Of a stretch of DNA of 64,000 nt, positions 1 through 64,000 are shown in pieces. How positions within the stretch are numbered: the first letter of the stretch is position 1; each line of letters starts with the position of its first letter. The position numbers and the translations under genes are program-made. Source of the DNA: Gerris lacustris (taxonomy: Eukaryota > Arthropoda > Insecta > Hemiptera > Gerridae); the NCBI GenBank assembly GCA_951217055.1, contig OX578281.1, positions 29,064,101 to 29,128,100 on the forward strand, read 5' to 3'. The notes under the pieces were generated by a model. That model searched no databases. It was not told the DNA's origin and saw nothing but the letters and a program-made list of their open reading frames with translations.

Positions 1-338
1 CCTTTACCCTTCAGGTGAAAACATTATTCAAATGTTTATTTTCAAATTTCCTTGGAAATAAATCCGACATTTACCTTCCACAACTAGAAATAATTTTTGG
101 TGTTTTTGAGTATGTCTAGATATGAAGGTTCGTGAATTCAGTCGTTCAGTGCTTTGCGGTTTAAGTAGAGATTCCCTGGACCCTGCACAAACTGTTTTTA
201 CTAACATCTGTATCTTTAATTGTGTTCCTACATGTATCTTTAATCCTGTAATCCTATTTTGAAGAAGATTTTATGGTTTGTAGAAGTAGTCCACTGATGG
301 TACTAATAGTAATTTCAACCGTGTGGGCAAATTTAATC

Positions 339-341
<3 letters not shown>

Positions 342-415
<74 letters not shown>
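342..415. repeat. (TA)n microsatellite
   Basis: An uninterrupted TA dinucleotide array of about 37 units. It sits at the left edge of a Helitron-like element, and such elements often begin in or next to a TA tract. The long frames read through this and the other TA arrays (alternating Tyr-Ile) are artefacts. Confidence 0.97.
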
Positions 416-420
<5 letters not shown>

Positions 421-886
421 AACGTATGTGTGTATGTTCTTTATACAAATCTACAGTTTTAGTCCGATCTCGATGCAAATTTGCACACATAAGCTTTAAA
501 GCAAGGGGAAAATCATGGTCTACATGAATTATCGAAATTTAAATTTTGATACACAGGGGTACGGGATACAAGTAATGCATATGGGGTCGAAGTAATGAAT
601 ACCCTTCATGATGCATATCGTTGAAAAGCTCTTTAAGAGTACAATAATTGTTGTGTATATTATTTATAATATATATTTTCATTTAGAAGGGGGGTAAATT
701 TGGGATAATTGCAAATTCTCTTATCTAAGTCCCTCTCCGACTTCTTTAGGGGGTATAGAAATAAGTGGGAGGGATAGAATCTAGATATTCTCGCATAGTT
801 AAATAATTTAAATGTTTCTTGATGGTAGTTTATAAACTTATCAAATTAAAATAACACTCCGTAGCGAAGCACGTGTATCCACCTAG
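342..886 (+). mobile_element. Helitron-like (Helentron-type) non-autonomous element, candidate
   Basis: After the TA array the sequence reads GTCAACGTATGTGTGTATG and then a segment of the 'Phe-X-X-Asp-type target' kind common in insect interspersed repeats. It ends at GCGAAGCACGTGTATCCACC followed by TAG, giving a CTAG (CTRR) terminus just 3' of a short GC-rich near-hairpin. That terminal layout is what Helitron-like elements show. No Rep/helicase frame is present, so it would be non-autonomous. Seen: the ends. Inferred: class. An unclassified repeat that merely ends similarly is possible. Confidence 0.4.
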
Positions 887-939
887 TATTGGATAAAAAT
901 AAGAATGACCTCACTAGGAATCCCAATCTCATTTGACTA

Positions 940-998
940 TTCGTCCAATAATATGACGTGAGGAAGCTATGTGCCACACTAATTGACAAGACTATTTC
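940..998 (+). repeat. Family A 3' tail fragment
   Basis: Contains TGAGGAAGCTATGTGCCACA followed by CTAATTGAC, the same tail found at the 3' end of family A copies near 5285, 14615, 24291 (inverted), 30141 (inverted) and 57765. Only the tail is present, without the 5' hairpin, so this is a truncated copy or a solo end. Confidence 0.75.
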
Positions 999-999
999 G

Positions 1000-3413
1000 A
1001 GTTTTATATCAATGGGCATAAACATTATACTTATGCAAATGTACACTCTCTTAAGCCACGGTAAACAATAGACTTATGCAACAAATCTATTCAATTTTGA
1101 GCCAATAATAAACAGTTAGTAATCGTATCAAATCCAGGCAATTACAAATATATCCTTAGTTTTATAAAAATATTATTTGATTAACGCATGAGACGCTTTA
1201 GTTTATTTAATCAGCCTTATTTTCCAGTTTTCCGTACGTCGTTTTATTCTTTGACGTCATTATTATATGATGTGTGTACATTTTGTTTCGTTTTATAATA
1301 ATTACTTTACAACTAAGTTAGGATAACTTGTTGTTTAATCTCTCCACTCTGTTATCTAACTACCTACTTATTTATAATTCCTCAAAGGTTCCTTTGTTGC
1401 TTCTAATTGACTAATTAAAAGTTATTACCAACCTTATTATCAACAAGGTATGGTACAACTATACCTTGTTGATTATTCTGATTTTTGTGCCTATAGGTTT
1501 AAACTGACAGGACCAACAGAGTGTTTTAACAACTTTTCATAAACATATTTTTCAATTGCAGTGCAATTTATGTGTTTTTTTTTTCTTGTCGGTATGATAA
1601 TGTAGTTACATGTTTTGTTATTTTAACAATGATATTTGAAATGCACACATAAGAATTAACTCGTTCTGTGGAAGAGGCGGTTTGTTTATAATTAGCATTG
1701 TTATCACTGTATTTATGTACTCTATACGAGTTTAAATAATCCTCCTTATCGCCGATGTTTGAGATGACTCTATTTACCTCAGTACATATATTCATTTATT
1801 TATATGTATGTAATAGATAAGTTTTTCCTTCTTTTTGTTAAAAGTTTTATCTGTTTCCCGATTTATTTGACAAAAAGTTTGAAACTTTTCTTGTTGTTTT
1901 TTGTTTGAACTCTTTTGATTTACAAAAGTTGTTTTTCCCTGTAGCTTTTGCATTTTTTACGATTAAAATGTGTTTTGTTTGATTTATTCTCTTACAAGTT
2001 ATAATAGTTAATTTTAAGTAGAAGTTATTTTATCTTTTATTACATTGTATGGAATACGTGATGAGACGTGTAATTGCAATTTATTATGGTTTTTCGTTCT
2101 TTTACGCCCATATACTTACTGTTTGTAAGGGATGTTTTTCCTGACCTTTTGCCCTGGTCTTCTAGGTAGTAAATACATTAAACGTAGTCGTTATAAATAA
2201 ACTAACCCGCCACGATTACCACTGGAAAACACGTATATAACTAGTTGTGTTTTTATGAGCTTCTTGTGCAATAAAATGATCTCATTCACTTTTAAAGTTT
2301 GATGTAAAAAAATAAAAAATCTCGATTTCTAGGCAGCTATTAGTTTTGGATTCCCAGAGTTCTATGTTCGATATCCAGAAAAGGCTATTGTATTTATGTA
2401 TTGAAAATTTGAGTAGAACTGAAGCTATTAAATATTTATTGGATCTATGTGCCACGTTAATTTATTACGTGCATGGTTGCTATTATACTTACCATGGTGT
2501 GGCTCTCCTCTCCGACTTCTTTACTAAGCCACGTTTAGTCTACCTTTGCAGACTGACAAAAAAATTGAGATTAAATTCAGACTTGATTAAAAAAAAAAAT
2601 TTATTTATCGTACTTAATAATATAATAGGGAATTTTTTGCGTATAATAAATAAATAGCGTTCAAACTGTTTTTCTCACGAGTATTTTAGTTTTAATAATT
2701 TAATGAATGATGTAGTCCTGGTTATTCACTAATAAATTGATAAAATTATCTCTTTGACGTATGCTCGTATTTTTTCAAATATTTAACAGTATATTTGAAA
2801 GTATCGCTATAAATAAATTATTTAATATTTTTCTTATTCTCATTCCGAAAATATCTTTATCATTTATTTGTTTAGTTCATTTTTTTTATTAACATATTTG
2901 TCATGTGAGTAAAGCTTTGATTGATATTAATAATAATAAAAGACACACTATCTTGCTTTTGGAGTGGATAATATAAACAATATCCTCTATATCCGCAGAT
3001 ATTTAACAGAGATTATATTTATCAAATTTTGATACAGGGGATGTTTGGACGGGTCGTTTAATAAATTGAAATGATAAGAAAGCGGAATTAAAATCCTTTG
3101 ATTAAGTGGTTGTACTACAAATGTGACACGTATTTTTTTCCCCCTTATCTCAATTATTTTTCATGGCCTCTTGAAATGTTCTCATTTTATTTTTAGTTTT
3201 TTTTCTCTCAAACTTTTCACACCAAATATTATTTGTATTGCTATTAGTTTTATCTTCGTTATTTTAACCAACATTAAATATTAATTCTAAGTGTAGTGTT
3301 AAATCCTTTTACGGTAATAAATTTAACTCTCATTTATTAAATATTAAAAGGAAAAAAAAAAAAATGACGCAAATATATGGTAGGAAATATAATCTTATGT
3401 CTTACATTTTTTC

Positions 3414-3416
<3 letters not shown>
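1000..3416. other. AT-rich stretch with no supported gene
   Basis: I see no coding exon, RNA gene or delimited element. The open frame at 2346-2657 is AT-rich, has no recognizable motif, and overlaps a short string resembling the family A tail (CTATGTGCCACG near 2445). A 17-bp string CCTCTCCGACTTCTTTA occurs both near 733 and near 2508, which suggests another faint dispersed repeat. Confidence 0.6.

Positions 3417-3493
<77 letters not shown>
3417..3493. repeat. (TA)n microsatellite
   Basis: About 38 uninterrupted TA units. The flanks (TTTTTTCCAAA on the left, ATATTAGACATAATT on the right) do not match the other TA arrays, so I see no shared element here. Confidence 0.97.
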
Positions 3494-3499
<6 letters not shown>

Positions 3500-4783
3500 G
3501 ACATAATTAATTTTAATAATGATTCCTTATTATTACATCCATTGATCATTTTCACCGGTGATGTCTTAAATTAAATTTGACACTGATGAAACTTAAATGT
3601 AAAACTTAAATGCTTGCATTAGGTATTATGGCTGAACTGAAGGAGATGATACGGTCAAGAATCGCTTGTCGCCACAATTGTTCTTGATTAATACACTTGA
3701 GTGATCATATCCCTTTGTCAAACAGTACATTTGTATCATTTAAACATTTGAGAAATTATATATGTATGATTTGATCATAGGAGAGTTAATATCCCTTTGT
3801 AAAAAAAAAAATACGTTGGAGCGAGGCCCCGCCATCTTTTTTTATGAACCGCCTCAAATTCTTCAGTTTTACCGGTACATATTATGGTTTTTTATTAATT
3901 AATTGTAAAATCAAGTCACTTTTTCTCTGCGAGTTTTCGAAATAAAAGTTACTTCTACATAAAGTAAAACTAATCATTTAAAATTATTTCATGTCTGATG
4001 TATAAATGAATCTCGTTTCCTAACCTGTTTATTTATGAGTGTATATACTTAATATTAATATAAACTTTTAAAATAAATTGCTGAGAGCGGAAAAGACAAA
4101 GTAAAACTCAAAATTCATGAACCTAGAACAAAGTTTTGACAAAAATATTTTTATATTAAACTCAACTGGAATAAAAGAAACTAATTTTCTTTTATTAAAA
4201 GTAATATAATAATATAACGTCTGAAACATAAGAATAATATTAATTTTTTAAAACCATTCTGCTTTTCTAATACATGCAACTCTATAATAAACTAGAATAT
4301 CAAAGAATTTATTTTAAAAAATTCCACATTATTTTTCGAAAGAATATAATATGCTATATAAATTGAGAGCTTGTTTTTTATAGAAAATAAATTAAATATT
4401 TTCAATACATTTATTCTTGAATGGAATGTAATTTTCATATTGAATAATTTATTATTGTAATTCTATTTTATTGTTGTTTAAATTTGGTTTGTTTGTAATA
4501 TTTGTTGTAAAATTAAATCAAGAATAAAGTTTAGTTAATAATATTATTCTTCTACCAATAGTTAGTTGAGTTTATTACTTCGAGTTAAAATTATGATGCT
4601 TCTAGCAGTGGAAGCGAAACATCGGTCTTCAACTCTCATAAATTGATCACGTTGATATATTGCTAATAAATAACTCATTTTTTATTCTCCTTTATCTGTT
4701 ATAAATTATTTATACTTTTATACTTTAATATAAAGATTGGACAAAAATATTATAGTATAAATCTCAACTAGAATTGATTTTTT
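3494..4783. other. AT-rich stretch, nothing recognized
   Basis: No frame of coding character and no inverted or direct repeat of note. A short string (ATATCCCTTTGT) recurs near 3708 and 3791 about 83 bases apart, which could be a weak local duplication. Confidence 0.5.
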
Positions 4784-5326
4784 GCTTCCGAGCTTACCGA
4801 AGGTAACGGAAGCTATATGATCGTTCTGAAGATTTCAAAAATTCCAAGACAGAAATCCATTTCAGACATCAGAGAACATTTTTGGTTCCGTGTCTGTCTG
4901 TCGGTCTATCTTTCGATTGTTGCGAACCAACACATCATAAAAACTACACGTCCGATTTTATGAAATTTGGTAGGTCATAATTCGCTCATTGTTGTTCCCA
5001 TATAAGTTTCAACCTTCTGCGCTTATTTGTTTCTCTTCCACATGCGCACAAACGTACATTTATTTACTCATATAGCTTCAAAAGTACTTATCTGATTTGT
5101 ATGAAACTTTTATAGTTTATCGAAAGTAGCCCGTAGATTAATTGGAACCGTCTGCGCTCTTTAACTTTTACTAAATTGATACTTTAATTTATGTAACAAT
5201 TTTGACAGATTAAGAAAACGTGGGGAAACAATTAAACAAATTAGACACTGATAAAAGTATACAATCAATAAAGTACGTGATATGATACGAGGAAACTATG
5301 TGCTACACCAATTGACAGTCTATTTT
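4784..5326 (+). mobile_element. Family A interspersed element, near full-length
   Basis: The 5' end can fold: GCTTCCG pairs with CGGAAGC across AGCTTACCGAAGGTAA. The element continues through a CAGACAT...TGTCTGTCTGTC block and segments reading 'accaacacatc' and 'gtagcccgtag', and ends with ACGAGGAAACTATGTGC, ACCAATTGAC and TATTTT. Total length is about 540 bp. It has no coding capacity. The same order of blocks recurs at 14078, 43149, 57346 and, inverted, at 24869 and 30612. The class is unknown: no terminal inverted repeat or target duplication is obvious. Confidence 0.8.
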
Positions 5327-5404
5327 CTAAATCCTTTTTTATTAATTTTGATTTCATTTTTTGCGTGTGTTTATTTTTGTTCGTAAAATTCTTGGGAATG
5401 CTAA

Positions 5405-5595
5405 TTAACCAACCTTCTTCCAGTCATTCCAATCGAGTTCAAACTTGGAACATAGACTCTATAGCAATGTAATAACATTCTACCAAATTTTAGGGTCAAC
5501 CACCCTAACACGCACACGATTAACGATGCTGCTTGTAAAAACTCAAGAACCGTGATTGTGAAAATTTTCACGCGTGTTTTTATAAACAAACAACT
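5405..5595 (+). repeat. Family C interspersed repeat, copy 1
   Basis: Shares an ordered set of blocks with 60835-60995 in the same orientation: TTCAAACTTGGAACATAGAC corresponds to a diverged copy there, followed by CAAATTTTAGG, ACCC..ACACGC/ACAC, GATTAACGA and GTGATTGT with GAAAATTTT. The frame on the minus strand here (76 codons) is a by-product. The two copies are clearly diverged, so the family is old. Confidence 0.6.
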
Positions 5596-5639
5596 TGCCG
5601 ATGACTCATGGTTCACACAACCGAAATGCACAAATATAG

Positions 5640-6490
5640 AGGATTTGTGATAAAAACTTTGTTTTTATGGGCTATTATTATTAAACGTTTACGACTGCTT
5701 GTGTTGGAAGCTTGTAATTATATCATCCTTTGTCTGTAATTTGTTGTTTCCGTCTATGGGAATTCATATGGGTATAATCGATTTATTTACGAGTTCTTTT
5801 CACGTTATTATTTTTTTTTACTTCCATTTCTTTTTTATGATCGAAAATGAACTATCTATAGAAAAATTCCATTTGTCTGTTGATGCTTTTGTTTTTGGTC
5901 GGTTCGGTTCCTTTTGAAATTTTTGTAAAATTAAAGTTATTAATAGGTTTTTTTCTTTTTTAATTGGTTAATTGCTGTTAACGGAACGTCCTTTTTTCAT
6001 CACGCCACTATTTTGTGAAGAATTGACGTCATAACCCGTTTTCTTGATTTTTTTTTTTTATTTTTGGTAAAATGTTCCACGTTTATTCTTTTCCACGTCT
6101 AACTTTCTTTTTGCCTTTTTATCATAATAGAATGTTACCTATATTGAACGTTCGGATGAGACACTTAACGCATCTATCATTGTGTTCATTACTGTCCAAC
6201 GTCGCACACCTTGTTGTGAATGAAATTTAAAATATTGTTGTCTTCGAGCATTTATAAACTCTTACATAGCCAATTTCCCAAAGCTTAAATAGAAAATATT
6301 ACAAAGTATTAAATATGATAAGGTTTTAGCATAATTAAGTTAATTTTTAACAAATTAAAAAAACTATTCGCTGTGGCTGTATGGCTGTAAAGACAGTGCC
6401 AATGTAAAAACAAAAAAAAAAACAACACAAACGTATCTATAAACCTGTACTTATGTATATTTATTTCATGGGTTTTTTGTATTTCGTTTG
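5640..6490. other. No supported feature
   Basis: T-rich single-strand composition with several poly-T runs. The frame at 5699-5917 (+) is T-rich and hydrophobic by composition, without recognizable domains. Confidence 0.5.
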
Positions 6491-6497
6491 TTTTTTA

Positions 6498-6549
6498 GGC
6501 CCCTGAAGAAGGTTTTAAGTAAAAACCGATACGTCGGGATTGTAACAGT
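6498..6549 (+). ncRNA. Degenerate hammerhead-like motif (Penelope-type)
   Basis: GGCCCCTGAAGAAGG (CUGAAGA replacing CUGAUGA at 6503-6509) is followed by a stem-loop GGTTTT-AAGT-AAAAACC and then GATACGTCGGG where a minimal Penelope-type hammerhead has GAAACGUC before its stem I strand. Two core positions deviate (G>A in the first box, A>U in GAAA), so I expect it to be inactive. The upstream GGCCC and downstream GGG could make a short stem I. It lies 40 bp before a long (TA)n array and about 350 bp before the intact motif at 6853. Confidence 0.5.
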
Positions 6550-6583
6550 GACGATTTTTGTGACCAAAACCTGAGTTATAGTT

Positions 6584-6586
<3 letters not shown>

Positions 6587-6676
<90 letters not shown>
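6587..6676. repeat. (TA)n microsatellite
   Basis: About 45 TA units between the decayed hammerhead-like motif and the left inverted repeat of the element at 6718-7007. Confidence 0.97.
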
Positions 6677-6677
<1 letters not shown>

Positions 6678-6717
6678 CAACGATTTAATACCGTGTTTGC
6701 ACACTGCAATAGGCTAT

Positions 6718-7007
6718 ACCATTTGTGACAGACACCAAGGGATGTACCACGCAAGCGTGAGATATGCAAGTATGGCGGTATGAGAGCACGCTCGTCTCTG
6801 ATAAGCCCTATATCTCATCTTCTTGATATGGTATAGGTCCAGAGTTGGGCGGGCATCGTCGGGCCCCTGATGAGTCGGACGCGACGAAACGATGCAGGAC
6901 ATAGCGTAATGCCGAGCCAACATCTTAATGACGTAATGTCTGATGTTGGAACAGTTCCTATGTGTCACGCTTGCGTGGTACATCTCTTGGTGTCTCTCAC
7001 AAATGGT
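6718..7007. mobile_element. Element with 43-bp terminal inverted repeats containing a hammerhead core
   Basis: Left arm 6718-6760 and right arm 6965-7007 are inverted copies of each other (41 of 43 positions, from ACCATTTGTGACAGACACC inward). The element is flanked by TA dinucleotides and lies between two long TA arrays. The 204-bp interior is GC-rich relative to the surroundings and carries an intact hammerhead core. Penelope-like retroelements often carry inverted or partial terminal copies and hammerheads, so a Penelope remnant is the best guess. A MITE that inserted at TA and captured the ribozyme is the alternative. Confidence 0.65.
6853..6895 (+). ncRNA. Hammerhead ribozyme, complete conserved core
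   Basis: A 43-nt motif. Stem III is GCATCG (6853-6858) with CGATGC (6890-6895), extended by U16.1-A15.1. The cleavage triplet is GUC ending at 6860. Stem I is the self-complementary GGGCCC (6861-6866). Then come the invariant CUGAUGA (6867-6873), stem II GUCG/CGAC around the loop GACG, and the invariant GAAA (6886-6889). Every conserved core base is present. Stem I has no loop, so a monomer could not close it. GGGCCC can, however, pair between two molecules, which recalls the dimer-acting small hammerheads reported with Penelope-like elements, although there stem III is the reduced one. Activity is inferred, not shown. Confidence 0.72.
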
Positions 7008-7169
<162 letters not shown>

Positions 7170-7449
7170 TACAATCTAAATTCTCTTGACAGATATTCGT
7201 TTCATAGATAAGGCAATTTTTTGGTCTTAAGTCTGTCAGTTCAATATTTTTGCGAACTTAAAATCTGTCTTAAATCCTGCTCATCCGAATTAATAAAATT
7301 AGTATGATTGGTAATTAGACCTCTATTCATTTATCCATTATCATTGAAATTTTCTACACACATTAAACATTGAATAAAACTAAATGTGATTTCACTGGGA
7401 ACTGAAACAGACCACGCTTGTATTTCCCAGTTGAATCACATTATATTAT

Positions 7450-7523
7450 ACTCATGTCATTCGTCCAATAATATGCCGTGAGGAGGAGAGGACTATGTTC
7501 AACACTGATATTACAGACTATTT
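7450..7523 (+). repeat. Family A 3' tail fragment, degenerate
   Basis: ATTCGTCCAATAATATG matches the block just before the family A tail near 940, and GTGAGGAGGAGAGGACTATGT is a diverged version of the GAGGAAGCTATGTGCC tail. No 5' part is present. Confidence 0.5.
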
Positions 7524-7529
7524 TAACCT

Positions 7530-9180
7530 TGCAACCAAAAAAAAAAATTTTTATAAAACGATTCATTTATTATTTTTCCAAATGATTGCTTAAAAGAAAG
7601 CCTCCTTCGAGCTGGGAATATTTAATATTATATTATATATTTGTGTAACGTTTGAGAAAACTACAGCAGTTAAATAGATAAACTAACATTACTTGTCTTT
7701 TACATTTAAATATATTAGTAGTTAATATATAGAAGGCATTACTTTAGTCTTTTTTTTATTATCTGCCACTGTCACTGTATCCCTCCTATACTTGATCTCT
7801 TCTATCGCGTTTATAATAATTCTTTCTGGCACCGAGTTATAACTCGCCCGGGGCATGGCAACCAATGTTTTATTTTAGAGAAATAAAAAAAAGAGGAGAT
7901 ATTATAAAGAAGCGAATTCTATTTTAAAGTTTTCTTTCTGTTTGGAAAGAGCACGTCGCAGTGAGTTTGCACTGTCAGACTGAATGTTGGGTCTCTCTTA
8001 TATCTCAAGTTGACTCCATCTAGCACTTCTCATCATTCCTGTATCTTTTCTCTATAACCACTCTTGTTCTATTAGATTTTTTTTCGCTTCAAATTATTTT
8101 TCGTAGACGTGGACGCTTATTACTCGAATGGTTTTCTTGACAAGGCTAATTTCTCTTTATACATCTCTTCTATGTTTTTTTGCCTCTTGTTCCTTTTATA
8201 TTTCATTTTTATTTATTTATTTTATTTTCTTTGTGTAATAATTTCACAGTGGTCTTTCTTTGTTCTTAAGAATTGAACGTTTAATTTTTTGTTCCTTTAT
8301 TTATCTATTTATTTTTACTTTTTTTAAAAAAAGAATGGTCTGTGTAGAGTCGAAGCTAGAAGAGTTTTTGCTTATTTGTTTTTATGTTATCTTATTATTT
8401 TTTTTCATTGTATATATATTAAGAGAACCATTTTATTTCAATTGTAATTAGGTTTCCATTTTTTATTATTATCTCTTACTTAGTTTATTAGTTTCATTAT
8501 TATTCTTCGTTCTGTTGGGCAGCTATCAGATCACTGATGTAAATTTGCTTCCATGCACTCTGTAGTTTCATTTGGTTACCGAGAGAATGCGCTATCCTTC
8601 TTAATAAGCGAGAATGATAAGCTTTTGTTGTTTAGTTGTTGTTATGATAATTATGTGGACGCCACAGAAAAAAATCGTTTTACGTTTTTCCAATTTAGTA
8701 GAAATTAATCAGCGATTACGGGTTCAATGTGAATTTCGTCGGTCCCGCCCAATGAAACGAACATCCGTCGGTGATACCGTCAATTTCGGGACAGTGGTTG
8801 TTTGTGAATTTTGTTGTTGAAATAAAAACTGAACATTTTGAAAATACAGCTATTTGAGACCCGTTAATTATTTTCCTCTTTCCTTGAAAATAAGGGTGTT
8901 TTTTGTGGTCATTTATTGATGTGAGGGAAAATTATTATTTTCTCAAAACGATATAATAACAAAGATATGCTAAATGGAACTTTTGCTTTTGGCCTATTGC
9001 TTTTAAAGTTTTTTTTTTTGTTTTTCCATGAAAATATTATTTATTTAAGGAATTAATAAAATACATTGTTTAACTAAGCAATTTGACGAAGGGCATGTCA
9101 TGTTAAACTCCCCCCAACAAAGCTCATTCCATTAAAAAAAAAAAAAAATAAATAAATAAAAAAAATTAAAAATTAAAAAA
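7530..9180. other. No supported gene; T-rich sequence
   Basis: Contains a perfect 14-bp palindrome CGAGTTATAACTCG near 7832. The 68-codon frame at 8614-8820 (+) has a somewhat coding-like, GC-raised second half, but I recognize no domain and see no clean splice signals. The frame at 8260-8451 is poly-T driven. Confidence 0.4.
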
Positions 9181-9184
9181 CTCT

Positions 9185-9365
9185 GCATGAGTGCCATACA
9201 GTTTCTCTGTCAAAGATTTTTATACGCACACACCTGGGGGCAGGCCTCATGTGGCGCAGTACTGCCCTGTCCGTCTCAATTCGCGTGGTCTCGCATATTT
9301 CTCTGGTTTTCAAAAACTGCGCTACCCTACCCTGCGCCTCTATGTGCGCCCGGATTTTTTGTATT
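9185..9365. repeat. GC-rich island, probable transposon fragment
   Basis: This stretch is much richer in G and C than its surroundings, rising from a poly-A/(AAAT) tract on the left. Two frames overlap it with no domain I recognize. The minus strand contains CCGGGCGCACATAGAGGCGC, a composition and punctuation typical of interspersed elements. No ends could be defined. Confidence 0.3.
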
Positions 9366-10571
9366 TAGTAATAAACTTACGAAAATAACAAGTAAAGGGT
9401 AAATTTAAGAACATATTTAAAAACTTTAACTAAAAGCTAATCTGCTTATTCTAGATTATTTAAATAAAATTACTGGGATTTGTGGAACTAACTCACGGCA
9501 AATAAAGCAAACAACAAAATTGTCAAAAACCTGTGGCTGTTACGAACTAGTTTCGACCATTTAACTTTGTCACAAGTAGTCAACTTTAAGTTATTTTTTT
9601 TAACTTCTTGAAATTTGCTTTTTGAATTCATAAGTTCGTGGAAAAAGAAAATTAAATGTCCGCATAAGGAAACAATTATGCCTTACGCCTTTCGGAGGTC
9701 ATCACTGGCTTGCTTACTCTTTTTTTAATTTTTTATTTATTTTTATTTTACATGCATACAATGAAGAGAAATGACTGAATCCATTTACTTTTGTCATTAC
9801 TTTACTGGTATTTTTCTGCTATTTCATGAAGAGATGAAAGTAAGGAGTTACTAAGGGAGATTCATGAGCTCCTTGCCTGTCTCTTGTTTACGAGACTCGG
9901 TGGTTTTATAAAGTGTTATTGGTTTTCCTTATAGAGCCGGGTGTCAATAAGAAACAAGCCGGCCCCGGACACTTGCAAGTCTTGCCTTATATCAAAGGAG
10001 CTTTCTGTTTCAACAGGCCATCGATCCACCAGTCTTCCTCGTCTCTTGTGCCTTCCAATCTTCTAACAGCATCCCTTACCAATTGTCACTAACAGACTCC
10101 GTCAAACTATTAATTGAAAAAATGGGTCCTATCACACTGGGAAACTTTTCTCATATATATTGTGAAAGGGAATTTACACCTATAGAAATACTATATTTAT
10201 TTCTTAAACAATTTATAAACATTTTCATATAAATAATTTGATTCTGGTGAAAATTTGAAGGTGCTTTTTTTTACAAGTACCTGTTTCGATTTCTAGGGAG
10301 CCACATTTATTTTTATTTTAATATCTCAGTAATTATATATTTATATTCGTGTACAGTTCAATTCTTATTTAAATAGACTGTAATTTAAAATTTTTAAATT
10401 AAATCTTCTTACTTAGTCATGGCGCTATACATAGTCCATGTAAGGCTGTGATTGCCACCTTCTCAAGCTCGATGGTCCATTTATAATTGAAATTATATCT
10501 ACATTATCATCAAACCCATCAACTGACTGCTTTCATTTAAAATTAAAATTCAGGCTGTTCTAGACTGTTTG

Positions 10572-10665
10572 TTAAGGGCCCCATTCACAGTCGAACCAGT
10601 CAGCAAGTCGGTGCATAGAAATCCTTGCCTCCTCGAGCCCGACTGGCTCGACTGTGAATTGGGCC
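10572..10665. repeat. Palindromic GGGCC-ended MITE-like hairpin
   Basis: GGCCCCATTCACAGTCGAAC (10577 onward) is inverted at 10640-10665 (23 of 26 positions), leaving a 37-nt loop. A TTAA precedes the left arm. The arm start resembles the left part of the sequence at 20767 (AGGGCCCAATTCACAC), so the two belong to related elements. Confidence 0.6.
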
Positions 10666-11339
10666 ATCCACATTCGAACCCTCGCTTCGACTAGCAGTCT
10701 CATTTTAGTTGTGATTACAAATTTATGTTATTAAATAATGGCCCCAAGTAAAATAAAAATGTCTGTGAAGTAGAAGAAACGCATATTGACGAAGGGAATG
10801 CGGTTGAGAAATAAATCTCAATTTTCTCATGTTAATCTATTACACACAGTAAAAGTTACGGAAAGTGTACGGAGATTATAGACATTTTTACGTATAGACG
10901 AAAACAGTTTTAGTTAATACGTCCTAAAATTGAGAAGAAAGAAATGAACATGCGAGAAAATGTCACTGAAGAGAATTGTTTGATTGTGGCATTACGATTT
11001 TGCGTTTTCTATAATAGTAATACCTAATTTGATTTTTATGTAATTGCCTCCGATGCTCTCTTAGCGAATTTTTTTTTTTTATTTTCATAGCTTTTGTCCG
11101 CACTTGGAATAACTTAACGACATTTTCGTACATGTACTATTTCTCAAATTTCTATTTGAATATGCTTTTGATTTAACCTCCCATAAACCAATTCTTTCCC
11201 GGTAGAGATTAATAAATTACTCCCAAAAATCTTTATTTCCTTCAAACGTGACGAAATTATATTAAAAACTAATTAAAAATTAACAGAACAAAAACAAATA
11301 ACAGAACAATTAAGATAAAACAGAAAAAAAGTAACGAGC

Positions 11340-11525
11340 CGGTTGGAGCATAACCACTCACATGGCAACTTAGTACTAGCTTGTCGGGTGCCTGGTATTA
11401 GGGCTCGCATGTTTTAATGGCGAGCTTCGAACCCTAGCACGCGCTCAGCCCCACGCACTCATCAGCCCCACGCACCGGCTCGCCGACTACTATGGGACCC
11501 TTGAATTTACCCATGAGTCAATAAC
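11340..11525 (-). repeat. tRNA-like SINE candidate
   Basis: On the minus strand the sequence contains GGGTTCGAAGCTCGCC, close to a pol III B box (GGTTCRANNCC), preceded by a GC-rich block in which GTGCGTGGGGCTGA occurs twice in a row. The GC content is far above the surroundings. An A box is not clear and no target duplication was found, so this is a tentative SINE. Confidence 0.35.
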
Positions 11526-11649
11526 GTTCACATTTTTGTCTCGAAATCGGTGTATAGCTGTAGTTCAGGTTAGACCTGAAAAATATTCCTGAGCTACTGG
11601 TGTAGCTTAGGTATGAAGCGTAACATAATGATGATTAGTATACATTTAA

Positions 11650-13480
11650 ATAAAAAAAACTCGTGGTTTAATTTAAAATTAACAAATATAATTGTTAACC
11701 ACAATATACATAGAAATTTAGTCTTACGGCTATTTTAAATGATAATTTTTAGATAGACTGATAAAAGACACAAGAGTTAATAAGTACAAAAGATAGTGAG
11801 GGTGGTGGTCTATGGTTGTATGAGTGTAAGGCAGTGTAAAGCAGGCTCAGTAAGCCTGTAATTATGGACTTGGGAGCTACGACTACCTGTGAGAAGGGTT
11901 CAATACGGAACTTACATGAAATAAACTAAAGGTAATAACTTGAATATTGTAAATCTAGAGAGCGTTTCGATTCCTATCGATTAATGCTTGCATAACTATA
12001 AATTTCGACTTTCTTATTTTTAAACAACTATTTTTGTTTAAGAAAAGGGGGATAATTTCGTTCCTCTTCTCTGTTTTATCTTATCGGTTGGTTTCTTCTC
12101 ATCCTCTCATCTAATTATAAAAGGAATCTGTACGGCATTGAACTTTTACAACTCGGGACGATTCTTAGTTTGCTAACAAAACCCCTCCTCCTTTCATAGA
12201 TTCCATAAATAGATCGGTCCGAAGCTTATAAATAGCTAATGCAGAAAATTAATTAGATGGTTTTGTTGATTTCTCGTTATCCTTTTGATCTTTTTTCCTG
12301 AAAAATCTACAAACAGTTTTTTCTTCTTTAACTTTACAATTTATTTGAAAAAAGAAACCATTAACGAGTTAACGCGGAGCTTTTCACCTGGGAAATGTTT
12401 ACGGCTTAAGGTCTTGTAATGTTCGACATTTTATTCGAGTTTGACCTTTGGTTGAGTGAATAAGGAGTGGGGTCTAATAGTAGGATGTTATACTCTAAGC
12501 GTGGGAGTCGAGTGGAATTAAGTGACATTTTAACCTAATTACAAAGTTTCACGGTAAAAATCAATAATTCTAATTGCGTAATGCTTTTATGTTATAATTA
12601 GATTATCTCCCCTCTCTCTTAAAAAAATATTGTTACTATAGTGATACAATATATTTTGGAGGTGCTTTTTTAGGAAATATAAATCCGATTTTATTTGTCT
12701 TTTATTTTAATTGTACATTTTGTACTCTTGTGTTGAAGTTGATGTAATATATCTAAGACTAGGACTATACATTATATATAGTCCTAGTTCCTATAAGTAA
12801 TTTTTAACATTTAAAGACACAAATTATAAGTTTTTTTTAAAAGATATTACATCTGTGACTCCTCTCTCTTAATCATTTTTTAAACTTACACATTTGGTCG
12901 TCTGCAAGTTACCTAGTATGGAGAGATGTAGAGAAGAAGCTCTGCTTTCTAATGTTACAGTCGGTTCAAGCAGCCTTCGTTATTTTATTTAGCCTTTTTA
13001 CTACCTCCTTGTCTGTATGATTTATTGCTTTGTTTAAGATATTAAATTCAATTTGATTTATAGCCCACTAATTATGGCCGAGAGATTTTGAGTAGCAGTT
13101 AACAGTTAGTTCTGCTTGTATTTGTGGGTTCGTCTGGAATATCAACATTTTTTTATGTTTGGTTATTTATTAATTTTCCCCTCCTTCTTTCTTATTTACT
13201 GAGTTAAAAGTACGTGGATCGCTGTTTTGTGTGCTGTTTTGTGTGTAAGGTATTGATTTTCCGCTTTTCTTTCACTGTTTCTAGCTATAGGTTAAAATGG
13301 TTCTTATGTGTGAATATTAAATGATACCTACTTTCATTTTTCTAATAGGTGAAATAAAGTTCTAGATAATAATTCTGTCTTTTCTAAAACTTCTCGCTTC
13401 TTTTTTAAAACTTCGTATTTATTGCCAAAAAAAATGTTGGCTCCTTCTTTAATCTTCTGTAGTGTATAATTAAGAAATAT
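11650..13480. other. No supported feature
   Basis: AT-rich sequence with short homopolymers. A short inverted repeat (TCTAAGACTAGGACTA... TATAGTCCTAG) lies near 12752-12790, and nothing else stands out. Confidence 0.5.
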
Positions 13481-13484
13481 TTAG

Positions 13485-13830
13485 GAACGCGGCAGCGTTC
13501 CGCCCCGCCAAGTCAAAAAGTCAAAATTTCACAAAAGCTGCCAGTGTATATATACTGTAGGTGACAAACTAGGGTTTTTGAGGGTCTGCAGCGTGAAATA
13601 CGAACATGCTACCTAAATAATTTTTTAATATCTTTGAAGGCCGTGTCCTGTAGATCAAAATAAAAAAAAATGTCGAAATCGGTCTAGTAGAAGTAGAGAA
13701 AAATAGGTTTGAAAATGGTAGTTTTGATGACTTCTTATTCTTCCTTCAATTTACGTTGACGCACCTACACCCTAAACTACTGAACCGATTTTAATGAATG
13801 AGGGCTTTTTGGATTCGTCTAGGGCCCTAG
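13485..13830 (+). repeat. Interspersed repeat with GGAACGC palindrome
   Basis: Starts with GGAACGCGGCAGCGTTCCGC, a short palindrome resembling the end of the hAT-type element near 44405. Further on, CTAAACTACTGAACCGATTT resembles the 'actactgggccgattttga' block inside family B. This is likely a fragment of one or two repeats, and the overlapping 83-codon frame at 13794 is not convincing as a gene. Confidence 0.35.
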
Positions 13831-14077
13831 TGCATTCCCCCCCCCCCTCACAACCAATCAACTTATTCCATTCCTACGCTGAATGTGGAGCGAGAAACCA
13901 AGCTAGGAAACAGTCTAAAAAGGGGAAAAACCAAGTAAGCGTCATGCGAATAAAAAAAGTGAGCCTATATTATATTATTACATTTTTCCTTCTTTCAAAT
14001 TTACGAGAGTTAGTTAAAAGTTGTTGGCAGGCAAGACATAATTAACGTTGGAAAGTCGCTGATTATTTTCTGTGTTG

Positions 14078-14648
14078 ACCGAGCTTACCGAAGGTAACGA
14101 AAGTATTGTGATAGTTTTGAAGAACGAAATAAAATTTTGTCTCTGATTTCGAAATTTCCTGAACAGAAATCTGTTTCAGGCAAAAGACAGTACAATATTT
14201 GGTCTTTCGGTCAGTCCAACGGAAAGACCAACCGGTCTGTCGTTCAACATTTTTGTGAACTCTATATCTTAAAAACCACGTGTCTGATTTTGATGGTCAA
14301 TTAGTCCAATATTGGTCTCATAGTAATTTTAAACTTTATTGGTTTCTCTTCCACTTGCTCACAAACTTTTTTTTTAAAAGTACTCATCCGATATTTAATA
14401 AATTTATATGGTTTGTCGGAAGTAGCCCACAGGTGGGCCCATATTAATGTCAACCGTCTGCGCACATTAAATTTTGCTAAATTGATAACTTTTATTTATA
14501 TGAAAAAACAAAATAATTTTGGTAGATTTCTCTAAAAAAAAGAGGGGGGTTATGAAATAAATGATACAGTAATGGGTCGTAACATCAAAATAAACCTTAA
14601 AAGAGCGCGATAGGACGCGAGGAAGCTATGTGCCATTGGCAGACTCAG
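14078..14648 (+). mobile_element. Family A interspersed element, near full-length
   Basis: Begins GACCGAGCTTACCGAAGGTA and ends GACGCGAGGAAGCTATGTGCC ATTGGC. The interior keeps the family block order: GAAATTCCTGA, CAGAAATCTGTTTCAGGC, repeated GGTCTTTCGGTC/GGTCTGTCG, then AAAACCACGTGTCTGATTTT and AAGTAGCCCACAGGTGG. About 570 bp, non-coding. Confidence 0.75.
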
Positions 14649-14649
14649 T

Positions 14650-15709
14650 ACTGAACATTTTTTATTATTTTGTATGTCGGAAAGTCACGTAATTTTAACA
14701 ATTAAGCGAACCGTCATTGATTTTGTTGATTGTTAAAAAACAAATCTTGGTTACCTTATATTTCGAAAGTTGCTGAGTATTTTCAGATTTCACAATGTGT
14801 TTTGCAATAAAAAAATATTTCATCCCTTTGATAAATCCCAACTAATCCAAATTGAGTCCGACCCGCGGATATCTTTCTACAGTGAATTGTTGCATAGTTT
14901 CATCTTCTTATTGGACGGCATCTAAGAATAGCGATATTTGGCATCGTCAAAGAGTCTTTCTTAGACTGTCGTTAAAACTAATTAAGAAATATCGGTATCG
15001 AGTGCCAACATTTAAATAAAAAAGAAAGAAAAAATTGAAAATCGCAGTTTTTGAATCATACTCCGTGGCATTCAACATGTTTAAACAAGCCCGTTCAAAA
15101 GTTCAATAATAAAAGACTGAAGTTTTTTTTTAAATCCCTTTGTTTCTTTATAATATATATATTTATTTACTCTCTAAATATTTGATGGATGAGAAGTTGG
15201 AAGAAATAGACAATAATGTTGTATAGGTATGAGAGTATTTTTGTTATTGTTGTTGACAGATTTTGCTCATTTTCCACTTTTAGAACAAAGAGTGCGAAGA
15301 AAATTGAAAATTAACTAAATTAAAATTTTTTAAAAGAAATAGTTTATTTCAGTGAAGACAGTAAGACTAGAAAACTAAAATACTAAAAAAAAGAATAATG
15401 TAAAAATACAGAAATAAGATGACAGAAATTTGGCGACAGTGTCGCTCTTACAGGCATGTAAGTTACTGAACGAAAAAACACTACTCCTTGATTCTCTCTT
15501 ATCGGTCCCGCCTTCTCTCCGTTCTATTTCTGAACCCCATCTCAGTCAGAAGAGAAGAAATACTTTCAAACTATATATATATATATTATATATAGTAAGT
15601 TATTTGTAGACCAAAGAAGAAAAAATGTCAAAATAAACATAACCTATGACAAACACGATCAAGGTCGCTGTGTTACACAGTGTCCATAACGGCGTGGTAA
15701 AAAAGTGTG

Positions 15710-15712
<3 letters not shown>
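14650..15712. other. No supported feature
   Basis: AT-rich, with short TA stretches near 15572-15595. I see no exon or delimited repeat. Confidence 0.5.

Positions 15713-15796
<84 letters not shown>
15713..15796. repeat. (TA)n microsatellite
   Basis: About 39 TA units ending in TGTATA. A weakly hammerhead-like string (CTTCTGAAAGAGGTT) follows at 15801, too degenerate to call. Confidence 0.95.
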
Positions 15797-15799
15797 CAA

Positions 15800-18700
15800 A
15801 CTTCTGAAAGAGGTTAATTTGACACATAAATTTGTTAGTTTCTAGGTTTTTTTGAGTTGAATGTCGCAGGTTATTCTGTTGAATATATGTTGGATTTATT
15901 TCTTGATAATTTATGGACTTGTTATCTTAATCCTACAATTTCTTGATGTTCCCATGAATCCCACTGATGTTTTCTATCATCTTTTAACATTATTTTTGTT
16001 TATAGCTTAATTGACACATTTACGAATGTCCTTGTGAGAATGTTGTTGTTTTGAAATTTACGGAATGGTTTTAGTATCTTGCCTACCAACGTGTTTGGAT
16101 TTAATTTCATCCATTTGTAACTTATTATTAATTTATAATTTTTTAAGAAAAGAACCCATTGTAAATGGTTTTTATTTTTCAAATTAAATTGATAAATAAA
16201 TGTAGTATGTCAAATGTCCTTGGATAATTTGTACTAGTCGAAAATATTAATTATCATTAAATGTCGTATCAAATTTAATATTTAGGTTTTATGAATAATT
16301 TTGAAACTGATCTCACTTTTGCCTTATAATTTTTTATGTTTCATTAAAAATCTAGTGATTTAGAGCAGAGCAGTGTTGGCGAATCTATGACACCAATGTG
16401 AATAAAATGTTTGGAGATAAGAATATGATTTAACTAAATGAACTCAGTTAAAATTTGCGGAGTAACTGGCAACCCTGCATCTTCAAGTAAACATTCATAC
16501 TATTGAAGTCATTCTAGATTAGACCAGCAGCTTTTCTTGATTTATCCAAATTACTTTTTCCTTAATTTATTAAAATTTTTGCAAGATATAGGTATTCTTA
16601 GGAAAACTAATTAAATGTTTTATGCATGAATTCATTAAGAAGTAGTGTTTGGTATTAAGTCGTTTTTTGCTTTTGTTGTTGATTCAACGTTGTTTTAAAT
16701 TCAGTTTGCTATTCTCACTTAATGTTATTATTCCAAAAATTCTAATTTTATTTTTATTTTAAATAAACAATTTATTTTAGTTAATATTTTATTATCTTAT
16801 TAATATACATAGTTAATAAATGTATATTATAGTATTTTAACAGTTTCATTTTTCTGCCGCCTGTAGATAAAAAAAATGTATGCAACAAGGCAGCAAAGGA
16901 AACATTTCTGCCTTGTGTGATTCATTGCCTGCCGAGGCAGTCAATTGGGTAAAATACCTGCCTTGGCATAGCCTGTTCTCGCCTCGGCTCGGAGTCTAAC
17001 CTCATCACTCGTCAGTAAAATTCCATTTTGCTGCCTAGTTACATAAATAAATAGTTTTGACAATAAGAAAGATAGGTCCTTAAATTTATCTATTTAAGTT
17101 AATGTCCTGGTGAACTTTAAATTCCTTTATTTATGATATTTTCAAAATCTATAATGCTGGATATCAATTTAAAGTGTAATAATTAATTTAAAAATAAATA
17201 ATGTTTTTTAAAAAAATGTATGTTATGGGCAGAAATATATTGTAAAAATACATTTTAACTCCATTTGGAAGTTAAGAGATTAAAGGATCATTATGATCTG
17301 GTTGGGAAATAATTTTTTTTATTAATAGAACTTTATTGGTTCATATAAAAGCTGATTTCATATGACATGGAGGTAAACATTTATACGACGTGGAGGAAAA
17401 AAATGTTATTGGTGGAGCCTTTAAAGTTATTCTTTCAAGTGTCCATTTGCTTACATTTATCATTAAAGCCTAGATGTTACTTTCAACCTTAATGGATTCC
17501 CCGAATGGCAATAAGTATCTGCAATGATTGTGTCGGCTTTGTGATAATTGCTGATTATCCATTCAATTCTTAACAAGCTGTTACTTAACGTTCAATTGAT
17601 TGCATTCTAAACTTGAGCTATTATCTATAACTATTGAGCTATTATCTCTAACTCTTGTTTGACTAAGCTTTTTATCGTTTGCATTCTTTTTGATACTTAG
17701 CAATTTCAATTTGTGCTTTATTCACTTTTAAACTGTCTCTCAGTTTGCCAAACATTCCTGCCTTCTCGTCTCGTCGTTCTCTCTGTCGTAACCAAATAGG
17801 ACTAAACTGCTCTTCATTTAATTTAATTTCGAAAAAAATATAGCTAACTTTAATTTGAAGTAGCGTGTCTTGACTCTTTGGCTCTGGTTTTAGTTGATAT
17901 TGAATTGCAGATAAGTCAGGTATATGAATCGAGATAGAATGGTTTCAAGTTTTCTTTGGACCGCTGCCATTGTAGTCCAGTTTGTACTTGGTCTTTACAT
18001 TGCAGTAACTTTATATTTTTATCTATTTGCTGTAATATTAATTAGGATTATCTCCACAACTGCGTCGAGTTATATATTTAATAACTGTCTAGAGACTTTT
18101 TATTAAACATTATATGTAGTACCTATAACGTCATAGTACATTTATTATTATTATAGTGTTCTCGTATATGTTCATTCATTTTATACTCACACAATCATAC
18201 ATTAATATATATATTTTTTTTTTATTTTACATACACTTGTGATACCTAAAGTCTAATGGTGTATCTTTATTATTCACTTTAACTGCCATAATCTTAGTTG
18301 GCAGTCTCGCAATTATTTCAAAATCTAAATTTTTATCTTTTAAGCTTTCGTTGGTAATAAATAAAATGGTTGTGCATGAAGTCTCACAAAAGAAGAGTAT
18401 CTTTGGTATGAAGACCATGAAATTAGTTAGAATAAGGGGGGGGGACACAAAATGTTGATGCTTTTTGACAAAATGGCGTGGAAAATTAAACAATTTATAC
18501 AAATGTTATATATTCTTGTACTCTCCTCTTTAATACCTTTCATTTGATACCCCACTCTAGATTTCATTTTTTTACGTGACATGAATTATCCGCCATTTTG
18601 AATTTAAACAGCTGACAACTTTAAATTCGCTATATTCTTCCTGTGTGCACGTCAAAACGTCTTTAATACTGCAAAGTTTCATGTATTTATCTCTTTTGAT

Positions 18701-18900
18701 TCAAAAGTTGTTGTAACCGTAATGAGTGACAGACGGACAGACACAGGAACGAAACTATATATGTATAAGGGTTTCTTTTTTTTGGTTTTAACAACGAAAC
18801 TAAATGCATTTTTATAGCTTTTGGAGGCATCCAAATATATGCATTTCTTGTCTCGTTTCCCTACGCAGACGTAAATAATTTGTAGTCGGTTTACAATTTT
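15800..18900. other. No supported gene; short palindrome cluster at 16856-16985
   Basis: Most of this stretch is AT-rich filler. At 16890-16920 CAAGGCAG and CTGCCTTG form a hairpin, with CTGCCGAGGCAG and CCTGCCTTGGC close by, so it may be a palindromic element fragment. At 16371-16477 the ends CAGTGTTGGCGAAT and AACTGGCAACCCTG could be hAT-type termini of a 107-bp remnant, but no target duplication supports this. Around 18590-18760 a GACAGACGGACAGACACAGG string resembles family D. Confidence 0.4.
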
Positions 18901-18901
18901 A

Positions 18902-18998
18902 GGCTTTACTTTATTTACATAATGAAACGGCTTTACTTTATTTACTTAATGAAACGGCTTTACTTTATTTACTTAATGAAACGGCTTTACTTTATGAA
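18902..18998 (+). repeat. 27-bp tandem repeat, 3.6 copies
   Basis: Units start GGCTTTACTTTATTTAC at 18902, 18929, 18956 and (partial) 18983. They are nearly identical, differing only by ACATAA versus ACTTAA, so the duplication is recent. Confidence 0.92.
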
Positions 18999-18999
18999 A

Positions 19000-20760
19000 T
19001 TTTGAAATATCTTTTTTGGAAACTTAAAGAATCTTAGTATGTGCCTACAAATCTATCGAAATCTCAAATTATATTTTTTTTTCTACCACCGTATATTCTC
19101 CTTTATATTATGTACAATGTAAACGAGGAAGTAAAATCTTAGTACACATTGTGAAATCGACTCAGCACAAACAACTACTATTTTAATATTATTCCAATTT
19201 CAAGGAGTAATAAATATTTAATTTGACTTGAATATTTAATTGTTGTTATAATTGTCAGGGCCCAATTGATGTATTTATTTATATTAATGACAAATGCTTC
19301 TCCACTGCGAACTATTCTACATTCTACTAATTTTTATTATTTAAACTAAAGAAGCTTAAGTTTAGATTATTAAATTTTAATTAACGTAATTATAATTAAG
19401 ATAGATTTAACTAATTAATTTATCATTACGAATATAGAATAATGTATTTCATTAAATAGATTACTGGTTTACTTATATTTATTGTTCATTTAGCTTAAAT
19501 TAATAATACATTGGATTAAAGATGTACTATCAGATTTACAAGGAACTTAGTTATACAAACTGTTATTTAATTAATCGATAGTTATATTAAAACCTGTGAT
19601 TCCGCTTTCACTCTCTATTTCATTTTTCTTTAATTCTCTGCACTTCAAGCTTTATTTAGTTTATTCAGTTATGCTAAATCTCTGTCTAAAAAATGATTTA
19701 ACATCCAACAGATTAAGTTTATTTTGTCTATTTTCATTCAATATATTATTTCAATCTTTTACTTGTAGTTTCATTCAGCATTAATTAGTTTCCTTAAAAC
19801 CACTGATGGAATAGCTTACCATTCAAGTGATTAAGTTAATTTTTCTATTTCTATATATTTTATTATTTTTCCATTCAGTATATTATTTTAATCATTTATA
19901 TGTAGTTCTATTTAGCATTAATTAGTTTTTATAAAACCACAACAACTTAATATTCACCTTTTTATGTTTCCATTCTGTGTATTATTGGTTAGATATTCTA
20001 ACAACATTTCGTTTATATATATATATATTCGAAAAGAAAAAGGAGGTCAGTTGTATTTGATATGTTGTAAGCTATTGTAAATGTGTAATATAGAGGGTTA
20101 TTTATTACTTCATCAATGGCAATAAAACAAGGTGATAGATTAATTTTAATATTTTTATCTTTTTTTAAGCTCCATAAAAATGTTTGAGTCTAAAACTCAA
20201 GATTATTCTTTATACCTTACTAAAGATATCTGACGTTTCTTAACATACGATATTATTTGGTTTGCTAAGGTAATTACCTTTCGCCGACCACTTAAAGGTC
20301 ATTGCTGTGTTTGTTACTTTGCTGTGTTTGTTAAACTAATTAAATTATTGTATTCATTATTATATCAATATGTAAACTGTATTTGTAATACTTATTTCTT
20401 TTACACTTCAATTCTTAAAACTCCTCTATTCTTATACTTTTCTTTAATTCTTAAATACATCTCAATTCTTAAACTCTTCTTAATTGTAAATATTATATAC
20501 ATCTCAATTCCTTAACTTAACGTTGTTAGTGAAAGTCTGTTTCTTAAACCTTTTTTGATTATTAATTATTTAACTTTAACTTTAATAATTGTTATGTAGT
20601 CTTATACTCTGCTTTAATTGCCAAGCATCTCTATTCTTAAACGTTTCTTTGATTACTTATTAAGAAGTTACCTACCCATTTTCTTAAATTATTTTAGACC
20701 TTTTTTATCCCTTAAAAGTCTTTATTCTGCATTTTACAACACCCTATACTTAAAAGCATC
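19000..20760. other. No supported gene; C/T-biased AT-rich sequence
   Basis: Sequence between 19590 and 20760 is enriched in TCTTAA/CTTAAA-type strings that recur irregularly and look like decayed simple repeats. Frames here are composed of Leu, Phe, Ile, Tyr and Ser by composition and carry no recognizable motif. Confidence 0.45.
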
Positions 20761-20764
20761 TACT

Positions 20765-20880
20765 AAGGGCCCAATTCACACTGCGATTGCGGGAATGAAA
20801 TTTAAATGAAATGTGATTCAGTGGCTCGGCGGCTTTTTTCCTCACTCACAGTTATGCACCACGGACCTTCGTCCTCAAAT
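20765..20880. repeat. MITE left-end fragment (AGGGCCCAATTCACAC)
   Basis: CTAAGGGCCCAATTCACACT is nearly the same end as the element at 10577. The downstream 100 bp is GC-enriched, but a matching inverted right end is not visible, so this is a truncated or diverged copy. Confidence 0.4.
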
Positions 20881-21289
20881 TCAACTTCGCGTTTTATTTC
20901 AATTAAAAAGTGAACGACATATGTTTTTTACAATGTGGTATTAAGAAATACAGTGACAAGCTAAAAAATGTTTAGGAAACTGGTGCATCTCATTTACCAA
21001 GGCCGTGAGAAAGTTTAAATTTGTAATAAAAATTAAATTTAGCGTAAATTAATATTTTAATTAAAATAATATTAATAATTAAATAATTTATTATATTACA
21101 GTTACTACAATATTTATAATTGATATATTTTATTTAATGTAAATAAAAATATTTATAATTAAATATTATATTTATTATTAAATCATTTATTATATTATAG
21201 TTATTATTGTACACATAATTATAATTAAAATATTTTAAATAACCGGTTCAGGTTAAGTGCGAAACGATTCGGAATATATATTTTGAATA

Positions 21290-21495
21290 ATTGTTTTAAT
21301 AGTGTGCTTGATTTTAAAAAGAATCGAAGCTGTTGACGGTCTCTAGCGGCTGATTTGAGAATCTCATTCGAATCGCCTATTGTAATCCTAGTCTGAACGG
21401 TGTTTGCCTTTTGTTGTTGAAAATTGAATAATTCGAACGAAATATCTTTCATTTGTGATCCAGAATCCGGAATGTCTAGTTTAAATAAGGCCTTA
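21290..21495 (-). CDS. Candidate coding exon, unknown protein
   Basis: A minus-strand frame enters after a plausible acceptor (TTGTGGTTCCCTGTCAG, then GAGTGTAAGG) and stays open for more than 70 codons with a coding-like, charged and Gln-rich composition (for example KDISFELFNFQQQKANTVQ and SAARDRQQLRFF). The part nearest the acceptor holds CxxC-like Cys residues only if the frame extends upstream. I recognize no family. The downstream end lacks a clear GT donor, and the frame degrades into AT-rich sequence near 21260. It could be an exon or a transposon-derived fragment. Confidence 0.25.
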
Positions 21496-21499
21496 CACT

Positions 21500-22740
21500 C
21501 CTGACAGGGAACCACAACATAATAAAAATTCTACTTTTCTTTCAATAACTCTTTTTATGAATCAAATTAAACACCTTTTTACGCTGATTGTGATTTGAGA
21601 TTTGTGAAGGCCCTTTGTTAACCCGCAGTTGATTTCGACAATGAATAAATCATGAATTCCATTTAACTTATGAATAATTCCATATCTGAGTAATGAATAT
21701 TCACTTAGCCCTCTCCTATAGGTTTCACTGGATTTAATGAGTTTAAATCCCCAATATTCAAGCTTCTAGTTAATACCGAATTGAGAAATCAACGTACGTC
21801 TATGTAATATTTTTATTTAACCTTTTTGTTGGTGTGACAGCAAATAAGATGTTCTGTATTTTCCTACAATAAGTACTTTATTGTGAATTGTGTTTTGCAA
21901 TAATAATAAAATAAATTATAGATGATTGGTGATCCCTTGAAATTTATTGTTTTGAATTTATGCAGGAGTTTTGTGATTGGGAAGGTATTTTTTGTATTGG
22001 TGAGGATTTGTGGTATGTTCCTTTTAAGGAACAAGACGAGTAGCTGTATAAGCACTTAAAAATAATTTTTATATTTAAAAAAATGACGATTTTGTAATAC
22101 AAAAGATTGAAGAACTTAGCTCCATAAATGATGCTTGAAAATGACTCAAGGTTAGAGTCGAAATATAGCAGTAAGATATAGCAGTATGATATTGGAGAGT
22201 TTAATTTATTTTACATCCCTAAGGACCCACAATTAACGACAACAATAAAATAAATTGTTTTGGATTATCTTTGGAATTTAGAAAAAAAAAATGTTTTTTA
22301 GATTACTTTTTTACGTTAGTTAAATTATGTTAATATATTATATATATATTTATATATATTTGTGAACTTTGCTCGCAAATTTTTATTTATTAGATACAGC
22401 TACTGACAAACTTAGCTAGCAGAGCTTAGTTTAAAAGAACATAAACCTACATTTCTGTAAACTAATACCGAATTTATCATCAAACCTGCACAAATATCCT
22501 TTTTTTACACAATTTGAAAACTCAACGTACTTATTTTCCACCTTAAGCGTCCCTTGAATCCGTTTTGTATAACATATTAACTATTGAGGTTGTTTTTGAA
22601 TTTATCTTACAATACTATTCACTAACACAGTCTATATGAAAATACATTTTTCAGTTAATATGGTGCTATCATTTTCATTATGGCTGTAGCAGATGAATTG
22701 TGACTTTCCCCAATAATATTTATATGTTAATGAATGGTTT
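21500..22740. other. No supported feature
   Basis: AT-rich, with no delimited repeat or exon seen before the family B element at 22745. Confidence 0.5.
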
Positions 22741-22744
22741 TTTT

Positions 22745-23333
22745 ACTTTCTCATATAAAGAGAAAGTATTGTGATGGCGCGAAAATTCGATTTTGAGATT
22801 TTGATGGATTTACACGTTTTGAGGTCCCCTGAGTCCAAAAAAGTGGTTTTTAAAAAATGTCTGTCTGTCGTCTGTCGTCTGTCTGTCGTCTGTGCAGACG
22901 CCTGGAGCCCAAACTACTGGGCCGATTTTGACGAAATTTGGCATACATGTTCAGAAAAATCATACCCCGAGGCGAAATCGAGAAATGAATTTTAGCTCTA
23001 AATTTGGGGGCGCTACCCCCAAAAAACTCTGAAAAAACATGAAAAAAAAATATTTCTCGAAAACGGTTCCGACGATTTTGATTAAAAAATTCTATAATGT
23101 AGTCCATTTGAATACGAATCCAACGATATAAGCCGTTTTCCCGGGAAAAATCTAGTTCCTGAGATATTAGCTTAAAACGCGGACGGAGAGAGCCCGGGTT
23201 CGATTCCCCGACCAGGAGAAGTTATTTTTATGATAAATTTTGATGAAATGTTCAATAATATTTAAATGTACATTTGAAAACTAATAAATGGAAACACTGG
23301 GCTAAGTAATTATAAACTCATATATGAGAAAGT
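22745..23333 (+). mobile_element. Family B element, reference copy
   Basis: The left end ACTTTCTCATAT (22745-22756) is repeated inverted as ATATGAGAAAGT at 23322-23333, a 12-bp terminal inverted repeat. The left end also folds on itself (ACTTTCTC with GAGAAAGT). Ordered blocks follow: GTGATGGCGCGAAAATTCGA, GTCCCCTGAGTCC, a CTGTCTGTCGTC cluster, GGGCCGATTTTGACGAAATT, ATACCCCGAGGCGAAATCGA, AAAACGGTTCCGACGATTTT, CCCGGGAAAAATCTAGTTCC and a tRNA-like segment. The 589-bp element is non-coding. Class is uncertain: inverted ends argue for a DNA transposon derivative, the B box for a pol III element. Confidence 0.82.
23176..23222 (+). promoter_or_regulatory. tRNA T-arm / pol III B-box-like segment in family B
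   Basis: GCCCGGGTTCGATTCCCCG can form a T-arm-like hairpin with four of five stem pairs around a TTCGATT loop, and GGTTCGATTCC fits the pol III B box. Equivalent positions are kept in two other family B copies (CGTTCGATTCCCCG near 31993 and GGTTCAATTCTCCG at 43981), so the segment belongs to the family rather than arising by chance. No good A box lies at tRNA spacing upstream. Confidence 0.5.
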
Positions 23334-23419
23334 TTGTCTGAGTTGTCTCGGACCGATTTTTTTTCGTAGCATTGATAGTCCGAGCAGGAATTGATATGCA
23401 TTAATGTAGTTGAATTCGG

Positions 23420-23600
23420 ATGCATTGTGCTTTGCTCCGGTTTATTGTTTTCAAGGCTATGAGGATTATTGTAACGGGTGGTAAAACTACGGCACGTTCC
23501 GACTCGGAACTAAGCGCCATTGAAACAATGAATACAAACCATCAGGAATCGGCCCATTTGATTGCTTCTGGATTGTTTTTGGAGCGCTTGCTATTGTTCC
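23420..23600 (+). CDS. Weak coding-like frame, unknown
   Basis: A 67-codon frame whose middle (after a possible acceptor GTTTTCAAG at about 23453) has raised GC and a coding-like string (VTGGKTTARSDSELSAIETM). It lies directly downstream of family B sequence and upstream of a long poly-T run. No family is recognized and there are no convincing donors, so chance or transposon origin is quite possible. Confidence 0.15.
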
Positions 23601-23737
23601 CGTCGCTCTCTTTTTTCGGGTGATTCCTATTTAACATTTTTCTTTAGTTTTTCTTTTATAAGGAATGCTTATGACTATGAACCTGTTTGGAGGAACCTTT
23701 ATGCTCTATTTTGTAGATTCAAATTATTTAAAATTTC

Positions 23738-23771
<34 letters not shown>

Positions 23772-23803
23772 GATTCACCTGTTTTTTTTTTTGTTTTTTT
23801 TTT

Positions 23804-24076
23804 ACTTTCTCATAAACGTTGTATTATAGAGTGAAAGTATGTTGGTAGAAATTATAATTTTTCTGTTTTAATGGATTTTCACGTTTCAAGGTCCCCGAAT
23901 TAAAAAAAAAAAAAAAAAAAAAAATAGGTATGTCTGAAATCCCACTAATCAGTGTGCAGTTACGTGAAGCCTCAACTACTGGTCCGATTTCTATCAAATT
24001 TGGCATACATGTTTAGATAAATGATGCCCGAAGGTGAAAACTATAAATGAATTTTAGCTCTAAATTTGTCCTTGCT
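23804..24076 (+). mobile_element. Family B element, diverged partial copy
   Basis: Starts ACTTTCTCATAAACG, keeps GTCCCCGAATT, then a poly-A tract replaces the CTGTCTG cluster. It continues with CTACTGGTCCGATTTCTATC, TTTGGCATACATGTTTAGAT and ATGCCCGAAGGTGAAAAC, and is lost after 24076. Confidence 0.7.
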
Positions 24077-24290
24077 GAAATGTAAACATTCAAACATTTT
24101 AAATATGTTTTATAATAATTAAATTAACTTATATATATCGAGATTTAATTCAGTATCACTATATGTATATGAATGTTTTGTTCGGGTTTGTCGAACCAAT
24201 TTTTAAACTTTTGTCGGTGGACGTGTTGATTCGTGGAGCCTAAATTAATTTTTTAAAATTACAACACAAAAAAATTACAACAAAAAGAAA

Positions 24291-24869
24291 AATAGACTGC
24301 CAATTAGTGTGGCACATAGCTTCCTCGCATCCTATCATGTACTTTATTGTTATATTAACATTAAAATTATTGTTATATTACTTTATTGTTATATTGTTTA
24401 TTGTGTAAAAACTATTAATAGTTTTAGCGATCTTTAACACTTCATACAGGTGTCGCTGTTGGTTTTACTAAAAAATTGTATTTGAAAAAAATGTTTGTCT
24501 CACTGAATAGATGAAGTTAGATTTTATTCCCGTCCTAAAATTCCAATTTTATATTTTAAGTTCACGTTTACGCGAGCGTTGTTCGTGAACGCTTGGACGG
24601 ATAACGTCGTCCAACGAACTCGTCCTGGGCATTGGTAAAATGAACATGTCTGCCAAATTTCATCAAAATCGGTCGACATTTACTCAAATTATCGTCGCAC
24701 GTTTCATTATTCCCGGACACACAGACCGACAGACAGACACGAGACCAAAAATATTCCCTGATGTCTGAAACGGATTTCTATCTTGGAATTTTTAAAATCG
24801 GAGGCATGAAAGTTTTTCTTTCTCAAAAGTGAACGCAATGCTTCCGTTACCTTCGGTAAGCTCGGAAGC
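24291..24869 (-). mobile_element. Family A element, subtype 2
   Basis: On the minus strand it begins GCTTCCGAGCTTACCGAAGG and ends with the GGAAGCTATGTGCCACACTA tail, like subtype 1. The middle instead holds a block with AACGAACTCGTCC / GGCATTGGTAAAATGAACA and GTTCACGTTTACGCGAGCG that is absent from the copies at 4784, 14078 and 57346. The same interior is present at 30140-30612 and at 53235-53600. Confidence 0.75.
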
Positions 24870-24999
24870 AAAAATTAATCATTCTGTAAATGATTTATAC
24901 GTTCTATAGTATGCCTTATGCAATTGGTTGGATCAGCATATTAAGTTTATAGATAAGAATTTTAGTGTGTAACATCTATAGACTTTCCAAATCTTTTAT

Positions 25000-26470
25000 C
25001 TCTATATCTGAAAATGTAAACAGTATTACCAGGGAAATGTCATAATTAGTGTCCTTTCCTAAATTCCTTCCGTATGTACTAAATTACTTGGTCTGGTCAT
25101 CTTCTACCCATTTAAGGTTCCTTTTTCAGACATTGTGATCACGTGTCATACTTAATCCGGATTTGCTCGTTCACGCACGAATGGCGTAGTTTGTTCACTC
25201 GTCAATCGCACTCACCATCGGTCTCACCATTCGAGACGCTCGCGCTAGGAGCGTTTTTTTGAGACGAGTTTAAGGCTTGTATCGACAAGGCGAACATTCG
25301 GCTGGTGTGTAAAGGGTCGGTCGCGTTTTGGGGACGAACGCACGAATGCCACTCACAAGTGTCTGTGAGTCACAAGCATGAGATGCGGTTTTACGTATAT
25401 TACGTGGTTTTGTATGGATATTTCTCTTTTCTAATGTGGTATTTAAACTCTGTTGGAAAGTTTATTTGGTTTCAAATCATGGGTTTATTTAAAGTGTGGT
25501 TTATTTCAATACGATGTTGATAGTTGCAAAGGTATATATTTAGTTAAGGCTGCCAAGAAAACCTGTTGACCTTAGTGTAATAAATATTAACTAGGTGCCA
25601 ATGTCTATAATGGTCTAGCACTCAGTTAGTTGGTTTCGAAACCATCACCTCGTAGCACGACGCCCAACTGATTCAATAAATCCACATCACTCTTAATAAA
25701 TAATAGTCGCACTATTTGTATCAATGGCATTTTATTAAATTTATTGGATCAATGGCATTAGCTTAGCGGGGCATTATTCTAGGAGGGGGCTTTTCTCCAT
25801 CACCCTTCCTCTACCATTCTCGTGTCTTAAAAAAGTGTTTCTGGGAAGTGAAGCTAAGCCTCCTCCCTTCCCCCCTCCTACCCCTCATGTATTAGTAATG
25901 ACCATCCCTAGAACTTAAAATTAAATTTACGAACTAACTTCCAGAATATTAGGTTAGCAAATTACTTTATAAATGTATTATGTTTTAATTGCATAGTAAT
26001 TCTAGTTTGTAATTGCTAATTGCTACAAGACATATGAAAACAAGCAAGAAGTTTAGACTAAAAACCAGCTTTGAAATCATTAAAAGATAAAAAATTGAAA
26101 AAGATATTTAGGTATTCATTTAGGGCATTGTTTGAAACAATTATATAGATAGACTATTTGTTAATGGGTGCCCTGGTCAAACACCAGGGTTTGCATTTAT
26201 TTTAATTGTTGACTTTATCAAGTTAATTGTAGTTGCTAATTGTTAGCTTGTTTCTATACCGGTGCTGACCTCGAAGTCGTAAAAAGCTTAATGTTTTAAA
26301 TAAAGGCGACGATTTTCCTTTAAATGTATTCCTATTTTCTGTTATATTTTTACTTACATGTTTGTAATAAAATAAAAAACATAGAAGTTTTCTGTTTTAT
26401 GATGCAGCGTGTAGTTTAATCTGAGGACGTGTATATATAATCCATAAAGCAGTTTAATACATTGAAGACA
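25000..26470. other. No supported gene
   Basis: Includes a moderately GC-rich patch at 25150-25390 (CGCACGAATGGCG, GCACGAATGCCACTCAC) with loosely repeated 'cgaatg' and 'tcaccat' strings, possibly an old element, and a frame of 71 codons without motifs. The rest is AT-rich. Confidence 0.4.
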
Positions 26471-26473
26471 ATT

Positions 26474-26690
26474 ATTGTGATGGCGCGTTTAATTCGATTT
26501 TGAGATTTTGATGGGTTTACATTTTACGAGGTGCCTTAAGTCCAAAAAAAAAAATTTATTTGAGAGATAAATGTATGTACAAACGCGTGGAGCCTAAATT
26601 ACTGGACCGATGAAATGTGCCATAAATGTTCAGAAAAAACATACCCCGAGGTGAAACTGAAAAATAAATTTAACCTACAAACTAGGATTT
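26474..26690 (+). mobile_element. Family B element, 5'-truncated diverged copy
   Basis: Keeps ATTGTGATGGCGCG, TTCGATTTTGAGATTTTGAT, GTGCCTTAAGTCC, CGCGTGGAGCCTAAATTACT and ATACCCCGAGGTGAAACTGA. The starting hairpin is missing and the 3' half is lost. Confidence 0.65.
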
Positions 26691-27338
26691 AAATTCCAAC
26701 CTTTTGATCGAGTTTGTCGTACCGACAGCATGTCAGTTCGCTTGATCTATTCCTTTTCAGAAACCAAACCGTCTCGCTTCTTGCTTCATTATGACCATTC
26801 TCATAATGTCCCACATTCCCAAATACATCAACATGTCTCCTACATTCATCATTCATTTCATGAACTTAGCCGGATTCTGTAAATTACTTCCATAGTTTTC
26901 GGTGAATCATTTATGGCGATATCAATTAAAAATCTGTAATGTTATCTGAGACACTGTTGATTTTATACAGTTTTTCCTCGTTGCTGCTCTCCTCGTTGAT
27001 TTCGTCGGTCATCACTGCTTTTGCGCCTTTTTCAAGCAATATGATTTTTCTAGTTAACCTTTAATTATAATGACGTGATCAAAAGTTTTCATTAGTATTT
27101 TTACTGTTTAAAAGCGATAAAACTACTCCGACGCTTCTATAGCCCCATCCGTTCACAAGATAATTAATCTTTAAGATTTTTTTTGGGGGGGGGGGATTTT
27201 TTTCACTGGATATGCGACGAATGAAAAATTCGGCGCGACAAACGCCATTTTTAAGGACACAGCAAATAGATGAAGTGGTACAAAACGAAACCAAATCCTT
27301 ACATATTTGAACTCAGGGAGTCCTCCCCTTTCTTACAA

Positions 27339-27567
27339 CATCCCAACATGTCGCATTTCCGTTAAAAAAATGTCTACCCCTAGTTTTTAAGGTATGATTT
27401 TTTGGTGCTTTCCTATAATTTCTCTCTGTTTGGGTTATTACACATAACGTAACAGTAAAGTTTCAAATTTTTGCATTTGGAACTTTCGAAGATTAGGTGC
27501 GTTACAGACGGACTGAGAGACACACAGACAAGTGCTGGAATGTATAAGGATCCTCGTTTTTACTTAT
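27339..27567 (+). repeat. Family D interspersed repeat, copy 1
   Basis: Ordered blocks (ACATGTCGCATTTCCG, AAAATGTCTACCCCTAGTTT, GGGTTATTACACATAACGTA, ACAGACGGACTGAGAGACAC, GGAATGTATAAGGATCC) recur in inverted orientation at 41025-41235. About 230 bp, non-coding. Confidence 0.6.
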
Positions 27568-27718
27568 AGACTCTAATTATGCGTTTTGTTGAAGCATCGT
27601 TGATTGTTTCGTGTTGCTTCTTTTTCCCTTGTTTATTTTTTATGTCCGATACCTGTTAAATTTGACGAATGAATTTTTTCCCTCGGTACGGAGCAATTAA
27701 AACGTGAAATACAAACTT

Positions 27719-27870
27719 TTAAAAGGAGAGTAAGTGGCTTTGTTCAATGTTCAACAGTGGTAGGGGGGGGGGGGGGGATAACGGCTCACTTGTCTCATGC
27801 CCGAAATTCGATTTGTAACAACAATTGTGCTGTAACGAATCCATATTTTCCTTCAGGCTTGCCAACTTAC
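27719..27870 (-). CDS. Candidate terminal exon of a two-exon minus-strand gene
   Basis: On the minus strand a strong acceptor (CTATTCTTTTTACAG) is followed by a frame open for about 50 codons to a TAA at 27719. It runs through GKLASLKENMDSLQHNCCYK and then a Pro run encoded by a C15 tract. When joined to the exon ending at 28040 by removing a 169-nt GT-AG intron, the frame is preserved, which is the main argument for it. The Pro run comes from a homopolymer whose length may vary. No family is recognized. An alternative reading is that CAG|GTAAGT here is a recursive splice site. Confidence 0.3.
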
Positions 27871-28039
27871 CTGTAAAAAGAATAGAACAACATTGGATAC
27901 CCAGTTAAGCAGTGTCCAGGTATTTTATATGTATTGCCACGTCTGTGTGTAGCGAGTAGCTTGAGGGATCAACGGAGCGTATATTTCCCTGAAGAGGTCC
28001 CTTTGATGTTTACATAGTGCAAAAAAAAGTTGTACTTAC

Positions 28040-28175
28040 CCCTTCCCTCATATATGGAAAGGGAAGTTGTTTTATCCGCCTCTTCTAAATTTTCTACGTC
28101 ATAGCGCACTTCGATCTCTTTTTTCCCGCCTCTTTTAAAATTATTATTTTTTAACCTTGATGCTCTGTACTTCAC
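28040..28175 (-). CDS. Candidate upstream exon of the same minus-strand gene
   Basis: A minus-strand frame ending at a good donor (GAAGG/G GTAAGT, exon end 28040) with a charged, coding-like sequence (KKEIEVRYDVENLEEADKTT). There is no ATG at the upstream end: a TAG lies just before a GTG, so the true exon would begin at an internal acceptor such as AAGTACAG near 28160. The product is unknown. The spliced frame with the downstream exon gives roughly 90 codons. Confidence 0.3.
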
Positions 28176-28560
28176 AGTCTAGTTACAGCACGTGCTCGTT
28201 AGTAATTCATATGGTACTGTTTACTTGCCCTTTCAGGTTTTTTTTTTTTTTAAATATGGATTATCACATTAATGTGAAAAAATATACCTACATTTTAGTT
28301 TTTCAGTAATCTAGAACTTTTTAAAAAATTGCATGGTTTCTTATCTATTTTAATATCCCAACTTCATGCATATTGTTAGAGTGTGTAAAGTATGTATATT
28401 GGAGAAAAAAAAAGCTGATCAGCGAACAAAACCTTTTTGACAGGACTGTCTGAGACTAGGTGCGGTTCTGTTTCATCTGTTGGCTTACTTCGCTTAATAT
28501 GATATTCTAGCATTCCAAGAATTGTCGAGCATGTGGGTCTTGAGATAGTATCCTACGAGA

Positions 28561-29039
28561 CTAAAGCGGCCCACACACTAACAGTTTAACTGAAGATAAC
28601 GATCTGTCCGTCCACGGAGCTTGGCCACACACTCGTCAGTTTTCCTTAAGATGACGGACTGCAGTCGGAGGTGGACTGTAGGTGTGTGGAGGGTAGAGGC
28701 AAGGATCGGATGGAAGGAGAGACGACAGTCCGTGGACTGTCAGGCCTGTGCCTCAAGATCAATGCCGCCCTACACTATCAGTCGGCCTACAGGCGTGTAG
28801 AGTGATTCGTCTTTATTTTGTTTATTTCCCTTCGTCGGACTGCAGTTAAAAATCGACAGATATCGGCCTGCAGACATTCATCGCACAGTGTATGGCGCAT
28901 ACAGGCACAGATCTGTAGTTCTTTACGATTGCCTGCAGGCGCTGGACGGGTAATGTGTGGTGGTCTGAGATTTTGGCCTTACGATAATCGTATACGATAA
29001 CGGCCTGCAGTTAAACCGTAAGTGTGTGGGCCCCTTAAG
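28561..29039. mobile_element. GC-rich MITE with 32-bp terminal inverted repeats
   Basis: The left end CTAAAGCGGCCCACACACTA (28561-28592) and right end (29008-29039) are inverted copies at 28 of 32 positions. The interior is GC-rich with many CTGCAG/CCTGCAGG-type short palindromes (GGACTGCAGT, GGCCTGCAGAC, GCCTGCAGGC). No transposase is encoded, and the 60-codon frame inside is incidental. A target duplication is not clear. The ends resemble those at 10577, 20767 and 59845 (AAGGGCCC followed by a CACAC or ATTCACA string). Confidence 0.8.
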
Positions 29040-29406
29040 ATATAAAACTCCGCCAGAGTAATATTACAGAATCGGCCTTCATGGCAATATAACAAGATCC
29101 TCTGAGCCGACCTTGTGTGCAGATTAGTCTCGTCTGGAGTCCACTGCTGGAGTAAGTATTGAAATCAAAAATCCAAGATAGATTTTAGGAAGGAAAGGAA
29201 AAATCGACTGATTTTCTCGATCTAGTGGTTTGAGAAAGCAAATTGTATCTTAAATAGTGCTTTATGTCCTTTTGTCTTAGTCATTAGAGTTAGTAATAGC
29301 TTAAATAGCAGTAATAGCTATTTAAGGTCTAGGGTCTAGGGTTGGCTGCGCCTAGAGTCTAGGCGCACCTAATAAGTCTCCTCTGGACGAACCACAAATG
29401 AGTAGG

Positions 29407-29447
29407 AGTAAACCTTAAGATGGCAGAAGTACCTGCTTTCGAAACGT
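29407..29447 (+). ncRNA. Hammerhead-like relic
   Basis: CCTTAAGATGGCAG, a short GCAG/CTGC stem, then CTTTCGAAACGTTAAC. The GAAAC box and the following GUU resemble the 3' part of the minimal Penelope-type hammerhead, but the first core box is CUUAAGA instead of CUGAUGA. Probably inactive. Confidence 0.3.
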
Positions 29448-30139
29448 TAACTATACACAAAGTTGTTTCTAAACTCATGTTTATAAACAATTAGTACAAT
29501 GGATCATGTCAAAATAAATGTATTTATTATGATGTGCCATTTTGAGAAAGATTTGTAACGTCATGATAGAGCCTTTATTATCTGACATGTCTGGTATTTA
29601 AAATATTAGTTTAATACAGTTCAATTCTCAATAACCGTGGCATATCGACCATTGAATATTATTTCGCATTTTTTGAATTCCATTAAGTGAATATGCTTTA
29701 AATTAAACTGCGATTTGTTACAATTATTAGTATTTTCACTTAATGGGTACGTAGAGAATGAAAATACCGAAAAAACTAATAGCGTGAAATTCTTCTTAAA
29801 TTCCATGTTGAAACTAGACATATTGATTGGTTGGAACAATGAATTTAAAATGACCATTTGGATGTAGTGGAACGAGAGATTTGAATAATTTAAACATCAA
29901 CAGCGGCTGTCTTTAAACAATATAATAGATTCTCCCCTTTCCTACAAATCAATAATGTTATAAGATAGATGATCTATTTCAATTTAATAATTGTGTCTAA
30001 ATGACCAAGGGGTTTCAGTTAGTTTTTGAAACAATCAACGATTTGACGGAGGTATTAAGAGAAAACAAAATTTCTTAGGGGTTTATACTGTTAAGGTTTT
30101 TTTTTAATATATATTATAATTAATAAATATAAAACAAAA

Positions 30140-30612
30140 ATAGACTGCCAATTAGTGTGGCACATAGCTTCCTCGCATCATATTATGTACTTTATTGTTA
30201 TATTAATTTATTGTTGTATTGTTTATTGTGTAAAAACTATTAATAGCTTTTAGCGAACTTAACCACTTTATAGCTGCGTCGCTGTTGGTTTCACTAAAAA
30301 ATTGTATTTGAAAAAATGTTAAGTTTAATTTTTTTCCCGACCTAAAATTCCAATTTTAAAATTGAAGTTCACGTTTACACGAGCGTTGCGCGTGAACGCT
30401 TGAACGGATAACGTTGTCCAACGAACTCGTCCTGGGCATTGGTAAAATGAACATGTCTACCAAATTTCATCAAAATCGGTTGACATTTACTTAAGTTATC
30501 ATCGGACGTTTCAGGATTCGCGGACACGCAGACCGACAGACAGACACGAGACCAAAAATGTTCCCTGATGTCTGAAACGGATTTCTGTCTTGGAATTTTT
30601 AAAATCGGGGAC
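30140..30612 (-). mobile_element. Family A element, subtype 2, 5'-truncated
   Basis: On the minus strand it carries the subtype 2 interior (shared with 24410-24720) and the GGAAGCTATGTGCCACACTA tail, but the GCTTCCG hairpin at the 5' end is missing. The truncated end abuts the tandem repeat block that begins near 30618. Confidence 0.72.
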
Positions 30613-30617
30613 ATATG

Positions 30618-31095
30618 CTTCTTGTTGCAAAGTCCAATCCGATGCTTAATATCGATTTATTTAGTGTAAAAGATGTTCTAGCTTAGTTATCTTTCGTTTG
30701 TAGTGGTTGATTTTCAGACCAGAGCTTTTTGTTGCACACTACGCACCCATGCTTAATTTGTTGGAGTATTTCAATATTTTCTGCCATTGTACTGTTGTAT
30801 TACGGTAGTTTGTTGTTGAACACTTAGGCATTGTGTAAGTCAGAGCTTGTTGTACACACTGCTGCCTAGTTTATTGCGGTATGTATGTATTTACTGTGTA
30901 TACGTTGTTGGTTGTAGTATTTTGTTGAACACTTATCCCTGTATAGGTCAGAGCTTGTTGTCACACACCGATGCCCAGTTTGTTGCGGTACGTTGGTCTT
31001 TACTGTGTATAAGTTGTTGGCGATAGTATGTTGTATAACAGTTTGGAACTGTGTAGGCCAGAGATTGTTGTTACAAAGTCCACCTGTTGGCAAGG
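30618..31095 (+). repeat. Degenerate tandem repeat, unit 108-121 bp
   Basis: CAGAGCTT(G/T)TTGTT-type unit starts occur at 30720, 30841, 30949 and 31059, each followed by a CACAC, a TGCxxAGTTT(A/G)TTGCGGTA block and TGTTGTTGAACACTTA-like sequence. A further partial unit seems to begin at 30618 (CTTCTTGTTGCAAAGTCCA). Units differ at many positions, so the array is old. Confidence 0.75.
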
Positions 31096-31099
31096 GTTT

Positions 31100-31345
31100 T
31101 TCTGGTTGCATCGATTTCCATCCACCATCTTTGCCTCCCTGCGGCCCCCATGGCTTCTACTCCACACCGTAACCCCTCCCTTATAATTGCCCTCTCGCTT
31201 TTCACCCTCCTCACTCTTTCCTTCCTTCCAAGTTCCCACCTTGTTCTCATTATTATTTTCTATTCTTCCATTTCCCTCCTCGTCATTTATCCAAAAGCTT
31301 TTCTTTTCCCTTCTTTTTTTTCATTCATCGAGCAAGGTTTTTCCT
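31100..31345. other. Pyrimidine-rich stretch, no convincing gene
   Basis: Directly follows the tandem repeats. It is a strongly C/T-biased region (CCTCCCTGCGGCCCCCATGG, then TTCCCTTCTTTTTTTT). Frames are open on both strands because of this bias. I see no domain and do not call a gene. Confidence 0.35.
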
Positions 31346-31728
31346 GCTGACTATATTATTGTACAATATAATTTATCAAGCGTTTCTATCGGGACCTCCT
31401 TCATTTCAACATTGTATTTCAATAAAAAAAAAATATTAAGTCGAGTTTAATTCAAGCGCTAATTGTTGATGGATTTTTTTTCTTCTCTCTAAAACAAGAT
31501 GTAATTTGCCTTTTCTATGGATGCTGCTTAATGACGGCTTAGAGAGACAAAGGATTTTATACTTGAAATGCCATTTTTTACCGGTTATGCAGTCGTTTCT
31601 TTGAAATAGTTTATTTCTGCGATTTAAGATTATTAAATACCCACCGACAAACACAACCAGGAAGGAAATGAAACTAGGTCAGAAACCTTATCTTTAATTT
31701 TAAGCTCTCTCATATTTTATTCCTTTTT

Positions 31729-32105
31729 ACTTTCTCATAGACGTATTGTATATAAAGCGGAAGTATTGTGATGGCGCGAAAATTCTATTTTGATAGATTT
31801 ACTCTTTTGGAGGTCCCACGAGTCCCAAAACTTGGTTCTTACAAATTGACGCTCTGTCGTCTGTAGTCTGTGCAGACGTGTGGAGGGAGTCTAAACTACT
31901 GGGCCAATATTGATTAAATTTAGTTTACAGTTTCAGAAAAATGTACCTCGAGTTTTAAAATAGGTAACTTTAAACGTGGGTGGTGAGAAGTCGCGTTCGA
32001 TTCCCCGCTAGGGGGAAGTTCATTTTATGGTTATCTTTTATAAACTATTTGATGATAATTAAATGTAACTACGAAAATACAACTAATAAATGGAAAACCA
32101 CTGGA
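31729..32105 (+). mobile_element. Family B element, internally deleted copy
   Basis: Starts ACTTTCTCATAGACG and keeps GTGATGGCGCGAAAATTC, CGTCTGTAGTCTGTGCAGAC and CTAAACTACTGGGCC. It then jumps from 'gtacctcgag' directly to AACGTGGGTGGTGAGAAGTC and the B-box-like CGTTCGATTCCCCG. The tail block GAAAATACAACTAATAAATG matches the reference copy. Confidence 0.75.
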
Positions 32106-32332
32106 CTATTTAATTATGTAACTATAGGAATTCGTGATGGATGACGAGAAATCCATGGAATGTTTGGTATAATTAATAAGATGATTTTAAAATATTGAAT
32201 GAAATAAGAACTTGGTTACTTAGAAATAAGTAATTTAATCAAAAACATCTGTATTAGTAATTATGATAGAACAATAATAGAAGATTTCTAATTATAGGTA
32301 ACATTATTGTCTTTAGAAAATAATGTAATATA

Positions 32333-32374
32333 CTGAGGATGACTCTGCTTACGATTGGAAACGTCTCAAAATTA
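32333..32374 (+). ncRNA. Hammerhead-like relic
   Basis: ACTGAGGATGACTC ... GGAAACGTCTC. The spacing and the GAAACGUC end match the 3' part of minimal Penelope-type hammerheads, but CUGAGGA replaces CUGAUGA and the intervening sequence makes no good stem II. Probably a decayed element end. Confidence 0.3.
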
Positions 32375-32428
32375 AATAATGTTTCATTTCATTTTATATT
32401 TACATAGCCAAGCTTTATTGCCTTTTAG

Positions 32429-32501
32429 TAGGTAGTATTATTGTTCCAATTGGTCCTATAACAACACTTAGTGGAAACCACAATAACTTTAGTGGAAGCT
32501 G
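32429..32501 (+). CDS. Candidate 73-nt cassette exon
   Basis: A good acceptor (TTTATTGCCTTTTAG) is followed 73 nt later by a consensus donor (GCTG|GTAAGTATT). One frame is open throughout, giving GSIIVPIGPITTLSGNHNNF and then SGS, and the other two contain stops. The composition is plausible for a linker or extracellular segment but no domain is recognized. The exon would be phase 1 at its start and phase 2 at its end. Upstream and downstream partner exons were not identified, so this could be a chance pairing of splice-like sites. Confidence 0.3.
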
Positions 32502-33710
32502 GTAAGTATTATTAATTTATGTGAATAATTACAGTTACAAGTCATTATATAGTGATTGGTGTCGGGATATTACATTCTAAGTTTTTGATAATGTTAAAGT
32601 TACATTGACTTAACTATTACTAATTCTGGATATCTATGGAAAACAATATTATCACTTGTAAAATTACATTTATTATAAATGTTCTATGAAATGATGCGAA
32701 GGTTAGATTGTAAAAATAAGCTCAAGGTTTATGGTAAAATGAAATTTTACCTTTTACTTTTTAAAATTTAACAATTTTCAAACAAGCTAAATTTAAAACT
32801 CATGCTGCATCAGCCAAAGCTCCGGAAAACTCGTCGAGTTTATGCGCCACTGTTGTCAATACTCTTGGAACACACTATACTAAACAACTCAATGATTATT
32901 GTGTTTTATAAATTTATTGTCTAACCACAATTATTAATATCTACCAGTTTTGACTTAGTTTACTAATTAATTAATTGGTTTTTGATTTCATGTCAACACC
33001 ATAGTTACATAGTATTAGGAATAACGAAGCGACTGTGTATGACTTAAACGCTTTACTTACTTAGTCAATTTAACAAGATTCTTGAAAACAGATCTGAATA
33101 ATGAAAAAGAAAAACAGGATTTAAATTTTCAATGGGACCCGTATGTGACTCAACGGACAACCGATAGAGCTTACATTAGAATCGTTGAACCATAAATCAT
33201 ACGAGTATATTTATCTGCTTACAAAGGGAAACTATTTATAAAACCTTTCACCTTTCCCTGTTCTCTTTCAGGAGGGTTTTACTTAACCTATCGCAATCTG
33301 TGCTAGAGACTAGACATTAGATTGTTAGATGACATTTATCCACGAGAAAGGCCTTACTCGTTACATTTTCTCTTTGACTTGGGAAAGCCGGCTCCAGAAC
33401 AGCCACGTTAAGCTAACAGACTTCACAAATAAACTCCACCATGTTATGACCGCTGTCCAAAGTTTCTTCTTTCCCTCTTTTCTGCGCGGATGATTTCCAG
33501 CTTGCTGTTGAAAGCCGACCTACGACGTAATATGACTGTTGTAGAGTGACAGTAGCTTTCTTCCTTCCTCAGTCTGGAACAATTATTAAGTTGCGAAACA
33601 AATGCGTTGTTTGTAACACTGTTATCAAACTTATTTTGGGGGGCTTTCAACTTGATGTTCGGTCTACTAACTAATTTTATATTCAGGATAATGAAAATCA
33701 CATTTCCCAC

Positions 33711-33784
33711 CAAAATGGGCGTGACATGGCCGCTCTCCACCAGACCTAGCTTGTCCCACAGACGAACTTTGCCGACCACGTATT
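33711..33784 (-). CDS. Candidate coding exon, unknown protein
   Basis: On the minus strand a poly-T tract ending TTTCATCCAAG acts as a good acceptor, and the following 74 nt are GC-rich against the AT-rich surroundings. The frame (EYVVGKVRLWDKLGLVESGH followed by VTPIL) ends at TTTTG|GTGGGA, a possible donor. The frame stays open further downstream on the minus strand to about 33444, so the exon could be longer. The amino-acid composition looks genuine but I do not recognize the family. Confidence 0.35.
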
Positions 33785-34306
33785 CTTGGATGAAATAAAA
33801 AAAAAAAAAAAAAAAATCATACACAAAAGTAAAATTGTAAATAAGGAAAAGAATAAACCTAATGTGAAAGTGGTTTTTTGAAATCGTTGTTTTGTATGAG
33901 TCAAATTTGGCTTCGTGATGCTAAACGTCTTAAACGCTTTACTGCTACCCAATTCCCAATACTTTACTGTTGCCGAGGTCAAAGAATAGTCTTACCTTGT
34001 TAAGGAAAACTCTATTAACATTAACCTAATACACTAGTTAAAGGCTTCTACCCTCACTATAATACGGTCGGGTCTTGGTCCATGTTTTCTTTCAATTCAA
34101 GCCGTGTACAGTGTACATAATAGTATAAAATGTTAATGCATCGGTTCAAACCCTCATGACCCATCACGTAATCACGCTTCATTGCATGAATCACGACTTG
34201 TTTTTCTTATCTTTCTCGAAACATCTAACCCCTCTCGATTTTTCTAGCTGTAATTTTTTTTTATCTGACAAACAAATTAATTATCGACTCATGTGCGAAG
34301 AAAATG

Positions 34307-34307
<1 letters not shown>

Positions 34308-34396
<89 letters not shown>
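34308..34396. repeat. (TA)n microsatellite
   Basis: About 44 TA units. It is followed 55 bp later by a GAAACGTC-containing hammerhead-like motif, the same association seen at 6498-6587. Confidence 0.96.
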
Positions 34397-34401
<5 letters not shown>

Positions 34402-34432
34402 TAATCGTTTGATTTTCGTGCAGGAATTAAGT

Positions 34433-34485
34433 ATAACGTTTCGGCAAACATGTCGTTGAAGATGCAATACATGAAACGTCATATT
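34433..34485 (+). ncRNA. Hammerhead-like relic next to (TA)n
   Basis: Plus strand: GTTGAAGATG, then CAATACAT and GAAACGTCATA. Minus strand: GTTTGCCGAAACGTTA. Both strands thus carry a GAAACGU box close together. Neither has the full CUGAUGA core, so this is read as a decayed Penelope-type terminus, with low confidence. Confidence 0.25.
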
Positions 34486-35116
34486 TTATCACTCATATTT
34501 AGGCACGTAACGATGGATAGGCCCGTTTCTTACTAAGTGACGTTTGTCGCCGTCACGCGCGATGGTGATTTTTTTGTCTTATTGAAACTTATGTATTTCG
34601 GTCTTCGGCGTCACATAAGAAACGTCGCCTGGTCTGAAAAAGCCCTTAATCTCCAACCTTTTAGTTCTTTTAAGTAGAGGATGAAGTATTTGCAATTGTC
34701 TATCTGTCAAATATTTTTGTTTTTCTAATTTTAAAAGTTCCCCAAAAAATAAAAATGTGTTCTTCTAGTAAGGTTTAAATTTAGTATAATAATAATAATC
34801 GTTTATTTATTTAGCAATTTCGTTCATAAGTAATAGTAACTAAAAAACGATATAGCCTTGGTCACTGGACCGTCAGGCGAAAAATGTGTTCTTCAAGTAA
34901 GGTTTAAATTTAGTATATATTTTAGTATTTTTTTTGTCTGACATTAATAATGTGACTTTAAAGAATGATTAAATAATAAATTAGGTAAAATTGTAGCTGA
35001 GATATTTATAAAAGTTTGATTGCCAAATTCTTCGACTGCTTTTGTCGTTTCTCATTTTAATTGTTGTTAGACTGTTATTTATTATTATCTGCTAGTTTTA
35101 TCCTTGAAGATTTTAG

Positions 35117-35220
35117 TGAAAAAGTTCAACAAAGGAGGGATCGAAGGGATTTCAAATATTGCCCAAGAAGAAATACCTGATAGCGTGGCAGTTCTTCTAG
35201 ATAAGAAATTAGAGCATTAA
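35117..35220 (+). CDS. Candidate exon upstream of the RIIa gene
   Basis: After AGATTTTAG the sequence reads open to a TAA at 35218-35220 in one frame (KKFNKGGIEGISNIAQEEIP, then DSVAVLLDKKLEH). Composition is clearly coding-like, with raised GC compared with flanks. It could be a 3' terminal exon of an upstream plus-strand gene whose other exons are not visible, or an alternative exon of the RIIa locus 300 bp downstream. The acceptor has a weak pyrimidine tract. No family recognized. Confidence 0.35.
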
Positions 35221-35518
35221 ATATAAAGGAACATCCAAAGAGTTTGAGTTCGGCCAAAAAAACATCAATTTACATAACACCAAATAAGATTTGGTAGAAA
35301 GGTATGAAAACTTACGATTTTTCAAATCCTGTCTTCTTGTCACTTTCTTTGTTGATCTTATAGGAGTTTTCTTTCGGAATTAAAGCTTAAATTAAGAGGA
35401 TATATCTTAAAGTAGACTTAGATTTGGAGAGAACGAGATAAGCATCACTGACATTTCTCAGTTTACACGGAGGGTTTTTACTTGAAAGTCAGTCCTACTT
35501 TGAAGCAAGAAGAAGGCG

Positions 35519-35803
35519 ATGGTTGAGGATCGTAGAAAGGCCAAGGCGGAACTCTTGACCAGAATGAAGCCGCTTTTGTTGGACTTCGCCGTCAGTTGTC
35601 TGGTCGACATGCCTGAAGACATTGTCGAGCACGGTTTCAGATACTTTGACACGTTGCGTCAACACCGCGACGTCGTTGTATCCGAACCCGGCCAATCTCT
35701 TTCTCAAGACATACCTATGGCATCCTCTGTCTCGGTCAAGAGCTATGCTGAATCCGCCGCCGACCTGACGCATAAGGAGGGTGACTCCGCTATGTCATTC
35801 TAA
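35519..35803 (+). CDS. Small RIIa-fold (PKA regulatory-subunit-type dimerization/docking) protein
   Basis: A complete 94-codon ORF; an in-frame TGA lies 15 nt upstream of the ATG (TGA, five codons, ATG), which fixes the start. Residues about 17-50 (MKPLLLDFAVSCLVDMPEDI, then VEHGFRYFDTLRQHR) follow the RIIa pattern: a hydrophobic helix, a central Pro-Glu-Asp-Ile-Val turn, then a helix ending Tyr-Phe-x-x-Leu. This matches the N-terminal dimerization/docking domain of PKA type II regulatory subunits and related sperm/ciliary proteins that bind A-kinase-anchoring-type helices. The C-terminal about 45 residues are Ser/Ala-rich and unstructured-looking; no cAMP-binding domain follows. GC is far above the neighbourhood, supporting real coding. 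Lack of introns could mean a retrogene. A role in the axoneme or sperm is inference only. Confidence 0.82.
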   Translation: MVEDRRKAKAELLTRMKPLLLDFAVSCLVDMPEDIVEHGFRYFDTLRQHRDVVVSEPGQSLSQDIPMASSVSVKSYAESAADLTHKEGDSAMSF

Positions 35804-35887
35804 AACCCAAGACGTAGTGTACAAGAAAAATAAGGAGAGAAATTGTCAGATTTTGTTACTGTAAAATTGGTTTTGGTTATCATGTTT

Positions 35888-35893
35888 AATAAA
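35888..35893 (+). terminator. Polyadenylation signal AATAAA
   Basis: AATAAA lies 85 bp after the stop codon of the RIIa gene. A T-rich and GT-containing stretch follows (CACTTTATTCTG). This spacing is normal for a short 3' UTR and supports transcription of the ORF. Confidence 0.6.
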
Positions 35894-35949
35894 GGAACGA
35901 AACTGCTTTAAATCACTTTATTCTGACTCGATATAAATTATTTTGTTAA

Positions 35950-37145
35950 CTCTTCGTTAAAATATGTCTGGAAAATATGAACTCATCTTGTCTTGGATAA
36001 CAACCTCGGCAAGGCAAAATGACATTATCTATAAGATTGTACATTGTTATCACGTCTCCTTGGGAATCGAGTTAGACAACTTTTTACTCCCCAGACAGTA
36101 ACATACTTGAGACAAAAAGGTGAAAACTATTAGGGCCAACCCAATTTCTGTGTTGGAGCTTTTCTAGCAACATGCATTAAGTTTTTGACAGTATTTTCTT
36201 AAGTTAGACAGAGATGAGCATTTAAAATAAAATATTCCACATGGACATGTATAAATATTATAATAATGCAAACACTTGTAATCTATGTGTGCGTCAAGTG
36301 CAAAAAATAAATTTTACTCCCAAGTGGTCCTTCAATCATATTATGGAAATGAAAGATTTTAACACATGTTCTCTCCATATAAACTATATTAAAATTTTGA
36401 AATTATGTTTTTATTAAGGTTTTTTTTTATTGAAGTTTTATTGTTTTTGCTTTTTATTACTAATATTTTTATATCATTCCTATATATTTTAGCAGTGGCA
36501 GCCAGGATCAAAATAACTATTATAAGACCATTTATATAATTAAAAAAATAAACGCCAAAGTAATAAACAACCGACTTTGTCTGGACACTGGCAGGATGTT
36601 ACGTGTTTATAATATAATTTTAAATGCTCGATATTTGATGGAATTAAGGTTTGATGTTATACTGCATTATACCGCTATGTTTTTCTCAAATAAGTCTAAA
36701 TACAAGCTCATGTATTACGTATAGTAAATATTACGCAGTAAGCTCATCACTCTACTCTCATTTCCCTTTCTACTATATCAAATCAATTAATTTTCCTCCT
36801 AAGTTTTCCCCTTCTGTGAAATTGACATAATAAAATTAAATGTTGAGTGTCGCTCCTGTTGTATAAAATTTAAATCTTCGTTTGGATAACATTCTATTGA
36901 GTTGTGCTAGTTTTTTTTTATCGTTTCTGCTTCATTTGTTTTCCCCCGAAATGTCTACCCAATTAATTTTTTCCTAGTATTAACCATCGTGTAATTTATT
37001 TAATATGGGTTTCCCTTATGATTTTATTTATTATTTTTTATAAATGTTATTAATGCTTTTATAAGGTCCCACGGTTTTTTTTTTTTTTTTTAACCCTGAT
37101 CCTTTTTAATGTTCTTTGACTCTAATATTTAAGTTTAAACATTTT
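35950..37145. other. No supported feature
   Basis: AT-rich sequence between the RIIa gene and the next family B copy. It has poly-T runs at about 37076-37091, and no exon or repeat boundary is seen. Confidence 0.5.
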
Positions 37146-37147
37146 TT

Positions 37148-37536
37148 ACTTTCTCTTATAAAGAGAAAAGTATTGTGATAGCGCGAAAATTCGATTTTGA
37201 GATTTTGATGGATTTATACGTTTTGAGGTTCCCTGAGTCCATAAAAGTGTTTTTTAAAAAAACGGCACAGACTGTCTGTCGTCTGTGCCGACGCCTGGAG
37301 CCTAAACTACTGGGCCGACTTTGACGCAATTTGGCATACATGTTCAGAAAAATCATACCCCGAGGCGAAATCGAGAAATGAATTTTACCTCCAAATTTTG
37401 GGGCGCTATCCCCCAAAAAATGTTTGGGCGCTATCCCTTTGGAAAAACGTGAAACAAATTATTTCTTGAAAACGGTTCCGACGATTTTGATTAAAAAATT
37501 CTAAAATGTAGTCCATTTAAATACGAATCTAACGAC
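37148..37536 (+). mobile_element. Family B element, 3'-truncated
   Basis: Very similar to the reference copy: ACTTTCTCTTATAAAGAG, GTGATAGCGCGAAAATTCG, CTGAGTCC, CTGTGCCGACGCCTGGAGCC, ACATGTTCAGAAAAATCATA and AAAACGGTTCCGACGATTTT. The block GGGCGCTATCCC occurs twice (about 37400 and 37427), a small internal duplication. The copy stops after AATACGAATCTAACGA, before the B-box segment. Confidence 0.8.
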
Positions 37537-38097
37537 TTTTGTAGGTTAGGGAAAATAGGTTTCGGACAAATGAGATTGGATGTACGTGAAAGGACGAGAG
37601 AAACGTTAAAATTAAAATCTTCATAAAGAATTTCATGGAGACATGATAGGGAGATCTAGCTATGGTTGTATGCATTTTGGATTGTAAGAATTGGATGAGG
37701 TTCCAAATGTAGAACTTAAATTGATTTCCTGATTTAATCTAGAGTTATTTGATTTTTACATACATACACACACATGTATATATAATTAAATCTACCTCCC
37801 TAATATAATTAAATATCGATTCTGTACTTGTACTGAGGATCATTTATAGAATCTAAACCTTGTTTAAAAAATCGAATTGTCAATCTATTCCAACACTGAA
37901 AATTATACAGAATTAAAATTAATATAATGGAAATACATAATTATGTTATGTACAATAAAAATAATAATTGTTCTTATATGTGTAAAATCGTTCGTTGCTT
38001 TAAAAAGGTTGGTCTTATCAATAGGTTTTGTCGCGGACGGTTGGAATATTTTATTTTAACATTTCTAAAGTATGTATATTGTAAGTAGGTATTAGTA

Positions 38098-38180
38098 TTG
38101 AGGTGCCATAGAAGAGCAATTTGGAGATTTTGATAGATTTACAGGTTTCACCAAGGTCCATTGAACCATTCAAGGTGTAC
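38098..38180 (+). repeat. Family B fragment, degenerate
   Basis: TTGGAGATTTTGATAGATTTACAGG and AAGGTCCATTGAACC correspond to the block after the family B start. Only about 80 bp is recognizable. Confidence 0.4.
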
Positions 38181-38337
38181 ATATATATTATTTGCTGGTT
38201 TTGTGTTGGTTTTGCGACCATCGTGGCGCGGATGGTTCTTCACACGAGAAGGCCTTCAAGAAGTGGAATTTATAGGATAAACAAACCCAACCGCCTTACG
38301 TCTGACGTGTCACCTTATCTACCTTCTTTAAAATATG

Positions 38338-38412
38338 AAGTCTGTTGGCCGAGGTCTATATCACTTGTTCGAAGATATAGTGGTCGCAGGTTCGAATCTC
38401 GTCTAGGTAGGA
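38338..38412 (+). repeat. tRNA-derived SINE candidate or tRNA pseudogene
   Basis: TTGGCCGAGGTCTATATCAC resembles the A-box side of Ser/Leu-type tRNAs (TGGCCGAG...), and GTCGCAGGTTCGAATCTCG carries a B box at suitable distance. A strong hairpin lies between them (CTATATCACTTG...GATATAGTGG). Acceptor ends do not pair, so it is not a functional tRNA. The about 200 bp downstream is of higher GC and may be the SINE body. Confidence 0.5.
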
Positions 38413-39114
38413 TAATTTTGTGTTAGCGTGTTTCCCAGGAATTAGTTCCTCTTTTCCCTGGGCCCTCCTGTGTCGCTAATGTCTGTATGGCTTATGAGAT
38501 TCTCCCCTAATTTAACCTTAGCAACGCTTGTAGTAGAGGAAAGTTGGCTATCTTCCTTATTTATTATCTTTTTCTTTTCAGTTACATATTGTTAGGATAT
38601 CATTCGTGTGATAACCCCCTCCATCCTCGTGTTTATAGCTTGCATACATTAGGTCTGGCTAAGTCAGTATTAAAAAGGTGTACCTATCTTTGTTTTCTTT
38701 GGTTCTTACATTTTTTTTTAATTTTAAAATCTCAAAGAATAGAATTGGATAAATATGAATATTAAGTATTAAGCTATGCGTATCTGATGGATAAATAGAT
38801 GGGCTTATTGTAAGGTTTAAGTGTGATATCTGTTGGTCTGACGTATGATTAATGGCAGCAAGTTAGATGGGAGATATGGGTGAGGAGTATTGCGAAGCCG
38901 AGGTTATAATATCAGGTAAGCATAAGGTTGATAAAGCCCTGTCTAATTGATGCTAATGGCTTGGCTATGAGTAATTATCCACGGTTTCAGTTTAATCCCT
39001 CCAGACTCCCCTTAACATAATACCCTGCCTAGTCTCGTGCCTTTATAAAAACCATAACTCAATGATTGATCATCTATTGCCTTCTTATTTGTCTTCTTTT
39101 TTTTACTTTCTCAT

Positions 39115-39260
39115 ACCTAAGTAGTACGTATATATAGAGAGAGTATTGCGATAGCGTGAAAATTCGATTTTTATGTATTTTTCGAAAACGAATTTACACG
39201 TTTAAAAATCCAGTTTCGGAGTGATAAATCGGCGAAAATAAATCTTGATTTTTCTAAAAA
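39115..39260 (+). mobile_element. Family B 5' fragment
   Basis: Starts ACTTTCTCATACCTAAG and keeps TATTGCGATAGCGTGAAAATTCG and TTACACGTTT. It is lost within about 150 bp. Confidence 0.6.
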
Positions 39261-39347
39261 TCTCATCACCTGTTTAAAAAATGTTAAACGTGAATAAAAA
39301 CAAAATTATAAAATTAGATATTATTGGATTTAAATTCAACCCTATTA

Positions 39348-39792
39348 GCGGCCTTTACACATACGTTCTTTCCTGCAGGCCTGAATCGTGAAGTATTGCG
39401 CGCGAGTAAAACCGTACGAGTAATCGTGTGGGAAAGATTTGGTAGCTATAAAAGTGATACGCGCTTTCCCACAGGAAAGCGGGCCCCCGTGTTGGCGCGA
39501 AGGAAAGAACGCATGTGTAAAGAGAAATCCCGCACGCAATCCTCGGAGCGTGGAGTGGTCGTCAGACGAACACTTTTAGAGGGCACAGTGGGGGTAAATT
39601 AAAAGAACACGGCAGCCCTGTGGTAAAGCTCGCTGTCGCCTTTACACTAAGGAGATTACGCGCGGTAAAGCGTGCGTCTCTGTGGACGTGTAATCCCTCA
39701 CTCCAGTGCAGCCATTACACTGGCGTTCTTTCCCGCGCTCTTTCCCGTTTGTTGCTCTATCCTGCAGGAAAGCGCGCAAGTGTAGAGGCCGC
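39348..39792. mobile_element. GC-rich MITE, 32-bp TIRs, TATTA target duplication
   Basis: The left end GCGGCCTTTACACATACG (39348-39379) and inverted right end (39761-39792) match at 27 of 32 positions, both finishing CTTTCCTGCAGG inward. TATTA flanks both sides as a direct repeat (39343-39347 and 39793-39797). The interior is GC-rich with nested short palindromes such as GCGCTTTCCC/GGGAAAGCG-type strings and repeated 'tttacac'. The open frames inside reflect this composition. Non-autonomous DNA element, superfamily undecided. Confidence 0.85.
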
Positions 39793-40204
39793 TATTATGT
39801 AATATGGGAAAATAAGTTCGAGTTTATCGTAACGATATTTTTTTTTACAATATAGCGATGAATTCTGGTCTTTACGTTTTGTAGGGTATAAATTACTTAA
39901 AAATCTTGCTAGAAACTACTTTAACTTAGCAATTAATCATAGTTTCCAAAACAAACTTCAAAATGACTTTAAATTAATTTTGTAGAAATATCTTAAGTCT
40001 ATTTAAAATTCCATTTTGATTAATTAACTTAGTTTTGTCTATGCAGCCCTCAAATACTGTTTTAACAATTAAAATATTTTAGGGGTGTCTTATAATTTGG
40101 AAAATTTTAACGAGATAGGTTTTCTTATTATTATTGTTCTATTTGTAAAGAATAGGAGTTTAGAGTTGATCTTGTTAGAGTTTTAATGGCTTGAGTTAGT
40201 ATTT

Positions 40205-40228
40205 TAAGGAACAGGGGGGGGGGGGGGT
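40205..40228. repeat. Poly-G tract
   Basis: A run of about 14 G residues in AT-rich DNA. Comparable G or C runs occur at about 27184-27194, 27763-27777, 42402-42417, 44228-44241 and 46962-46982 and are prone to length error. Confidence 0.85.
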
Positions 40229-40643
40229 AGAGTAGGAGGTTAGAGTCTAGATTGTTTAAGACTAGTTCTAGCCAGAGTAAATTCTGGAAGAAGCGATGAA
40301 ATTCTCTTGGCTTTTCTTTCCCTTCCCTTCTTTTTGCCCCTGGGTTCAAGGAGTTTGCAAATATTGGTTGAGCCTAAACTGGGTTCACCTTTACCTCCCC
40401 CTCCCCCGCCCTATTCTTCTTTGCCAGGCCCAAATTCTTGTCTAAACTTACCCTCAACCTCTCACTATTTTTACTTTTTGTTACCGCCAACTTTCCATAT
40501 ATTTTTAGACGGTAAGTTTGAGAAATTATTTGCTTAAGTTTTCCAACATTATTTTCCTAACTAACTCCTAATGAGTCTTACTTTGGTCTCACCTTTATCA
40601 CATTGTATTTATTAATGTGACTCAAGTTCTTCCATAAACGCAT

Positions 40644-40680
40644 CATTGATGACAGCCTAATAAAGGCTGAAATCTGCTTT
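40644..40680 (+). ncRNA. Hammerhead-like motif (UUGAUGA variant)
   Basis: CATTGATGACAGCCTAATAA followed by AGGCTGAAATCTGC. UUGAUGA stands for CUGAUGA, stem II is AGCC/GGCT around TAATAAA, then GAAA. The box after GAAA is UCUGC, not CGUC. CATTG upstream and CAATG at 40684 could pair outside. More complete than the other relics but with a changed first core base. Confidence 0.35.
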
Positions 40681-40833
40681 GAACAATGAGAAAGTATTAT
40701 TTTCTGAGGATTTTCAATTTCTTTTAATCCTTTTCTACGCTCGATTTCCTGCCATATATATCTTTTTATATTATATGTTTGTAATTTATGTTAACTAATT
40801 ATATTTCTAACGCTTTTGTCTTTTTCTGTTTCA

Positions 40834-40835
40834 GG
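40834..40835 (+). other. Juxtaposed splice acceptor/donor: recursive splice point or exon start
   Basis: The sequence TTTCTAAC (branch-point-like), then GTCTTTTTCTGTTTCAG immediately followed by GTAAGTTTTG, is a textbook acceptor joined to a textbook donor. In long insect introns this AG|GTAAGT arrangement marks zero-nucleotide exons used for recursive splicing. Alternatively it starts an exon, because one frame after the AG (VSFDFGKCLTEG...) stays open for 26 codons to a TAA and could also end at CTGAAG|GTAATC. Confidence 0.5.
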
Positions 40836-41024
40836 TAAGTTTTGATTTTGGAAAATGTTTAACTGAAGGTAATCTTCTTAAGAAACAACTATATATCCCT
40901 AGTCTCTATAGTTAATACAAAAATACTACAACATTAATTACGTAATTTGAACTTTGCGGTTATTAAGATATTACATTACTTAAGGAAATGTAAACTATGT
41001 ATATTATTTAATTCACCGAAATAG

Positions 41025-41235
41025 AACCTTTTTATGGTTCGTAGGAAATAACAAGAACCCTTAGACATTCCTACACTTGTCTGTCTGTAAAGCACCTTAT
41101 TTCCGAAAGTACCTAGCACAAACATTTGTTATGGGTTGTTATGTGTAATGACAATAACCTGAAAACAGAAAAATTATTGGGCCCAAAAACTAGGGGTTGA
41201 CATTTTTGTTTATCGGAAATGCATCTTGTGGGTCT
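41025..41235 (-). repeat. Family D interspersed repeat, copy 2
   Basis: Inverted relative to the copy at 27339. It holds GGGTTGACATTTTTGTTTATC, GGAAATGCATCTTGTGGG and AGAACCTTTTTATGG blocks matching the other copy in reverse complement. It abuts a family B copy (minus strand) on its right. Confidence 0.6.
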
Positions 41236-41319
41236 TCTTTAAATCATAGAGGAGAACGCCTTGAATACAAACATGTATTACTGTATTTGTACCAATTCAT
41301 CTTTGCGCCATTAAACTGC

Positions 41320-41990
41320 ATTTTAAAATTTATTTATAAAAAATTTTCGGAACCGTTTTCAAGATTTAATTTTCATTATTGCGATTTATTTGGGGTAAGT
41401 GCCTCTAGTCCACAGGCCACCATAAGAAGTGAGTCGCTGATTGATAAAGTTTTCTTACCTTATGGAATCGCTTATTTATGCCTTGTTCACCGATGAATTG
41501 GGTATATGGCAACTGGGCGCTGGGCCATTTCTTTTTTGTTGACATGCTAAACTTGCCCTTCTGCGGGAACATTCATTCTTTTCAATGTTCCCGCAGAAGG
41601 GCAAGTTTGGCGTTCCCAATTCATCGGTGGACAAGGCATAAATAAGCGATTCCATAAGGTAAGAAAACTTTATCAATCAGCGACTCACTTCTTATGGTGG
41701 CCTGTGGACTACTCTTAATTGTGTGCTAAAATTCATTTCTCAATTTTGCCTCGGGGTATAATTTTTCTGAACATGTATGCCAAATTTAATTAAAATTGGC
41801 TCATTTAGTTTAGGCTCCACACTCCACAAGCCTATACAGACTACAAATGGCAGACTGAGATTTTTATAAAAACTGCATTTTTTTGGACTCAGGGACAAAC
41901 GTGTAAATCCATCAAAATATCATAATCGAATTTTTGCGCCATCACAATACTTTCTCTTTATATATTCTACGTGGTTAAGTACGAGAAAAT
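41320..41990 (-). mobile_element. Family B element split by a foldback insertion
   Basis: On the minus strand the family B blocks run from about 41990 (ACTTTCTC-like end, then GCGCAAAAATTCGA) through GAGGTCCC-, GTCTG- and TACCCCGAGGC-type blocks to about 41722. They resume at 41400 with the CCCCAAATAAA and AACGGTTCCG blocks. The intervening 41407-41710 is the foldback element, so the foldback inserted after this family B copy. The B-box end is missing. Confidence 0.75.
41407..41710. mobile_element. Foldback element, long near-perfect inverted repeat
   Basis: The outer arms 41407-41502 and 41615-41710 are reverse complements at 95 of 96 positions, starting AGTCCACAGGCCACC. The inner arms 41551-41573 and 41584-41606 (ACTTGCCCTTCTGCGGGAAC...) are perfectly complementary around a 10-nt loop. 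Between outer and inner arms the left side has 48 nt and the right side only 8 nt, so one arm has gained or lost about 40 nt. Transcribed, it would form a hairpin of more than 110 bp. No coding capacity. Confidence 0.93.
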
Positions 41991-42562
41991 TAGAAAACTT
42001 TTAGTTAATTTTCTATTTAAAGAAACATTATCTGTTTTATGGTTTCATTTTATTGTTTAGGGAAGGTGTATTCTTACTCGTTATTTATTGCTTTATTTAT
42101 AAAAGCATAACTTGACTTGTGTATACGCAGTCTCACTCACGTAAACATAATCCAGCATATAGAGATTTTACTTCACTTGCAATAAGATAGTCCTTTTTAT
42201 GTTTCATTATCTGCTTATATATCTTTTTGGTGCTTAAAGCTACTTAAATTTTCCTCCTCTTTACGGAGAATGGAAGATAAATTTGCTCTTTAAACTTATT
42301 CATACTTAGACATCCGTCTCTTGAGAGTTTAATACATCCGCACTCTCAAACTCTTGTCTCTTTAAAGCCTCTTCTCTTTACATTCTCATCCTTAGTAGGG
42401 GAGGGGGGGGGGGGGGTCAATCTTGTCAATCCTATTTTATATGTATTCCTTTTAAGTATTCATGTATCTTTACAAATTTTACAAACTTTTATATACTCGA
42501 TTCAGGTTAAATGTATTGAAGTCTCTCTCTTCTATACACTTCTCTATATTACAAACACAGAC

Positions 42563-42640
<78 letters not shown>
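42563..42640. repeat. Compound (TA)7(GT)17(AT)15 microsatellite
   Basis: TA, then GT, then AT dinucleotide blocks in series. This is the only GT array of length in the window. Confidence 0.95.
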
Positions 42641-42644
<4 letters not shown>

Positions 42645-43148
42645 ATAAAATAAGTGGATTTTTTTCTTTCTCGTATTTTTTCTTCTTTTTATTGTTGTTT
42701 ACATAAGTAGATTGTTGAAACAGCTTCCTTGTGCCTTAAAGCGGTTTTCCTTTTATGCTAAGACTTGCTCTTTTTTGTACTTAAAAAAAATGATGTATAA
42801 GATGGAATGCAGAAAAACCTTCACCTCAATTCGCTAGACAAATAAACATGGTTTAACATTTTTATAACAAACTCTTAACAATAATATGGAGATACTTTAC
42901 AATTACACTACGTGTTTGTTAGTATGTTTTGTGTTTTCTTATGATTTGATTATTTAGTTTCTTTGAATATCGTATTTTTGCCATTTTAAAATAAAAATAA
43001 TGTAGATTTCAGATATTACAGCCAACGTTTTATTTATCTATCTTCGCCCTATTCCTTTGATTGCACTATTTTGAGCAAATGTAATTTTTACCATAGAGCT
43101 TCTTCTAAAATTTTAATTAATTTATTGTATATTTTATAATTTCATTTT

Positions 43149-43590
43149 GCTTCCGGGTATACCGAAGATATGAAAGCATTGTAATAGATTTGAAGAAAGA
43201 AACTTTGTCTTCGAATTTAAAAAATCCAAGACAGAAATCTGTTAAAGTTATCAGGGATAATTGTTAAGTCTCGTGTCTGTCTGTGGTTCAATCCAACATT
43301 TTTGCGAACCAACATATCTTAAAATTTATTTGTCCGATTTTAATTAAATTTAGATTGTTAGATTATAATTAGTCTATTATTGGTCATTTATAAGTTTCAA
43401 CTCTTCCCCATATGCAAAAAGTTTTTTTATTAACACCTACATAATATATCTAACTATATAAGAAATTTAAAAGTACTTATCTGATGTTAAGGAATTTTTA
43501 CCGTCAATAACCTATTAATTTCAACCGTTCGCGCTCATTATATTTTGATGCTTTTATTCATATAACAAATTAAAACAATTACGAGGTATA
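43149..43590 (+). mobile_element. Family A element, 3'-truncated
   Basis: Starts GCTTCCGGGTATACCGAAGA (a diverged hairpin) and keeps TTTAAAAAATCCAAGACAG, TAAGTCTCGTGTCTGTCTGT and TCAACCGTTCGCGCTCATTA. The tail is absent, and a family B element starts within about 7 bp, suggesting insertion into or next to this copy. Confidence 0.72.
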
Positions 43591-43596
43591 ATTTTT

Positions 43597-44083
43597 ACTT
43601 TTCTCTTATAAAGAGAAAGTATTGTCATGGCGCGACAGTTTGATTTTGAGATGTTGTTGGATTTACTCGTTTTAAGGTCCCCTGAATCCAAAAGAGTGAT
43701 TTTTAAAGAATGTCTGCCCGTCTTCTGTCTGTGCAGACGCCTAGAGCCTAAACTACTGGGCCGTTTTCACGAAATTTGGCATACATGTTTAGATAAATTA
43801 TACCCTGAGGCGAAATCAAGAAATGTATTTTAGCTCCAAATTTTGGGGCGCTGTCCCCCCCAAAAAAATTAAAAATATTTCTCGAAAATGGTTCCGACGA
43901 TTTAAATATTCTAGGGACGATTTAAATAATCCCGGGAAAAATCTAGTTCCTGAGAAAATAGCTCTAAACGCGGATGGAGAGGTTCAATTCTCCGCCGATG
44001 AGATGTTATTTTTATGATTTTTTTTTTTTTTGTATGAAATGTTCAATAGTAATTATATTTACCTTCGAAAACTATAAGAAAGT
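43597..44083 (+). mobile_element. Family B element, near full-length
   Basis: Starts ACTTTTCTCTTATAAAGAG and ends TATAAGAAAGT (inverted copy of the start). It has GTCCCCTGAATCC, CTGTGCAGACGCCTAGAGCC, TACCCTGAGGCGAAATCAAG, a shortened GGTTCCGACGATTTAAAT block (with GGGACGATTTAAAT repeated) and the B-box-like GGTTCAATTCTCCG at 43981. Confidence 0.8.
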
Positions 44084-44177
44084 TTGAGCTGTATTGGACC
44101 GTTTTTTTTTGTTTTTTTTTATTTTTATTTTTTATTTTTTTTACTAACATGTTACTTAATGTAAAAATGTATACATA

Positions 44178-44448
44178 TGTATAGGCAGTGCTTGATTTCT
44201 AGAAATTGAGGTGCCGGAACTACTAAAGCCTACACTCCCCCCCCCCCCCCTCCCTTATATAGAAGAGGAGTCCGGGGGTCCTCCACAGGGAAAAATTTGA
44301 AAAATAAACGTTCAAAAACAACATTTTAAGCAGTTTTACACATAAACCCACACTCTTAGTGCAAATCTTAGTGCCGATAATTTGTTTCATTTATCGAGAG
44401 AGAGGTCCCGGAACGCCGTTCCGCCTCAAATCGAGCCCTGTGTATAGC
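44178..44448. mobile_element. hAT-type MITE with 8-bp target duplication
   Basis: Element 44186-44440 starts CAGTGCTTGATTT and ends AAATCGAGCCCTG (inverted CAGGGCTCGATTT), fitting hAT termini CAG(T/G)G. Flanking TGTATAGG (44178-44185) and TGTATAGC (44441-44448) form an 8-bp target duplication with one difference, as hAT transposases make. Inner arms GGTGCCGGAAC and CCGGAACGCCGTTCCGCC partly pair. A C14 run lies inside. 255 bp, no transposase. Confidence 0.85.
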
Positions 44449-44865
44449 TATGTACATAGCTATCTCGCTGTTTTACAAAATATTCTAATTAATAGGTCGT
44501 GTCTTTAAATTAACAGTAATCTATACCTAGTATTAACATTAAATTCAGTAATAATAATTAATCGACAACATAAATTCCTTTTCTTATAAAATCAATAAAT
44601 GTTTGGACCCTTGATAGTTAAGAGTACTAGAGAGAGGGCCCTTTGGTTTAGAAACTATAATTTTGACAAATTGAGAGTTTTTAAGTTTAGGAATTATTAT
44701 ATTTTATTATAATATATTCGAGCAAAACTTTCTCCTATAGATATTGATACTGTATTTAAATCCCATAATACCTTATTACATTGATTTATTTTTGAACATA
44801 TTTAAAAAGTGTACATCAAGTGGTTGTTTACTTTTTGTTTTTGATTTTCTATAAAATAAGATTTA

Positions 44866-45320
<455 letters not shown>

Positions 45321-45659
45321 TGTAAAATTGATCTAATTTTAGCAGTATTATGCAATAGATGTTGTTATGACATCTACTTTGGGCCTCAGCTGTCTTTCGA
45401 CTTTTGGTAGATTGACCTGACTTGGTATAAGTGTTATTGCATAATAAGTGAAAAGAAACATAAGATTATTTCATAGCCAAGTAAACTCGGACGACATGAC
45501 TCGTAGACCATTGGGTGTTCAATTATTTAGTGCTCGGTCTGCTAAGGTTGGAGTAATCGATACTTCTAGTATTTTCCGATATTTGGATATAAAGAAAGTT
45601 AAAATAAGGAAAATCTATGTTTTAGGATTCAAATGATTAAAGAGGACAGGTAAAAGACT

Positions 45660-45740
45660 GATGCGTTGGGTGGTTAATCATGGATTCCGACGTAAACACA
45701 GGAATTCGAGAGTTCGATTCCCGGTGGAAATATGATTTTT
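45660..45740 (+). repeat. tRNA-like SINE candidate
   Basis: GCGTTGGGTGGTTAATCATGG has an A-box-like string (TGGGTGGTTAA), and GAGAGTTCGATTCCCGGTGG supplies a B box about 45 nt later, near tRNA spacing. There are no pairing acceptor ends. Part of a pol III-derived repeat or a pseudogene. Confidence 0.4.
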
Positions 45741-46403
45741 TGAATCTGCTTCATATTTGTGAACCTGTTTAATAATTGGATATTAAGTTCTCTGTACATG
45801 TGGTTATATACTGAACTCTGTGTTATATGTTCATTACGGCTTATGGTAGTCGATGCGATGTTCTCATGTCTTGTTGCTCCATGAAATATTATTTTTCTAT
45901 ATTATTAAAAAAGTTTTGTAAAAAAATAAGCTATGGAGTAAGAAAGAGAAGGGTAGACTAAACTATTGTAGTAGTAGGAGTTAGAGAAATCCTCCCCTTC
46001 TTTGTTGGAAAGGGAAGTAGATATCTCGTACTACACTCTGTCCGTTAATGATTCGTAGCAGTTTCTTTTTTTACATTTCATGTACTTCTCATTGCTTTTT
46101 TGAGGCATATGCTTCCAATTTTCCTGACATGTTATATGTTTTTAAAACAAGAAGATATGACCTAAAAGACAATGTTAACCCAGTTTTACTTCCAATCGTA
46201 AAAATATTTTTTGGTTTTTCATTAATTGTCGACAATTTTCATCGTGGATAGTTCGTTTTTATATCTGTTCAAACAACTATCAAAGACGAGTCAAATAAAA
46301 AAAATATATCGAATAAAAATTCCCAAAATTATAGGCAAAATAATTCATCAAAAGTTTTTCTTACAAAATAGTATAACTTATTACAAATTAATTAATTATG
46401 GCT

Positions 46404-46482
46404 TGTACTGTTCCCTGCACGCCTTGCACCGGGGTAGAGCATTCGACTACGGTCCCCAACGTTATTGGTTCGAGTACATGTG
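46404..46482 (+). repeat. tRNA-Cys-like SINE or tRNA pseudogene
   Basis: GGGGTAGAGCATTCGACTAC and GGTCCCC match the D-arm to anticodon-arm part of tRNA-Cys-type sequences (GGTAGAGCATTCGACTG, GGTCCCC), and TTGGTTCGAGTAC gives a B box. The anticodon region is broken (no GCA in a seven-base loop) and the acceptor does not pair. A degenerate tRNA-derived repeat is most likely. Confidence 0.5.
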
Positions 46483-46959
46483 ACTACACCCATATTTTTT
46501 TATCCAAAATAAACCTTATAACTTTAGGACTTTAATTCCGAATTTATTACGGTTAGCCAGCATTTTAAGTTTTAATTCTCAGCGTGCAGTGCTTTTTAAT
46601 GTCTTTTTCTTCCCCTCTTCAGTTATATATGAATAATTTAATTTCATGGCATTTCTTGAGCACACTCTTTAATGTCGAGGAATATTTTTTTTTTTTTTTA
46701 GTTTTGGGCCATGAATAAGGTGTCACACGTGGATAAGAATAGAACACAAGTTCAACGTGAATTCAAATATAAGATAAATCGGCGTTTTTCTCGAAGTATT
46801 TTTGAACTTTAGCTTCAACATTTTCATAAGCGTGTTTTTAGTAAAGTTGAGCCAATCCCGTATAAAATGTAGAAGGAATATTGGATCTTTTTTCGCGTCG
46901 CCGGTATCGATCATTGAGTGGGTTAATTGTGTTCTGTCATACACGGGGATTTTCCAAGA

Positions 46960-47200
46960 GCCCCCCCCCCCCCCCCCCCCCCGGATATAGGGATTAAATT
47001 AATTTTGTGGAAGAGCAATAGGGGAAAGGTCCGAAAAGGGTTGGGCCTCGATTGTAGGGCACCACCAGGTAGCGGAGTGGAGGGTCCGCCTTCCATTAGA
47101 AGGGACGGTGTGGGGTGGAGGGTGGAGAAGGGGCGTCTATTAGGGAATTAATTATTGCCGGTCGGGGGTGGACGTAGTAGGGTCTTCTCTTTTACAGGTA
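46960..47200. other. C20 run and G-rich stretch; possible splice point at 47197
   Basis: A C run of about 20 is followed by 180 bp rich in GGG triplets, which could form quadruplex structures on the plus strand. At 47197/47198 GGTCTTCTCTTTTACAG is followed by GTAATT, a weaker acceptor-donor juxtaposition than the one at 40834; all three frames after it close at once. No protein is supported. Confidence 0.35.
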
Positions 47201-47879
47201 ATTAAATGATTTATCGGGTCCTGATAAAAACTACACCCTCCCTACTCGAAAACTGATTAATTTAACGTCGAATCCTTGTTTCAATATTTACCTTGGTGAA
47301 AACAATCGCCGTCAAGTATTTCCTTGTTACAGATATTGTCCCGTTCGTACTTCGGGCCCTTTGTCATTTGGATAAATCCATCGATGTTATTTTATAATCA
47401 AAAGTGTCGGTGACTATTTTACATGAAAAACATTACGAGTAGATCTGTCATTTTAATTTAGCTTTTCCACTTTATACTTATCCAAGTATTTACTCTACTC
47501 GTATTACATTATTTTTCCATCTTGATAAGAACTTTTAAATTGATTCCTCCGTAATATTTTATTTAAAATTTTTCCTTTTAGGAATAGCAGGATTTATTTA
47601 TGTTTTTGTATAATTTTATTAAAAGGAAAGAAGAAAAAAAAAAAAAAAAATTGAATTTTTATGAAGGCTATAAAAAGTTGATTTTGAGACTTGCTATTTC
47701 TTATGTTTAACCTTAATCTTTTAATTTTATTTCTACCTTCCTACGTTTGTTTATTGCAATTTAATTATTTATGGTGCAAGATAATATAGTGAGTTTAATG
47801 TCTCGAAATGCATGATTTTTGGGTAAAGACCAGTGTCTCGAATGAAGCAGAGCTCCTAATTGAGTTGAAGTTGTTAGTT

Positions 47880-48400
47880 TGAGCTTAGTGGTTAGTTAGT
47901 ACTTGATTCTAAAACCAAGATCTAAACCGTGTGAGACATGTATTAACCTAGGCTGTTGATCACTAAAGAACTGTTGAAGACTAAAGAAAAACTGTGGTGT
48001 CATCACTGTGGTTAGTGATGACACCGGGTTGGTGTGTATAATTGGCATTTTACAACGGGTAAGACGCCTCTGCACTTCAGTAGCTATACCCATTTATATC
48101 GCGAATCTGTTTGAACCTTGCGTGAGACCACTTGCTTTAGTCGGAAATTGGTGCTGGAAGCTTCAGTTTCCAAAGCACGATTGGTAGCAATGAACCTTGG
48201 ACCTCTGGTATCCTTAGACCTCTCTTTAAATTCTTGGTATTCCAGGAAAATCCGCTTTGAAGACAACTTTTTGCTTTACTACTATACTATAGTTGAGCAT
48301 CGTTTAACACCAGGCATCGTTGTGTAATCGTGAGGTTGGCACCATGATGCTTTTCGTTGGCCACTTGGCCACTTTTCGTTGGAATTTATTACCATTACAG
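47880..48400. other. Moderately GC-rich sequence flanking the SINE, no gene called
   Basis: Frames on both strands (for example 48118-48327 +) are somewhat coding-like but overlap each other, and no splice pair or domain supports either. A 16-bp inverted string (GGTGTCATCACTGTGG / GTTAGTGATGACACC) forms a hairpin near 47996-48024. Confidence 0.35.
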
Positions 48401-48783
48401 TAGTACTAGTAATCTAGTACTTCCTACTAGACGGGTAGGACGAACCACTTGTTCGAACCTAGCAATTAGGCCATCTTTTAGGGCCATTTTACTAGCCCCG
48501 TGGTGGAGAGTTCCAGCTACTTCACACATCATACTTTTGTACATTGTACCGCCGAAGCGAGTATGGTGTGGTCATTAGTGAGCTATATAATCGTGCGTCA
48601 AAGCGTGGGGGAAGAGTGCCCCATAGGGGGTGTTCCTCACCCTGCTCCGTCCGCGATTCATAGATGCAATTATGAGTATTATGGCTCGGGATCGAACCCA
48701 CGACCTCGAGTCGCCTCGACGTATTGATAGCTGGGCGCCCGCCTAGAGCCCCTCGGCTACGCTGGCTCCCTATTACCATTACA
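48387..48783 (-). mobile_element. tRNA-derived SINE with 13-bp target-site duplication
   Basis: TATTACCATTACA occurs at 48387-48399 and again at 48771-48783, bracketing 371 bp. Read on the minus strand from 48770, the insert begins with a tRNA-like head: GCCAGCGTAGCCGAGGGGCT (Leu/Ser-type D arm, A box), a variable-arm-like GTCGAGGCGACTCGAGG, and GTGGGTTCGATCCCGAG (B box). A 280-bp body follows, ending in AGTACTAGATTACTAG repeats, not poly-A. Acceptor and T stems are imperfect, as expected for a SINE head. This is the best-delimited retroposon of the window. Confidence 0.88.
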
Positions 48784-49485
48784 AATCATATGAGTGTCCT
48801 ACAATAATCTCGGTGTAAACAATTAAAACAGTTAGTTTGTTTTGCTACTGTCGCTTTAATGGGGACTGTGGATTATCAGCACTTAAAAGAATATGCTATA
48901 AGAATTGAGAGAAACAGGCTTTGTGCTTGGAAGTGCAGTCGAAGAATTTTCGAAGGAAAATTGGGGTGAAGCTAGTTTTTATTAAACCTATGGGGTGGGT
49001 GGGTACCTTGGCTTGGGAGAAGGGAGCTGTAAACAAATTATATTTGGGACGGTAGTTAAATGAATGAGGTCCTTCTAAGAGGACCGCAGCCCTGTATAAA
49101 TACCTCGACCAGCAGTCAGTATTAAATTACAAACCTGGTTGGAAATATAATGAAGGGCAAATTCACAGACCATTCCCTACGGACAGCTAGGAGAGACGTG
49201 CCCACACGCCTGGGGGAAGTATCATGCTTTCTTCTATTATAAGTACACAGCAGGTTAAATAAATATACTTTGGTGGCCAGAGATCTTTAGGGAGTCTGCT
49301 TCAGGCATGACCTTTATCTCTCCCAAATGTCCCCTTTACTTTAACTCTACCTATACCGGCGCGGCGTTTAATTAAATAACGTTCCTTTTCCTTTGTTAGA
49401 TTAGAATATCGTCGAGTTCTTTTTTAATTAGGCTGGAACACTAACAGACTATTGCTACAAGAGCTAAATTCAATTAACTTTTTTT

Positions 49486-49850
49486 ACTTTCTTAAATACA
49501 TATAATATACATTGAGGGAATGTATTTAGATGTCGCGAAGATTTTATTTTTGAGATTTTGAGCTTTTACACGTTTTAAGGACCCCTGAGTCCAAAAGGGT
49601 TTGTCTGTCTGTGCAGGCGCGTGGAGCCTAGACTACCGAGCTGATTTCGATTCAATTTGGTTTCCGTTCAGAAACATCTTGAGGTGAAATCGAAAATTGA
49701 ATTTTAGTGTGCTCCAAAAAACGTTTGACGAAAACGTGCATAAAATTATGTCTCAAAATCGTTTCCAACGATTTTGGTATAAGCCAATTGACTTCGAATT
49801 CAACCATATAATATCGTTTTCCAGGGAAAAATCTAGTTTCCAAAATAATG
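49486..49850 (+). mobile_element. Family B element, partial
   Basis: Starts ACTTTCTTAAATACA and keeps TTTTTGAGATTTTGAG, GACCCCTGAGTCCAAAAG, GTCTGTGCAGGCGCGTGGAG, CATCTTGAGGTGAAATCG, AAATCGTTTCCAACGATTTT and CCAGGGAAAAATCTAGTTTCC. The B-box end is missing. Confidence 0.72.
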
Positions 49851-50130
49851 ATAAAATTTAATAAATGGCATATAATAATGGCAATAAATAATGGCAAATT
49901 TAAGCGATTTTATTTTCTCTTTTTTTAATTTTTTCTCTTCTCTACTTATTGTCGAGGGTATATACAAAAACGGACATTTTTGGTTAATAAAAGAGATAAA
50001 ATATAATGGCTTTTTTTAATATTCTTTTTTTTTCTAAAAAGTCTGTTTTTAAATACCATCGACAATGTATAGAGGAGAGATACATTTTTTATAAAATAGG
50101 AAATAAAATGGCTTTTCATTTGCTGATAAG

Positions 50131-50848
50131 GAAGGGTGGGAAATGCACCTACCGCTTCTAGACATCCGGAAGTATATGATATTTTTTATATTTATTTATT
50201 TTTCGTTCAAGTAATACAAACCAGATGAGTGGAAATTAATTGACTTAAAAACTTTTAGGCATCCAGAAATTGACATAGTTAACATGGAAATGTTGGTCTA
50301 GTGAAGTGCGTTTGCCGATGAGTTTTTTTCCCTGCCCTTGAAGAATACGGCACAGATGATAACACACTTTTCCAACAAGATGGGGCAACTTGATGCTTGC
50401 ATTTCCAGGACGTCTCGTCAGTGTGATTTTCCATGTCCTGCCCGTTCCTCAGATTTGATTGCTCCTTGTTTTTCTTTTGGGTTCTTTTCGAAAACAACCC
50501 ACCAATATCCATTGATGATTTGGAGGAGAGAATTTGCACAGAAATTAATAACATATCCTTAGAAACCCTTCGCAAAGTTATGTGAAGTTTTGCTGCCAGC
50601 CTTAGACAATATTTTGCTAGCCAAGGATGCCATTTGACAGACACTATCTTTAAAAAATAATGTTTTTTTCATTCATTAAATTAATTTTCACTTAACTATG
50701 ATATTCTTAACTATTATATTTCTTGAACGAACAATAAATTTAAAATTTAATTTATTTATTTCTGGGTGTCTAGAAGTGATAAGTGCAATATCCACCCTTC
50801 TCCCCACACCAGCCCCCGCTAAAATGGCTGTTTGACCACCACACCCTG
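50131..50848 (+). mobile_element. Mariner/IS630-type element remnant
   Basis: Subterminal inverted repeats 50131-50170 and 50761-50800 match at 32 of 40 positions (GAAGGGTGG..., CACTTCTAGACACCC-like). A transposase remnant lies between them. The right outer end reads ...CACACCCTG followed by TA, and CAGGGTGTGG at a TA target is a usual terminus of this superfamily. The matching left outer end is not recognizable, so the left side is decayed or truncated. Most of the transposase gene is missing. Confidence 0.75.
50371..50660 (+). pseudogene. Decayed C-terminal part of a mariner/IS630-type DDE transposase
   Basis: Pieces in more than one frame follow the usual C-terminal order: FQQDGAT (the second catalytic Asp motif), a Pro-Ala-Arg-Ser-Ser-Asp-Leu stretch corresponding to the third acidic motif, then NNPPISIDDLEERICTEINN, ISLETLRKV and a C-terminal HLTDTIFKK before a stop at 50660. 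The Asp-Phe-Phe-Leu-Trp part of the third motif is destroyed by a small deletion (reads CFSFGFF), a stop interrupts one frame, and another stop follows LRKVM. The N-terminal half, including the first catalytic Asp, is absent. Nonfunctional. The minus-strand frame over this region is a shadow. Confidence 0.85.
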
Positions 50849-51446
50849 TATATAAGAAAGTAGTGTTCGAGCTGGTTGGACCTATTTTTTCATTTGTTCT
50901 CTTCTGTTAAGTATATAACATTTCTACTGATCGTAATTAATAACACATGACATTATTGAAACAGTATTTTAATCGCCGTATACAACAGAATATTGATGTC
51001 CACAATCTTTGAATTATATATATAAATAATTACAATAGAGAGAAGTGAAATAAATGACGTAACATCGAATGGTTTTAGAATTTTTAATTATTGTTTCACT
51101 GGTAAATTATTAAATAATAATAAAATTGATTTTGTATAATTTGCATATAATAGTCACCCAGCGTAGTTTCTACATCGTTACACGTGGCAGAGATGAACAC
51201 TTGGGGGGAAATGCTCGCTACTGAATAGAGAAACCTTGAATCCACTCCACAATATTCTATAATTTTACTCTATATTTTACTGTTTATTTATTTCAAATAT
51301 TACTTCATTGAGTAGCTGAAAGCTTCTTAAAGCAGTCTTAAGATGCGTATCTTGACGAGTGAATTTTCTCCATTCGACGCTCGTCGTGACTTAAATTTCC
51401 ATGCCCTAAATCAAACCTGACGCTGGCCAGTCAAAACATGGTATAA

Positions 51447-51600
51447 ATGACAGGAGTTGTCTTCGCTGGTGCGTTCCGACCGCCACTCGGTCATGCTGTG
51501 CAAAAGTCACGTGTCCGATCCAGTTATGGTGATTTCCAACGTCGTCGGGACGTCTTGCGGTACTTTTATACTTTCTCATTCTTTTTAGTATTTATTTTAT
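51447..51600 (+). repeat. GC-raised segment, possible SINE or exon
   Basis: An ATG frame (MTGVVFAGAFRPPLGHAVQK...) has raised GC for about 110 bp and then runs into T-rich sequence. The same segment holds GTGTCCGATCCAG, a degenerate B box, and GGTGCGTTCCGACCGCC upstream, so a decayed tRNA-derived repeat is as likely as an exon. No splice donor is clear. Confidence 0.25.
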
Positions 51601-52199
51601 TCGTTGTATTTATTATTTCGTATTTATTTATTATTTTTCTTTTTAGTATACATGAGAATGTACAGGAGTAGAAGAAGAAACTACACGGAGGAATAAAGAC
51701 ATCTTTTTTTCCTCCTCAATCTGTTTCGTTTTCTTTTCCATTAAGACTGTTTAGGGAATGCAAAAGGCTTCTGCTACATTCCAATGCTGGGAATATTCTC
51801 TTTGGAGAAAAAATAATGCCCGGAGTTGAAACACCCTCTTCTTCCTTATTGGACCTGATTCTTGTAAAATCCAATTTCGATTTGGAATCCCTAATTCTAT
51901 ATTGACTTTTCTTCTGCAGAATTCCCTTTTTCCGAGTTCTGCTTGCGGACCTTTGATTCCACTCTCCATTGCTTTATCCTATGATTAGTAAATCTTTGGA
52001 GATATGAAAAATTCTGTTTTCACTTTTCTTCTAAGCTCGGTCCGACTGCAGGTTTCAATCACCCAACTTATTTTCATTTCGATTATTAATGTTAATTCCT
52101 GAGGGGTCCTTACTACCTACAATCTAGAAGCTAGAAGGTTATTATTGTATTTTTATCAGCTAGTTGAACAAAAGCAAAGAACAATCAAATTATGATTGT

Positions 52200-52430
52200 T
52201 TTACTTCTCTGTTAATCTAACTTTACCTTCGTCTCTTTTGATTTAACTTTACCTTTTCAGCCCAACCCACCCTTCATATCGCTTAATCTAACCGGCCCTT
52301 CATCTCTGTTGATTCACTCTGACCTACAACTTTATTAATCCAACCTAAACTTTACCTCGTCTCTATTTATCTATTCTAACCTTAATCTCTATTGATCTAA
52401 TCTTAACCTCATCTGCGCTCACCCTAAAGA
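52200..52430 (+). repeat. Degenerate tandem repeat, unit about 27-30 bp
   Basis: Loose repeats of a CTTTACCTTCGTCTCT(T/G)TTGA / TCTAAC pattern occur about seven times, and similar wording (CACCTCTGTTG, TTTATCTCTGCCGACCCAAC) reappears at 53060-53170, so the array may once have been longer. Confidence 0.5.
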
Positions 52431-52582
52431 AGACTGTCTCATCTCAAAATTTGTCGATTTTGAGTTACGAACACCACCATGTAGAAAACAAATTAGCTCT
52501 ATCTTACCTGCTTACCGACATTAGTCTAGTGCGTTCCAGTACCACAGAAGTCGCAAGTGACGTTATTGCTCTAAGAAGATAA

Positions 52583-52612
52583 TGGGGTTGGCTGAGAAGA
52601 AGAGTGTCACAA
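52583..52612 (+). CDS. Possible first coding exon (short)
   Basis: AAGATAATGG gives a well-placed ATG (A at -3, G at +4) followed by ten codons (MGLAEKKSVT) and a consensus donor (ACAA|GTAAGTTGG). The upstream 170 bp are GC-raised, as a 5' UTR might be. Nothing downstream in the window was matched as a partner exon. Chance cannot be excluded. Confidence 0.2.
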
Positions 52613-53234
52613 GTAAGTTGGTAGGAATCATTCATAGCAGTAGGATGCGCTAAGTTTCGTCATTACTGTTTTATTGTCTTATGACTAATAACTTAGAGAT
52701 TAACACATTGAGATCTCATGAAGCAGGAATAGTGTACTAACTGTAACAATTTTAGGGCAAGAGAGTCATATCTCTACAACCAAATTCCTGATGTTAATTC
52801 AATACAGTCACATCTCAAACTCTGATCATATTCAGTGATAAAACAGCTCAGGCAACATTATTAAACAAAAGGTAGAGTCAATTTATACGTTATTATAAGA
52901 GAGAATGGTTTGATGTGTGCTAAAAATCAACTATAAATTATTTTAAAATAAATGCATGATATCAGGAATTTTTCAAACTTTACAAATTCAATTTCCCAAC
53001 AATTGAAAATTTTGTGACAGTCCTCTTCTGGGTTAACGATTCTCTTCTTATATAATCTTCTTCACCTCTGTTGTTGTCAACTTTTATCTTCTATTGGTCT
53101 TACCAATCCTTTATCTCTGCCGACCCAACCATTCTTTTCACCTCATCTAAATTCACAGTTGATTCCAACTTGATATTAGCTGACTTTTATCGATCTTAAT
53201 CTTTTTAGTCACAATTTGGGTAAAAACTTTTGGA

Positions 53235-53600
53235 AAGAAGTTCCTTATAGCACGTTCTGGAGCCCGGGAGTGAATCCGAAAAAACGACCGTCACAAAACT
53301 AAAAAAATCTACCGATGACGATATTTTCAGTAAAAGTTGACCGAGTTAGTTGAAATTTGGTACACATGTTCATTTTACCAATGCCCAGGCTGAGTTCGTT
53401 GGACAACGTTATCCGCCCAAGCGTTCACGTGCAACGCTCGCGTAAACGTAAGCTTCAAATTTAAAATTGGAATTTTAGGACGGGAAAAAAATTCTAACTT
53501 CATCTATTTAATGAGACAAACAACTTTTTTAATTTTTTTTTTTTTTTTTTTATTAAAACAAACACCGACACTGCTTTGAAGTGATAAAGATCGCTAAATT
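53235..53600 (+). mobile_element. Family A subtype 2 interior fragment
   Basis: Holds ACATGTTCATTTTACCAATG, GAGTTCGTTGGACAACGTTA and CACGTGCAACGCTCGCGTAA, the reverse complement of the minus-strand copies at 24410-24720 and 30300-30500. The hairpin start and tail are missing. Confidence 0.65.
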
Positions 53601-53609
53601 TATTAAAGC

Positions 53610-54600
53610 AGACCTAAACGTTTAAAATAAAAAAACGTTTTTACCGATCTTACGTTCTGATGTAATGATTTTAATAAAACTTCTTAAATATCGTCTAAAG
53701 TACAATTGAAACAGGCATGTAAAATTTCAACCTGATGCAACCGGACGTTTTTGAGTAAGGGTAGGGAAGATAATATATATTTTATAACATTTTAAATTAG
53801 TAGGCCGGGTAGGTAGAAAACAGTCTTATTTCCTACTAAGTACAAACATACTCTTAAACTAAGTATAAACTCATCATGATTAACTTTTTTCTCAATATTC
53901 AATACATATTTATTGCAAGACGCTTGCTTTAATGATACAAATAATGCTTTTCTTTTAATATTGCCTTATCTCCGCTAAGTACAAAAGTACACTTAGTTAC
54001 TTTTAATTTTGTATCTTTTCTAACTTCGCCATGTATAAGTAGTTGGCAAAGTATGCGTACTTAGCAGTGTGGTTTTATAATTTATATTTAATGAAAAATG
54101 TAAGGAACTTTGTTGCTACCAGGTGTCCCGCGACACCACACGTCTTTTTTGTGATTCTCGGTCTTAAATCAATTTAAAGTTGTTCTTATGGAGCCGTTGA
54201 TATGGTACTGTACCTCATTATATTATTTTTCAAAATTGCCAGCTCAGTATTTTGTATTTTTTAAATTGTTATTTTAATTTGTTTTTACTTTTAATTATAT
54301 ACAACGCAATTATAATTGTCTTGAAGAGACGCTGTACAGAGTTTATTGTTAGCAATGAATTTAAGATGCCGAGTGTTAAATGCATTCTAAAGATTTGAGC
54401 CAAATTACTTTTCGGAATTACATAGATTTATTTAGAGGAAAAAAACATGACGAGAGCTAATTCTTCATTATGACGTAAGACAGACAAAATATTATTCTTA
54501 GCTCGTCTGAAAAATAAGCAAATTAGTTTTCCAAAATACTTGTTATATAAACTTTACTTGTGTCATTTATTTTATTACTTTAGACAAAGTAAATATTATC
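53610..54600. other. No supported feature
   Basis: AT-rich. A short string CTAAGTACAAA(A/C)(G/A)TAC occurs near 53837 and 53976. No exon or element boundary is recognized. Confidence 0.5.
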
Positions 54601-54719
54601 TTCACATCTTTACAGGTGTTACTCAATCTGTTAAGTTTTTCTGCTAATGTTTAACCAAATCCAATGATTGTTGCATAAGATGGGTAGAAAACAAAAAAAT
54701 GAAAATAACAATAACAATA

Positions 54720-54850
54720 GTACATTACGCGTCGAGTGCGGAAAGTAGCATTTTGCATGCGAGTGTGGAGTTTGCAAAACCACCTGTTGTGGAGTTGGTA
54801 AAACCACACGAGCAATGCAAAATGCCGTTTTCGCACGAGTTGCGTACCGT
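54720..54850. mobile_element. Short MITE-like inverted repeat inside the recombinase gene's intron
   Basis: TACATTACGCGTCGAGTGCG (54720 on) is inverted near 54850 (CGCACGAGTTGCGTACCGTA), with a second pair inside (GCATTTTGCATGCGAGTGTGG / CCACACGAGCAATGCAAAATG). About 130 bp in all. It lies just downstream of the putative donor of the 54901-55035 exon on the minus strand. Confidence 0.6.
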
Positions 54851-54900
54851 ACTTTATCTGCGATTGTTAGATTTAAATAATAAATACAGAAACAAATAAA

Positions 54901-55035
54901 CTTGCTGTATGTAAGTTCGTATCTCTCTCTTGATAAAGATGGCATTAATTCATTAGTTGTATTTTTTGCCGAATTAATTATTTCTGGATGAGAATTATTC
55001 TCCACATTTTCGTCAAAGTCACTTGATTCACTCAT
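54901..55035 (-). CDS. N-terminal exon of a Crypton-type tyrosine recombinase-like protein
   Basis: A minus-strand ATG in good context (AAAACAATGAG) opens an acidic N-terminus (MSESSDFDENVENNSHPEII) followed by NELMPSLSRERYELTYSKF. The pattern 'LxPxxSxxRYxxxYxxF' is the start of the SAM-like core-binding domain in the tyrosine recombinase-like proteins derived from Crypton/phage-integrase-type elements that are common in insects. Coding character ends at about residue 45, where AGCAA|GTTTAT could be a donor; beyond it the frame runs into a MITE-like inverted repeat. No catalytic domain is in the window. Either the first exon of a gene or a broken element. Confidence 0.5.
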
Positions 55036-55133
55036 TGTTTTTCACTAAAAACTCGATATAAATAGTTACTTTAATAAAAGAACACCAAATTAGTTTTGTT
55101 AAATGTAAACAAACTCACTAATCGTGCGTAAAG

Positions 55134-55189
55134 CTGAAGAATTCCTCTTCTTTACCGCACTAGTGTGGTAAAGAAGAGGAATTCTTCAG
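55134..55189. repeat. 56-bp hairpin palindrome
   Basis: CTGAAGAATTCCTCTTCTTT ACCGCAC (55134-55160) is reverse-complementary to 55163-55189 at 26 of 27 positions with only TA between. It lies about 100 bp upstream of the recombinase-like ATG on the minus strand, so it could affect its promoter. Confidence 0.9.
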
Positions 55190-55689
55190 AACTATGAGAC
55201 GCGCATGCGCAATGAATACAAGTACGTAAATAATCACTTTCTACGCATCTAAACAAAGATATAATGTTTATATTTCGTATCAATCGTAGATAAACTTATT
55301 TTATTCAATACAAATTATTAAATTATATTTATTTAGGGGGATTCCTTAAGCTTTATTCGATTTTTTTAAAGGTAGCATTACCTTTTTCGTGTATCTCTTA
55401 TTCTTGAAAAGATATGTGATAGTTTACCAAAAGCAAATCGTGTAGATGTGTTAAGTTCCGACCTCTTTTCTAATAATAATAATCTAATGATGTGTTGATC
55501 GAGATAAAAACCAAAGTAATAAGCTAAAACTTTCTATCTGAAAGCAAATAATCTAATTAATAAAGTTTGGTTCTCTGTCAATTTTTGGAAAAACTTTTTT
55601 CAGTAAAATATTTTTTTGATTCCGTTTTATTAAAACTTATAATGAATGATTTCTCTTGCTTTACGAAAGTACCAAAACGACCCCTAGTT

Positions 55690-56190
55690 ACCTTTAGGCT
55701 AAGTTTGTTTTTTGACGAGTTGAATTGTCACGATAAGTAAGATACCGGGAATGTAAAGTTTGGGGCCCGGGGTACGTGTTTATTTGCAGAGTGTGACTGT
55801 TTAAGATTGCCACAGGTTTAGAAGTTGAGGACGGGCCCTTATATATCAAGTCAATTTTAACTTTTCCCTCAGGAAGGGGTAAGGGTTGGTGGGGGCAATT
55901 TAACTTAGTTAGGTAAAGGGGTAGTAAGGGCGGAGGCAATCATGGCCCGAAATAACCTCGTGTTCAGTCCCTGTGACCTCACCCTTTCCATGGCCCTAAG
56001 GCCCGGTTCCTCAGAAAAGGGATGGAAGCCTTCGTCAGGGAGAAAGTCTTATTTGGAAGGGCCCTCTTATAACTCTATCTCTTATATAGCAACCCTTCAA
56101 AACTCTACTTATACACCCACATTTATATCCATTGCATCATTCCTTTGCCCTATCGCTAACTTCTTATCCCCTCCCCTTTAAATCTCAACC
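55690..56190. other. GC-raised stretch, unclassified
   Basis: Contains an open frame at 55942-56181 (+) and an overlapping minus frame, both C/T or G/A biased. Repeated GGGCCC/AAGGGCCC strings (55833, 56057) and GGGCCCGGGG suggest an old GC-rich element, but no matching inverted ends were found. Confidence 0.3.
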
Positions 56191-56585
56191 TTTCAATAAA
56201 ACTTTTATTTCTAATGACAAAATATAATGTAGCTGTTCTCGTGTGTTATGATGTATTATCTTTCAATAAACGATTCTCTCACCTCTATAGAACTAGAATG
56301 TAAGGATTTGGAAGAAAATTTCTTACATTTATCTGATTCTCTAATACTTTATTCTGAGCTAGTGTAACCAGTAGGTTACACATGCTGAACAATTAAATTA
56401 GCAATTAAACATAAGCTAAAATAAAGGAAACAGCTTCTATAAATTTATCGTGAGAGTAAGTCCCACGTATAAAGTTGTATAAGCCCTTAGGCCGTCCTAG
56501 GCACTAGGCACTTAAAAGATTGTTGCGCCACGGAGGTAGAGTTGGCTAGTAAGTTCCAAAAATTCTCGATAGAAGCATCTATTTT

Positions 56586-56752
56586 GCTTCCGAGCTTGTT
56601 AAGGTAACGGAAACTATGTGATTGTTCTGAAGAAGGAAAATGTGTTATGTCTCTGACAGAAATCCGACAAATAAAAATTAAATTAATTTAATTATAGTGG
56701 GTCATAAATTCATAGGATAGGACCCAAGAAAGCTATGCTCCACTCTAATTGA
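56586..56752 (+). mobile_element. Family A element, internally deleted
   Basis: Has the start GCTTCCGAGCTTGTTAAGG and GAAACTATGTGATTGTTCTG, then jumps to the end region (AGGACCCAAGAAAGCTATGC, CACTCTAATTGA). About 370 bp of the interior is missing, so only the two ends are kept. Confidence 0.72.
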
Positions 56753-57345
56753 AATTCTTTTTAATGGTAAATATTTATATATATTGTAATACTTATGTTG
56801 TGGTAATATAATATGTATAGAATAAATAAAACTCTAGAAATATAAAGTACAATGAAGATTTCGCATGGAGGAATAAGTCAAATATTATTTTTATATTAAG
56901 TACATATTTCATAAGAGCTCTTTGAGCGTAAGTAATGGAAGTTGATTCATCGCATATGATTAGTAGGAGATGGGTTACGTGTTGACGGAACTATGTCGGC
57001 AGGTTGCTTTGAATATTAGAGGCAAAATAGTTTTGTAGTTAGATTCTCTAGGGGTTTGGCCAAGGCCAGCTGGATGACTTTGGAACTGAACAAGTCGATG
57101 TTAAGTTTGTATGCCCTGTTCAACTTCTTTTTTGTGCCTCGCTCATTCCAGTAATTACATATTTCTGAACCATAATTTTGGTCAAATCATACAGCTACGT
57201 TCGTAGTTGTTTGAAAACAACTTTTTTGTCGTTTTTTTAAATTTATAATAGTATTTGATAAGAATGGTTTTTTTAATTATGGTAGAAAGAATGTATTTGG
57301 TCAATTCATCAACCGTTATTATTTATCTGTTAAAGTGCTTTTGAT

Positions 57346-57795
57346 TTCGTGCTTACCGAAGGTAACGAAAGCATTGCGATCGTTCTGAATAATGACATTT
57401 TATTATGTCTCCGATTTCAAAAATTCCTGGACAATAATCCGTTTCAGACATCAAGGAACATGTTTGGTCTCGTGTCAGTCTGTTGGGCTATTCGTCTGTC
57501 AATATTTTTTTAAACCAACATATCCTAAAAACTAATCGCCTGATTTTAAGGAAATTTGGGTGGTATGGTCCATTGTTAGTCCCATATTAATTGCTATACA
57601 TGCGTTTAAAGTTTGTTTTATTAATACCTATATCTTTAAAAGTACTCATCTGATTTTTTTTTCTGATGTACACCCCTGTAACTGGACTCCTAATGTTAAA
57701 ATAAATTAGACAATAATGGGATGTAAAAGCATAATACCATCAAAATATACGCAAGAGGACTCAAGGAAGCTATGTGCCACACTAATTGATAAACT
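57346..57795 (+). mobile_element. Family A element, subtype 1
   Basis: Starts GTGCTTACCGAAGGTAACGA, carries AATAATCCGTTTCAGACATC, GGTCTCGTGTCAGTCTGT and ACCAACATATCCTAAAAAC, and ends CTCAAGGAAGCTATGTGCC plus ACACTAATTGA. Confidence 0.75.
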
Positions 57796-58079
57796 AGTTT
57801 TACCTTATTATTTTTTTTAAATAGGTAAACTGATCTCTATTAATTTTTTCCCTCAAAATCTTGGTAGAAATGGGTAATTTTGTATAGGAATAAAGTGTTA
57901 TATTCTGATAAATTAAAAAAGCATTTTTGTTTATTTTTTTTAAGTATGTGTACTATTTTGTGGAATTTTTTCAAATTTTTTTTTCTGGCGAATATGTTAT
58001 TTTATTATTGGTGAGGAGTAAAGAGAGTACAATCTATAGCTGTTGGTATAGGGTTAACCGTTCCCTAGTTATTTGTTTG

Positions 58080-58175
58080 CCTGCAGTGTTGGCAAGATAT
58101 AGGTGCTGGTGAAATTGATAGCCCCCTAGTCTCCTGGTGTATTACCCTGGTTCAAGCCAGGCTCCCCGTTTCTTT
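58080..58175 (+). repeat. tRNA-like segment, weak
   Basis: CCCTGGTTCAAGCCAGG forms a perfect T-arm-like hairpin with a TTCAAG loop and a B box (GGTTCAAGCC). Upstream GTTGGCAAGATATAGG could be a degenerate A box. No acceptor pairing was found. Confidence 0.3.
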
Positions 58176-58559
58176 CTCTCGGTAGTTTTATCCAAAACGT
58201 TCTTATTCCTGGCCGACGTCCAAATAAATATGAAAATCTATTACACAACACAGATCATTTAACCTTTAGTCGTATGTATTTTTTTCTTGTCGATTGGCAC
58301 GTAATAATTTATTAAAGTAGTTACTCCTACTTGTCCCTATCAGATAATTCGCAGTGATACATTGATTTTTTTTTAAACATAGACAAATTATAACAGCTTT
58401 ATTATTTATTATTTTAATTTCTTAGCTTTAGGTTTTTATTTTCACATAAACTTTACATATATAGTGAAAAAGTAAAAGGCTATTGTACACGATGGAACCT
58501 CATGATAAACTTAGATAATTGGTGACAAGTAATGGTGAAACTTAAAGTAATGGTGAAAA

Positions 58560-58800
58560 GATCGAGGAGGGAGATTTTCTAAAAGTGAAAAATGTATGTT
58601 TGATGATAGACCGATTGAAATTGTCAAAGAATGTAAATGAAATCTATCATTAACAATGGCGCCTATATTAAATTTAAAAACATATTTTTTGAAAAACACT
58701 CTCTTAGGCCAAACTGGCATTGAATAGCGGTGAAAATATTTTATGGTCGAATCTAACGAAGTAAGCATTTTTCCTTGGATAAATCTATTTTAATAGAAAT
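58560..58800 (+). repeat. Possible family B 3' fragment, very diverged
   Basis: CGAATCTAACGAAGTAAGC followed by TTTTTCCTTGGATAAATCTA resembles the CGAATCCAACGATATAAGCC / CCCGGGAAAAATCTAG blocks of family B. Upstream similarity is doubtful. Confidence 0.25.
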
Positions 58801-59417
58801 AAATCTTATTTTGTTGAAAATCACAAACAAATGGTAACCAACTACCTGTTGAATATGGTTAAAATTAATCACTTAAATGAGATATTTTGAGCTTTAAATA
58901 TACAGTACCAACATCTTATATGAGTTTTTCTTCTTCTTATTATTATTATTTATTATTATTATTATTATTATTTTTATACTTCGGTTTAATATGGTTATTA
59001 TTATGAAAATATTGCTTGTTATATATTTTATCTATTGTTATTCTTGTTCGTCTTCGAAGTTAAAACATTTTACACAAATAAGTTTCTCGAGTGTTAAATA
59101 ACGTTAAAATTAATTATATTGTTTTATCGACTGCTGCAGCGAATCTGACCTTTATATAGTTTCCAGTTTATTTCTTTATTTTTTTTTCCTTTCATTTTTC
59201 TCTAGTATTTTTATTTTTACTTATCGAATATCAATAAACTATTGTTATTAATTTAAAAAGTCGAGTTATTTTCTGCTATAAAGTAGATTTCTTCTCTTTT
59301 ACTTAATTATTTCCTCTATATTTTTCCCCCCGAGGAAGTTATTTAGGGCTTCAGTTGTAGGAGTTTATTTGCCCAGTACAATTTGAATATTTATTAGGGA
59401 TAACATTGTTTTCTCTG

Positions 59418-59487
59418 TATAAATAGATTGCACCTGTTTTATAAGGGCGAGCTGTGTAAACATGTAAAGGGTTTTTACCTTCAGTCT
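59418..59487 (+). promoter_or_regulatory. Possible core promoter
   Basis: TATAAATAG (59418-59426) and TTATAAGG (59440-59447) precede a TCAGTC at 59481-59486 that fits the arthropod initiator. Spacing (43 bp from the second TATA-like box) is longer than usual. An upstream mini-ORF (ATG TAA) lies at 59461. Supports the candidate first exon at 59549. Confidence 0.22.
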
Positions 59488-59548
59488 AATTCGGGTCGAG
59501 TTACGAAATACTTGTGTTTCGTCTCCGCTCTCTTAGTATTTAGTCGCA

Positions 59549-59618
59549 ATGTGGAGAAAAGTCAGATCTTGTGTTTGTTCTTCTTTTAAAATCAAACTAA
59601 CAATCAAAAATCACTTTG
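59549..59618 (+). CDS. Possible first coding exon
   Basis: An ATG with G at -3 and a TGG second codon begins a 23-codon frame (MWRKVRSCVCSSFKIKLTIK...) that ends exactly at a consensus donor (TTTG|GTAAGTG at 59618/59619). TATA-like and initiator-like sequences lie 60-130 bp upstream, and the 5' region is locally less AT-rich. The start is basic and Cys-containing; no family is recognized. Partner exons were not found in the remaining 4.4 kb. Confidence 0.28.
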
Positions 59619-59741
59619 GTAAGTGAAAAAATTATTATATTTAAAAATAAAAACATGCTTTTATAAAACATTCACCAGAAAGGAGAAATTATTTTTTTAA
59701 AAGCCACAGTACTATGAGCAATCACAGTATATGTGTAAACT

Positions 59742-60036
59742 AAAGATAAAAGCGTGGGAGGCTATAAACAGTTGTTGTCATATGCTTTATATGTGTATTT
59801 TTTTATTATTATAATATATTATTTTCTTTTTTTTTAGTATTCGTAAGGCCCTCATACACGATCAAACATTTTGCGCAAACCTGATGTCGGTTAAACAGAA
59901 AGATAAAAGCGTGGGAGGCTATAAACAGTTGTTGTCATATGCTTTATAAGTGTTTTTTTTATTATTATAATATATTATTTTCAGTATTCGTAAGGCCCCA
60001 AACACGATCAAACATTTTGCGCAAACATGATGTTTG
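59742..60036 (+). repeat. 157-bp tandem duplication
   Basis: AAAGATAAAAGCGTGGGAGG begins at 59742 and again at 59899. The second unit is near-identical through TCGTAAGGCCC and the CGATCAAACATTTTGCGC block, with a few indels in T runs (unit 2 about 140 bp). Unit 1 ends and unit 2 ends inside the MITE left end, so the MITE's left arm is present twice. Confidence 0.9.
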
Positions 60037-60148
60037 CGCTAACCTGGTAAATTTAGGCCATTCACGTCAAGCATCATGTTTGATCAAACAGCCCCATACA
60101 CGGTCAAAATGTTTGCGCAAACATTTTGACCGTGTATGGGGGCCTTTA
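59845..60148. mobile_element. MITE with AAGGCCC ends and a perfect 50-bp palindrome
   Basis: Left end TAAGGCCCTCATACACGATC and right end (inverted TAAAGGCCCCCATACACGGTC) match over about 36 bp. The right side holds a perfect palindrome 60092-60141 centred on TTTGCGCAAA. The left arm is duplicated by the 157-bp tandem repeat. A GATCAAACATGATG-like inverted pair lies inside. No coding capacity. Confidence 0.8.
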
Positions 60149-60834
60149 GCTGCCAGTATTCGTCGTTGTTTAATTTCTAAAAAAAAAAATTCGAAATTTA
60201 CCGCCACAATATTACTTTTTAAATCTGGAAATTCATTGATTTATCGGCTAATACATACGAGTGGACAAGGCTCCTACCAAGCTTTCTCTACCCTACAGCG
60301 AAATCTTTCCCTTTTTTAAAATTAAAGGTTTTTTACGGAAATAGCCTCACTTACCGGTCGTCGTTATTTACAATTTTTTCGAATTTTACCGCCAAAATTT
60401 CTATATACTTTTTTGCCTAACCCGTACGTTTTTATAAAACTAATGAATAATTATTGTATTATCATCGGAAATATCAGTGAAAGTTTCTACTTTCTATGTA
60501 AGTGAGTTAAATAAAGATTACACGATGTATCCCTGACTATCAATGTAAGCTAACCGTGTTACAACTTAATGACAGGCTAGATATATCCGCCAAAAGCAAC
60601 TCAAATGCTCAAAGAATGAAAGCCGGCTGCAAGTGATAATTTTTAGAGCCTGACAAATTATTCGAACGATTACAAAATTTAAAAAAAAATATTGAATCAA
60701 AAAAGCAAATGGAAAATGTTATTTTTAAATTTAAATTGTTAACCGTCTTTCATCGTTGTTTATTTTGAACTCCTTTATATTTATTTTAATGTTGTTAATG
60801 TCGTCAAAATCTTTGATTTGCTAATTAACCCTCC

Positions 60835-60995
60835 TCCAATCATCCAATCAAGCTGAAACTTGTCACAAGGAATCTGCACCTATACAAAATCATTTTATCA
60901 AATTTTAGGTTCACCCATACCCATACACACTGATTAACGACGTGGTTTATAAAAACTCTGTAACCGGTGATTGTTATGAAAATTTTCCAAGATTT
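60835..60995 (+). repeat. Family C interspersed repeat, copy 2
   Basis: Same block order and orientation as 5405-5595: CAAGCTGAAACTTG, CAAATTTTAGG, ACCCATACACACTGATTAAC, TTTATAAAAACTC and GGTGATTGTTATGAAAATTT. Confidence 0.6.
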
Positions 60996-60999
60996 CAAC

Positions 61000-61640
61000 C
61001 TCTGTCTCAACTCCTACACTGATTTTTTTTTCTCACGCAGTCATTTCGACTCGTCACTGAGGTTGACCACTAGTGGTTAAAGGTGGGTTTTCAACAATAA
61101 TGTTACTTTTAGCGGAGAGACGTCCTTCTTTATTCGAATCAAGTGACTCCACTGATCATACTCATCCATACAAGAATACAATAGAGATGCTTATCTACGT
61201 ACACATGAAAACTTATTTAAACAAGCTTTTTGGACTCAAAGAGGCCTTAAAACATGTTAATTTATTAAAATATCAAATAAGAATGTTTTCGCCAATATTA
61301 TACTTTTTATTTACTAATACTAGGTAACAGAGAAAGTAAATAAGGAAACTAATTTACATCGTTAATCTCGTGTTAACTGAAGAACCAATAAATGGGATTT
61401 ATTGGTTGATTGATTCAAGCGCTTTTAGCATATTTATAGGTCATCATTAGTGCCTTGTTGAATGATTAAAACGAGAGGCATCTATAGTGACTCCTCCAGG
61501 CTGATACTGATAACGCTCAATTAATAAAAGCGCTATGTAGCAATTTAACATTTTTGTTGAAGTCCTTTTTTTTATTTGATTAATCGTTATATAAGCTTTA
61601 TTCACTAAAAGTTAAAAAGCTACAAAGTTAGCATTATTAT
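61000..61640. other. No supported gene; small palindrome
   Basis: ACCAATAAAT-GGG-ATTTATTGGT forms a perfect 10-bp-arm hairpin at about 61384-61406. The 84-codon frame at 61073-61327 (+) has no recognizable domain and ends in AT-rich sequence. Confidence 0.4.
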
Positions 61641-61648
61641 TATTATTT

Positions 61649-61865
61649 GGTTCCGAGCTTATCGGAGCTCCCGTTACGTAGTTTCATCATTCTAAAGGAC
61701 AAACATTTTCCAAATTAATATTTTCCTTGATATAAATGTGTTTCAGACATCAGGGAACACTATTGGTCTCGTATCTGTCTCTTAATATTGTTATCAACTC
61801 CTACTTAAAGTATACTATAAGTAGCCCACATATAGTCCCACATTAATTTCTACTGTCCCTCGCAT
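61649..61865 (+). mobile_element. Family A element, 3'-truncated and diverged
   Basis: Starts GGTTCCGAGCTTATCGGAGC and keeps TGTGTTTCAGACATCAGGGA, GGTCTCGTATCTGTCTCTTA and AGTAGCCCACATATAGTCCC. The tail is missing. Confidence 0.68.
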
Positions 61866-61869
61866 GTCA

Positions 61870-64000
61870 GTCAAAATCAGTCAGACCTTGTCACTCGCTG
61901 ACACACCATGTCATTTTCACTCACCGCTCTGTTTTAAGTAAACCGCTCTGTTTGTAAGTACCGCGTGTCCTAATTTCCTCTAGTTCCTCTTTCTATTCCT
62001 TTTCATCTCACTTCATCCCTATCACGCTTCTTTACTTCTGCTGCTACATTACTATATTAGATATGATTATACGTGCATTAGATATGTATACATACCTACA
62101 TAGATATTTATTTATATTTCCTTTTTATCTATGGGTATTATTCAACTGGACCTCCAGGCCCCTGCAGTCCATTAGTTACCAAAATCCTCCATATAATATA
62201 TTCCTTATACTATTTTAAACTCATGTTGTTCGGTACGGAAGGGCTTGCGCCTGATTCCGCTGCCGGGTCTATAAATAAAGATATTGAGCGGACTGTAGAT
62301 ATAGGGTGGTAAGATAGGGTATTAAAAATATTGTAATAAATAAGTACACAAGGAGGATAATGGTATGATGAAGATAATAATATAATGTATAAAGATAAAT
62401 AACAACTTACATATAATGAATGAAATATAATAATAAATCCTAATAAACTGAAGAACTGATGGAATGTAGTGTGATCTGTGATGAATGTGTGTGTGTGAGC
62501 GAGGTGAATTGTGAAGCGGTGAATGTGTTCGGTAATGTCTCTTACTGGCACTGCATTATAATATAATGATAACGATAATAAATGAAACTGTAATATTAGT
62601 GTAATAAATGATTGGATATCCAAAAGTTATTGTTTAAATGAAAATTGTATAATATGAACTATGTGGACTTCCACTTTTAGCGTCTTATGACCATGTGCAA
62701 TGTGCATCGTTCTTCTTAGCGTGTTCATACGTCTTTTAAGGTAACGGTTTTTGTCAGGGTTGACAGTATATCGTTGGCCTAAACGGAGATCTATCCTAAT
62801 AGCCCTCCAATTATGGGGCTATAGATGTCAGAACCAGACGAAACTAGAGGACGCGTTGCGGGTCCATCAAAGCGCTGGTTTGCCTACCTAATATATACAA
62901 TAAACAATAAAAACTTGTTCAGTTGCCTGAACACATGTATTCGGCCAGTATTAGATTCGGCAGACTTTTTTTCTATATTTTTATTATGTGGCATGTGCCT
63001 CTTACCGGCTTTCTTTTCCTGAATCAAATATGATAATGACAAGTGTATAAAATTTGAAAGTAGCAAAAAATGGCTTAGGTATTCTTTAAATTTTCTTAAA
63101 TATGCAGTAGGTTAGTACATTTATAGAAAATTTAGAAAACTACTTCGTTTAAAGGTTAAGGTTCCCGGAAGTCCAATAGATTAGTTTTTATAAGATTGTC
63201 TGCTATCGCATAACCCATTTTGAAACGATCTTATTTGATTTTCACCCCTCTTAAGTTGCCACACCTTAGACTTAGAACACACAAGGTGAAAATGAAAACA
63301 AATTAAAAACCACTATTTTGCTCTGGATTGTTTTGTTTAAGAAAAAGTAAATGTACTCTCTTTTTAACTCTACTAACTCCTAAAAAGCTTAACCTTATTT
63401 ACAAAAGAAAAACAAAATAAAGATTCAACTATTAGACAATCAGACTACAAAAAAGAAGAAAGGATTAGAATATTAGAGAAGATGGAAATGAAAGAAAAAA
63501 AGGAAGCAAAAGTTTTTGCCGAACTTTTTCTAAAGGAAAAAAATAGAAAAGAGTTCTCGATACAAAATATAAACAATTTCCAACCAGAAAAAGAAAAATC
63601 CAAATAACTATCTTTTTCCTCTCTCTCTTTCTAAATATAAGATATATACAAAGAGCGGAAAGCAATTAGATAAACAAACAAGGAGTGGAGGCACAATAAG
63701 GCCTTAGAATACACTGCCAATTTCTATTTCCTCCTCCCTGCCAAAAACCAATTTGGCATAAATATTTTTCCCTTTTTCTGGAAATTGATTTTTTTCTCTC
63801 TCTCTATTTCTCTCTCTCTGGGGCTTGGGATGCAGACAGTGGCCGGTCATAGAGTTAAATGAAAGAGGCGGGCAGTGTGAGTTTTTCTCGGTAAAAGAGA
63901 GGGAAATCCTAGATACTCGGAGAAGCTAAGTGGTTGGTAAACAAAGCCTCACCATACAGCCCAAGGCCTACACACAATATAAAACCAATACAATATTATC
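61870..64000. other. No supported gene
   Basis: Low-complexity, with purine-rich runs at 63300-63700 and a TCTCTCTCTC tract at 63790-63825. The tract plus GGGATGCAG at 63836 could serve as an acceptor for an exon running off the window (ACAGTGGCCGGTCATAGAG...), but nothing confirms it. The 137-codon minus frame at 62210-62623 is His/Thr/Ser/Leu-rich by composition. A GC-raised spot with the hairpin ATAGCCC...GGGGCTAT lies at 62800-62825. Confidence 0.4.

What the first reader, a model, noticed from the sequence alone, without database searches (positions are those of the whole stretch)
6853..6895. Intact hammerhead ribozyme core with a loopless palindromic stem I
All invariant residues (CUGAUGA, GAAA, GUC cleavage triplet) are present, with a 4-bp stem II and 6-7 bp stem III, in only 43 nt. 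Stem I is the self-complementary GGGCCC without a loop. Self-cleavage would therefore need two molecules, or a tandem transcript, pairing through GGGCCC. Small dimer-acting hammerheads associated with Penelope-like elements are known, but those reduce stem III; here the reduced helix is stem I. That permutation is unusual.
Basis: partly seen in the sequence, partly recalled or inferred. Interest (0 to 1): 0.88.

Follow-up and report, generated by a model that had tools for sequence, protein, structure and literature searches.

The report
Ribozyme needing two tandem copies
A pond-skater genome carries a family of 302-letter repeats, each with a hammerhead self-cutting RNA core that lacks one of its own arms, so the RNA would likely cut itself only when two neighbouring repeats pair up, and the repeats likely spread as circles of RNA copied back into DNA.

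Summary
The motif is real: 6853-6895 matches Rfam Hammerhead_3 with 42.6 bits (curated cut-off 48.5), and stem I is GGGCCC with no loop. Of 39 loci found with a ribozyme-free query, 25 hold tandem units at 302-bp spacing (up to 8); 16 hold both orientations, all 16 head-to-head. Insertions tend to end at fixed unit positions (u150, about u190) in TA-rich DNA. In 11 arrays, variants private to one array sit in every unit (5) or in one unit (24), never in between, as expected if one circular or uniform multimeric RNA was copied round and round. The anatomy implies that stem I can form only between two units, so multimers could cleave but monomer circles could not. Known double hammerheads share stem III; this would share stem I. 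Untested: cleavage, RNA circles, the mobilising enzyme. Weak points: constraint on the ribozyme is marginal (P 0.03-0.09), stem I shows no covariation, the active fold is a minor predicted state. Filed as a new variant of retrozyme-like elements.

The parts
6853..6895 (+). hammerhead core, type III order, without a loop on stem I
   Evidence: sequence; RF00008 42.6 bits, (same score for 7 copies in L077)
6853..6859 (+). stem III, 5' strand (GCATCGT)
   Evidence: pairs with 6889-6895
6860..6861 (+). predicted cleavage site, between C6860 (u302) and G6861 (u1)
   Evidence: position of the GUC triplet; cleavage itself untested
6861..6866 (+). GGGCCC: self-complementary stem I with no loop; predicted to pair with the GGGCCC of a second unit
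   Evidence: only self-complementary 6-mer of the unit; GGGCCC at 37 of 40 and 47 of 50 loci
6867..6873 (+). conserved CUGAUGA
6874..6885 (+). stem II with a 4-nt loop (GUCG GACG CGAC)
   Evidence: loop variants in other copies
6886..6889 (+). conserved GAAA
6890..6895 (+). stem III, 3' strand
6766..7010 (+). sense arm of the insertion: unit positions u208..u302 then u1..u150, ending at the family's commonest end u150
   Evidence: locus L116 is this window copy; L116 position 1 = window 6200
6686..6765 (-). antisense arm: partial head-to-head copy, unit positions u100..u181; looks like a terminal inverted repeat with 6960-7010
6587..6676 (.). (TA)n microsatellite on the left of the insertion
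7009..7169 (.). (TA)n microsatellite on the right of the insertion

Best explanation
This is one copy of a 302-bp repeat family in a water-strider genome whose every complete unit holds a hammerhead core with a loopless GGGCCC stem I, so that its RNA would likely cut itself only where two units pair through GGGCCC, and it likely spreads by reverse transcription of RNA circles. Proposed steps. (1) Tandem arrays are transcribed (inferred). (2) In a multimer, GGGCCC of one unit pairs with GGGCCC of the next to give a 6-bp stem I, and the stem III strands pair across units; the RNA is cut at u302^u1 (predicted from the anatomy, untested). (3) The 302-nt monomers are closed to circles, probably by a host RNA ligase (inferred from retrozyme papers). 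A monomer circle has only one GGGCCC and so would be safe from re-cutting (inferred). (4) An enzyme supplied in trans copies the circle at a staggered break in TA-rich DNA, starting from both ends of the break at about u150 and u190 and going round more than once, which leaves head-to-head arrays (arrays, ends and template-borne variants are shown; enzyme and circle are inferred).
For: Motif; six sense copies plus one antisense copy with the same score in array L077. Family: 158 match pieces from 40 scored of 2263 first-look candidates; 236 from 40 scored of 1424 with a query without the ribozyme; 107 distinct loci, 112 with the five RF00008 rows that got no locus. Tandem: 25 of 39 loci, 86 spacings of exactly 302, longest run 8; both orientations at 16 of 39, in head-to-head order in 16 of 16 (150 rows typed from the 236 matches). 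Fixed ends: of 80 outer ends at 40 loci, 26 lie at u150 and 14 at u189-191; of 70 loci, 31 join one end of each kind and 4 join like with like. Targets: 30 of 40 loci have (TA)5 or more within 25 nt of an end; at the other 10 the longest word shared by the two flanks averages 9.2 nt against 5.4 in 200 re-pairings (largest 6.6); 11-bp flank repeats are plain at two arrays. Template: at positions covered by 3 or more units, variants private to one of 11 arrays are in all units (4) or in one unit (22), none in between; with two units, 1 and 2. Units on one strand of a locus differ by 0.7-1.9%, units of different loci by 6.0%. Both sides of the cleavage site are present at 40 of 40 loci, so templates ran across it. 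Selection: at the >=2-loci threshold, shared variants hit 1 of 43 ribozyme sites against 39 of 258 others (P 0.026), 2 of 43 against 43 of 259 with 50 loci (P 0.039), while private changes are level (0.47 against 0.40 per site). Copying at both ends of a break and internal start of reverse transcription are reported for a Penelope-like element (PMC11167929, passages).
Against: No RNA or cleavage data. The motif stays below Rfam's cut-off here (42.6) and in the genome (best 44.8 against 48.5). Stem I shows no covariation: the variants seen (5 of 30, 3 of 40) break the palindrome rather than replace it. Selection is marginal: P 0.053 and 0.056 at the >=3 threshold, 0.09 without loop II, 0.14 and 0.23 at thresholds 4 and 5. 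The active inter-unit fold is a minor state in the energy model: 0.9% of the ensemble for 422 nt, 0.015% for 602 nt. A circle of the consensus unit is not markedly more folded than shuffles (z -1.96). The window's own copy has one sense core only, and just 4 of the first 70 loci have two on a strand by a strict pattern. Arm 5' ends are not clearly piled up at u1, so cleaved linear RNA leaves no plain trace. A mobilising enzyme was not found: the search for GIY-YIG did not complete.
Confidence: 0.62

Rival explanations
1. Retrozyme-like repeat with a dead ribozyme: stem I lost its loop in an ancestor, the core is carried along because the family is young, and circles or multimers arise another way (back-splicing, tandem DNA read-through).
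For: Energy model puts the active fold at 0.9% or less; score under the Rfam cut-off; selection marginal; private changes are as common in the core as outside.
Against: No variant shared by 3 or more of 50 loci falls in the motif (0 of 43 sites against 23 of 259, P 0.056); the gap left is exactly self-complementary and is the only such 6-mer in the unit; exactly 302-bp tandem units.
Confidence: 0.2
2. Classical satellite or MITE: the arrays grew by unequal crossing-over and the inverted ends are terminal inverted repeats of a DNA transposon.
For: In the window alone the element looks like one, with 51-nt arms 90% complementary next to TA repeats.
Against: The inner breakpoints of the arms vary from copy to copy while the outer ends are fixed; in 16 of 16 two-orientation loci the whole arrays are head-to-head; private variants are never shared by only some units of an array, as stepwise duplication would give.
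Confidence: 0.06
3. The ribozyme acts in trans between two separate RNAs (true dimer), rather than between neighbouring units of one transcript.
For: The domain-swapped dimer of two 43-mers is a nested structure at -36.5 kcal/mol against -27.4 for two monomer minima; many loci give a transcript with a single sense core.
Against: Against the monomer ensembles (2 x -15.0) the gain is about 6.6 kcal/mol, i.e. micromolar RNA (own arithmetic); the competing full duplex is lower (-39.1); tandem arrays offer a neighbour on the same strand.
Confidence: 0.12

Closest known systems
Metazoan non-LTR retrozymes (Cervera and de la Pena 2020, PMC7229834; passages seen)
   Same: Small non-coding repeats of 150-450 bp in tandem, one hammerhead per unit, target duplications longer than 4 bp when present; Penelope-like elements suspected as helpers.
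   Different: Theirs carry type I hammerheads; here the monomer has type III order. Stem I, not stem III, is the defective helix. Head-to-head arrays with two fixed ends are not mentioned in the passages seen.
Double hammerheads of newt/axolotl repeats, avocado sunblotch viroid and Penelope-like elements (PMC6466107, PMC7229834, PMC7761336; passages seen; Lunse 2017 not held)
   Same: Single motif poor or inactive, tandem or dimeric RNA active, a self-complementary sequence joins two motifs.
   Different: There two motifs merge stems III and the palindrome sits in loop III; here stem III is a full 7 bp and stem I is the shared palindrome.
Plant LTR retrozymes and viroid type III hammerheads (PMC7936874, PMC7761336; passages seen)
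   Same: Type III order, 4-bp stem II with a 4-nt loop.
   Different: Those have a stem I of 6 bp capped by a 6-8 nt loop that contacts loop II; here there is no loop I. No LTR features were looked for.
Type III hammerheads of HDV-like RNAs and of termite and dipteran genomes (PMC7936874; passages seen)
   Same: Type III order in animals.
   Different: Those have a longer than usual helix I with a pseudoknot to loop II; here helix I has no loop.

Membership tests
Hammerhead ribozyme (RF00008) | conserved core CUGAUGA, GAAA, GUC in order with stems II and III | tested here: met
Hammerhead ribozyme (RF00008) | stem I formed within the motif, with a loop that contacts loop II | tested here: not met
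   GGGCCC directly followed by CUGAUGA; can be met only by a second unit
Hammerhead ribozyme (RF00008) | score over the curated cut-off of 48.5 bits | tested here: not met
   42.6 in the window, best 44.8 of 35 matches, 68 scored, in the genome
Hammerhead ribozyme (RF00008) | self-cleavage after GUC | not testable with these tools
   needs transcription in vitro
Metazoan retrozyme | unit of 150-450 bp in tandem with one hammerhead each | tested here: met
   302 bp, 25 of 39 loci tandem
Metazoan retrozyme | type I hammerhead | tested here: inconclusive
   monomer order is type III; read across two neighbouring units the block order is that of type I, with the unit as loop III (own reading)
Metazoan retrozyme | target-site duplications longer than 4 bp | tested here: met
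   10-14 nt shared words at 6 of 10 loci free of TA repeats, 4-7 nt at the other 4; 11 bp at two arrays; not readable in (TA)n
Metazoan retrozyme | expressed as circular RNA | not testable with these tools
   no transcriptome at hand; template-borne variants are indirect
Double hammerhead (newt, ASBVd, PLE) | weak or absent stem III with a palindrome in loop III | tested here: not met
   7-bp stem III; palindrome is stem I
Double hammerhead (newt, ASBVd, PLE) | tandem motifs | tested here: met
MITE / DNA transposon | constant terminal inverted repeats | tested here: not met
   arms are partial or multi-unit head-to-head copies with variable inner ends
Penelope-like element | reverse transcriptase with GIY-YIG endonuclease | not tested
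   search did not complete

The most novel reading that the evidence does not exclude
A hammerhead that is wired to work only in concatemers: stem I is a loopless palindrome, so each active site is built from two neighbouring units that share stem I, concatemers are cut into 302-nt monomers, and monomer circles are immune to re-cutting; the circles are then copied from both ends of a break in TA repeats, round after round, into head-to-head arrays. It would be the stem I counterpart of the stem III-sharing double hammerheads.
Probability: 0.5. Interest if true: 0.86.

Novelty: new variant of a known kind. Interest (0 to 1): 0.72.

Why it matters
If true, it shows a second, independent way to make a self-cleaving RNA depend on being a multimer, by sharing stem I instead of stem III, and it gives a simple answer to how a circular RNA with a ribozyme avoids cutting itself open. 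The genome also keeps a readable record of how such RNAs are copied into DNA: fixed start points, both ends of the break used, many turns round one template. That makes the long-suspected circular-RNA step of animal retrozymes testable in an easily kept insect.

Tried and rejected
MITE reading: the inverted arms around the window motif first suggested a DNA transposon; the tandem array and the varying inner ends ruled it out for me.

Viroid-like rod: the consensus unit folded as a circle gives -99.3 kcal/mol, z -1.96, with 63% of bases paired against a mean of 66% in shuffles; not rod-like beyond chance. No second ribozyme was found on either strand of L077 480-2440 at E<=1 (other hits were RUF21 and microRNA models, which I take for AT-repeat and inverted-repeat artefacts).

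Other loopless examples: the pattern GTC-N6-CTGATGAG-N6..20-CGAAAC gave 68 viral-contig stretches; none had both a self-complementary N6 and a stem III of 4 or more pairs (the one with a self-complementary N6 counting G-U, L023, has 2 pairs). In prokaryote genomes 118 stretches were reported, the scan stopped at its limit, and 80 loci were given and examined: none with stem III of 4 or more and stem II of 3 or more. This covers exact 6-nt gaps only, and no eukaryote genomes beside this one. A 22-mer of the inverted arm is in no viral contig.

Type I hammerheads in this genome: 0 matches, 73 scored of 117,928 candidates, but the control genomes were silent too, so this says nothing. The number of exact motifs in the genome was not obtained: the pattern search did not complete. 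The conserved-exon search for the organism failed; COX1 settled it. Covariation of stem I could not be tested: one family, one genome.

Papers: passages only for PMC10085705, PMC3088659, PMC7229834, PMC11167929, PMC6962438, PMC7936874, PMC7761336, PMC13421425, PMC6466107, PMC8490949. Absence in print rests on the searches in an open-licence library; the most relevant paper on dimer-acting hammerheads (Lunse 2017) is not held.

Full report
What is there. At 6853-6895 the window holds every conserved residue of a hammerhead ribozyme in type III order, with a 7-bp stem III (counting U6859-A6889) and a 4-bp stem II. Rfam's type III model covers it from end to end with 42.6 bits, E 4.9e-8 in 501 bp, but below the curated 48.5; the whole window has no match at gathering scores. 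The model pairs GGG with CCC across no loop. One strand cannot do that, so as a single motif it has no stem I. The 43-mer's lowest fold is another structure (-13.7 kcal/mol; the form with stems II and III only is -9.8).

Where it sits. The window is part of contig C6 (29064101-29128100) of a 937-Mb genome in 69 contigs. Contig C69 (15,443 bp) carries a COX1 (Pfam) that is 100% identical over 98% to that of Gerris gibbifer and 99% to Aquarius najas. Ends of contigs C2 to C6 (six stretches of the eight read from C1 to C6) are made of TTAGAGGTGG repeats, a motif that a 2026 paper ascribes to the pond skater Gerris lacustris (PMC13421425, passages). So this is a gerrid, most likely a Gerris; the species is not settled.

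A mobile family. With the window element as query, the best 40 of 2263 candidate places gave 158 match pieces; with a query that leaves the ribozyme out, 40 of 1424 gave 236; the Rfam type III model gave 35 matches, 68 scored of 102,652 candidates, best 44.8 bits, none over the cut-off. Merged, these lists name 107 distinct loci, or 112 with the five Rfam rows that got no locus. The unit is 302 bp. I number it from the predicted cut, u1 being the first base after it. In array L077 six sense units follow one another at exactly 302 bp, after an antisense part-unit; all seven cores score 42.6 bits. Of the 39 loci in the rows listed (150 rows typed, of 236), 25 have same-strand neighbours at 302-bp spacing, the longest run is 8, 86 spacings are exactly 302, and at 16 loci both orientations occur, in head-to-head order in all 16.

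How it gets in. The window's apparent terminal inverted repeat is an antisense part-copy: 6686-6765 is u100-u181 and 6766-7010 is u208 through u302/u1 to u150. Across the 40 loci first fetched, 26 of 80 outer ends lie exactly at u150 and 14 at u189-191; of 70 loci, 31 join an end near u150 (u136-156) with one near u190 (u181-207), 4 join like with like, 17 have one end that is a 5' end, 18 have another kind of 3' end. Inner ends scatter, with more at u70-139 and u190-209. 30 of 40 loci have TA repeats within 25 nt; at the other 10 the two flanks share words of 9.2 nt on average, against 5.4 when flanks are re-paired at random (largest of 200 means 6.6). Two arrays show 11-bp duplications plainly. 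I read this as copying started from both sides of a staggered break, at two preferred places of the template. A Penelope-like reverse transcriptase is reported to cut and extend both strands and to start inside the RNA (PMC11167929, passages); whether this genome has a suitable one did not complete.

What was copied. In the 11 arrays fetched through the ribozyme-free query, I listed variants seen in one array only. Where three or more units cover the position, 4 such variants are in all units, all of them in arrays with both arms, 22 (8 of them gaps) are in one unit, and none is in some units; where two units cover it, 1 and 2. For example u18 is A in 8 of 8 units of the array on C2. Stepwise duplication of DNA should leave variants in some units. 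A single circular template, or a multimer of identical units, copied round after round leaves what is seen. Units on one strand of a locus differ by 0.7% (separate segments) to 1.9% (same segment), opposite arms by 3.8%, loci by 6.0%, gaps counted. Both sides of the cleavage site are present at 40 of 40 loci, so templates ran across it.

Is the ribozyme kept by selection? Weakly supported. In 40 loci, 1 of 43 ribozyme sites has a variant shared by two or more loci against 39 of 258 others (P 0.026); at thresholds of 3, 4 and 5 loci the motif has none, against 21, 15 and 14 others (P 0.053, 0.14, 0.23). With 50 loci it is 2 of 43 against 43 of 259 (P 0.039), and 0 against 23 at three or more (P 0.056); without loop II P is 0.09 and 0.054. 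Private changes, which should be mostly decay after insertion, are no rarer in the motif (0.47 against 0.40 per site). The first 40 loci were found with a query that included the motif, a mild bias. Of 27 complete cores in the 11 arrays, 18 are identical to the reference, 6 share a loop II change, one of these with a stem I change as well, and 3 have other single or double changes. Among the 30 loci found by the Rfam model, which is biased to good cores, stem I is GGGCCC in 25, and loop II is GATG in 21. Stem I variants break the palindrome; none replaces it.

How it would work. In a transcript with two tandem units, GGGCCC of unit n and GGGCCC of unit n+1 make a 6-bp stem I, and CGAUGC of unit n with GCAUCG of unit n+1 make stem III, the 259 nt between them being its loop. 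The structure is nested. Energy models find it within 3.4-3.9 kcal/mol of the best fold in 602 nt, yet it is only 0.9% (422 nt) or 0.015% (602 nt) of the ensemble; tertiary contacts are not modelled. Two separate 43-mers can make the same swapped dimer (-36.5 kcal/mol, best duplex -39.1, two monomer minima -27.4). Either way cleavage needs two units, and a monomer circle, with one GGGCCC, could not re-form stem I. That last step is inference.

Against what is known. Animal retrozymes are tandem repeats of 150-450 bp with type I hammerheads; plant ones carry type III (PMC7229834, passages). Double hammerheads are described as two motifs merged through stems III, with a palindrome in loop III and tandem motifs (PMC6466107, passage), and Penelope-like ones as lacking helix III (PMC7761336, passage). 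Ordinary type III motifs have a 6-bp stem I with a loop of 6-8 nt (PMC7936874, passage). Here stem III is full and stem I is the shared palindrome. In the papers found by my searches I saw no such case, but I read passages only and the 2017 paper on dimer-acting variants is not held. I file it as a new variant of retrozyme-like elements that would work like a double hammerhead; it fails the defining stem III feature of those, and the type I feature of animal retrozymes is met only if read across two units.

Noticed in passing
window 35504-35803 (+): A 99-aa open stretch weakly resembles an RIIa (PKA regulatory subunit) domain, E 0.0045, 17.1 bits against a cut-off of 22.4; the protein search found no relative.
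   Followed up: partly
L237-L242 (ends of contigs C2-C6): Contig ends consist of TTAGAGGTGG telomere repeats; the two ends read of C1 do not.
   Followed up: partly
L046, L004, L010, L024, L033 (viral contigs): Hits of the loopless pattern that, read by eye, look like ordinary type III hammerheads whose stem I loop happens to contain GTC.
   Followed up: no
L107 548-696 and 880-1246: Both arms of this insertion begin at or next to the predicted cut (u1 and u3), as if a cleaved linear RNA had been the template; one locus of 40, and arm 5' ends as a whole show no clear peak at u1.
   Followed up: partly
L099, L100, L112: Single-arm insertions that begin at about u190 and end at u150 or u188, so about u190 serves both as a 3' end of one arm and as a 5' end here.
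   Followed up: partly
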